Shown piece by piece: positions 1 through 35,688 of a DNA stretch of 35,688 bases. Source of the stretch: Sulfurovaceae bacterium (GTDB taxonomy: Bacteria > Campylobacterota > Campylobacteria > Campylobacterales > Sulfurovaceae); the NCBI GenBank assembly GCA_016744805.1, contig JADGDQ010000018.1, positions 1 through 35,688 on the forward strand, in the 5' to 3' direction. Every line of letters begins with the position of its first letter. Within the stretch, counting starts at the first letter, position 1. The notes beneath the pieces were generated by a model, which saw only the letters and a program-made list of their open reading frames with translations, did no database searches and was not told the origin of the DNA. Both the position numbers and the translations under genes were made by a program.

Positions 1-40
1 TTTCACTACATTTTTTTCAAATCTTACTACTAACCCCTTG

Positions 41-71
41 CAAACCCCCTATTTTAGGGCTTTGGGTTTTT
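41..71 (+). terminator. Possible rho-independent terminator of an off-window gene
   Basis: A short dyad CCCTA-TTT-TAGGG (47-59) lies inside a weaker outer pairing of AAACC with GGTTT and is followed by five T (67-71). It could end a gene to the left of the window, perhaps a cas gene, before the CRISPR leader. The outer stem has an asymmetric bulge, so the call is weak. Confidence 0.3.
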
Positions 72-141
72 GAAATTCGCATTTGGTGATAAAGATGGGT
101 GAAACAATCATCAGGGGGGTTTTTGTAATGAAATCCATCTT
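72..141 (+). other. Candidate CRISPR leader
   Basis: This gene-free stretch precedes the first repeat on the side from which the array should be transcribed, judged from the TTTGAAAC end of the repeat. It is mostly A/T with an isolated G-run followed by T-run near 115-124. I see no convincing -35/-10 pair; TTGAAA at 70-75 has no good partner. The leader role rests on position only. Confidence 0.4.
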
Positions 142-867
142 ATTTTGAAGCACTCCCTATGGGATTTGAAACACACTAAAATCTATTTGATAGAGGTGTT
201 CTACTCATTTTGAAGCACTCCCTATGGGATTTGAAACGAACTTGATTGTTGTTCGATTGATTTTTCTACGCTTATTTTGAAGCACTCCCTATGGGATTTG
301 AAACAAATTCATCTGCTCTTTTGTTTTGAAGAAATCTATTATTTTGAAGCACTCCCTATGGGATTTGAAACTAGATGGCTCTTCTGACTGCTATAGCCTC
401 TTCTATCTCGATTTTGAAGCACTCCCTATGGGATTTGAAACTTAAGGTGCATGACTCGAAAGGTACACTTCATTAATTTTGAAGCACTCCCTATGGGATT
501 TGAAACCAGCAGTCTTGATTACCCCATCTTTTACAATATTATTTTGAAGCACTCCCTATGGGATTTGAAACTCAAATAGAGGAGCTATAGCTTTGTATTT
601 TCTCCAATATTTTGAAGCACTCCCTATGGGATTTGAAACAGAAAAGCCAAAATAAGTAACCAAACTATCTTAGTCATTTTGAAGCACTCCCTATGGGATT
701 TGAAACAGAATTATGTCATGAAAATGAGTAAGTTCTATTTTATCGAACCTACAAAAATCAAGCGTAGGGGCAATCCCTTGTGGTTGCCCTTGAACTTCAA
801 AATAATTTAAATATGCGTAACATCAGATAGTAATTTATTTTGAAGCACTCCCTATGGGATTTGAAAC
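142..867 (+). CRISPR. CRISPR array, 10 identical 31-bp repeats
   Basis: Ten identical 31-bp repeats start at 142, 207, 274, 341, 411, 476, 541, 609, 676 and 837. The nine spacers are 34, 36, 36, 39, 34, 34, 37, 36 and 130 bp. Each repeat begins ATTTTGAAGC and ends TTTGAAAC. Its middle is TCCC-TAT-GGGA, a 4-bp stem at repeat positions 13-23, leaving exactly eight bases (TTTGAAAC) after the stem. That is the usual geometry for Cas6 cutting at the hairpin base to give an 8-nt 5' handle, as in many type I and III systems, and it fixes transcription as left to right. No cas gene lies in the window, so type cannot be assigned. The final repeat is not degenerate. The last spacer is abnormal and is described separately. 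Confidence 0.98.
766..791. repeat. REP-like palindrome inside the last CRISPR spacer
   Basis: GGGCAATC (768-775) pairs with GGTTGCCC (782-789), closed by a 6-nt loop and extended outward by A766-T791 and a G767-T790 wobble, giving about a 10-bp stem. From memory, the core resembles a GTAGGGGC...GCCC palindromic repeat scattered between genes of many bacteria and often linked to REP-associated tyrosine transposases; I cannot confirm this here. No second copy was seen in the window. It sits in the 130-bp spacer (707-836), about 94 bp longer than the others. Confidence 0.5.
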
Positions 868-892
868 TTAGGTGATACCCAACCTACAGATA

Positions 893-901
893 TGCTATAA
901 T
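893..901 (+). promoter_or_regulatory. Extended -10 promoter of the nagA operon
   Basis: TGCTATAAT is a perfect extended -10 element, 31 bp before the nagA start and 25 bp after the last CRISPR repeat. No -35 box is evident, as is common in Campylobacterota. No hairpin or T-tract separates it from the array, so CRISPR transcripts could also read into nagA. Confidence 0.6.
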
Positions 902-932
902 TTGAATATCTATATACTTCAAAGGCTCTCAC

Positions 933-2063
933 ATGATTCAAGCACTTATTAACGGCAAGATTATCTATAAAGATGCTATTTTAGAGAATAAAATACTGCT
1001 TTTTGATACGACTATTATTGGGATAGTTGATGCAGTTCCACAGGGGTGTGCGGTGATAGATGCTTGTGGGCTTTATGTCTCTGCTGGGTTTATAGATATG
1101 CATATCCATGGCAGTGGTGGGGCGGATGTGATGGATGCTACTCCTGAAGCCCTAGAGACTATCTCTAGGACGCTTTTAGCCACAGGGACAACTTCTATTG
1201 TAGCGACTACTATGACTATGGCAACCCAAGATATTATAAAAGCTCTTGATAATCTTATCTTGCACTCTCACACGGTTACAGGCACCAAGATAGAGGGTAT
1301 TCACCTAGAGGGTCCTTTTATTAATCCTCAAAAAGCAGGAGCCCAAGATGCCTCATTGGCTCAAATGCCTACGCGTGAGTGGCTAGAACCCTATTTGGAT
1401 GCTGTGCGTATTATTACTCTTGCCCCTGAGCTTGTGGGTGCTAAGGAGTTTATTCGCTCTCTTAGAGCCTCGCATCCTCATATTATTTTGAGTGTAGGGC
1501 ATAGCAGTAGTAGCTATGAGGAGGCGTATCAGAGCTTTGAGTGGGGGGTGAGCCATGCGACGCATCTCTTTAATGCTATGGGGTCTTTGCACCATCGTGA
1601 TGTTGGATTGGTTGGGGCGATTTTAGAGAGTGATATTACTGCGGATATTATTGCCGATTTGGTACATACGCACCCTACTATGCTCAAAATAGCCTATAGT
1701 ATGAAAAAAGAGAAACTAATGCTTATTACCGATGCTATGAGAGCTGGGTGTATCTGTGCAGGAGAGTATACTCTAGGGGGGCAAAAAGTCACAGTCTCTA
1801 ATGACAAAGCTACACTAAAGAGTGGTGTATTAGCAGGAAGTGTACTACAACTCAATCATGCAATCAAAAACTTTCAAGACCATACTGACTGCACCCTACC
1901 CCAAGCAGTTGCCATGGTTACTACTGTTCCTGCTTCTAAGTTAGATCTACCAATAGGAGAACTTAGCCAAGGCAAAGAGGCTAATATAGTGCTATTTGAT
2001 AGTGATATTACTATCTATAAGGTTTATATTAATGGTAAATTAAAGTATAATAGCAAAAAGTAG
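933..2063 (+). CDS. nagA: N-acetylglucosamine-6-phosphate deacetylase
   Basis: The protein should hydrolyse GlcNAc-6-phosphate to glucosamine-6-phosphate and acetate in the cytoplasm, a step in amino-sugar use and cell-wall recycling. At 376 residues it has full family length. It is an amidohydrolase-type barrel with the metal-site HIH (H57, H59), the GIHLEGPF strand with E126, VGHSS with H190, THLFNAM with H211, and the catalytic aspartate in LITDAM (D267). These match the E. coli NagA layout. It is first in an operon with an EIIA-like gene nine bases downstream, then a microprotein and nnr. No nagB or nagE is in the window. The start is supported by AAAGG upstream and by the short lead to the -10 box at 896-901. 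Confidence 0.95.
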   Translation: MIQALINGKIIYKDAILENKILLFDTTIIGIVDAVPQGCAVIDACGLYVSAGFIDMHIHGSGGADVMDATPEALETISRTLLATGTTSIVATTMTMATQDIIKALDNLILHSHTVTGTKIEGIHLEGPFINPQKAGAQDASLAQMPTREWLEPYLDAVRIITLAPELVGAKEFIRSLRASHPHIILSVGHSSSSYEEAYQSFEWGVSHATHLFNAMGSLHHRDVGLVGAILESDITADIIADLVHTHPTMLKIAYSMKKEKLMLITDAMRAGCICAGEYTLGGQKVTVSNDKATLKSGVLAGSVLQLNHAIKNFQDHTDCTLPQAVAMVTTVPASKLDLPIGELSQGKEANIVLFDSDITIYKVYINGKLKYNSKK

Positions 2064-2072
2064 GGGGAGAAT

Positions 2073-2543
2073 ATGTTTGGACTATTTAAAACAAAATCTA
2101 TAGAAATTTTGGCACCTGTATCAGGAGAAGTAATTGCACTAGAAGATGTCAATGATGCTGTTTTTGCTCAAAAGATAGTGGGTGATGGGGTGGCTATTGT
2201 GCCTAGTGGAGAGCTTTTTGTAGCTCCCTTTGATGGCAAACTTACCAAGCTATTTCCCACACTTCATGCCTACTCTATGCAACATAGTAGTGGTGTTGAG
2301 GTGATTGTGCATATTGGTATAGATACAATAGAGTTAGCAGGAGATGGATTTGAAGCAATTGCTACAGAGGGTTCTATGCTCAAAATTGGAGACCCAATTA
2401 TAAGGGCGAACCTCAAAAAAATACAAGCCCTAGGCAAAGATATAGAGACACCTATAGTTATAAGCAATATGGCAAAATATACAAAACTTATGAAAAGAGA
2501 TGGTTCAATAGAAATATCTCAAACTCTTATGGAGGTAAAATAA
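2073..2543 (+). CDS. PTS glucose-type EIIA domain protein, stand-alone
   Basis: At 156 residues this is a single EIIA-Glc/Crr domain. The phosphoryl-accepting pair is present with normal spacing: H65 in LHAYS and H80 in VIVHIGIDTIEL, matching E. coli H75 and H90. The C-terminal TPIVISNM is also conserved. In the PTS this domain receives phosphate from HPr and passes it to EIIB; in enterobacteria it also regulates metabolism. No EI, HPr, EIIB or EIIC gene is in the window, so whether it takes part in transport or only signals is open. It follows nagA by nine bases behind a strong GGGGGAG ribosome site, and its stop overlaps the next start (TAATG). A role in amino-sugar uptake is an inference from context. 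Confidence 0.9.
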   Translation: MFGLFKTKSIEILAPVSGEVIALEDVNDAVFAQKIVGDGVAIVPSGELFVAPFDGKLTKLFPTLHAYSMQHSSGVEVIVHIGIDTIELAGDGFEAIATEGSMLKIGDPIIRANLKKIQALGKDIETPIVISNMAKYTKLMKRDGSIEISQTLMEVK

Positions 2544-2644
2544 TGCAATCATCAGGAGATGAGCTTATCACTTATGTGGTCTATGCTGTTATTTTGGTAG
2601 TTTTCTTTGTGGTTCTCAAAGCACCAAAAAATAAAAAGGAGTAA
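2543..2644 (+). CDS. 33-residue single-pass membrane microprotein
   Basis: The frame begins at the ATG of TAATG, overlapping the EIIA stop by one base, and encodes 33 residues. A short acidic N-terminus (MQSSGDELI) is followed by about 17 hydrophobic residues (YVVYAVILVVFFVVL) and a basic tail (KAPKNKKE). This looks like one transmembrane helix with the tail inside. GGAGG lies 8 bases before the ATG, within the last EIIA codons, and nnr begins two bases after the stop, so the frame fills its slot in the operon exactly. I do not recognise a family. It recalls CcoQ-sized membrane subunits only in general shape. Confidence 0.7.
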   Translation: MQSSGDELITYVVYAVILVVFFVVLKAPKNKKE

Positions 2645-2646
2645 GA

Positions 2647-4065
2647 GTGCAAAACCTCTATGAGTCATGCTACCATTTAGACAAACGGTGCTACCAAGAG
2701 TATAATCTAACAGAAGATATTTTGATGGAACATGCCTCTTTGGGTATGGCAAAGTACATTCAAGCCAATTTTGCACCAGACTCTACACTGCTTATTGTAG
2801 CAGGAGTGGGCAATAATGGAGCAGATGGTATTGTACTCGCTCGACAGCTCTTTGGAGAGTATAGAGTTAGACTCTATCTCCCTTTTGGGGTCAAGTCTAC
2901 TATGGCAAAAACACAATACCAAAGGATAAAACAGCTAGGGGTTACCGTTGTAGATACTCTTATAAAATCAGATATTATTGTAGATGCACTCTTTGGGGCT
3001 GGGCTAAGTCGTGGGCTTGATACTCCTACACAGACTCTTATCCAAGAGATAAACCATCTCCAAGGCTTCAAGATAGCATGTGATACTCCTACAGGCATAA
3101 GCCAAGATGGCACTCCTCTACCTCTAGCATTTCAAGCAGATATAACTATCACGATGGGTGCCCTCAAAGAGTCTCTGTATGCAGATAGTGCCAAAGAGTT
3201 TGTAGGGGAGATACTCTGTGTAGATTTGGGAGTGGCTCGTAAGCTCTATGAACTCCCCACAGAGACCTATCTCTTGGAGACCAAAGATATAAAACTCCCT
3301 AGTCGGATAGACCAAACCACACATAAAGGTTCTTTTGGTCATTTAGCTGTTTTTTCTGGTAACAAAGAGGGGGCTAGCATCCTTTCGGCTATGGCATCCT
3401 TAAGGTTTGGAGTTGGTCTAACCACTATAGTAGGCGAACCATCAAGCCAGCTCCCTTACTCTATTATGCAAGATAGCAAACTTCCTTATAATACTACAGC
3501 TATAGCTTTTGGTATGGGATTTGGTACAGAGTATGATAACTATAGAGTACAAAGTATACTCAATAGTAATATACCCATTATTTTGGATGCAGATATTTTT
3601 TATACTCCACTCATCAAAGATTTTCTACAACAAACACAAAGAGCCATCGTTCTTACACCTCATCCCAAAGAGTTTGTATCTTTGTGGAAAATACTTTTTG
3701 ATAAAGAGATAACAGTAAGCTTTCTCCAAGCAAATCGCCTAAAGTTTGTTCGCCAATTTTGTAGCCATTATCCAGAGGTAACACTGATATTAAAAGGGGC
3801 AAACAGTATTATTGCACAAGATAAAAGATGCTACATCAACCCCTTAGGCTCATCAAAACTAAGCAAAGGTGGCAGTGGTGATGTGCTAAGTGGTTTGATT
3901 GGTGCTTTATTAGCTCAGGGGTATAGCTCGATAGATTCTGCTATCTCTGCTTCACTCGCACTCACTCTAGCCACACAACAATACAGAGGAAGCTCCTACG
4001 CTATGCTTCCAACAGATGTCATAAAAGAGATAGAAAAGCTTGAAGAGAGAGACCTTTATAGTTGA
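2647..4065 (+). CDS. nnr: Bifunctional NAD(P)H-hydrate epimerase/ADP-dependent dehydratase
   Basis: This enzyme repairs hydrated NADH and NADPH: the N-terminal YjeF domain epimerises the hydrate and the C-terminal kinase-fold domain dehydrates it with ADP. The epimerase half (about 1-210) shows GVGNNGADG (53-61), VDALFGAGLSRGL and DTPTGIS. The dehydratase half (about 220-472) shows KGSFGHLAVFSG, LTPHPKEF and the anion-hole motif KGGSGDVLSG (407-416). At 472 residues it has normal fusion length. The start is GTG, chosen because AGGAG lies seven bases upstream and the N-terminus aligns with the family. It is last in the nagA operon and ends eight bases from the convergent DprA-like gene, with no room for a conventional terminator. 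Confidence 0.94.
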   Translation: MQNLYESCYHLDKRCYQEYNLTEDILMEHASLGMAKYIQANFAPDSTLLIVAGVGNNGADGIVLARQLFGEYRVRLYLPFGVKSTMAKTQYQRIKQLGVTVVDTLIKSDIIVDALFGAGLSRGLDTPTQTLIQEINHLQGFKIACDTPTGISQDGTPLPLAFQADITITMGALKESLYADSAKEFVGEILCVDLGVARKLYELPTETYLLETKDIKLPSRIDQTTHKGSFGHLAVFSGNKEGASILSAMASLRFGVGLTTIVGEPSSQLPYSIMQDSKLPYNTTAIAFGMGFGTEYDNYRVQSILNSNIPIILDADIFYTPLIKDFLQQTQRAIVLTPHPKEFVSLWKILFDKEITVSFLQANRLKFVRQFCSHYPEVTLILKGANSIIAQDKRCYINPLGSSKLSKGGSGDVLSGLIGALLAQGYSSIDSAISASLALTLATQQYRGSSYAMLPTDVIKEIEKLEERDLYS

Positions 4066-4073
4066 GTCTATGA

Positions 4074-5063
4074 CTACTCTACTAATTGATACCTCTTTAC
4101 TCTACCCTCTAATCTTTTAATAATTTTTCTCTCTTGGGCTTCTTCTAACCAAGTAGTAATTTGTGAGGATTTTAGACTAAAAAGTATCTCTAGCTCTTTT
4201 GGTTTAAAAGTATCATTTGGAATATATTGCAACTGAGATATAAAAAAGTTAAAAAATAGATCAGTAAACTCTTGTGTATCATTATCAAAGAGAGATAACT
4301 GTATGGGTGGATTTTTACTCTTTGGAACTACACGCACCATAGAAGTTGCATGTGCTTGAATATATCTACTAGTTTCTAACGCATTATTACTACTCAATAC
4401 AGATTCAGGATAATAAGAGCTTACTAAGACCAAATCATTTTGTATCAAAGCTTCTCTATATGCACCATTAAGAGATTTTTGCAAAAGATTATTGGCTACA
4501 AATACTATACTATTGCCTCCATTTTCTAATGCACCTTTGATAGCTGACTTATTTACCTCATCTGTTACTAATATATATCCATCATTTGCTATCTCTCTAC
4601 CTGCTTTCCAAAATAGACTACTTATCTCTTGGGAACTCTCTTGTATACTCTCTACTCCTAGAGATTGCTTATTTAATAGTTTAGGATTTCCAATACCATA
4701 CAAAAGAGCTGGAGAGATATTTTGAAGTCTTTTCTTTAGTTGTTGGGGATAGAGTGGAGATGTACGAGTAATTACCCAAATACCTGCTCTTTGCCATTTC
4801 TCCATAGCCAAGGCTAATGCTCCACCTCTTTCTAGGAGTGCTTGTAGCCTTGTGATTGTAATGCTCTCATCACTCCAATCTTTAAGTAATGTTTCAATAC
4901 CCTCTTCTAAGAGACTTTCAGGTTTTAGATTATGTTTATGTAACCATTGTGCAAAACCTCCCCACTCCTCTGCACTCAATGGGATAATATTTTTAACTCT
5001 ATTTTCAGAAAAATAACTTGTGAGCAGGAGTATGGCTTGTGTTGAGGGAGTTAGCATATTCAT
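4074..5063 (-). CDS. Degenerate DprA/Smf-like protein with clamp-binding motif
   Basis: This 329-residue protein has a DprA-type Rossmann core at about 95-250: SPLYPQQLKKRL and PALLYGIGNPKLL lead into it, followed by ALENGGNSIVFVANNLLQ and LVLVSSYYPES. The motifs that normally define DprA are altered. The GSR strand is replaced by SLGVES (134-139), and the GGARGID segment by LVTDEVNKSAI (165-175). QLSLF at 255-259 is a consensus beta-sliding-clamp binding pentapeptide, between the core and a C-terminal helical part (about 285-329) resembling a winged helix. It is last in a three-gene operon, starting three bases after the RecQ-PRTase stop. Nucleotide or ssDNA binding by the standard pocket is doubtful. 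It is not the housekeeping transformation DprA; a defence or genome-maintenance role is inferred from the operon. Confidence 0.75.
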   Translation of the reverse strand: MNMLTPSTQAILLLTSYFSENRVKNIIPLSAEEWGGFAQWLHKHNLKPESLLEEGIETLLKDWSDESITITRLQALLERGGALALAMEKWQRAGIWVITRTSPLYPQQLKKRLQNISPALLYGIGNPKLLNKQSLGVESIQESSQEISSLFWKAGREIANDGYILVTDEVNKSAIKGALENGGNSIVFVANNLLQKSLNGAYREALIQNDLVLVSSYYPESVLSSNNALETSRYIQAHATSMVRVVPKSKNPPIQLSLFDNDTQEFTDLFFNFFISQLQYIPNDTFKPKELEILFSLKSSQITTWLEEAQERKIIKRLEGRVKRYQLVE

Positions 5064-5066
5064 CTT

Positions 5067-7154
5067 TTATCCATTGGCTGTTGAGCTTAATACCACAGGA
5101 AAAACTTCTCCTGAGCCTTTTTGACGCAATAGAGCAGAGAGAACCGCAACTGTCCAACCCGAATCAATTATATCATCTATAAGCAATACAGGTTCATCTG
5201 CTATATCTACTATCTCAAAGGCTCCATCTAAATTATGGCATTGATAAAATCTATTATGCATCATTTTTTGTGGTTGATTGGATTTACACTTTATAATTGC
5301 CTCTCTAAAAGGAAGTCCCATTTTTGTTGCTACTCTTTGTGCAAAGCTTGGAACTAATTGTGTATGAGTCAAAGAGGACACGCAAGTTATCCATTTTGGC
5401 ATAGGAGTAGGATTCCACTCTCGTATCATATCTACAAAAGCATCTACTAGCTCATCATCAAAATAGCTATTATGTTTATTATCTGCAACAGTTTTTCCCC
5501 ATCCTGCATCCATCCATTTGGACAAAACTCTTCCCTCTTCGTGTCGTAACTCTATAGGAATGGTACTTTTGAATCCATATTGAATAAGAGCATCTTTTGG
5601 AAACTGTTTTTTTACCTTTATGGGAATGGCGTGGTGTTTTAAAAATTTAGAAGCTTTTATTCCTAAATCATGCGAAAAAGAGCTACTCATACTATTAGAT
5701 GGATTACAATTTGCACACTTGCCACACTCTTTGGTATCTGTATCATTTAAAGTCTCTCTCAAATAACGCATAAGGCACTCTTTAGACTCCATATAAGTTT
5801 CAATATCTTTAAACTCTTCTTCTCTTTGATTGGTTAAAAAAGCTATTTTTTCTCTATCCATACTATAGTTAATAGGTGTTCTATACCATTTGCTTTTTTC
5901 TTTAAGAATAGGAGATGGACTTTGAATAGCAAGATACTTTAAAACTTTTTCAATTTGTCCATATCTAAGATTTATTAATCCCTCAATTTCTCTCATAGAG
6001 AGTCCGCTACTCTTTTCCAAAATATTTAAAACTTCAAACACATGTTCTTCTGATGGAAATGCAGAATTTATAAAAAATGCTTGAATATCAGAATCTTCAT
6101 AACCTGATAATAAAATACCTCTTGCCTCCAAAATAGCACGACCTGCACGACCAACTTGTTGATAGTATGCTACAATAGAAGCAGGAAGTTGATAATGGAT
6201 AACAAAACCTAAATCAGGCTTATCATATCCCATACCCAAAGCAGTTGTAGCAACAAGAGCTTTTATTTGATTATTCATAAGTTGCTCTTCTAAATGTTGA
6301 CGGTAACTATTGCTATCTTCAAAATCTTGATGTGTTACATTTCCATGATATGCTGAGGCTGATATATTATTCTCTTGTAACCATCTTGCTACAATTTCCG
6401 CATCTCTAATAGTTGAAGTATAGATGATACCTGTACCCTCTATACTATTAATATACTCAATAATCCAAGCCAATCTTGAAGCTTGACTTGAAAGCTTAAT
6501 ATTTTGTAAAATCAAACTATCTCTCACAAGAGTACCTCTAATAGTCTCAATTCCACCAATTTGTCTCTCTATATCATCAACTACACGGTTATTAGCTGTA
6601 GCTGTGGTTGCAAGGATAGGTATCGTAGGGGGCATCTGTTGTAAGATTCGTGTAATTCTTTGATAATCAGGTCTAAAATCATGTCCCCAGTCAGATATGC
6701 AGTGTGCTTCATCTACGACTAAAAGCCCTATTTTATCAGATATAGGCGTTAATATAGTCTCCATAAAATTCTCATTTGCCAACCGCTCTGGAGATATAAG
6801 AAGTGCATCAACTTCATTATCTAAGAGTTGTCCAGAGATAAGTTGCCACTCTTTACTATTTGTTGAATTAATAGTAACCGCATTAATCCCTAAACGCTCT
6901 GCAGAAACAATCTGATTTCTCATAAGAGCTAAAAGTGGAGAGATAATTACTGTCACTCCAAAACCTTTATCTCTCAAAGCCCTAGTTGCGATAAAGTAAA
7001 CACTGCTTTTCCCCCATCCTGTACGCTCAACAACAAGCATTCTTTTACGATGATTTACCAAAGCATCAATTGCTTCCCATTGGTCTTTATGAAATTGAGC
7101 ATTCAAATTATTAATAGAAGTTCTAAGAAGTTGTAATCCCTCATTTTGAGTCAT
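5067..7154 (-). CDS. RecQ-family helicase fused to a phosphoribosyltransferase
   Basis: The 695-residue protein joins a superfamily 2 DNA helicase to a C-terminal PRTase. Helicase motifs are complete: Walker A TGWGKSS (45-51), SPLLALMRNQI (72-82), LVVDEAHCISDWGHDF (145-160), ATTATA (182-187), YHGNVT, TTALGMGYDKPD (303-314) and QQVGRAGRA (332-340). A RecQ zinc-binding set follows: C460, C477, C480, C483. The C-terminal third has the type I PRTase PRPP loop VLLIDDIIDSGWT (656-668), as in ComF and adenine PRTase. No HRDC domain is visible. The fusion suggests DNA unwinding coupled to PRPP or nucleotide chemistry, but the PRTase substrate is unknown. It is the middle gene of the operon, 15 bases after the SLOG gene. 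The helicase call is firm and the PRTase call nearly so. Confidence 0.92.
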   Translation of the reverse strand: MTQNEGLQLLRTSINNLNAQFHKDQWEAIDALVNHRKRMLVVERTGWGKSSVYFIATRALRDKGFGVTVIISPLLALMRNQIVSAERLGINAVTINSTNSKEWQLISGQLLDNEVDALLISPERLANENFMETILTPISDKIGLLVVDEAHCISDWGHDFRPDYQRITRILQQMPPTIPILATTATANNRVVDDIERQIGGIETIRGTLVRDSLILQNIKLSSQASRLAWIIEYINSIEGTGIIYTSTIRDAEIVARWLQENNISASAYHGNVTHQDFEDSNSYRQHLEEQLMNNQIKALVATTALGMGYDKPDLGFVIHYQLPASIVAYYQQVGRAGRAILEARGILLSGYEDSDIQAFFINSAFPSEEHVFEVLNILEKSSGLSMREIEGLINLRYGQIEKVLKYLAIQSPSPILKEKSKWYRTPINYSMDREKIAFLTNQREEEFKDIETYMESKECLMRYLRETLNDTDTKECGKCANCNPSNSMSSSFSHDLGIKASKFLKHHAIPIKVKKQFPKDALIQYGFKSTIPIELRHEEGRVLSKWMDAGWGKTVADNKHNSYFDDELVDAFVDMIREWNPTPMPKWITCVSSLTHTQLVPSFAQRVATKMGLPFREAIIKCKSNQPQKMMHNRFYQCHNLDGAFEIVDIADEPVLLIDDIIDSGWTVAVLSALLRQKGSGEVFPVVLSSTANG

Positions 7155-7169
7155 GTTTGTCCTTTATAA

Positions 7170-7934
7170 TTAAAAATCAAATAAAGCTTGTTGGGGCTGA
7201 GAAGATAATTCGTTATTTTCTATCCAAGTAATAAAATTATTATTAAACTTAACCCCACTAGGTTTTCCTCTATATGTTTCTACAATAAATAGTTCAGGAT
7301 TTTTACTTGTTGGTTGATAGATTTTTCCCTCTTTGGTTAAAAGATTTTGAGTAAGTAAAAATTTATTTAAATCTTGTGAACGCTTATATCTTTTAATTCC
7401 ATTATCTTGTAAATATCTGATAATTTCCAATGTAGTATAACCATTTTTTTCTCTAAAAATAGACTCAATTTGAGCTATTGTTACTTTTGTAGCTTCAAGA
7501 TAATTATGAATATCTTGATAATAGACTTTTACCTGTTTATTACCTCTTAAAGCTCTAATAATATTAGCATAGCTTCCTCTGCTCATCCCATCCCAAACTA
7601 CTAAAGCAAAAATAGACTCTTTGTTCATTGCTTTATCTTTATATGTTTGTCGCTCTCTTTGAGCTCTTATCTCTTGGGGAACAAAAATATTTTTCTCTTT
7701 AAATTGTTGATTGGCTTTATATCTAGGTGTTGAAGTGATGGTATATATAATTACATTAAAATAATTCTCTTTATTACATAACTCTTGTACTAAAGTATCA
7801 ACTCCTAAGGCATCTCCAACTAGAATAGTCATTCCCTTTCGTATTATTGTTTTAATACTCTTTATTACTTCTATAGGAAGTTTTTTAATAGCAATAGAAC
7901 CTGAAATAAAAACAGAATTTTTTATCAAATTCAT
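7170..7934 (-). CDS. SLOG/YspA-like Rossmann protein, first gene of RecQ operon
   Basis: The 254-residue protein starts with a SLOG-type nucleotide-binding fold (about 5-145): VFISGSIAI (8-16), the glycine-aspartate loop ILVGDALGVDTLVQE (37-51), and ALVVWDGMSRGSYANI (110-125), typical of proteins that sense or process nucleotides or their ligands. Residues 150-254 hold a small helical region that may be a winged helix, ending in QQALFDF. QQALF (248-252) fits the degenerate beta-clamp pentapeptide Qxx(L/M)F. A strong AAGGAG site (7941-7946) and an extended -10 box precede it. The intact GD..GVD loop contrasts with the eroded loops of the DprA-like partner. Exact function unknown. Confidence 0.75.
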   Translation of the reverse strand: MNLIKNSVFISGSIAIKKLPIEVIKSIKTIIRKGMTILVGDALGVDTLVQELCNKENYFNVIIYTITSTPRYKANQQFKEKNIFVPQEIRAQRERQTYKDKAMNKESIFALVVWDGMSRGSYANIIRALRGNKQVKVYYQDIHNYLEATKVTIAQIESIFREKNGYTTLEIIRYLQDNGIKRYKRSQDLNKFLLTQNLLTKEGKIYQPTSKNPELFIVETYRGKPSGVKFNNNFITWIENNELSSQPQQALFDF

Positions 7935-7961
7935 CAGATGCTCCTTCTATAATATGAGATG

Positions 7962-7970
7962 ATTATAACA
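7962..7970 (-). promoter_or_regulatory. Extended -10 promoter of the SLOG/RecQ/DprA-like operon
   Basis: Read on the minus strand this is TGTTATAAT, a perfect extended -10, with the operon's first ATG 27 bases downstream and AAGGAG in between. It is the only clear promoter seen for the three genes. No inverted operator was noticed around it. Confidence 0.6.
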
Positions 7971-8051
7971 TATTTTATCTCTCTCTTATCTACTTTCAAA
8001 GCTACCAAATAGTATTATCTGAAAGCATTTTAATAAAAGAGGTAGAAAGAG

Positions 8052-8603
8052 TTGAAGAAAATAGCAGTACTATTTAGTGGCACAGGAAGTAACCTTGCGT
8101 ATCTCCTCAAAAATCTCCATAAACAAAACAGTTTTGAAATTGTAGTTGCATTAAGTAACAAAAAAGATGCTGGGGGTATAGCATTTGCAAAAGAGTATAG
8201 TATACCCTTAGAGATTATCCCATCCAAAGAGTTTACTCATAGAGAAGCTTTTGATACAAAAGTTGTAGAGGTATTAGAGGAGTACTCTCCTGACCTTACC
8301 GTCTTGGCAGGCTTTATGCGTATACTCACGCCTACCTTTACAGAACAGATAAGAGCTATCAATCTCCACCCATCACTCCTTCCTAGACATAAAGGTCTCC
8401 TAGCAATAGAGCGAAGCTATGAAGATAATTATCCTACTGCTGGGGTGAGTGTGCATTGGGTCACGAGTGAGCTTGATGGTGGTGAGATTATTCTCCAAAA
8501 AGAGATTCAAAAAGCAGGTCTAAGCTTTGAAGAGTACGAAGAACAGATTAAAGTTATTGAAAAGGTAGCACTCTTAGAAGCTATAGAGAGTATATTTGAT
8601 TAA
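8052..8603 (+). CDS. purN: Phosphoribosylglycinamide formyltransferase (folate-dependent)
   Basis: PurN transfers a formyl group from 10-formyltetrahydrofolate to GAR, the third step of purine synthesis. The 183-residue protein shows the nucleotide loop SGTGSN (9-14) and the catalytic set N104 and H106 in AINLHPSLLP plus D142 in SELDGGEII, matching E. coli N106, H108 and D144. The start is TTG, chosen because the family N-terminus MKKIAVLFSGTGSN begins there and AGAGG lies about ten bases upstream. It stands alone, divergent from the SLOG operon and overlapping the 3' end of truC by four bases. The formate-dependent alternative purT is also in this window. Confidence 0.93.
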   Translation: MKKIAVLFSGTGSNLAYLLKNLHKQNSFEIVVALSNKKDAGGIAFAKEYSIPLEIIPSKEFTHREAFDTKVVEVLEEYSPDLTVLAGFMRILTPTFTEQIRAINLHPSLLPRHKGLLAIERSYEDNYPTAGVSVHWVTSELDGGEIILQKEIQKAGLSFEEYEEQIKVIEKVALLEAIESIFD

Positions 8604-9337
8604 TACTCTATATTCCCCCAACCAAACTTCTCTATAATCTCTTGAAATACTCCATCAAGAGGGGCTTTGAGGGTAATACTCTCTTGGGTTATAGGATGTT
8701 TAAAAGAGAGTTTTGTAGCACTCAGTAACAATCTATGAGATGCAAACTTCTCACGAAAGAGTATATTATGCTCTCCTCTTCCATACTTAGTATCTCCTAC
8801 AATAGGGTGAAAAATATGCTTTAGATGCCGTCTTAGTTGATGTTTTCTGCCTGTTTTTGGCAAGAGTTTTACTAGAGAATATCGTGCTACAGGGTAACGA
8901 CTCACTGCATACGGAAGCTCTATAGTAGCAAGGCGTTGGTAGAGCGTTTGAGCCTCTTTGGGTTCTTGAATACTATTAGAATCTCTATCAGCTTTTTTAT
9001 CATATAAAAACTTTAGTGGATAATCAATAATCTCTTCTTCTTTGGTATAGCCACGAACAACTGCGATATACTCTTTGTCTACTCTGTTTGCTCTCAATTG
9101 AAAAGAGAGTGCATGGGCTATATCTGAATCTAAAGCAAAGAGCAAAATTCCAGAGGTTGGTTTGTCAAGGCGGTGGAGAGGATAGACAAATTTTCCAATC
9201 TGGTCTCGAACCATCTGCAAAGCAAAACGAGTCTCATGACGGTCTATAGGAGACCTATGAACAAGGAGTCCTGATGGTTTGTTAATAGCCACAAGATACT
9301 TATCTTGGTAGAGTATCTCTAAAATATTATTATCCAT
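8600..9337 (-). CDS. truC: tRNA pseudouridine(65) synthase TruC-like, RluA family
   Basis: The 245-residue protein lacks an S4 domain and aligns by eye with E. coli TruC along its length: an opening ILYQDKYLVAINKPSGLLVHRS, the catalytic HRLDKPTSG (D58), PKTGRKHQLRRHLKHIFHPI and a terminal FGWG. TruC isomerises uridine 65 in the tRNA acceptor stem region. Other RluA-family targets cannot be excluded without alignment. The gene stands alone, convergent with purN with a four-base overlap. A minus-strand TATAAT (9358-9363) lies 20 bases before the start. Confidence 0.82.
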   Translation of the reverse strand: MDNNILEILYQDKYLVAINKPSGLLVHRSPIDRHETRFALQMVRDQIGKFVYPLHRLDKPTSGILLFALDSDIAHALSFQLRANRVDKEYIAVVRGYTKEEEIIDYPLKFLYDKKADRDSNSIQEPKEAQTLYQRLATIELPYAVSRYPVARYSLVKLLPKTGRKHQLRRHLKHIFHPIVGDTKYGRGEHNILFREKFASHRLLLSATKLSFKHPITQESITLKAPLDGVFQEIIEKFGWGNIEY

Positions 9338-9357
9338 TTGTGAATATTAGCGTAATA

Positions 9358-9363
9358 ATTATA
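9358..9363 (-). promoter_or_regulatory. Candidate -10 box for truC
   Basis: The minus strand reads TATAAT here, 20 bases before the truC ATG, implying a very short leader. No -35 box is visible. The 182-bp gap 9338-9519 also holds the mdh promoter; otherwise I see only AT-rich sequence and no small RNA or frame. Confidence 0.45.
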
Positions 9364-9477
9364 ATATACAGCACAGTAAAATCAAGAATAAAGTGTAGAA
9401 CAGAGACATTTAATTACACTTATAACTATACGCTAATAAACATGAAAGTAAATATCTAAAGATTTATTTCAAGAGGC

Positions 9478-9483
9478 TATAAT
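9478..9483 (+). promoter_or_regulatory. Candidate -10 box for mdh
   Basis: TATAAT lies 36 bases before the mdh ATG. It is followed by an A/T-rich leader and the ribosome site AAGGAAG (9509-9515). No -35 box matches at 16-18 bases. Confidence 0.5.
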
Positions 9484-9519
9484 TATATAAAAAATTAATT
9501 AGAATAAAAAGGAAGAGCA

Positions 9520-10470
9520 ATGGTAGGTAGAAAAGTAGGTATTGTAGGAGCTGGTTCAGTGGGAGCCACAGCTGCCTATAGTTTGACAATGCATGGTACT
9601 TGCCATGAGGTAGTACTCTATGATATTGCTACAGATATAGCTGTGGGTAAAGCCATAGATATAGCACAATCTACAAGCTACTCACCTCAAGGAACCATAG
9701 TCACCTCTGTAAAAAGCCCTAGTGAACTTACAAATTGTGATATTGTAGTTATCACTGCTGGAGTCCCACGCAAAAATGGCATGACACGAGAAGACCTTTT
9801 GTTAATCAATGCCAAAATCATGAAAGATGTTGTAAGCAATATTGTAAAACACTCTCCAAATGCCATTATATTATGTGTCTCTAATCCTCTTGATGTTATG
9901 ACTTATGCTATCTGGAAAATGACCGGTTGGAATAAAAATAGAATTATAGGTATGGCAGGGGCATTAGATGGTGCAAGAATGGCATACCAAATTCACAAAA
10001 AAGTAGGCTATGGTTCGGGTCAGATTAAAGCTATAGTCATAGGTGACCATGGGCAAAATATGATTCCACTCCCAGAAATTTCTACACTAGGTGGTATACC
10101 TCTGAGTCAGATTCTCTCTAAAGAGGAGATGCAAGACATAATCATCAAAACAAAAGAGGGTGGTGCAGAGATAGTCAAACACCTAGGTACTTCAGCATAC
10201 TATGCCCCAGGAAGAGCTGTTGCTGTAATGGTAGAAGCTATACTTGATGATAGCCGTATTGTAATGCCCTCATCTGTACTCTTAGAGGGTGAATATGGTC
10301 AAGAAGATGTTACCGCAGGAGTTCCTGTGGTATTGGGTGCCAAAGGAGTAGAGAGTATTATAGAGTTAGAGTTTGATGCCAAAACAAAAGAGAAGTTTGA
10401 AGCCTCTATAGCTACTATTCGAGAAGGAATTGATATACTAAAGGCTAATAACTTTTTTGAGTTGGTATAG
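9520..10470 (+). CDS. mdh: Malate dehydrogenase, LDH-like type
   Basis: This NAD-dependent enzyme interconverts malate and oxaloacetate in the central (often reductive) TCA cycle. The 316-residue protein has the dinucleotide loop GIVGAGSVGATAA (7-19), D35 ending the second strand as expected for NAD preference, and the catalytic pair D150 and H177 (IGDHGQ). R84 in VPRKNGMTR sits where lactate dehydrogenases have glutamine, so malate is favoured over lactate; R90 and R153 complete the substrate site. It stands alone with its own promoter. Its last 33 bases overlap the convergent methyltransferase gene. Confidence 0.93.
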   Translation: MVGRKVGIVGAGSVGATAAYSLTMHGTCHEVVLYDIATDIAVGKAIDIAQSTSYSPQGTIVTSVKSPSELTNCDIVVITAGVPRKNGMTREDLLLINAKIMKDVVSNIVKHSPNAIILCVSNPLDVMTYAIWKMTGWNKNRIIGMAGALDGARMAYQIHKKVGYGSGQIKAIVIGDHGQNMIPLPEISTLGGIPLSQILSKEEMQDIIIKTKEGGAEIVKHLGTSAYYAPGRAVAVMVEAILDDSRIVMPSSVLLEGEYGQEDVTAGVPVVLGAKGVESIIELEFDAKTKEKFEASIATIREGIDILKANNFFELV

Positions 10471-11220
10471 TATAATTGATGCTGCCACTGAGACATTAAA
10501 ACTTTTTATCTCAGGGTTCATCTCGATACAGATAGTCTCATCACAATATTTGAGTATTTCAGGGCTAAGACCTTTTTGTTCATGCCCCATCAATAGCACC
10601 CAACGCTTGGCTACTTTGAGTTGTGAGAGTGCTGTAGCATCAGGAGTAACCTCTGCTCCATAGATACGGTATCCTTGCTCTTTGAGTGCTAAAATAGTGG
10701 GAACAATAGAGTCATAGCTATGGATAGGAAGCTTTGCAATATGTCCCATAGAGACACGCAAGGCTCGTCTACCATAAGGGTGTGGATACTTTGGAGCTAC
10801 CATAGCATCTACTCCTAATGCTACAGCACTTCTAATGATTGAGCCTATATTTTCTGTCTTGGAGAGTTGCTCTAGCATTATAATATGATTGCCCAAATTC
10901 TCTATAGCCACTTGTGGCGGTCGTATGCCATGCATCATCACATTATGATGCACTTTATGCCCTACAATGCTCTCCATCAACGCTTTTGATGCAAGATACA
11001 AAATAGGCACACAACGCTCTTCCAAAAACTCTCTATTGGCTTGATAATATTTTTCTGTAGCAAGAATGCTTTTGACCTCTATATCACTTTTTAATAACTC
11101 ATTGACTACTTTTGGACTATCGGCAATAAAACTATTATCTTCTGTTGTTTTATTATCACGCAAAAAGCGATAAATCTCTATTTGAGGGAGTTCAAGACTT
11201 TTGATATAAATAACTCTCAT
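10438..11220 (-). CDS. SpoU/TrmH-family RNA 2'-O-methyltransferase
   Basis: The 260-residue protein has the knotted SPOUT methyltransferase domain in its C-terminal two thirds: LSKTENIGSIIRSA (motif 1), VLLMGHEQKGLS (motif 2) and IEMNPEIKSFNVSVAASI (motif 3), the last two forming the trefoil knot and SAM pocket. The N-terminal part (about 1-100) resembles a substrate-binding region. The target, tRNA or rRNA, cannot be told by eye. The ATG at 11220 is preferred over an in-frame TTG at 11244, because the longer form would run into the qmcA 3' end. It is the last gene of nfeD-qmcA-methyltransferase, one base after the qmcA stop, and overlaps mdh by 33 bases. Confidence 0.85.
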   Translation of the reverse strand: MRVIYIKSLELPQIEIYRFLRDNKTTEDNSFIADSPKVVNELLKSDIEVKSILATEKYYQANREFLEERCVPILYLASKALMESIVGHKVHHNVMMHGIRPPQVAIENLGNHIIMLEQLSKTENIGSIIRSAVALGVDAMVAPKYPHPYGRRALRVSMGHIAKLPIHSYDSIVPTILALKEQGYRIYGAEVTPDATALSQLKVAKRWVLLMGHEQKGLSPEILKYCDETICIEMNPEIKSFNVSVAASIILYQLKKVISL

Positions 11221-11221
11221 A

Positions 11222-12082
11222 CTATTTTTTGAATCCTCCCCCAATCATTCCTTTGATTGCCTCTTGTAAATCAGCAGGATAGACAATGAGTTTACTATTT
11301 TCACTATGACTTAAGTTCTCTAAAGCATTAATATATCTATCGCCTAATAAAAACATAGCAGGGAGTTCTTGTCCTTGAATAGAGTTTGTTATCTGTGAGA
11401 TAGCTTTGGCAGAGGCTGTAGCTAGGGCTATTTGGGCTTGAGCTTCTCTCTGGGCTGCGGCTAATTTACCATCAGCTTCTAATATGGCTGCATTTTTGTT
11501 TCCCTCTGCTGTAGTCTCTATGGCTCTTCGCTCTCTCTCGGCTGCTGCTTGTCGCTCCATAGAGGCTTGCATAGAGGGGCTAGGAGAGATATCTTGAATC
11601 TCCACAGACTTCACAGTCACACCCCAATCTGCTACATCATCAATAATATTATCTTTTAATCTTGTTTTTATCTGCTCACGATTAGAGAGTGCTTCATCTA
11701 ATTTCATCTCTCCTAATATAGACCGAAGCGTTGTCATAATAAGTTGTTGAATAGCTTGTTTTACATCTTCTACTCCATAGACTGCATCTTCTGGTTTGGT
11801 AATACGAATAAAAGCAATAGCATTCGTTAAGATAACTGCATTATCTCTAGTAATAACCTCTTGTTGAGGAATATCCAAAATTATATCTCTTGTTGAGATT
11901 TTTTCTCGAATAGTATCAAAGTAGGGAACAATTATATTAAGCCCTGGGGTAATTGTGCGACTAAACTTCCCTAGTCTCTCTACTACCCACTCTTGCCCTT
12001 GTGGGACAACATTAATACCTTTATAAAGAGTAGTAACTACGCCTAGTGCAATTAAGACAAATATAAGTAGTGGTGCTTCCAT
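11222..12082 (-). CDS. qmcA: SPFH/stomatin-like membrane protein (QmcA type)
   Basis: The 286-residue protein has one N-terminal membrane helix (about 4-20), then an SPFH/band 7 domain beginning VVPQGQEWVVERLGKFSRTITPGLNIIVPYFD (about 26-57) and an alanine/glutamate-rich coiled coil (about 175-225), and ends in a glycine-rich tail. Such proteins form large membrane cages or rings around partner proteases and organise membrane domains. It is paired with the NfeD gene 12 bases upstream; SPFH and NfeD genes are a classic operon pair. QmcA is the closest E. coli equivalent; a direct functional match is inferred. Confidence 0.88.
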   Translation of the reverse strand: MEAPLLIFVLIALGVVTTLYKGINVVPQGQEWVVERLGKFSRTITPGLNIIVPYFDTIREKISTRDIILDIPQQEVITRDNAVILTNAIAFIRITKPEDAVYGVEDVKQAIQQLIMTTLRSILGEMKLDEALSNREQIKTRLKDNIIDDVADWGVTVKSVEIQDISPSPSMQASMERQAAAERERRAIETTAEGNKNAAILEADGKLAAAQREAQAQIALATASAKAISQITNSIQGQELPAMFLLGDRYINALENLSHSENSKLIVYPADLQEAIKGMIGGGFKK

Positions 12083-12094
12083 TTTTTATCCTTT

Positions 12095-12559
12095 TTATAA
12101 TTTATTTATTGGGGCAACTTTAATAATCTGCCCATTTACTGCAACAATAGTAACCCTTATACCTATCTCAATACTATATTCTGAACTCGCTGACCAACGA
12201 GTACTCCCAAGCAGAGGCTCGTCAAAAAGTACTTTCCCTCTGGATGATGGAGTAATCTCGCTTGTTACTGTCCCTATAGTATCTAGTCCAAGATTAGATT
12301 GTCCTATATTAGATACACTCTCTTGCTTTTTAAACCATTTAAAGAGTAGCGTAATAAAGGCTATAGAAAAGAGAATCCATAAAATAAGTTGCATAAGTAG
12401 TCCCATAGGAATAATCAAATCTATTACCCCTACCAAAACAGATGCCATACCAAGCCCCAAAGTAATAAAAGAGCCTGTAGCAAGTTCTAGTATAATAAGT
12501 ATCAATCCACCTATTATCCATACCCACCATGCAACTGTATGATCCAAAAACTCAACCAT
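12095..12559 (-). CDS. NfeD-family membrane protein, short form
   Basis: This 154-residue protein has two or three hydrophobic segments (about 10-28, 32-52 and 56-74) followed by a soluble C-terminal beta domain (about 90-150) of the OB fold seen in NfeD, including GTVTSEITPSSRGKVLFD and IGIRVTIVAVNGQIIKVAP. It lacks the N-terminal serine-protease region of long NfeD proteins. NfeD-short proteins act with SPFH proteins at the membrane, consistent with qmcA next in the operon. Its own extended -10 lies 32 bases before the start. Confidence 0.87.
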   Translation of the reverse strand: MVEFLDHTVAWWVWIIGGLILIILELATGSFITLGLGMASVLVGVIDLIIPMGLLMQLILWILFSIAFITLLFKWFKKQESVSNIGQSNLGLDTIGTVTSEITPSSRGKVLFDEPLLGSTRWSASSEYSIEIGIRVTIVAVNGQIIKVAPINKL

Positions 12560-12590
12560 TGATACTCCTTGTATAACTTTAGTTCTTTTT

Positions 12591-12599
12591 ATTATAGCA
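12591..12599 (-). promoter_or_regulatory. Extended -10 promoter of nfeD-qmcA-methyltransferase
   Basis: On the minus strand this reads TGCTATAAT, 31 bases before the nfeD ATG, with AAGGAG between. The same TATGCTATAAT sequence precedes nagA. There is no -35 box at proper spacing. Confidence 0.6.
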
Positions 12600-12646
12600 T
12601 AGTTTTGTCAGGGAATAATTTTTAAAAAAGAGAAAGAGAGAGGGGC

Positions 12647-12668
12647 AAGAGAGCAGAGATACTCTCTT
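12647..12668 (-). terminator. Weak hairpin downstream of ffh
   Basis: On the minus strand AAGAGAG and CTCTCTT form a 7-bp stem around an 8-nt loop, 25 bases past the ffh stop. The nearest T-rich run comes only about 17 bases later, after CCCC, so a canonical intrinsic terminator is not well supported. Confidence 0.25.
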
Positions 12669-12693
12669 ATTATAAGTATAATTTTGTTAATAA

Positions 12694-14049
12694 TTATCTA
12701 GGAAGACTAGCCACTCCTCCGCCACCTTGCATCTGTCCCATCAAATCTTGCATCTGTTTCATGCCACCTTTGCCTGAGAATTTTTTTGCCATTTTTGCTG
12801 CATTTTTAAACTGCTTTAAGATACGATTGACTTGCTGTTGTTCGAGTCCTGCACCTGCGGATATTCTTCGTTTTCGACTATTGGTTAAAATCTCTGGGTT
12901 TTCTCTCTCTTTTGGAGTCATAGAAGAGATAAGAGCTTTGATTCGTTTAATCTCATCAGAGTTATCCAAATCCATATCTCCTAACTGTTTTGCCATATTT
13001 CCCATACCAGGAATCATTCCCATAAGAGACTTCATAGAGCCTAGCTTTTTCATCTGCTCCATCTGGTCTAAAAAGTCATTAAAACTAAACTGCCCTTTTT
13101 TGATTTTTTGGCTAATTCGTTTTGCCTCTTTTTCATCAATTACAGAAGATGTCTTCTCTGCGAGTCCTTCAATATCTCCTGCACCCATCAATCTACCCAC
13201 AATTCTCTCTGGAATAAACTGTTCAAGATCAGGCATTTTTTCACCATTACCAATAAACCGTAGAGGCACACCTACTTGCTGAGAGATACCCAAGGCTACA
13301 CCACCTTTTCCATCTCCATCAAACTTACTCAAAACTACACCTGTGATACCTACTTTTTCTTTAAAGGTTTGTGCTGTTCGGACTGCATCTTGACCTGTCA
13401 TAGCATCTGCTACATAAAAGAGTTCATCGGGCTTTGCTATTTTTTTGATACTCTCTAGCTCATCCATTAACTCCTCATCAATAGCCAAACGACCTGCTGT
13501 ATCTATAAGTACAACATCATAGAGTTCTTTTTCTGCTTTTTTGAGTGCTATTTTGACAATATCTTGAGGTCTTTTGCTCTCATCTGCAACAAGTTCCACC
13601 TCTATTTGACCACTAATCTGTTTTAGCTGTTCAACTGCTGCCAATCGTTGAAGGTCAGCTGCAACAATAAGAACTTTTTTCTTTTTTTGCTCTTTAAGAA
13701 AATAGGCTAACTTTCCTGTAGTTGTGGTCTTTCCTGACCCTTGCAGACCTATCATCAACACAACAGTAGGTGGTTTAGATGCAAATACAAACCCTTGATT
13801 TCCCTTTACAGTAAGAATAGAGGTTAACTCCCCATGCAATGCACGCAAGAAGTTATCTTTTCCTATTCCATTTTTGTTTGTCTCATGCTCTACGGTAGTA
13901 ATAAGCCCTTTAACGACTTTGTGGTGTACATCTGCTTTGAGTAGAGATTTTTTGAGTTCGGTGGTTGCTTTTTTGAGTGCTTTTGTATCATCTTGAAAAC
14001 GAATCTTTCCAATGGCATTTTTGAAACTATCAGTTAGAGTATCAAACAT
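12694..14049 (-). CDS. ffh: Signal recognition particle protein Ffh (SRP54)
   Basis: Ffh binds 4.5S RNA and signal sequences and docks ribosomes at FtsY for co-translational membrane insertion. From the ATG at 14049 it has 451 residues: an N-terminal helical bundle, a GTPase (G1 GLQGSGKTTTTGKLA at about 101-115; DTAGR; TGVVLSKFDGDGKGG), and a methionine-rich M domain at the end (QMEQMKKLGSMKSLMGMIPGMG and a final MQDLMGQMQ). This ATG begins the family's usual MFDTLTDSF, has GGGGAT just upstream, and replaces an in-frame TTG at 14094 that would add 15 unmatched residues. It is the first gene of a minus-strand run, divergent from the GGDEF-EAL gene. Confidence 0.97.
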   Translation of the reverse strand: MFDTLTDSFKNAIGKIRFQDDTKALKKATTELKKSLLKADVHHKVVKGLITTVEHETNKNGIGKDNFLRALHGELTSILTVKGNQGFVFASKPPTVVLMIGLQGSGKTTTTGKLAYFLKEQKKKKVLIVAADLQRLAAVEQLKQISGQIEVELVADESKRPQDIVKIALKKAEKELYDVVLIDTAGRLAIDEELMDELESIKKIAKPDELFYVADAMTGQDAVRTAQTFKEKVGITGVVLSKFDGDGKGGVALGISQQVGVPLRFIGNGEKMPDLEQFIPERIVGRLMGAGDIEGLAEKTSSVIDEKEAKRISQKIKKGQFSFNDFLDQMEQMKKLGSMKSLMGMIPGMGNMAKQLGDMDLDNSDEIKRIKALISSMTPKERENPEILTNSRKRRISAGAGLEQQQVNRILKQFKNAAKMAKKFSGKGGMKQMQDLMGQMQGGGGVASLPR

Positions 14050-14140
14050 TTTATCCCCTATTAAAGTTATATAATTAAAAGCGATTTTACCCAATAGGTG
14101 CTTTAGCTCCGCCTAAGTTATAAACAGATAAATTCTTTTA

Positions 14141-14149
14141 TGTTATAAT
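14141..14149 (+). promoter_or_regulatory. Extended -10 promoter of the GGDEF-EAL gene
   Basis: TGTTATAAT matches the extended -10 consensus and lies 32 bases before the TTG start, followed by AAGGA at 14167-14171. No -35 box is visible. Confidence 0.55.
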
Positions 14150-14181
14150 AGTTTCAGTCCATTTTTAAGGATATTAAAATT

Positions 14182-17019
14182 TTGAAAATTACTAACCATA
14201 TTAACACACTTATTATCTCTTTTACTATTCTTTTGATGATTTGTATGAGATACTTTGGAAATTATCTTATCTTTCACTCATTTACAGAGATACTCTCTAT
14301 CTTTATTGCCTTAAGTATCTCTTTTATCACCTATTACTCTTACTCTTTTACACAAAATAAATACTTATTATTTTTAGGATTAGGATATTTTTGGATTGCT
14401 ATTTTAGATTTTGTACATACACAAACATATCCTAACATAGATATTTATGATATGCAAACTCTCAATTACACACTGACTTTTTGGGTACTTGCTCGTTTTT
14501 TAGAATCTATTCTCTTTATCGTTGCACCCTTTATGCTTTATAAGTCATTTTCTATAACTAAAGTAAGTGCAATATTTGCTCTTTATACTGTTGTTGGAAT
14601 CATAGTTACTTTTTATTCTCCTCTTTTACTCTCTAACTCCCAAGGAGAATTAAGCTCCTTAAAAGTAGGAATAGAGTTTGGACTTATTACTCTTTTATTC
14701 ATAGCTTACACCATTAATTACACTAAAAAAGACCAATTTAATGCAAAACTTTATAACACTATACAACTTGCTATTATTTTTACGATACTCTCAGAGTTAT
14801 TTTTTACCAGCTCTGTAGATTTTTATGGATTAATAAACTTTACAGGACATGTATTTAAATTATTATCTTTTTGGGTTCTCTTACTATTTATTGTGCAACT
14901 TTTTACAGCAATTATTCTTAATGCAACAAAGAAAAAAAAGATTCAAAAAGATATGCACCTATTAAAAGAGCGTTTAGAACTAGCAATTAATGGAAATAGA
15001 GATGTTATATGGGATTGGAATTTTGAGAAAAAAGAGCTCTATATCTCTGAAACATGGCGAGATATAGTAGGATTTGATACTAGCGAAGTAGTTAATAAAA
15101 TCCGCGTATGGAAAAAGCATATCCATCCTAATGATCGTCACTATGTAAAATCTCAAATCTATAATACAGTTAAAGGAAAAACCGAATACTTAGATATAAC
15201 ATACCGTGCTATACATAGAGATGGTCATTGGATATGGATTCAAATGCGAGGAAAAGTCTATTATAAAAAAGGGGTTGCTATAAGAATGACAGGTACGCAT
15301 AGTGATGTCAGTTCTTATATGCAATTACAACTCAAAAACTCTCAACAGTCACAAATAATAGAACAAATTCATGATAGCGTCATCTCTACAGACCTTAATG
15401 GTATTATTCAAAGCTGGAATAGTGGCTCAGAAATTTTATTACAATATACAGACCATGAAGCTATAGGACAACATATTTCCAAAATATATTTAGAAAAAGA
15501 CATAGAACTACTCTCACAAAATATTAAACTTTTACTCAAAAAAGGAGAACATCACTCTATAGTACAACTCGTCAAAAAATCCCAAGAAGTCATATATGCT
15601 GATTTATCTCTTTCCTTGTTACGAGACCAAAAAGGTGAGACTATAGGGATGATTGGCTATGCTCAGGATATAACTCAACGCAAAAAAGTAGAAGAGGAAC
15701 TAAAAGAACAAAAAAATATATTATACTATCAAGCCCATCACGATAGCCTCACAGGACTCCCTAATCGTCTTTTATTTCATAAAAATCTCTCACAAACTAT
15801 TAAGGACTCACAAGAATATAATAAAAAAATGGCACTACTTTTTATAGACTTAGATTACTTTAAAGAGATAAATGATTCCCTAGGTCATAAAGTAGGTGAT
15901 GAAGTTTTAAAAGAAGTTACAAGTAGACTCAATCAAACTATAAGTACTCAAGATACTCTCTCTCGATTAGGTGGTGATGAATTTACTATTGTTATACAAG
16001 AGTTACAAGATAAAAAATATATATCCACTCTATCAAGAAAGATTCTTAATATACTCTCTTTACCTATTAATATTGATAACAATATGCTCTATATCTCATG
16101 TAGTATAGGTATTAGTCTCTATCCCGAAGATGCTATATACTCACAAGACTTAATTAAGTTTGCTGATACAGCTATGTACAAAGCAAAAAGTGTTGGACGC
16201 AATAATTTTAAATTTTATAATAAAAACATGACAAAAATAGCCTATCAAAAAATAATCATGGAAGCAGGTATTAGAAAAGGAGTAAAAAATGAAGAGTTTA
16301 TTCCCTACTACCAGCCACAATTTAATGGTTATACTCAAAAAATTGTAGGTATAGAAGTTTTGGCTAGATGGAGTCACCCAGAGATGGGATTACTCTCTCC
16401 TGATGTATTTATTCCTATAGCAGAATCTACAGGATTTATTGTTGAACTTGATAAATTTATTATGAAAAGTGCTATGAAACAGGTAGTACTATGGCATAAA
16501 CAAGGATTAAATCCTAGCCCAATAGCACTAAACCTTGCTATTAAATATCTTGAAAAAAAAGATTTTATTGAGACCTTTATGCAATTATTAAAAGAGACTC
16601 ATTGTAAAGTAGAGTGGATTGAACTAGAAATTACAGAGGGTCATATTATGACTGATCCACAAAAAAGTATAAAAACTCTTCAAAAACTTAATAATCTAGG
16701 TATTAAATTAGCTATAGATGATTTTGGTGTAGGTTATTCCTCTTTGTCGTATATAAAAAGGCTCCCTATATATAAACTAAAAATTGATCAATCTTTTATA
16801 AAAGAGCTTCCATATAACCATGAAGATGTAGCCATTACAAAAGCCATTATTACCATAGCCAAAAGTCTTAACCTTACTATTCTTGCAGAGGGTGTTAATA
16901 CAGAGGCACAAAAAGAGTTTTTACTAGAGAATGGTTGTGAAGATATCCAAGGATACCTCTTTAGCAAAGCACTTCCAGCAGATGAGATGCAAGAGCTTTT
17001 AGAAGAATCTATATTATAA
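14182..17019 (+). CDS. Membrane sensor with PAS-PAS-GGDEF-EAL domains
   Basis: The 945-residue protein makes and/or breaks cyclic di-GMP in response to a membrane signal. Domains in order are a MASE3-like membrane region of about seven or eight helices (1-248), a PAS_3-type PAS with PAC (about 265-378), a second PAS (about 388-500), GGDEF (510-680) and EAL (690-940). The cyclase motif GGDEF (597-601) is intact, but the upstream inhibitory RxxD is STQD, so product inhibition at the I-site is unlikely. The EAL side keeps E725 (EVLAR), N784, E816, D846-D847, K867, E903 and Q923, so phosphodiesterase activity is plausible. The start is TTG with AAGGA upstream. It stands alone and ends one base before the convergent lipoprotein gene. 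Confidence 0.93.
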   Translation: MKITNHINTLIISFTILLMICMRYFGNYLIFHSFTEILSIFIALSISFITYYSYSFTQNKYLLFLGLGYFWIAILDFVHTQTYPNIDIYDMQTLNYTLTFWVLARFLESILFIVAPFMLYKSFSITKVSAIFALYTVVGIIVTFYSPLLLSNSQGELSSLKVGIEFGLITLLFIAYTINYTKKDQFNAKLYNTIQLAIIFTILSELFFTSSVDFYGLINFTGHVFKLLSFWVLLLFIVQLFTAIILNATKKKKIQKDMHLLKERLELAINGNRDVIWDWNFEKKELYISETWRDIVGFDTSEVVNKIRVWKKHIHPNDRHYVKSQIYNTVKGKTEYLDITYRAIHRDGHWIWIQMRGKVYYKKGVAIRMTGTHSDVSSYMQLQLKNSQQSQIIEQIHDSVISTDLNGIIQSWNSGSEILLQYTDHEAIGQHISKIYLEKDIELLSQNIKLLLKKGEHHSIVQLVKKSQEVIYADLSLSLLRDQKGETIGMIGYAQDITQRKKVEEELKEQKNILYYQAHHDSLTGLPNRLLFHKNLSQTIKDSQEYNKKMALLFIDLDYFKEINDSLGHKVGDEVLKEVTSRLNQTISTQDTLSRLGGDEFTIVIQELQDKKYISTLSRKILNILSLPINIDNNMLYISCSIGISLYPEDAIYSQDLIKFADTAMYKAKSVGRNNFKFYNKNMTKIAYQKIIMEAGIRKGVKNEEFIPYYQPQFNGYTQKIVGIEVLARWSHPEMGLLSPDVFIPIAESTGFIVELDKFIMKSAMKQVVLWHKQGLNPSPIALNLAIKYLEKKDFIETFMQLLKETHCKVEWIELEITEGHIMTDPQKSIKTLQKLNNLGIKLAIDDFGVGYSSLSYIKRLPIYKLKIDQSFIKELPYNHEDVAITKAIITIAKSLNLTILAEGVNTEAQKEFLLENGCEDIQGYLFSKALPADEMQELLEESIL

Positions 17020-17020
17020 A

Positions 17021-17974
17021 TTAGAGATTATCTCTCCATTTTGGATGATGAAAATGTAATTGATGGTCACAAGATTTAGAAACAACAGATTTTTTAAAGG
17101 TCATAGTCCCTATCTCTTGCCAGTTTTTTCTTTTATCTTCTATCTTATTTGCTACAAAAATACTAAAGACCAAACTATTTTTTGTAGCTTCTTTTAGCTC
17201 ATCACGAAAATCACTCTTATCATATCTTTTGGCTCCTTGGACTTCTATCTTCATCCATTTTGGTGTAATAATCTTTTGATCTTTTGCTTCACCTAATTCA
17301 GATATTTCATAAAGCTGTCGTATCGTTGGATTACTATCTGCTACAGCAAAGGCTCGTGTTATTTTAAAAACATAGAGGAGATTTGTGGCTACTTCTAGTG
17401 TGGGTGTTATGCTTGGCTCATTGCTAAGTGCTACATCTGCAAAGTGCTTGGCATCTGTACCACCTAAATCTTCTATCAAAAAGAAGTTTGCTCTCACAGA
17501 AGGCTTAAGCGTTGGGTCTGTGGTAGGAAATATCTTTCCTGCAAAACCAAATGCTCGTGATGCACCTGCTTTGGTATTAGAGAGTGCTGTTGAAGCCCTA
17601 GCTATAACAAGCCCCTTGCTCCCTTTTTTGAAATATCCACTATAGATATTCTCTTTATCTATACTCCAAATACCATTTAAACAGATACCATTAGGGTGTG
17701 CTAACTTATCAAAAGGTTCTAAAATATCGGAAGTATCTTGTATTGTTCTTTGGGCATCATTGAGTACTATATTTTCTGAGGAATTATATAAACTTCCAAA
17801 ACTTACTCTATTTTGAGGTAAAGTATCTAATTTATCAGAAGCTACCTTAGCCCAAAGCCCCTGAAAAGAGAATAGTTGATTAGTATGTATAGGTGACTCC
17901 AATGATTTAGATTCTATTTTATTTGTACATCCTATCAATAAAAAAACTATAAAGAGTATAAAGAATTGTTTCAC
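17021..17974 (-). CDS. Catalase-like lipoprotein
   Basis: The 317-residue protein has a lipoprotein signal with lipobox LLIGC (C16), so it should be anchored on the periplasmic side of a membrane. Residues about 85-180 resemble the catalase core: LAHPNGICLNGIW (H93 as possible distal histidine), GLVIARASTALSNT, ASRAFGFAGKIFPTTDP and ANFFLIEDLGG. The proximal-tyrosine motif RLFxYxDTxxxRxG was not found; the C-terminus instead holds NWQEIG and CDHQLHFHHPKW. This fits small catalase-like haem-binding proteins of unknown role. Haem binding and peroxidase activity are inference. It overlaps the M16-like gene by four bases and is last in the long kdsA-to-here strand. Confidence 0.7.
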   Translation of the reverse strand: MKQFFILFIVFLLIGCTNKIESKSLESPIHTNQLFSFQGLWAKVASDKLDTLPQNRVSFGSLYNSSENIVLNDAQRTIQDTSDILEPFDKLAHPNGICLNGIWSIDKENIYSGYFKKGSKGLVIARASTALSNTKAGASRAFGFAGKIFPTTDPTLKPSVRANFFLIEDLGGTDAKHFADVALSNEPSITPTLEVATNLLYVFKITRAFAVADSNPTIRQLYEISELGEAKDQKIITPKWMKIEVQGAKRYDKSDFRDELKEATKNSLVFSIFVANKIEDKRKNWQEIGTMTFKKSVVSKSCDHQLHFHHPKWRDNL

Positions 17975-19260
17975 TTCTCTTCTTTGCTTACTATAGAGTA
18001 ACTGATATTTGTTATTTCAGTATGAGACTTAATAAATGAATTTAACTCATCCAAAGTTAATGCTTCTATCTTTTTAAGTTGCTCTTTGTTGTATCCTAGA
18101 GGTCTATCATAATAATATTCACTATAAGAGATATGTAATCTTTGACTCAAAGTCTCACTTCGTAGTGGCTCACTCCCCAAAAGAAACTCTTTGGTTGCAT
18201 CTAACTCTTTTTGTGTTACACCCTCTTGGACAAATTTTTCTACAATACTCTTAACAAGCCCTTTTGCCTCTTCTTCATTCTCAAGTTTTGTTTGCAGATA
18301 ACCTGTAAAATATGATGTTGTACGATTTTGCACAAAATGACCATAGGCACTATATGCCAAACCTCTTTTAACGCGTATCTCTTCCATTAGGCGACTTCCA
18401 AAACCACTTCCACCCAAAATATATCCTGCTACCTTAGAGATATATCGCTTTGGATCATTATACCCCAAATCAAAAGGAGCTCCAAAATAGATATATGCCT
18501 GTTCTGTCTGCTCTTTACTAATTTTGGTAACTTTTTTATCTGTAGCTTTAATAAATTTACTCTGTTTTACAGTAACTGTAGGCAGAAGTGACATAACATC
18601 TTTTACAATTGCTATAGATTCTTCTTTGGATATATCCCCACCAATAATCACTATAGCATTATTTCTGCCAAGATGACTATCAATATACTCTTTGATATTA
18701 GCTAGAGTAATAGAGTTAATACTCTCTATATTTCCTGCTCTAGGTCGCCCCATATCTGTACCAGCAAATAAAGTCTCTTTTAGACCCAAAGATGCTATAT
18801 AATCAAAGTCACTCTTCTTTTGTGTAAGCGATCCTATTTTTCTTGTTTTAATATGTTCCATTGTCTTTGGAGTATAATTAGGGTCTTGAAGTAACTCTTT
18901 AAGTAAAGAGACTCCTTTTCCAAATTCACTTTTAATAGCACTCAAATCTATAGAAAAAGTCTCTATCCCAGCACCTGAAGAGAGAGAAATAGCACTATTT
19001 TCAAGCTTGCTAGCAAACCCTACACTCCCATCTTTTTTGGTACCTTCTCTCAATAAATTAGCACTTAAGTCTGCTAATCCTGCCTTAGTATCATACAAAG
19101 CCCCACTATCTTTAAAGACAATTTGCATAGATACTATAGGCAAATATTTACTCTGCTCAAATACCATAGGTACTTTTGTACCATTTACTTCTATCTCTTC
19201 TATTCCTTGACTCATAGCTATCCCTTGTAGTAGTATCAATAGTATTACTATTTTTTTCAT
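17971..19260 (-). CDS. M16-family peptidase homologue lacking the zinc motif
   Basis: The 429-residue protein has an N-terminal signal peptide (about 1-18) and two M16 (insulinase-like) domains, so it should act in the periplasm. The first domain shows GLADLSANLLREGT where active members have HxxEH: positions 64, 67 and 68 are D, A and N. The second domain keeps the RxxGxxY element in RVKRGLAYSAYG. Such zinc-less subunits normally pair with an active M16 partner, which is not in this window. It lies four bases after mqnC, the same neighbour order as HP0656/HP0657 in H. pylori. The substrate is unknown. Confidence 0.88.
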   Translation of the reverse strand: MKKIVILLILLQGIAMSQGIEEIEVNGTKVPMVFEQSKYLPIVSMQIVFKDSGALYDTKAGLADLSANLLREGTKKDGSVGFASKLENSAISLSSGAGIETFSIDLSAIKSEFGKGVSLLKELLQDPNYTPKTMEHIKTRKIGSLTQKKSDFDYIASLGLKETLFAGTDMGRPRAGNIESINSITLANIKEYIDSHLGRNNAIVIIGGDISKEESIAIVKDVMSLLPTVTVKQSKFIKATDKKVTKISKEQTEQAYIYFGAPFDLGYNDPKRYISKVAGYILGGSGFGSRLMEEIRVKRGLAYSAYGHFVQNRTTSYFTGYLQTKLENEEEAKGLVKSIVEKFVQEGVTQKELDATKEFLLGSEPLRSETLSQRLHISYSEYYYDRPLGYNKEQLKKIEALTLDELNSFIKSHTEITNISYSIVSKEEK

Positions 19261-19264
19261 CTAG

Positions 19265-20326
19265 TTAAAACCTCTCCAATATCGTATACGCTGTATTTCG
19301 CTTAGCAGGAGATTCACCCACATCTCGTATCAGCTCTACCATCTCATCTTGGTTCATCTGATTGTGTGCTCCTGCTGCGGAGACGACATTTTCTTCCATC
19401 ATCGTAGAGCCTAGGTCATTAGCTCCAAAGAGAAGTGCCATCTGCCCTATGTAGCTTCCTTGTGTGACCCAAGAACTTTGGATATTTGGGATATTATCAA
19501 AAAAGAGTCTGGATACTGCAAGGAGTCGTAGATAACGATTAGATGATTGCTTTTGTATCTGAGGATACTCTTCCATAAGTTGGGTATTATCCCCTTGGAA
19601 TGACCACATGATATAGGCTCTAAATCCTCCAAACTCATCTTGGAGTTCTCTAGCATAATTCCAATGCTCTACAATCTCACGGTTGGTCTCTACTGTTCCA
19701 TACATCATAGTCACAGTTGATTTGATACCAAGTTTATGAGCCTCTCTATGGACTTCTAGCCAAGTATCTTTATCTAGTTTTTTGGGTGCGATGATGTCAC
19801 GCACTCTATCACTTAATATCTCTGCCCCAGCTCCAGGTATAGAAGCGAGTCCTTTGGCATAGAGCCTTTGTAAAACTTCTTTGATAGAAATTTTTGATCG
19901 CGTTGCAATATAGTCTATTTCAATAGCAGAGAAACCATGAATAGTTATCTCTGGATACTTTTGGTGAATATGATCGACTAACTCTTCATACCACTCTATC
20001 TCTAGCTTGGGATGTACCCCTCCTTGGAAGAGTATCTGCGTTCCACCAATGGCAAGAAGTTCATCTATCTTTTGGTCTATCTCCTCGTAGGTAAGGATAT
20101 AGGCATCATCATTTTTTTCATGACGATAAAAAGCACAAAACTTACAATCTACCCAGCAGACATTAGTATAGTTTATATTTCTATCTACCACAAAAGTTGT
20201 CACACTTTTAGGATGTAACTCTCTTTTGCGAGCAAGTGCCATCTGTCCTAACTCTTTAAGGTCAGCATTCTCTATAAGTGTAACTGCCTCGTCTATGGTC
20301 ATTCGTTTTCTTACAGTAGCTGTCAT
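19265..20326 (-). CDS. mqnC: Cyclic dehypoxanthine futalosine synthase
   Basis: MqnC is a radical SAM enzyme that closes the ring of dehypoxanthine futalosine in the futalosine route to menaquinone, the respiratory quinone of Campylobacterota. From the ATG at 20326 it has 353 residues, with the 4Fe-4S cluster motif CWVDCKFC (C57, C61, C64) followed by AFYR, then GGTQILFQGGVHP and SIPGAGAEILSD. This start is chosen because AAGGAAA lies just upstream and the family begins there; an in-frame start at 20389 would overlap the DUF4435 gene. That gene ends ten bases upstream, so mqnC may be expressed from its operon. Confidence 0.93.
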   Translation of the reverse strand: MTATVRKRMTIDEAVTLIENADLKELGQMALARKRELHPKSVTTFVVDRNINYTNVCWVDCKFCAFYRHEKNDDAYILTYEEIDQKIDELLAIGGTQILFQGGVHPKLEIEWYEELVDHIHQKYPEITIHGFSAIEIDYIATRSKISIKEVLQRLYAKGLASIPGAGAEILSDRVRDIIAPKKLDKDTWLEVHREAHKLGIKSTVTMMYGTVETNREIVEHWNYARELQDEFGGFRAYIMWSFQGDNTQLMEEYPQIQKQSSNRYLRLLAVSRLFFDNIPNIQSSWVTQGSYIGQMALLFGANDLGSTMMEENVVSAAGAHNQMNQDEMVELIRDVGESPAKRNTAYTILERF

Positions 20327-20336
20327 TCTTTTCCTT

Positions 20337-21188
20337 TCAATCAAACAATCTATGATTATTAGTGTTAGACCAATTTTGTAGATTTTCATATAAATTTGTA
20401 TTTTGGAAATACTCCACCCTATAAGATAGCCTTAAAGCTTCTTCAATTTTTTTCTGATTTATATTACTAACAGTAAAATAGTTTGCAATCAGCATTGTTA
20501 AGTCATGTCCATTACAAATTTGTAATCTATCACTAGAAGTCGCTTTAAGTAATGTTATATTTTCTTCTACATTTTCCTCATTACTTTTAATTTGAGTATA
20601 AAGTAATCTTAGATATTCACTCTTATCTAAATAAACTTGGCAATTACTACAAGAGATAAGAGAATTTAAATTTATTCTCTTAAAATCAAATAAGCCTTTT
20701 CCTCTGCTCACTCTTATTTTATCACTATACCATCTTATATAACCAATTTCAATAGCAAGAGTATATATTTGACTTTTTAAATTATCCAAAAGCTTGGAAT
20801 AGCACTCTTGTGATGTAAACTCACAAATAACAGAGATTAAAGCACCTGACTCAACCATCTCTACTTCCATGTCATGATAATCTGTAATAAAAAGATTTTG
20901 AGGATAATTAACCTCATTTAAGTGGTCAAAATCAGCATCTTTTATAGCAATGAGTTCTCTATAGCCTTCATCTTCTAAAATACGAAGAGCTTCCATCAGT
21001 TTATCTTTGCCCTTTAGAGCAGTTGTATCTGTGTATATATGCGAAAATATATTTCTAAATAGTTTTATATCTGTTTTACCTTCTAATAAAATAAAAACCT
21101 TACCTCTATTTTCTGGATGTCTAATAGAGAGTCTGATTTCGGAAAGCTTAATGCCTAGTTCAGAAGATACTTCTTGTAGACTATTCAA
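20337..21188 (-). CDS. DUF4435 TOPRIM-like protein, AriB-like (PARIS)
   Basis: The 283-residue protein has the TOPRIM-like signature of DUF4435: FILLEGKTDIKLF with E36, AIKDADFDHL with D84 and D86, and ITDYHDMEVEM (101-111). In the PARIS antiphage system the DUF4435 protein AriB is the nuclease effector held by the ATPase AriA and released on phage infection. Gene order here is ATPase first, then this gene with an eight-base overlap, as expected for translational coupling. A pair of cysteines in SCSNC (about 179-183) is a further feature. The PARIS assignment rests on domain pairing, not alignment; related OLD-like ATPase/nuclease systems are the alternative. Confidence 0.78.
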   Translation of the reverse strand: MNSLQEVSSELGIKLSEIRLSIRHPENRGKVFILLEGKTDIKLFRNIFSHIYTDTTALKGKDKLMEALRILEDEGYRELIAIKDADFDHLNEVNYPQNLFITDYHDMEVEMVESGALISVICEFTSQECYSKLLDNLKSQIYTLAIEIGYIRWYSDKIRVSRGKGLFDFKRINLNSLISCSNCQVYLDKSEYLRLLYTQIKSNEENVEENITLLKATSSDRLQICNGHDLTMLIANYFTVSNINQKKIEEALRLSYRVEYFQNTNLYENLQNWSNTNNHRLFD

Positions 21189-22509
21189 TTTTAGAATCCT
21201 CTAAATTAACCGTCAAATCCCACCTCTCATTAATAATTTGAGGTGAATGTGTTGCTATCACTATATCTATATTTTTAAGCTTGATTATCTCTTTTATATC
21301 ATTCAAAAACTCTTTTTGCCATACAACATGCAGAGATATTTCAGGCTCATCAATTAATACTAGAGAATTTTCAGTTGCTTTAAAAAGTAGTTCAAACAAC
21401 AAAACAACTTCATGTTGTTCTCCTGAGGAGAGTTCTGTTAACTCTAGTATAGAGCCATTTTGTGATTTAAAAACAAAACCCTTCTCTTTATCTATCTCTA
21501 TACTCTTAAAATTAAATCGTCTCTCATTAAGTATCTTTGTAAAAAGTTCAATTTTATTTACTAGTGAACTAAAGACAGCTAATTTCTCTTTGCTATCAGC
21601 TATATAGAGGGATAAAACTCTTGTATCACTATCATTAATTTCATCTTCTTGAAAAAATGTATCTTCATCCAATTTTAGCAAACCATATTCAGAAGTTTTT
21701 TTCCTCTCTTCTTGCAAAGATTGCAATTTATTTCTCAACACTTCAGCATCAATATCTAAAGTATTCCCTTGAAAAAGTCTTTTTGGAAAACTACTATCAA
21801 GAGATTGCGTTACCTGTGCATACTCACCAATAGTCTTCTTCATTTTTTGACTTAACTCTTGGGAATATTTCTCTATAGTATCGGTAATCACAACCTCTCT
21901 TCTAAACTTATCAGAAATTGGCTCTCTTAATATTAACCTCTGCTCTTGGATAAAATACACTTCAAGTTCATTAATAATAAAGATAAATGCTTCAGGAATA
22001 TCAATATCAAATCGTTTCATAATATGCTCAGGAATATAATCATTATATTGATATATGGCCTCTTCAAAAGATAAAACTTCGTCTGTTAGTTTATTTCTCC
22101 ATTCATTAGGACTTGTTCTTTCAAGAGAGTTTGGCATATACTCTTCTATCTGACGACTAGGCATACCTCTTCTTAGTTGAGAAACTAACTCTTTAGATGG
22201 ATATTCAAAAGAATCCATATCTTTGTTATTTTCTTTAAGAATAAATTTAATAAGAGTACTATCACTATTAACTTCTTTTATAATTTCTATACTATTCTTA
22301 TTATCAAATGTAAAAATAATTTTTTCAAAAACTAATCTTGTGAAAAAGTTAAATCTCCTATTAAATAAATTATATATAATTTTTAGAGTCATTGTTTTAC
22401 CGTAACCATTAGGAGCAGTAATTATAGTAATCCGCTCATCTTGATTATAGTTAATCTCATGATTAAATATATCAAATAATTTATCTATTTTTAGATCTAA
22501 CAGTTTCAT
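21181..22509 (-). CDS. SMC/ABC-type AAA ATPase, AriA-like (PARIS)
   Basis: The 442-residue ATPase carries ABC-class motifs: Walker A APNGYGKTMT (32-41), signature ELSSGEQHE (359-367), Walker B SLVLIDEPEISLH (382-394) and the switch histidine in IATHSPQ (H421). The middle (about 180-340) is helical and charged. This AAA_15/AAA_21 type matches AriA of PARIS, which assembles into a sensor that holds the DUF4435 toxin. Its ribosome site AAGGAT lies in the last codons of nusB, and it starts five bases after the nusB stop, so it is probably transcribed with the ribH-nusB operon. No mobile element flanks it. Confidence 0.82.
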   Translation of the reverse strand: MKLLDLKIDKLFDIFNHEINYNQDERITIITAPNGYGKTMTLKIIYNLFNRRFNFFTRLVFEKIIFTFDNKNSIEIIKEVNSDSTLIKFILKENNKDMDSFEYPSKELVSQLRRGMPSRQIEEYMPNSLERTSPNEWRNKLTDEVLSFEEAIYQYNDYIPEHIMKRFDIDIPEAFIFIINELEVYFIQEQRLILREPISDKFRREVVITDTIEKYSQELSQKMKKTIGEYAQVTQSLDSSFPKRLFQGNTLDIDAEVLRNKLQSLQEERKKTSEYGLLKLDEDTFFQEDEINDSDTRVLSLYIADSKEKLAVFSSLVNKIELFTKILNERRFNFKSIEIDKEKGFVFKSQNGSILELTELSSGEQHEVVLLFELLFKATENSLVLIDEPEISLHVVWQKEFLNDIKEIIKLKNIDIVIATHSPQIINERWDLTVNLEDSKIE

Positions 22510-22514
22510 TGCAA

Positions 22515-23006
22515 TTAATCCTTTGGCTTCTCTTCTTCTATCTCTTGGCTTATCTCTATATCTTTAGGAATTTTCACAGGTTCTATCTCTTCTACAGGGA
22601 TGGGTACTATTTTTTCTCTGCCTATAGCATCGAGTACACCATTGATAAACTGTGGTGATTTTTCATCTGCTAATGTTTTTGCTAATTCCACAGCTTCATT
22701 AATGATAATAGCTCTATCTGTTTTGGCGATAAGTATCTCGTAAGCACCCAAACGCATAATTGCTTTTTCTACTTTGCCAATGCTATTATAGTCCCAATCT
22801 TTGAGAGCTGAACTAATCTCCTCATCCAATCTTAAAAGATGTTCTATAGTCCCTTGGAAAAGCTCATGAGAAAAGGCTCTTTGTTTGTTTCGTATTTTGC
22901 TCTCTTCTAATATCTCATCAGAGAACGAAGCAATATTTTCATTACCTAAATCATAGGCATAAAGCAGACCAATAACAGCTGTACGAGCTTGATGTCGTGT
23001 AGCCAT
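22515..23006 (-). CDS. nusB: Transcription antitermination factor NusB
   Basis: NusB with NusE binds boxA RNA and promotes rRNA antitermination. The 163-residue protein has the all-helical NusB fold with ATRHQARTAVIGLLYAYDLG at the N-terminus and KTDRAIIINEAVELAKTLADEKSPQFINGVLDAI near residues 98-131. A charged, proline- and glutamate-rich tail of about 27 residues follows the fold. It overlaps the ribH stop by one base (TAATG), the usual Campylobacterota ribH-nusB coupling. Confidence 0.95.
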   Translation of the reverse strand: MATRHQARTAVIGLLYAYDLGNENIASFSDEILEESKIRNKQRAFSHELFQGTIEHLLRLDEEISSALKDWDYNSIGKVEKAIMRLGAYEILIAKTDRAIIINEAVELAKTLADEKSPQFINGVLDAIGREKIVPIPVEEIEPVKIPKDIEISQEIEEEKPKD

Positions 23007-23476
23007 TATGCATCCAAACTATTATAAAGGTTTATCATCTCTATTAAAGTAACCATAGCTTCACCACCTTTGTTACCTGCTTTTGTTCCAGCTCTCTCTA
23101 TGGCTTGTTCGATACTATCAACAGTCAATACACCAAATGAGACAGGTTTTGCATATTTAAGCCCTACACTTGCCACACCTTTGGTAGCTTCAGCAGATAC
23201 ATAATCAAAATGAGGCGTAGCCCCACGAATCACAGCACCCAAACAACATACAGCGTCATACTTGCCTGAAGCCAAAGCTTTGTCTAGTGCAAATGGTACT
23301 TCAAATGCCCCTGGAACCAATATCAAATCAAGCTCACTTGCATCTCCACCATGTCTAGCATACGCATCTTTTGCACCCTCTACTAATCTATCTGTGATAA
23401 AGTGGTTAAATCGTGCGTTGATTATTGCCACTTTTTTACTTTTGTCCACGCTTAAGTTGCCTTCTACTATTTTCAT
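23006..23476 (-). CDS. ribH: 6,7-dimethyl-8-ribityllumazine synthase
   Basis: RibH condenses the ribityl-aminouracil and dihydroxybutanone phosphate intermediates to lumazine, the penultimate riboflavin step, usually in an icosahedral or pentameric cage. From the ATG at 23476 it has 156 residues: [41 protein letters not shown] with catalytic H89, and [16 protein letters not shown]. This start has GGAAAA just upstream and gives the family N-terminus; an in-frame ATG at 23530 would overlap the TOPRIM gene by 32 bases. In H. pylori kdsA lies immediately upstream, whereas here two defence-like genes intervene. Confidence 0.96.
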
Positions 23477-23498
23477 TTTTTTCCTTTTATATTTAATT

Positions 23499-24197
23499 TT
23501 ATCTACTGAAAAATTCATCAAGTGTATCAATAAGTTCCTTTAAACTTGGTACTTTTTCTTTGGTGTGAAGATATAAATTTTCATAATCTATAGCTTCTAC
23601 GGTTCTTCTTATCTGTTTTTCACTTTTTGTCCAATGTTTATTTATGAGTTGATAAATATTATTGAGTGTATTTGCTGGATGGGATATCTCTCTTTCAAAA
23701 TTTTCTATATTTTGTAAATCAATGACACTACTAATCTCTTCTAGTGTTAAGTGCTTATCTAGATTTTGATAATGATTAAACTCCGCTATAAACCAAGTTT
23801 CAATCTCCATAACAGCTAAAATCATTTTTGTATAGATTAAATCTTCATTTACCAATAGAGCTTTTAATCTATTTTGAATTCTCTCTTTCTTCTCATAACC
23901 TATGGGATAGAGATCCCTCAATCCAATGATCGTAAAAAAATCTTTTGAGAGTAGTGCTTGATAGTTCTCTTTTATGTCGCTCAATACTTTAGCATCATTA
24001 CAAGAGTTATAGATTCTAATTTTGTATTGGCTATCTAAATCATTAAACTCTTCAATAAATGGACATCTATTTTGTCCTTGCAAAACTCTTTTTTGAATTT
24101 CGACATTATAAATACCTGCCATCTCTTCAACTAGTTTTTCAATAAATATAAGTTCTGTTTTTCCCTCTACAAATATGGCTAATTTCTTGATAGACAC
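23499..24197 (-). CDS. TOPRIM-domain protein, RloB/DUF4276-like
   Basis: The 232-residue protein opens with a TOPRIM-like strand and glutamate, [17 protein letters not shown] (E11). Further on come [10 protein letters not shown] (D95) and [13 protein letters not shown] (E131, E133), resembling DUF4276/RloB-type proteins. Such proteins are probably nucleases and are encoded next to SMC-like ATPases. It overlaps the upstream ATPase by one base (start and stop share position 24197). It shares only the general TOPRIM pattern with the DUF4435 protein encoded at 20337-21188. The ribH start is 22 bases downstream. Activity is inferred from the fold; a DxD pair is not obvious. Confidence 0.7.
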
Positions 24198-25309
24198 TAG
24201 TCACTCCAAACACAGTTCTTATAATATTCTCCAGAGAAAAAATCAAAATTATTAAGCCCAATATCCTCAAAGTTTTCAAAGTTTTTTGGATGAGTCTTTT
24301 GGCTATAAAAATCAATCTTGCCTTTTTCATCTTTGTCTACAATAATCCAATAGTCCAAAGGAACATTATTCATTACTAATCTATCATTTGTGGTCATAAT
24401 AAGTTGCATTTTATCTTTTTGTTTTTCTGCATTTTTTATAAGATAGTTAATAAGACTATCAGCTCTCTCAAAATCAAGCCCCTCACCAATATCATCTATT
24501 AAAATAGTTATATTATCTTCTACAGTAAAATCTAAATAAGTTATTTGTATAATTAAAGACAATGCCCTAAACATCCCTTGAGAGATTTCTCTTTGAAATA
24601 TCTCTTTGCCATTCTCTTTAATATAGAGTGCATATACTTGATAAGCAATATCAGCAGTATAAATATCTTCTATATCATATCCTATGCTATTAAAGGTTTC
24701 TATAATCTTATTTTTAAATGGCTCTTTGAACTCTTTTAATCCTTCTCTAAATTTATATACTACTTGCTTGTCATCATAAGTAAATATTTTATTTTTTATA
24801 TCATAACCAAGTGGTTGACCCAAACTATCTCCAAATTTAAATAGATAAAAAGAGCTTATCCAATTGAAAATAGGTTCTAATAATTTATGCTGTATCTTAT
24901 CTCTCTTATTAGCTAATAGTATTTTGTTATTTTCTATTCCAAAATCTAGTTTTGAGTCTTGAGAATCGTACTTTATTTGACCTTTACCACTTTTATTTCT
25001 TGAAAAATAGAGAGTACCATCAATTTTTAACTCTTCGAAAAGTACTATAGAATTATCTATTTTTAAATCATATATATACTCTGTTTTATTTTCAAGTAAT
25101 TTAATATTCCAATTATATATTGAAGAGTCATTTTCAATCTTTCCTTCTCTCAAAAAATCTATTACTATAGAAATAGAGTTCAATATTCTTGTTTTTCCAG
25201 AAGCATTTTTACCTGCAATGAGATTAATTTTAGAAAAATCAAAATTATCTATTTTCCACTTGTTGTTCTCAAAGTATTCTTTTGAAAAACTAATAGATTC
25301 TGCATACAT
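24197..25309 (-). CDS. AAA ATPase paired with TOPRIM protein, second system
   Basis: The 370-residue ATPase has Walker A NLIAGKNASGKTRI (29-42) and Walker B ITILIDDIGEGLDFERA (267-283), where the usual DE pair is DD (D272, D273). EISQGMFRALSL (241-252) stands in for the ABC signature, and MTTNDRLVMN (305-314) is a sensor-like strand. This is an AAA_15/AAA_21 relative clearly different from the ATPase at 21181-22509. It begins 12 bases after the kdsA stop with AAGGAA between, and its stop overlaps the start of the TOPRIM gene by one base. The pair resembles RloA/RloB- or OLD/Gabija-like defence modules, without matching one exactly by eye. Confidence 0.75.
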   Translation of the reverse strand: MYAESISFSKEYFENNKWKIDNFDFSKINLIAGKNASGKTRILNSISIVIDFLREGKIENDSSIYNWNIKLLENKTEYIYDLKIDNSIVLFEELKIDGTLYFSRNKSGKGQIKYDSQDSKLDFGIENNKILLANKRDKIQHKLLEPIFNWISSFYLFKFGDSLGQPLGYDIKNKIFTYDDKQVVYKFREGLKEFKEPFKNKIIETFNSIGYDIEDIYTADIAYQVYALYIKENGKEIFQREISQGMFRALSLIIQITYLDFTVEDNITILIDDIGEGLDFERADSLINYLIKNAEKQKDKMQLIMTTNDRLVMNNVPLDYWIIVDKDEKGKIDFYSQKTHPKNFENFEDIGLNNFDFFSGEYYKNCVWSD

Positions 25310-25321
25310 ACTTATTCCTTC

Positions 25322-26119
25322 TTACTCCACTATCACCCTAATAGCATCTATCTCTTTCACCAAATGGTGCAAATCATCCAATTGTATCATATTTGGTCCA
25401 TCGCTCAGGGCTATAGATGGGTCGAAGTGGGTTTCAAAGAAGAAGCCATCTACACCTACAGCAGCGGCGGCACGGGAGAGGTAGGGGACAAAAGAGCTAT
25501 CGCCACCGCTACTCGCTCCTCCACTTGCTGGCATCTGTACTGAGTGTGTTGCGTCAAAGACTACAGGAGCAAACTCTCTCATTATCTTTAATCCACGCAT
25601 ATCTACTACAAGATTACCATAACCAAAGCTAGAGCCTCGTTCTGTAAGCCATACTCCATATTTTTTGGCATTTTCATAGTTTACTTTATCACATCCTCGT
25701 GTTTTAAGAACTTTTGCTACAGAGTGTTCCATTGCTTGTGGTGCTAGGAATTGCCCTTTTTTAATATTGACTACCGCTGATGTCTTAGCTGCTGCTACTA
25801 ATAAGTCAGTTTGTCTAGATAAAAATGCAGGGATTTGGAGTACATCAGCTACTTCGGCTACTACAGATGCCTGTGATGCATCATGAATATCAGTAAGTAT
25901 TTGATAACCAAACTCTTCTTTAACATCTTGTAACATGCGTAAGCCTTCATCTAATCCTGGACCTCTAAAGCTATCAAGGCTAGTACGATTTGCCTTGTCA
26001 AAACTTGCTTTAAAATAGAAGTCTTTAGTACAATCTTCGTGATAAGGCTTAAGAGCCTCAGCTATCTTATAAACTGTGTCTTTACTCTCGATAACACAAG
26101 GTCCTGAAATCATTATCAT
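25322..26119 (-). CDS. kdsA: 3-deoxy-8-phosphooctulonate (KDO-8-P) synthase
   Basis: KdsA joins phosphoenolpyruvate and arabinose-5-phosphate to KDO-8-phosphate for lipopolysaccharide. The 265-residue protein matches the family from ISGPCVIES through [46 protein letters not shown] and [11 protein letters not shown]8 in GPC marks the metal-dependent class, where metal-independent enzymes have asparagine. The N-terminus is some 12 residues shorter than in H. pylori but the start has AAGGAA upstream. It heads the strand that continues through both ATPase/TOPRIM pairs, ribH, nusB and mqnC. Confidence 0.96.
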
Positions 26120-26168
26120 ATCTATATTCCTTTTTTATTAAGAGTTCTATTTTGGACAAATGAGGTAG

Positions 26169-26174
26169 ATTATA
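26169..26174 (-). promoter_or_regulatory. Candidate -10 box for kdsA and the genes after it
   Basis: The minus strand reads TATAAT, 49 bases before the kdsA ATG and preceded by a T-run. No -35 box is visible. It is the only promoter-like site I see before the run of nine further genes. The rest of the 206-bp gap 26120-26325 holds the petC hairpin and otherwise nothing recognised. Confidence 0.45.
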
Positions 26175-26294
26175 CCTAAAAAAATCCAAACATCAGCTAT
26201 AAGCTAGAGTATAGTTTGTATATTTATTTTTGTATTTGAAGAGATAAGTGATAAAGTAAGAAGTAAAAGTAGTTTAGATAGTAAAAGAGTAGTA

Positions 26295-26314
26295 CCAAGA
26301 GCCTAAGCCCTTGG
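26295..26314 (-). terminator. Probable hairpin terminator after petABC
   Basis: On the minus strand CCAAG pairs with CTTGG, extended past one mismatch by two further G-C pairs, 11 bases after the petC stop. A T-rich stretch with interruptions follows (TACTACTCTTTTACT). The position suits a terminator, but the T-tract is imperfect. Confidence 0.45.
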
Positions 26315-26325
26315 ATAGATCAATT

Positions 26326-27321
26326 TTAGTGGTGACCTCTCCACTTCTCTTTTTTCCATAGGAAAGCAAGTGCTGAGAACACTACAAAGAATAAAATTAC
26401 CCACGGTCCAATAGCTTCTCTAGCAGGTTTGCTAGGATCACCAATTTCTGTAAGGTATGCTTTTACTTTTTCATAACCCTCTTTACTTACACCAACTCTA
26501 GGCATAGGAGTACCTGCTAGGTGACCTTGTGGATTTTCTACAAAAGTCTCCATAAAGTGTTCCCCTCTTGCTCTAATAATCATAGAGAGATCAGGTGGTA
26601 ATTTACCCATATAAGCTTTAACAAGATCTTGCTCTTCAAGTATTTTTACTTGATAAGATAACTCATCTTTTTTATACTTAAATTTAGGTGTATCACCTAA
26701 CTGTGAAGTTTTAGCATAACGCATAGCATGACATCTACCACAAGCTTGATCAAATGCCTCTTTATTTGTCATTTCAGCAGATTTTTTTGCTTTTAAGAAA
26801 GCAACTACATCAGCTATACTTTGATCATCAGTAAACATAGTAGATACTGAACCCATTGGATGCATCATAGGATCAGCATATTTATGATCTACATTTGATG
26901 CCATTGCTGGATTTTTGATAAGTGCTATAAGATAATTTTTATCATATAACGCACCTGCATTATCCAACTTTGGAGGAATAACACCACCCATATTAGGGGC
27001 ACCATCCATGTGACATCCTGCACACATAGCAAAACCAGCTTCACCAGCTGTTGCATTGCCTTTGAGTTTAGATATTCTAGCTACATCAGCCCAAAAAGTC
27101 TTTTTTGCTGCGGCAGTTGCTTCAGCTTCCTTGACTTTTACACCACTCTCTTTAGCTAATGCAACTCTTGCTGCTGCTTCAGCATTGTCTGCTGTACCAT
27201 CATAAGTAAAACCATGCCCTTCGACATGTTTGTGCATCTGAGAGTGAGCAAATGGCTCAACACCCCAGTACAAAAAGAGTGTAAAGAACGCTACAACTCC
27301 GAATATTTTAAGTTCTTTCAT
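26326..27321 (-). CDS. petC: Cytochrome c1 subunit of bc1 complex, di-haem type
   Basis: This periplasmic haem subunit passes electrons from the Rieske protein to soluble cytochrome c. The 331-residue protein has two haem motifs, CAGCH (100-104) and CGRCH (194-198), with candidate axial methionines in HPMGS (M156) and GTPMP. Membrane anchors lie at both ends (about 7-22 and 307-323). Two haems make it the cytochrome c4-like form typical of Campylobacterota rather than the mono-haem c1 of Alphaproteobacteria. It follows petB by ten bases. Confidence 0.94.
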   Translation of the reverse strand: MKELKIFGVVAFFTLFLYWGVEPFAHSQMHKHVEGHGFTYDGTADNAEAAARVALAKESGVKVKEAEATAAAKKTFWADVARISKLKGNATAGEAGFAMCAGCHMDGAPNMGGVIPPKLDNAGALYDKNYLIALIKNPAMASNVDHKYADPMMHPMGSVSTMFTDDQSIADVVAFLKAKKSAEMTNKEAFDQACGRCHAMRYAKTSQLGDTPKFKYKKDELSYQVKILEEQDLVKAYMGKLPPDLSMIIRARGEHFMETFVENPQGHLAGTPMPRVGVSKEGYEKVKAYLTEIGDPSKPAREAIGPWVILFFVVFSALAFLWKKEKWRGHH

Positions 27322-27331
27322 TCCTTACTCC

Positions 27332-28546
27332 TTAAAGTTTTTTTTCTGATTTAGTAATAATTGGTAGGGCAATCCACAATGCAAAGAATGTGAGTGCTGC
27401 AACCAATCCGATAGTATTCCAAATACCTTGTGGTGGTAATTTACCCATAAATGTTAAGACAAGCATATCAATAAGCATAATCCAGAACCAAATATGGAAT
27501 AAACCTCTTCTACTTGCTGGAGCAACATTTGGGCTTCTATCTAGGAATGGTAGTGCCAAGAATATAACTTGTGCGATACCAAATGCTATCAAACCAAGAT
27601 CTTTACTAAATGGTCTCAAAATTTCATAACTCCAAAGGAAATACCACTCAGGATAGATGTGTGCAGGTGTTTTGAGTCCATCAGCTGGATCAAAGTTTAC
27701 TGGGTCCATCGCAAACTGGAAGTGATAGAATGTCAAGTAGAAGAACAAGATAAAATATACACCCATTACAAATATATCTTTACTTAAGAACACTGGACTA
27801 AATGGAATAACTTTTGATTCTTTAACTTTTCCTGCTTTGTAAAGCTCTGCAGCCTCTTCAAAGTCTATCTCTGCACCCTCTTGGTTGTTAACATGAGGAA
27901 TTCTCAATGTACCAAAGTGAAGAACAATCAAACCAATAATTGCTAAAGGAAGTAAAAGTACATGAAGCATAAAGAATCGTGTCAAGAAGGCATCACCAGG
28001 AACATAATCTCCTCTAATCCACTCAACTAAACCATAGGCTTCAAGTGAACCACCAGAGAAGAGGTTTGTAATAACCATACCAGCCCAATAACTCATTTGT
28101 CCCCATGGGAGCATATATCCAGAGAAAGCTTCTGCTGAGAAAGTAACAAACAAAAGCATACCAGAAAGCCAAATAAGCTCACGACCTTTTTTGTATGAAC
28201 CGTAGTAGATACCTGTAAACATATGAATATAAATAATTAAGAATACCAATGATGCAGCTACACCATGAATATGTCTCCATAACCAACCATAACCAACTTC
28301 AGTCATAATAGTATAGTTAACACTATCAAATGCTAAATTTACATCTGGTTTATAATACATAAGAAGAAAGATACCACTTACAAGAAGTATACCAAATGTT
28401 GCTGCCAAAACCATACCCATTGCCCATAGGAAATTAATATCTTTTGGAATCCAATATTCAGTTTGCATCACTTTTTTAAGCGTATTAACCGCTAACCGCT
28501 GATCCATCCATTCATTGATACTGTTTGCTTTTTCAAATTTTGCCAT
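27332..28546 (-). CDS. petB: Cytochrome b subunit of bc1 complex
   Basis: The 404-residue membrane protein carries the two b haems and the quinol oxidation and reduction sites. The haem helices show WRHIHGVAASLVFLIIYIHMF (about 90-110, histidines at both ends) and a second pair in MLHVLLLPLAIIGLIVLH. The quinol-site PEWY motif appears in HIYPEWYFLWSYEILRP. There are eight or nine membrane helices. The protein combines the b6-like and subunit IV-like halves in one chain, as in true bc1 complexes. It lies ten bases after petA and ten before petC. Confidence 0.96.
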   Translation of the reverse strand: MAKFEKANSINEWMDQRLAVNTLKKVMQTEYWIPKDINFLWAMGMVLAATFGILLVSGIFLLMYYKPDVNLAFDSVNYTIMTEVGYGWLWRHIHGVAASLVFLIIYIHMFTGIYYGSYKKGRELIWLSGMLLFVTFSAEAFSGYMLPWGQMSYWAGMVITNLFSGGSLEAYGLVEWIRGDYVPGDAFLTRFFMLHVLLLPLAIIGLIVLHFGTLRIPHVNNQEGAEIDFEEAAELYKAGKVKESKVIPFSPVFLSKDIFVMGVYFILFFYLTFYHFQFAMDPVNFDPADGLKTPAHIYPEWYFLWSYEILRPFSKDLGLIAFGIAQVIFLALPFLDRSPNVAPASRRGLFHIWFWIMLIDMLVLTFMGKLPPQGIWNTIGLVAALTFFALWIALPIITKSEKKL

Positions 28547-28556
28547 ACTATACCCC

Positions 28557-29057
28557 TTATACCGTTAAGCCAGCGGCTAGCATTTTTTCATAATCAGGTC
28601 CAGCTTCACCAAGTACAATTTTTGTCCCATCAACTTTGAATGGTGGAACTTCTAATGGACTAGGCGGAGGACCAAAGATCTCATGACCACTAGCATCGAA
28701 TTCACCACCATGACAAGCACATTTGAACTTGAATTCATCTGCTACATAAGCAGGGATACATCCAAGGTGTGTACAAAGACCTATAGAAACATGGAATCTG
28801 TCAGAACCAACGATAATATCTCTATCATCAGCTTTCATATCAGCTGTTTTTTTCAAAACAAAGATAGGCTTCCCTCTCCATTTCTCTACATTTAACACAT
28901 TTGGCTCTGCTGCACTTACATCTACTGTTGTAAATCCTGCTGCCTTTACGCTAGGAAGTGGATCCCAGCTTCGTTTCATTGCATATAGAGCGGCTAGACC
29001 ACCTACTGCAGTAAAACCACCGAGTGCTACACCCATAAAGTCTCTTCTACTACTCAT
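28557..29057 (-). CDS. petA: Rieske iron-sulfur subunit of bc1 complex
   Basis: The 166-residue protein starts with a twin-arginine signal, SSRRDFMGVALGGF, which also serves as membrane anchor (about 10-26). The 2Fe-2S site is complete: CTHLGC (95-100) and CACHGGEF (113-120), with ligands C95, H97, C113 and H116 and a disulfide C100-C115. It takes electrons from menaquinol at cytochrome b and swings to cytochrome c1. It is first in petABC, with AAAGGAAAGG before the ATG and a -10 box 31 bases upstream. Confidence 0.96.
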   Translation of the reverse strand: MSSRRDFMGVALGGFTAVGGLAALYAMKRSWDPLPSVKAAGFTTVDVSAAEPNVLNVEKWRGKPIFVLKKTADMKADDRDIIVGSDRFHVSIGLCTHLGCIPAYVADEFKFKCACHGGEFDASGHEIFGPPPSPLEVPPFKVDGTKIVLGEAGPDYEKMLAAGLTV

Positions 29058-29088
29058 ACCTTTCCTTTAATTAAAATTTAATCTCCTG

Positions 29089-29094
29089 ATTATA
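29089..29094 (-). promoter_or_regulatory. -10 box of petABC
   Basis: The minus strand reads TATAAT 31 bases before the petA ATG, in the 57-bp gap after the PseG-like gene. No -35 box is seen. It suggests that petABC is transcribed separately from purT and the PseG-like gene. Confidence 0.5.
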
Positions 29095-29114
29095 GTCCAA
29101 ATACTATTAAGGGC

Positions 29115-29975
29115 TTATAAATTAATTCTATTCATAATATTTATCATAGTAATATCACTATAATTTGTTACTTTTGTATTCTCTTGAACATCTTTGTCTA
29201 GTATAGATTCTAAATTAATATTATCAAAACTATCAATAATATTGATACCAAATGAGTCTAATTTATCTAAAAAACATTGAGAGTCTTCCTTTTGTTTGAG
29301 GTATACTACCTTTGCTCCTGAAGCTCTTGATTCTAATGCACACTGAGATGAAGCTGTTACAACTTCACTACTTGTACGAATTAATTCTTTATATTCTTCG
29401 GGTTCGTGAAGTTTGGGAAATATTTTAGACAAAGCATCTTCATATTTTACAAAAAAGTAGTTCCCAAGAATAAGTTCCATATTGCTAGTACTAAAAAAGT
29501 CTGATAGAGATAATACCACTTTGTCATAATCAGAATCCCCAAAGAAAAATACTCTACGGTCAACTTTTTCTAAAATATCAAAATAATCTTTGTCTACTAT
29601 AAGTGAAGAGAAATTTTCATCAGAAGGAGTCATTAGTACTTCTCCATATAAAGAAACATTATCACAACTATCTAATACATGAAATAGCGTAGAGTATTCT
29701 TTAGTATATCTTTCTATTCGTCCTCTATCTTCTTCTGGAGTATCAATAAAAACTACATCACCTTTTTGTGCTATAACATCTACATCCATAATAGTTTCCA
29801 AAGTTACAGCATCACCCACTCCAAACTCTTTGGCTACTAACCCTGCTCTAAAATCATTTACAAAAAGTTGTACTTGCACACCTTTTTCTCGTAGCGAATT
29901 AATCAAAGCTACACCTCTTTTGACTCTATCAAGTCCCCATTTATGTCCACTGAATGCATAATAATATATTTTCAT
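29115..29975 (-). CDS. PseG-like GT-B-fold protein of unknown substrate
   Basis: The 286-residue protein resembles the SpsG/PseG group of GT-B-type sugar-nucleotide hydrolases and glycosyltransferases. Its N-terminus SGHKWGLDRVKRGVALINSLREKGVQVQLFVND resembles the glycine-loop and helix of PseG. The segment SSEVVTASSQCALESRASGAKVVYLKQ (about 206-232) resembles the C-terminal sugar-nucleotide site of that fold. The remainder is too divergent for a substrate call. It overlaps the purT stop by one base (TAATG), so the two are co-translated, but no link to purine synthesis is evident. Confidence 0.55.
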   Translation of the reverse strand: MKIYYYAFSGHKWGLDRVKRGVALINSLREKGVQVQLFVNDFRAGLVAKEFGVGDAVTLETIMDVDVIAQKGDVVFIDTPEEDRGRIERYTKEYSTLFHVLDSCDNVSLYGEVLMTPSDENFSSLIVDKDYFDILEKVDRRVFFFGDSDYDKVVLSLSDFFSTSNMELILGNYFFVKYEDALSKIFPKLHEPEEYKELIRTSSEVVTASSQCALESRASGAKVVYLKQKEDSQCFLDKLDSFGINIIDSFDNINLESILDKDVQENTKVTNYSDITMINIMNRINL

Positions 29976-31144
29976 TATTTGTCACTTATCCCTTCTACTA
30001 TTTCTAATGCTCTTCTTTTTGCCTCTTCAACCTCATCTAAAACTAATGAGACTGCCATACGACGACCAATATGCGACTCTGGTTTCCCAAAGACTCTTAC
30101 AAAACTATCTTTAGTAAATGCACCATTTGGTATATCAAGTATTGGACTATCGTTATGATTTTTGGCTTTATACGCTCCACTTGCTCCTGATCCATAAAAG
30201 ATATAATCAAGAGGTAACCCAAGAATAGCTCTTATATGCAGAGCAAATTCACTTTGACTTTGGGTAATGAGTGTCACCATTCCTGTATCATGTGGACGAG
30301 GAGAGAGTTCTGAAAAGTAGACTTCATCATCTTTAACAAAAAACTCAACACCAAATATACCACGACCACCCAAACCATCAGTAACAGCTTTGGCTATATC
30401 TTGAGCTCTTTTCAATGCAATAGCACTCATAGGCATAGGTTGCCACGAAAGAATATAATCTCCATCTTTTTGGATATGCCCTATAGGTTCACAAAATGTT
30501 GTACCTGTCTCATTGCGTACACTCAAAAGTGTAATCTCATAATCAAAAGCAACAAACTCTTCTACAATAAGCTCACTCGCATCTCCCCTAGCCTCTTTGG
30601 CAATCTCCCAAGAAGATGCAATATCTTCAGCACTTCTTGCAATACTTTGTCCATGACCAGAACTACTCATCACTGGCTTAATTACACAAGGAAAACCAAT
30701 TTTTTGTGCGGACGCTTCTAATGCTTCTAGTGTGGTAACAAACTCATAATTACTTGTTTTTAATCCCAACTCTTCAGAGGCAAAAACACGAATATTTTTA
30801 CGGTTCATAGTTTTATTAACTGCCTCAGCATTTGGAATTACATGAAAGCCTTCTGCCTCCGCATCAAAAAGAGCTTCTATACTAAGAGCTTCTACTTCTG
30901 GCAAAATATATGTGGGATTTTCTTTACGGATAAGTTCCAAAAGAGCTTGACGGTCTTGCATATCTACTACACAAGCCTTGTTTGCCACAAGATGTGCAGG
31001 AGCATTAGCATATCTATCTACAGCAATAACTTCTATACCCAATCTTTGTGCCTCTATAGCAACTTCTTTTCCAAGCTCTCCAGAGCCTAAAAGCATAATC
31101 TTAATAGCATCTGCTTGTAGTGGTGAGGTAAATATCATACGCAA
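29975..31144 (-). CDS. purT: Formate-dependent GAR transformylase
   Basis: PurT uses ATP and formate to formylate GAR, doing the PurN step without folate. The 389-residue ATP-grasp protein matches E. coli PurT from [21 protein letters not shown] (about 16-36) through [36 protein letters not shown] and [25 protein letters not shown]. Its presence with purN gives the organism both routes in one 23-kb stretch. Its start lies 50 bases after the phosphoesterase gene. No strong promoter was recognised in that gap. Confidence 0.96.
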
Positions 31145-31194
31145 CCTTCTTTCATTTAATATAAGAAGATTTTAGCGAAAATTTTATTTAAACC

Positions 31195-32895
31195 CTATTG
31201 ACTCTGGAACTTTCTCTCTAAGTTTCCTATCCACTCCGCTCGACTTGCGTGTAGAGATTGACAACTTCCATAAAGCTGTAAATCTTTGGCATAGACAGGT
31301 GAACTAGCTTTTAAATTATCATTAAGTTCTTGAAGCTTTTTGAGTATCTCTAGTTTATCACTACGACACCGCACACTTTTTGCAAAATTAATATTATTAT
31401 CTTTATTATAAAGCACTATATTAGGTGTCTCAGAAGATCCAATAGAAGCAAAACAGTCGCGAACTCTCTGCTGAGTCGCTTTGGCTATTAATCTATTATA
31501 CTGTTTTGTCTTAGTCTCATCTTCAGCAAAGTACTGATTAGCATTTATATCATTAAAGAGCCGTAGATAGGTAGTAATTCCTACATTTAAGGTTGCTTCA
31601 TGTGTATAATGTGCAGTATAAAGACCTCTTTGTGCTTGCTTGTAAGAAGTATAACTATCATTAGGTGCATGCGTATAATTATAGCGTTCGCTACACCATT
31701 TACTCTCTTTGAGTGTATTAACTCTTATAGGATAGAGTGTTGAAGAGAGTTTAGAAGTATTTGCATGTAAATTTCTTACTTCATTTGGATAATCTGTAAT
31801 AGAGCCAACATTTACTTCTATTACCTTTGCATTTACAATATATCCTGAATGTGTATGTGCAGAGATATATCCTATAGCATAAGGATTTTTATCTATGATA
31901 TTGGTAATCCACTTTTTTTCTTCACTCTCAAACTCTTCAAGAGGATGATGCCCAAATATCATAAATTTTTCTTTTTTCTTTCGATGTTCTTCACTCCATT
32001 TTTCAATAATAAGTTGTTGATCTTTTGTAATACCTGCTATATTACCAGGATTACGATAGCCATTTATTTGAAGATAGCCTAATACATTAAGCGGTCTTTT
32101 CTCGTAGTTAGCTGTGTCAATTACTATACCTTTTAGGCTTTTTTGTCTATGTTTAGAAGGTATATTTATCTCTTGAATCAAAAAAGAACTATATTCATCA
32201 TGTTCTGTAGCAAATCGCTGGACAAATATCCGTTGTACAAAAGCATCTTTATTATCTGTTCTATACTCTCCTGTAGTATTTGGAGGATAGTAGATAGGGA
32301 TATAGGCTAAGTAACGATTAATAAACTTCCCTTTTGTAAATCGTTTACTCTCATTTCCCTCATCATTTGGGATAGGATAAGTATTGTCACAGGCTGTTGC
32401 CCACCGCTCTTTGGGTTTGCTTCCCTGCCCTGCGGATACACCATACCAATAAAAATCATGATTACCTGGAGCCATAACAAACTTATTTTTATCTACAGAA
32501 GAGTGTAAAGAGTTTTCAAATCTATTCCACTCATTTAAACATGCAATATTTAAAGCATCTCCCAAATGAATAACTAATTTCTCTTTGCTTTTATGCTGTT
32601 GGAGTGTTAAATCAAGTAACTCTTTAGAAAAAATATCTAATTGTGGTGGTCGAATAGCTACTTTAGTCAGCTTATCTGCATAAAAGTTTCTTAATATTGC
32701 GGGGTCAGTATAGATATTATTAAATTGATTATCACCAACAAGTAAAATAGGATATTTAAGTGTGTCTATATTAGATTTAGGAAAACTTTGTTCATCTTTG
32801 ATAGTATGCCAAACATGTTTTTCACTAGCCTTTTTAGCACTACATCCCATAAGCATCAAAAGCCATGTAAATATTATAATTACTATTTTTAACAT
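31195..32895 (-). CDS. Lipoprotein metallophosphoesterase (calcineurin-like)
   Basis: The 566-residue protein has a lipoprotein signal with lipobox LMLMGC (C18), so it is membrane-anchored and exported. It carries the five metallophosphoesterase motifs: VGDNQ (D55), HLGDA (D113), PGNHDF (144-148), FGHHP (314-318) and SAHTHSG (345-351). These bind two metals and hydrolyse phosphoesters. The C-terminal 200 residues contain several spaced cysteines (KWCSERY, DCFASIG, SVRCRS, YGSCQS) and match nothing I recognise. It follows the XpaC-like gene by three bases. The substrate is unknown. Confidence 0.82.
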   Translation of the reverse strand: MLKIVIIIFTWLLMLMGCSAKKASEKHVWHTIKDEQSFPKSNIDTLKYPILLVGDNQFNNIYTDPAILRNFYADKLTKVAIRPPQLDIFSKELLDLTLQQHKSKEKLVIHLGDALNIACLNEWNRFENSLHSSVDKNKFVMAPGNHDFYWYGVSAGQGSKPKERWATACDNTYPIPNDEGNESKRFTKGKFINRYLAYIPIYYPPNTTGEYRTDNKDAFVQRIFVQRFATEHDEYSSFLIQEINIPSKHRQKSLKGIVIDTANYEKRPLNVLGYLQINGYRNPGNIAGITKDQQLIIEKWSEEHRKKKEKFMIFGHHPLEEFESEEKKWITNIIDKNPYAIGYISAHTHSGYIVNAKVIEVNVGSITDYPNEVRNLHANTSKLSSTLYPIRVNTLKESKWCSERYNYTHAPNDSYTSYKQAQRGLYTAHYTHEATLNVGITTYLRLFNDINANQYFAEDETKTKQYNRLIAKATQQRVRDCFASIGSSETPNIVLYNKDNNINFAKSVRCRSDKLEILKKLQELNDNLKASSPVYAKDLQLYGSCQSLHASRAEWIGNLERKFQSQ

Positions 32896-32898
32896 CTA

Positions 32899-33729
32899 TT
32901 ACCCCTTTATCTGCTCTTTGAGTACATCAATATGTACATCCAAATCAAACTGGTCATTTGCTTTGAGTCTTTGTAACTCTTTATCAAACTTCACTTCAAC
33001 ATCATCCATAAGCCCAAGAAGTTTCTCTCGTGTCTCTGGTGAAATATCTTCTTGTCTAAGATTACTATAAGAGCTTGTTACCTTGGCAATACCATCTATA
33101 TAGACAACCAAAAATTTTCTAGCATTTCGTATATCTTTTGGGTCATCAATAATAGCATCTAATATAATATTAGCTCTTTTGAGGGCTAATGTTATCTTTT
33201 TGTGCAAAAGTGTATCACTCATAGTTTCAATATCTTTTTCAATATCTTTTATCTTATCTTGTGCTTCTTGAAGAGTTTCAAAAACAATATCAGGAGATAT
33301 ATCTCCAAAGTCATCAATTTTATCTACTTTTGGATCAAATCCATAATAGAGCCAATAGCCACAAATAGAAATAATACCCACAAATAATGAATCTATTAAT
33401 CCCATCTTACCTGCTACAAATGCACTAAAAAAAGTACTAATACCAAGTAAATATGCAGAAAGTTGTTTATATGGAATTTTAGGTGCTTTTGTTAGTTTGG
33501 CTTTATTATAATCCATCTCTTGGGCAAAACCTATCTTAGAGAGAACTATTACTCCTAAAAATAGTAAAAATGCCACACTATTGAGTAAAAAAGCCATATA
33601 GTGCGTACCAAATAAGGCAATTATCACACTCAAAAAGAGAGGAAATAAAAATATATAGAGTAAAAAACCCTTTTTTATAATTCGAGCATCGGTTGATTTT
33701 GGATTATATCGCTTAGCACTACTCATCAT
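32899..33729 (-). CDS. XpaC-like membrane protein (5-bromo-4-chloroindolyl phosphate hydrolysis family)
   Basis: The 276-residue protein has four membrane helices (about 20-40, 44-64, 90-107 and 112-130) and a helical cytoplasmic C-terminus (about 145-276). The C-terminal RNARKFLVVYIDGIAKVTSSYSNL recalls the conserved region of XpaC-family proteins, whose biochemical role is unsettled despite the name. The call is by general resemblance and could be wrong in detail. Its ribosome site TAGGAG overlaps the stop codon of a 30-residue upstream frame, and the metallophosphoesterase follows by three bases. The three form a likely operon. Confidence 0.55.
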   Translation of the reverse strand: MMSSAKRYNPKSTDARIIKKGFLLYIFLFPLFLSVIIALFGTHYMAFLLNSVAFLLFLGVIVLSKIGFAQEMDYNKAKLTKAPKIPYKQLSAYLLGISTFFSAFVAGKMGLIDSLFVGIISICGYWLYYGFDPKVDKIDDFGDISPDIVFETLQEAQDKIKDIEKDIETMSDTLLHKKITLALKRANIILDAIIDDPKDIRNARKFLVVYIDGIAKVTSSYSNLRQEDISPETREKLLGLMDDVEVKFDKELQRLKANDQFDLDVHIDVLKEQIKG

Positions 33730-33735
33730 ACACTC

Positions 33736-33828
33736 CTAAAACAACAGTCTCAAAGGAGCAAGCACAGCAGACCCCACACTAAAAACAAGAAAGATAAAAC
33801 CAAATATTTTTTTATAACCTGAGACCAT
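33736..33828 (-). CDS. 30-residue hydrophobic microprotein upstream of XpaC-like gene
   Basis: The frame encodes 30 residues, beginning MVSGYKKIFGFIFLV and ending LAPLRLLF. The lysines at 6-7 precede a hydrophobic stretch of about 18 residues, so a single membrane helix is likely. AAGGA sits seven bases before the ATG, and the TAG stop lies within the ribosome site of the next gene, suggesting translational coupling. An extended -10 box is 29 bases upstream of the ATG. No family was recognised. A cleaved signal-like leader is the alternative. Confidence 0.6.
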   Translation of the reverse strand: MVSGYKKIFGFIFLVFSVGSAVLAPLRLLF

Positions 33829-33857
33829 TTGAATCCTTTAAATAGATAATTGCATAG

Positions 33858-33866
33858 ATTATATCA
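33858..33866 (-). promoter_or_regulatory. Extended -10 promoter of the microprotein/XpaC-like/phosphoesterase genes
   Basis: The minus strand reads TGATATAAT, a good extended -10, 29 bases before the microprotein ATG. It is divergent from the promoter at 33931-33959, leaving about 65 bp between the two -35 regions. Confidence 0.55.
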
Positions 33867-33930
33867 TAAAGCCCCTCTTTAAACAAAACAGTAAAAAAAA
33901 CCCTAATTTATTTAAAAATATATAATAAAC

Positions 33931-33959
33931 TTGACATTTATTAGTATTTTTATTATACT
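33931..33959 (+). promoter_or_regulatory. Sigma70-type promoter with full -35 and -10
   Basis: TTGACA (33931-33936) and TATACT (33954-33959) are separated by 17 bases, a near-consensus vegetative promoter and the only one in the window with a clear -35 box. GAAAGG and the ATG of the membrane-protein gene follow. Confidence 0.75.
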
Positions 33960-33989
33960 TTGTTAAATATTTACTAGAAAGGTAAAAAA

Positions 33990-35441
33990 ATGAATGAATC
34001 TAAAGCATCAAAAAACCCCTTAAATAATCTCTTATGGATTATCAGTGTAATCACTATTAGTTTGATACTCTCTATTATCAAAAATTTAGCACCTTATGAA
34101 TATATTGCTAGTTGGGATATTATCTCCTACATATTATTACTCATACCTCTCATCCATCTTATCTACATACAAGAGATAGCCAATCCCTTTACTAAATGGA
34201 TTATCCCTTTTGTTCTTATTTTAATTTATGATGTCTTTTACTATAACAATGATTTAGCAAGAGATTTTTTGCCTTTTATTATCTATGGGATAATCGCTAT
34301 GCTTTATTTGGGAAGTATGCAATCTATAGAGTATCTTTTCCAAGTTTTTATTCCAAAAATTAATTCTTCTGAGAAAATTTTTACTATTGTTAGTATGCTT
34401 ATTAAACCTATTTTATCTCTAAAAAGATATCAACAAGAGCTTTTTGACAATGCTCTTTATATGCGTATTGTATTAGCTCTTTTAATTACACTTCCTGTTA
34501 TGGGGCTATTTTTGGCTCTTTTTATGGCATCAGATCCAAACTTTAGTAATTTTATAGAAAACTTATTTTCATTTCATAATCCATTTAAAGCATATCACTC
34601 ATTTACTGTTCCTTTTGTTCTTTTCTTTTTCTTAGTTTTCTTTGCTTATAGTATTTCTAATACAACTCATAGAAAAATAAACCTCAATACTCAAGCTTTT
34701 GACCCTGTGATTATTGGTATTTTTTTAGCCTCTTTAAATTTTTTGTTTATGAGTTTTTTACTCTTTCAGGTAGCTTATATCTTTGGCGGAGAGAGTTATA
34801 TCAAAGAGAGTGGTATTAACATCTCTTATTATGCACGAGAAGGATTTTTTCAGTTAGCTACTGTTATGAGTATAGTGATATTTATCTTTCTTATTATTAT
34901 CTATCGCTATAAAAATGAAAAGCTCATAGCTATTTTGATGAGTGGGCTTATGCTACAAACTATGGTTATGGGATACGCTTCACTACAAAAGATGTATCTC
35001 TACCAATCAATTAAAGGTGCTACAGTACTCAGATATTATGTAGAATGGTTTGACTATTTATTACTAGTATTCCTACTTTTAGGCATTATATACCTTTTTA
35101 TCAAACGACCATTTTATTATATGCTTAATCTTATAGTTATTCTTGGGTTAATCTCATTTACTACAGTAGCATCACTCAATATAGATGGCATAGTAGCCAA
35201 ACAAAATATAGCACAATTTGCAAACAATCCAAAAAAGCTAGACAAAAACCTTATCTCTAACCTCTCTATTGATGCACTCCCCTATATTCAACAAACTGAT
35301 ATTAAAATCAAAATATTCCATAAGAATCAAAGAGATTGTAATAAATTCAATAATTACCACCTAGGCTATTGCAAAAAATTAGCTAAATATTCTGAGAATA
35401 AAATCGAATTTATAGATTTTAGAAGTAACGATAGTAGATGA
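33990..35441 (+). CDS. Polytopic membrane protein, DUF4173/DUF4153-like
   Basis: The 483-residue protein has roughly eleven or twelve membrane helices between residues 15 and 405 and a soluble C-terminal tail of about 80 residues containing three cysteines or so. GLFLALFMASDPNFSNFI (about 172-189) and GATVLRYYVEWFDYLL (about 344-359) resemble conserved points of DUF4173/DUF4153 membrane proteins, whose function is unknown. It has its own strong promoter and ends 30 bases before the oxidoreductase gene, so the two may be co-transcribed. Confidence 0.65.
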   Translation: MNESKASKNPLNNLLWIISVITISLILSIIKNLAPYEYIASWDIISYILLLIPLIHLIYIQEIANPFTKWIIPFVLILIYDVFYYNNDLARDFLPFIIYGIIAMLYLGSMQSIEYLFQVFIPKINSSEKIFTIVSMLIKPILSLKRYQQELFDNALYMRIVLALLITLPVMGLFLALFMASDPNFSNFIENLFSFHNPFKAYHSFTVPFVLFFFLVFFAYSISNTTHRKINLNTQAFDPVIIGIFLASLNFLFMSFLLFQVAYIFGGESYIKESGINISYYAREGFFQLATVMSIVIFIFLIIIYRYKNEKLIAILMSGLMLQTMVMGYASLQKMYLYQSIKGATVLRYYVEWFDYLLLVFLLLGIIYLFIKRPFYYMLNLIVILGLISFTTVASLNIDGIVAKQNIAQFANNPKKLDKNLISNLSIDALPYIQQTDIKIKIFHKNQRDCNKFNNYHLGYCKKLAKYSENKIEFIDFRSNDSR

Positions 35442-35471
35442 TATATTCATTTATCAAATAAGGAGAAACAG

Positions 35472-35688
35472 ATGCAACATTACGACATAACAATAATTGG
35501 GGCAGGACCTGCTGGAGCTTCATTGGCTAGGAGTCTTGGAGGAGAGTATAGAGTTTTATTAGTAGATAAACGAGCTTTAGACAAAGAAGCAAGTAATCAT
35601 ATCAAAAATTGTGGTGGGCTTATTGCTCCTGATGCTCAGAGGGCTTTGGCATCTTTTGGAATTAGTTTACCAAAATCTGTGCTTGACT
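35472..35688 (+). CDS. FAD-dependent oxidoreductase, 5' part only (geranylgeranyl reductase-like)
   Basis: Only the first 72 codons lie inside the window. They begin DITIIGAGPAGASLARSL, the FAD-binding GxGxxG loop, followed by RVLLVDKR, the end of the second strand with its acidic residue. A conserved-looking NCGGLIAPDAQRAL follows, resembling flavoproteins of the geranylgeranyl-reductase/UbiH type. TAAGGAGA lies eight bases before the ATG, so the start is well supported. The rest of the gene, and thus its substrate, cannot be judged here. Confidence 0.8.
   Translation, partial: MQHYDITIIGAGPAGASLARSLGGEYRVLLVDKRALDKEASNHIKNCGGLIAPDAQRALASFGISLPKSVLD

Follow-up and report, generated by a model that had tools for sequence, protein, structure and literature searches.

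The operon at 4074-7934 of the window (the whole 35,688-nucleotide stretch of Sulfurovaceae DNA that was analysed) is, on balance, probably a variant PsyrTA/RqlHI toxin-antitoxin system with three components, one of them a separate SLOG protein that would contribute sensing or gating. Because genes 2 and 3 correspond to PsyrT and PsyrA, the core of the operon is already known; gene 1 and its family, which is linked to phosphoribosyltransferases (PRTases), are the new part of the finding. The first-pass annotation had proposed a DNA-centred defence or surveillance system without a worked-out mechanism. Its proposal was right in kind but missed that genes 2 and 3 belong to a described system whose toxin is the PRTase domain of the helicase and whose DprA-like protein acts against that toxin (PMC4670107). 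The features discussed below are as follows.

2647-4065, plus strand: nnr, cassette flank
4066..8051, no strand assigned: inserted cassette between nnr and purN, which are joined in relatives
4074..5063, minus strand: psyrA/rqlI gene, 329 aa (PADLOC PsyrA, alignments, pN/pS by segment)
4287..4301, minus strand: QLSLF in PsyrA, an exact fit to the consensus QL[S/D]LF for beta-clamp binding
4326..4661, minus strand: PsyrA residues 135-246, degenerate SLOG domain (alignments and pN/pS)
5067..7154, minus strand: psyrT/rqlH toxin gene, 695 aa, RecQ-like helicase with C-terminal PRTase (PADLOC PsyrT)
5151..5186, minus strand: PRPP-binding loop LLIDDIIDSGWT of the PRTase domain (motif in the PsyrT sequence)
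7170..7934, minus strand: SLOG gene, 254 aa, first gene of the operon, homologous to the SLOG partners found with stand-alone PRTases
7173..7193, minus strand: C-terminal QQALFDF of the SLOG protein, clamp-binding-like tail (sequence; low pLDDT)
7962-7970, minus strand: extended -10 element TGTTATAAT, a perfect TGnTATAAT upstream of the operon
8052-8603, plus strand: purN, cassette flank

Genomic setting of the operon

All three open reading frames lie on the minus strand, with gaps of 15 bp between genes 1 and 2 and 3 bp between genes 2 and 3, in agreement with the positions and tight spacing first annotated. The extended -10 promoter noted at the same time is indeed a perfect match, but such promoter-like matches are no commoner in the region than chance (12 vs 17.9 in shuffles), so that the operon promoter is a prediction from position and sequence. 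In three genomes of the same genus, nnr and purN are adjacent with no cassette between them. The first-pass annotation had set a conserved housekeeping locus against its own defence reading; the trio cassette is instead an insertion at a variable site, and clusters of type I restriction-modification or BREX genes enclose other PsyrTA loci. Together with two more inserted ATPase gene pairs elsewhere in the window, these neighbours of relatives and the empty site place the operon in variable, defence-rich DNA. purN begins only 117 bp upstream of the SLOG gene, and a stand-alone PRTase gene is absent there.

This setting bears on the idea of a competence or DNA-repair operon, whose RecQ, ComF-like PRTase and DprA-like proteins would process incoming or damaged DNA. 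Proteins with the DprA, ComF and RecQ folds act in competence and repair, and Russell and Mulvey discuss such a link. However, neither the SLOG protein nor PsyrA is the housekeeping DprA, which the genome encodes elsewhere (172 bits); the locus is a variable insertion whose relatives lie among restriction-modification and BREX genes, and toxicity in the absence of the partner protein is reported for a PsyrT homologue (PMC4670107). We regard this explanation as very improbable.

The PsyrT toxin and its PsyrA partner

Gene 2 matches the PADLOC PsyrT model over its full length (residues 3-694, E 2.3e-295). Pfam recognises DEAD and Helicase_C domains together with a weak Pribosyltran match, which bears out the annotation of a RecQ helicase with a C-terminal PRTase. 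The Walker A motif GWGKS, the DEAH motif and the PRPP loop are all intact, and pN/pS is 0.24. A helicase core and a C-terminal PRTase are thus combined within one protein, and the DprA-like psyrA follows directly downstream on the same strand after the 3-bp gap; both are defining features of PsyrTA/RqlHI. In the RqlHI system of E. coli, RqlH is toxic without RqlI, toxicity requires the PRTase domain, and RqlI binds RqlH directly and neutralises it (PMC4670107).

The DprA/Smf-like assignment of gene 3 likewise holds, with a Pfam DNA_processg_A match (E 5.5e-11) and a PADLOC PsyrA match (E 3.3e-78) that covers just profile positions 1-247 of 398; it matches PsyrA and not ShosA. The protein consists of a conserved N-terminal domain, a degenerate DprA/SLOG domain and a short C-terminal domain. 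In alignments, residues 135-246 have lost the GSR, GG/AA-R/K-G-I/V-D and R/NNKYIY motifs and the GGTW segment that follows. The pN/pS value of this domain is 0.81, compared with 0.36 for the N-terminal and 0.46 for the C-terminal segment, and relaxed selection is confined to the SLOG domain of PsyrA among the operon parts compared. Intact SLOG/DprA motifs and a full C-terminal part, which are usual but not defining in PsyrA, are absent from the PsyrA of the window; the motif loss makes this a variant, and the identity of toxin and partner stands. RqlI 1-320, which lacks the C-terminal 80 residues, still neutralises RqlH (PMC4670107), so that a tail in this part of PsyrA would be dispensable for neutralisation. 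The AlphaFold2 model of PsyrA, built from two sequences, has a mean pLDDT of 35. The window thus differs from known PsyrTA/RqlHI in its shorter PsyrA, in the loss of that protein's own SLOG motifs and in the additional SLOG gene upstream.

The additional SLOG protein

For gene 1, no Pfam family scores above the cut-off. Its protein comprises a SLOG core with the fold of DprA (residues 1-140), a winged-helix-like domain (about 150-230) and a disordered tail ending in QQALFDF, and the motifs FISGS, GDALGVD and VVWDGMSRGS are all intact. The AlphaFold2 model has a mean pLDDT of 95, and its best PDB fold match is H. pylori DprA (E 2.5e-4), followed by ShosA (8zva) and YpsA; these matches support the original SLOG-type assignment. 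ShosTA also pairs a PRTase with a protein of the SLOG/DprA fold, and a mechanism for it is reported (PMC12593503, citing Pu et al. 2025). In the window, however, the PRTase is fused to a helicase, and the SLOG protein has no PADLOC ShosA match, so that its likeness to ShosA is one of fold and not of family.

The weaker fold matches of the model include DNPH1 and RCL. Phosphoribohydrolases of the LOG and DNPH1 kinds cleave nucleoside monophosphates, and the SLOG protein might by analogy reverse or detoxify the PRTase product, making PRTase and SLOG an enzyme pair and not a toxin and a sensor. The pairing of SLOG homologues with PRTases fits this idea, as does the proposal of Russell and Mulvey that RqlI resolves a modified nucleotide. 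Such a role is nevertheless quite unlikely, because the best fold matches are to DNA-binding DprA, with ShosA close behind, and the LOG-type PGGxGT-E motif is not seen in the sequence.

A PRTase-SLOG module and the origin of the trio

Homologues of gene 1 lie directly downstream of a stand-alone PRTase in at least 55 of 76 loci from many phyla, a minimum count, since an antisense ORF was at times picked instead; in 29 of these loci the two genes overlap by 1 or 4 bases. The type-1 stand-alone PRTases match the PRTase domain of PsyrT, and the stand-alone PRTases of SLOG loci match the ShosT model. Their SLOG partner has no PADLOC model, and a literature search for the pair found nothing; the 2015 SLOG survey, which lay outside that search, might mention it. 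The pair is a widespread, so far unnamed two-gene module, from which the SLOG gene of the window was probably drawn: the window protein belongs to the family of the module's SLOG partners, many of which carry clamp-like tails. The window differs from the module in lacking a stand-alone PRTase, its SLOG gene preceding psyrT instead.

The three genes do not form a general set, since PsyrTA is usually a pair and SLOG usually accompanies a stand-alone PRTase. The full trio recurs once, in G302, a genome from a second genus of the family, where gene order is kept, spacing is similar and the flanks differ. In the SLOG tree, the window and G302 proteins are sisters (100/100) nested among the SLOGs of stand-alone PRTases, which suggests that the SLOG gene was recruited once into PsyrTA. 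G302 PsyrA keeps its SLOG/DprA motifs intact, and therefore the SLOG gene was not at first a replacement. Both known trios come from one bacterial family.

The operon could also be an ordinary PsyrTA pair with a passenger, the SLOG gene being an orphan of the module that lost its PRTase and has no role in PsyrTA. SLOG and PsyrTA are apart nearly everywhere: among 299 genomes of the order they overlap only in the window, and no SLOG gene was found at the PsyrTA loci sampled outside the window's family (plasmids, Gammaproteobacteria, a viral contig). Across the order, a PsyrT search with an E 1e-100 cut-off let through many ordinary RecQ helicases as well, matching only about profile positions 1-360, and PsyrT was accepted only in the ten genomes whose matches exceeded 435 bits. 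Against a passenger, the SLOG gene is intact, stands first in the operon and is under purifying selection (pN/pS 0.38), and because the trio recurs at an unrelated locus in G302 we consider it a real unit. A passenger is, on this evidence, unlikely. A viral-contig scan with PsyrT gave no relative, and phage records searched with SLOG gave no match.

Clamp-binding-like motifs and a possible mechanism

The tail of the window SLOG protein carries QQALF(DF), which fits Q-x-x-[LM]-F, the consensus for binding to the beta clamp, within an exposed segment of low pLDDT. By this stricter pattern, the figure to be used, a C-terminal motif is present in 27 of 77 non-redundant SLOG homologues vs 0 of 806 control ORFs; an earlier, wider pattern (including Q.[LM]F.F) was devised with the window already in view. 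A literature search for clamp tails in defence systems found nothing. Judged from this motif, the SLOG protein may dock on the replication clamp.

In the three-component variant that we favour, the N-terminal part of PsyrA would still restrain the PRTase toxin, and the separate SLOG protein, derived from the PRTase-SLOG module, would assume the sensing role of the dead SLOG domain of PsyrA. It would bind nucleotide or DNA via its core and winged helix and hold to the clamp via its tail. Invading DNA that disturbs replication would release the restraint on PsyrT, and the freed PRTase would act on PRPP or nucleotides and stop growth, as in abortive defence. The trio may thereby defend against phages, although the assay of PMC12409345 detected no protection by one native E. 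coli PsyrTA. The trio would amount to an experiment of nature in domain swapping, in which PsyrA's own SLOG domain decayed once the separate protein had joined the operon.

More tentatively, PsyrTA, ShosTA and PRTase-SLOG modules might form one replisome-tethered class, in which SLOG docks on the clamp via a QxxLF tail and frees the PRTase upon replication disturbance or takeover. If so, the window shows an exchange of parts, the sensing SLOG domain lost from PsyrA being supplied by a separate protein. The clamp-like tail, which recurs in several phyla across the family of PRTase partners, connects three types of system treated as separate and offers a testable answer, the replication clamp, to what PsyrTA-type systems sense.

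PsyrA of the window itself carries QLSLF, which fits the published consensus (PMC3716654). The motif is absent from most other Campylobacterota PsyrA, and G302 PsyrA has KSLSLF rather than QxxLF. Overall, 9 of 18 PsyrA proteins carry a clamp-like motif C-terminal to the DprA domain, vs 1.85 expected.

A three-gene insertion between nnr and purN

The interval between nnr and purN is taken up in the window by three minus-strand open reading frames (ORFs), confirming the operon described in the first-pass annotation, with spacings of 15 bp (genes 1 and 2) and 3 bp (genes 2 and 3).

2647-4065, plus strand, nnr, flanking the operon
4074-5063, minus strand, gene 3, DprA-like ORF
5067-7154, minus strand, gene 2, RecQ-phosphoribosyltransferase (PRTase) ORF
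7170-7934, minus strand, gene 1, SLOG ORF
8052-8603, plus strand, purN, the other flank

In three same-genus genomes with both flanks on one contig (L172, L173, and L175), nnr directly adjoins purN; the window operon is therefore an insertion.

Genes 2 and 3 form a known toxin-antitoxin pair

In PADLOC, gene 2 matches the toxin PsyrT over residues 3-694 of 695 (E 2.3e-295). Gene 3 matches the antitoxin PsyrA (E 3.3e-78), and this match stops at profile position 247 of 398. The Walker A, DEAH box, RecQ motif VI, and PRPP loop of PsyrT are all intact. On the basis of shared architecture and names, we identify RqlHI of E. coli and PsyrTA as one system, the same pair as genes 2 and 3. The first-pass reading of a DNA-centred defence set with no worked-out mechanism thus holds only in part, since its core is the described PsyrTA/RqlHI pair and is already known.

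RqlH toxicity in E. coli runs through the PRTase domain, and RqlI, of which residues 1-320 are enough, binds and counteracts RqlH (PMC4670107). Rousset et al. count shosTA, syrTA, and rqlHI among the systems whose antitoxins are DprA-like (PMC9122126); one review describes ShosT as a PRTase plus pyrophosphatase that disturbs purine metabolism and ShosA as DNA binding (PMC12593503). In one study, a native E. coli PsyrTA did not detectably protect against phage (PMC12409345). Elsewhere, PsyrTA lies within type I restriction-modification operons (L141, L143, L149, and L187) and a BREX cluster (L151).

Gene 1 belongs to a SLOG family usually paired with PRTases

Gene 1 matches no Pfam family above the cut-off and has no PADLOC match. 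An AlphaFold2 model computed with 25 relatives has high confidence (mean pLDDT 95.2), the best PDB matches being H. pylori DprA, followed by ShosA (8zva) and YpsA; judged by secondary structure, a SLOG core appears to be followed by a winged-helix-like domain and then a disordered tail.

Among 80 loci of gene 1 relatives taken from GTDB species genomes, 76 have a clear SLOG ORF. A stand-alone PRTase ORF lies directly upstream on the same strand in at least 55 of the 76, overlapping the SLOG ORF by 4 bases in 18 and by 1 base in 11 of these paired loci, and a PsyrT helicase was found in none of the 76. These PRTases fall into two types: type 1 scores 24-78 bits against the PsyrT PRTase domain and 22-48 bits against ShosT, while profile comparison links type 2 to type 1 (probability 94.7, E 6e-8). 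No description of the PRTase-SLOG pair was found in the literature searched. Klebsiella plasmids carry the pair too (L197 and L198), with annotations that go no further than ComF family or amidophosphoribosyltransferase plus hypothetical protein; at L198 it adjoins a type II restriction enzyme and a cytosine methyltransferase. On viral contigs (L158, L160, L161, L162, L165, and L166), SLOG domains are fused to proteins with HYGVLGMKWG-like repeats, and the neighbours resemble phage structural genes; proteins of the phage particle may be a vehicle for SLOG domains.

The trio recurs, and window PsyrA has lost SLOG motifs

Of 299 genomes of the order, ten or eleven have PsyrT and ten or eleven have the window's SLOG family; the window's genome is the only one with both. 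A wider search with PsyrA located a second trio in G302, a genome from another genus of the same family, in the same order (SLOG, PsyrT, PsyrA; gaps of 21 and 3 bp) and with different neighbours; these two are the only trios among 175 genomes of the family. PsyrT is present in nine of 369 Gammaproteobacteria genomes, and no SLOG gene was found at the PsyrT loci of Gammaproteobacteria, several plasmids, and one viral contig. In the tree, the window and G302 SLOG proteins are sisters (support 100/100) nested in a group whose remaining members have stand-alone PRTases as partners, so a single recruitment accounts for both trios.

Recognisable SLOG motifs are kept in all other PsyrA proteins looked at, whereas window PsyrA has lost GSR, GG/AA-R/K-G-I/V-D, the residues R/NNKYIY, and, with no frameshift, at least about 54 in-frame residues that include GGTW. 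Comparing the window with G302 gives a pN/pS of 0.24 for PsyrT and 0.38 for the SLOG gene and, within PsyrA, 0.36 (N-terminal), 0.81 (SLOG), and 0.46 (C-terminal); these values come from one genome pair with synonymous changes near saturation in parts, so the between-domain contrast, not the absolute values, carries the argument. By this contrast, psyrA is kept while its SLOG domain is relaxed. Because G302 PsyrA keeps the motifs, the SLOG gene would most simply have joined before they were lost.

SLOG and PsyrA proteins carry clamp-like motifs

The beta-clamp-binding consensus is QL[S/D]LF (PMC3716654). After redundancy removal at 70%, 27 of 77 SLOG homologues have the pattern Q-x-x-[LM]-F within the last 14 residues; among the 806 other ORFs of 100 aa or more at these loci, none does (Fisher p 2e-31, which overstates independence because related sequences share ancestry). 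The pattern lies at the exact C terminus in 21 of the 27, and matching tails are spread over Bacillota, Pseudomonadota, Spirochaetota, and Campylobacterota. The window and G302 tails (QQALFDF and EQSLFDF) are less canonical, with extra residues after LF. Of 18 PsyrA proteins, 9 carry Q-x-x-[LM]-[FL] on the C-terminal side of the DprA domain, versus 1.85 expected from shuffles (QLSLF in the window, KSLSLF in G302). E. coli RqlI still works as an antitoxin when its last 80 residues are removed, so a clamp motif in that part would have a role in sensing or placement and none in neutralisation.

The analysis establishes which genes make up the set, that the set recurs, that PsyrA has lost its SLOG motifs, and that the clamp-like motif is enriched. 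We favour a three-component PsyrTA variant that would dock on the replication clamp, sense a signal, and act in abortive defence, and in which the separate SLOG protein would supply sensing or gating. The SLOG addition with its clamp-like tail is new to the known PsyrTA core and is worth a bench test.

Other inserted gene pairs in the window

20337-21188 and 21181-22509, minus strand, AAA_15/AAA_21 ATPase and small partner gene
23499-24197 and 24197-25309, minus strand, DUF4276/TOPRIM-like gene and AAA_21 ATPase (PADLOC AbiLi, 83 bits, for the ATPase)

The first pair is inserted between nusB and the gene at 19265-20389, flanks that are contiguous in five same-genus genomes (L206-L210); PADLOC gives it a mixture of weak matches (AriA, PtuA). 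The second is inserted between ribH and kdsA, and in the same-genus genome G433 (L203), a 75% identical ATPase adjoins kdsA, with a more divergent partner gene.
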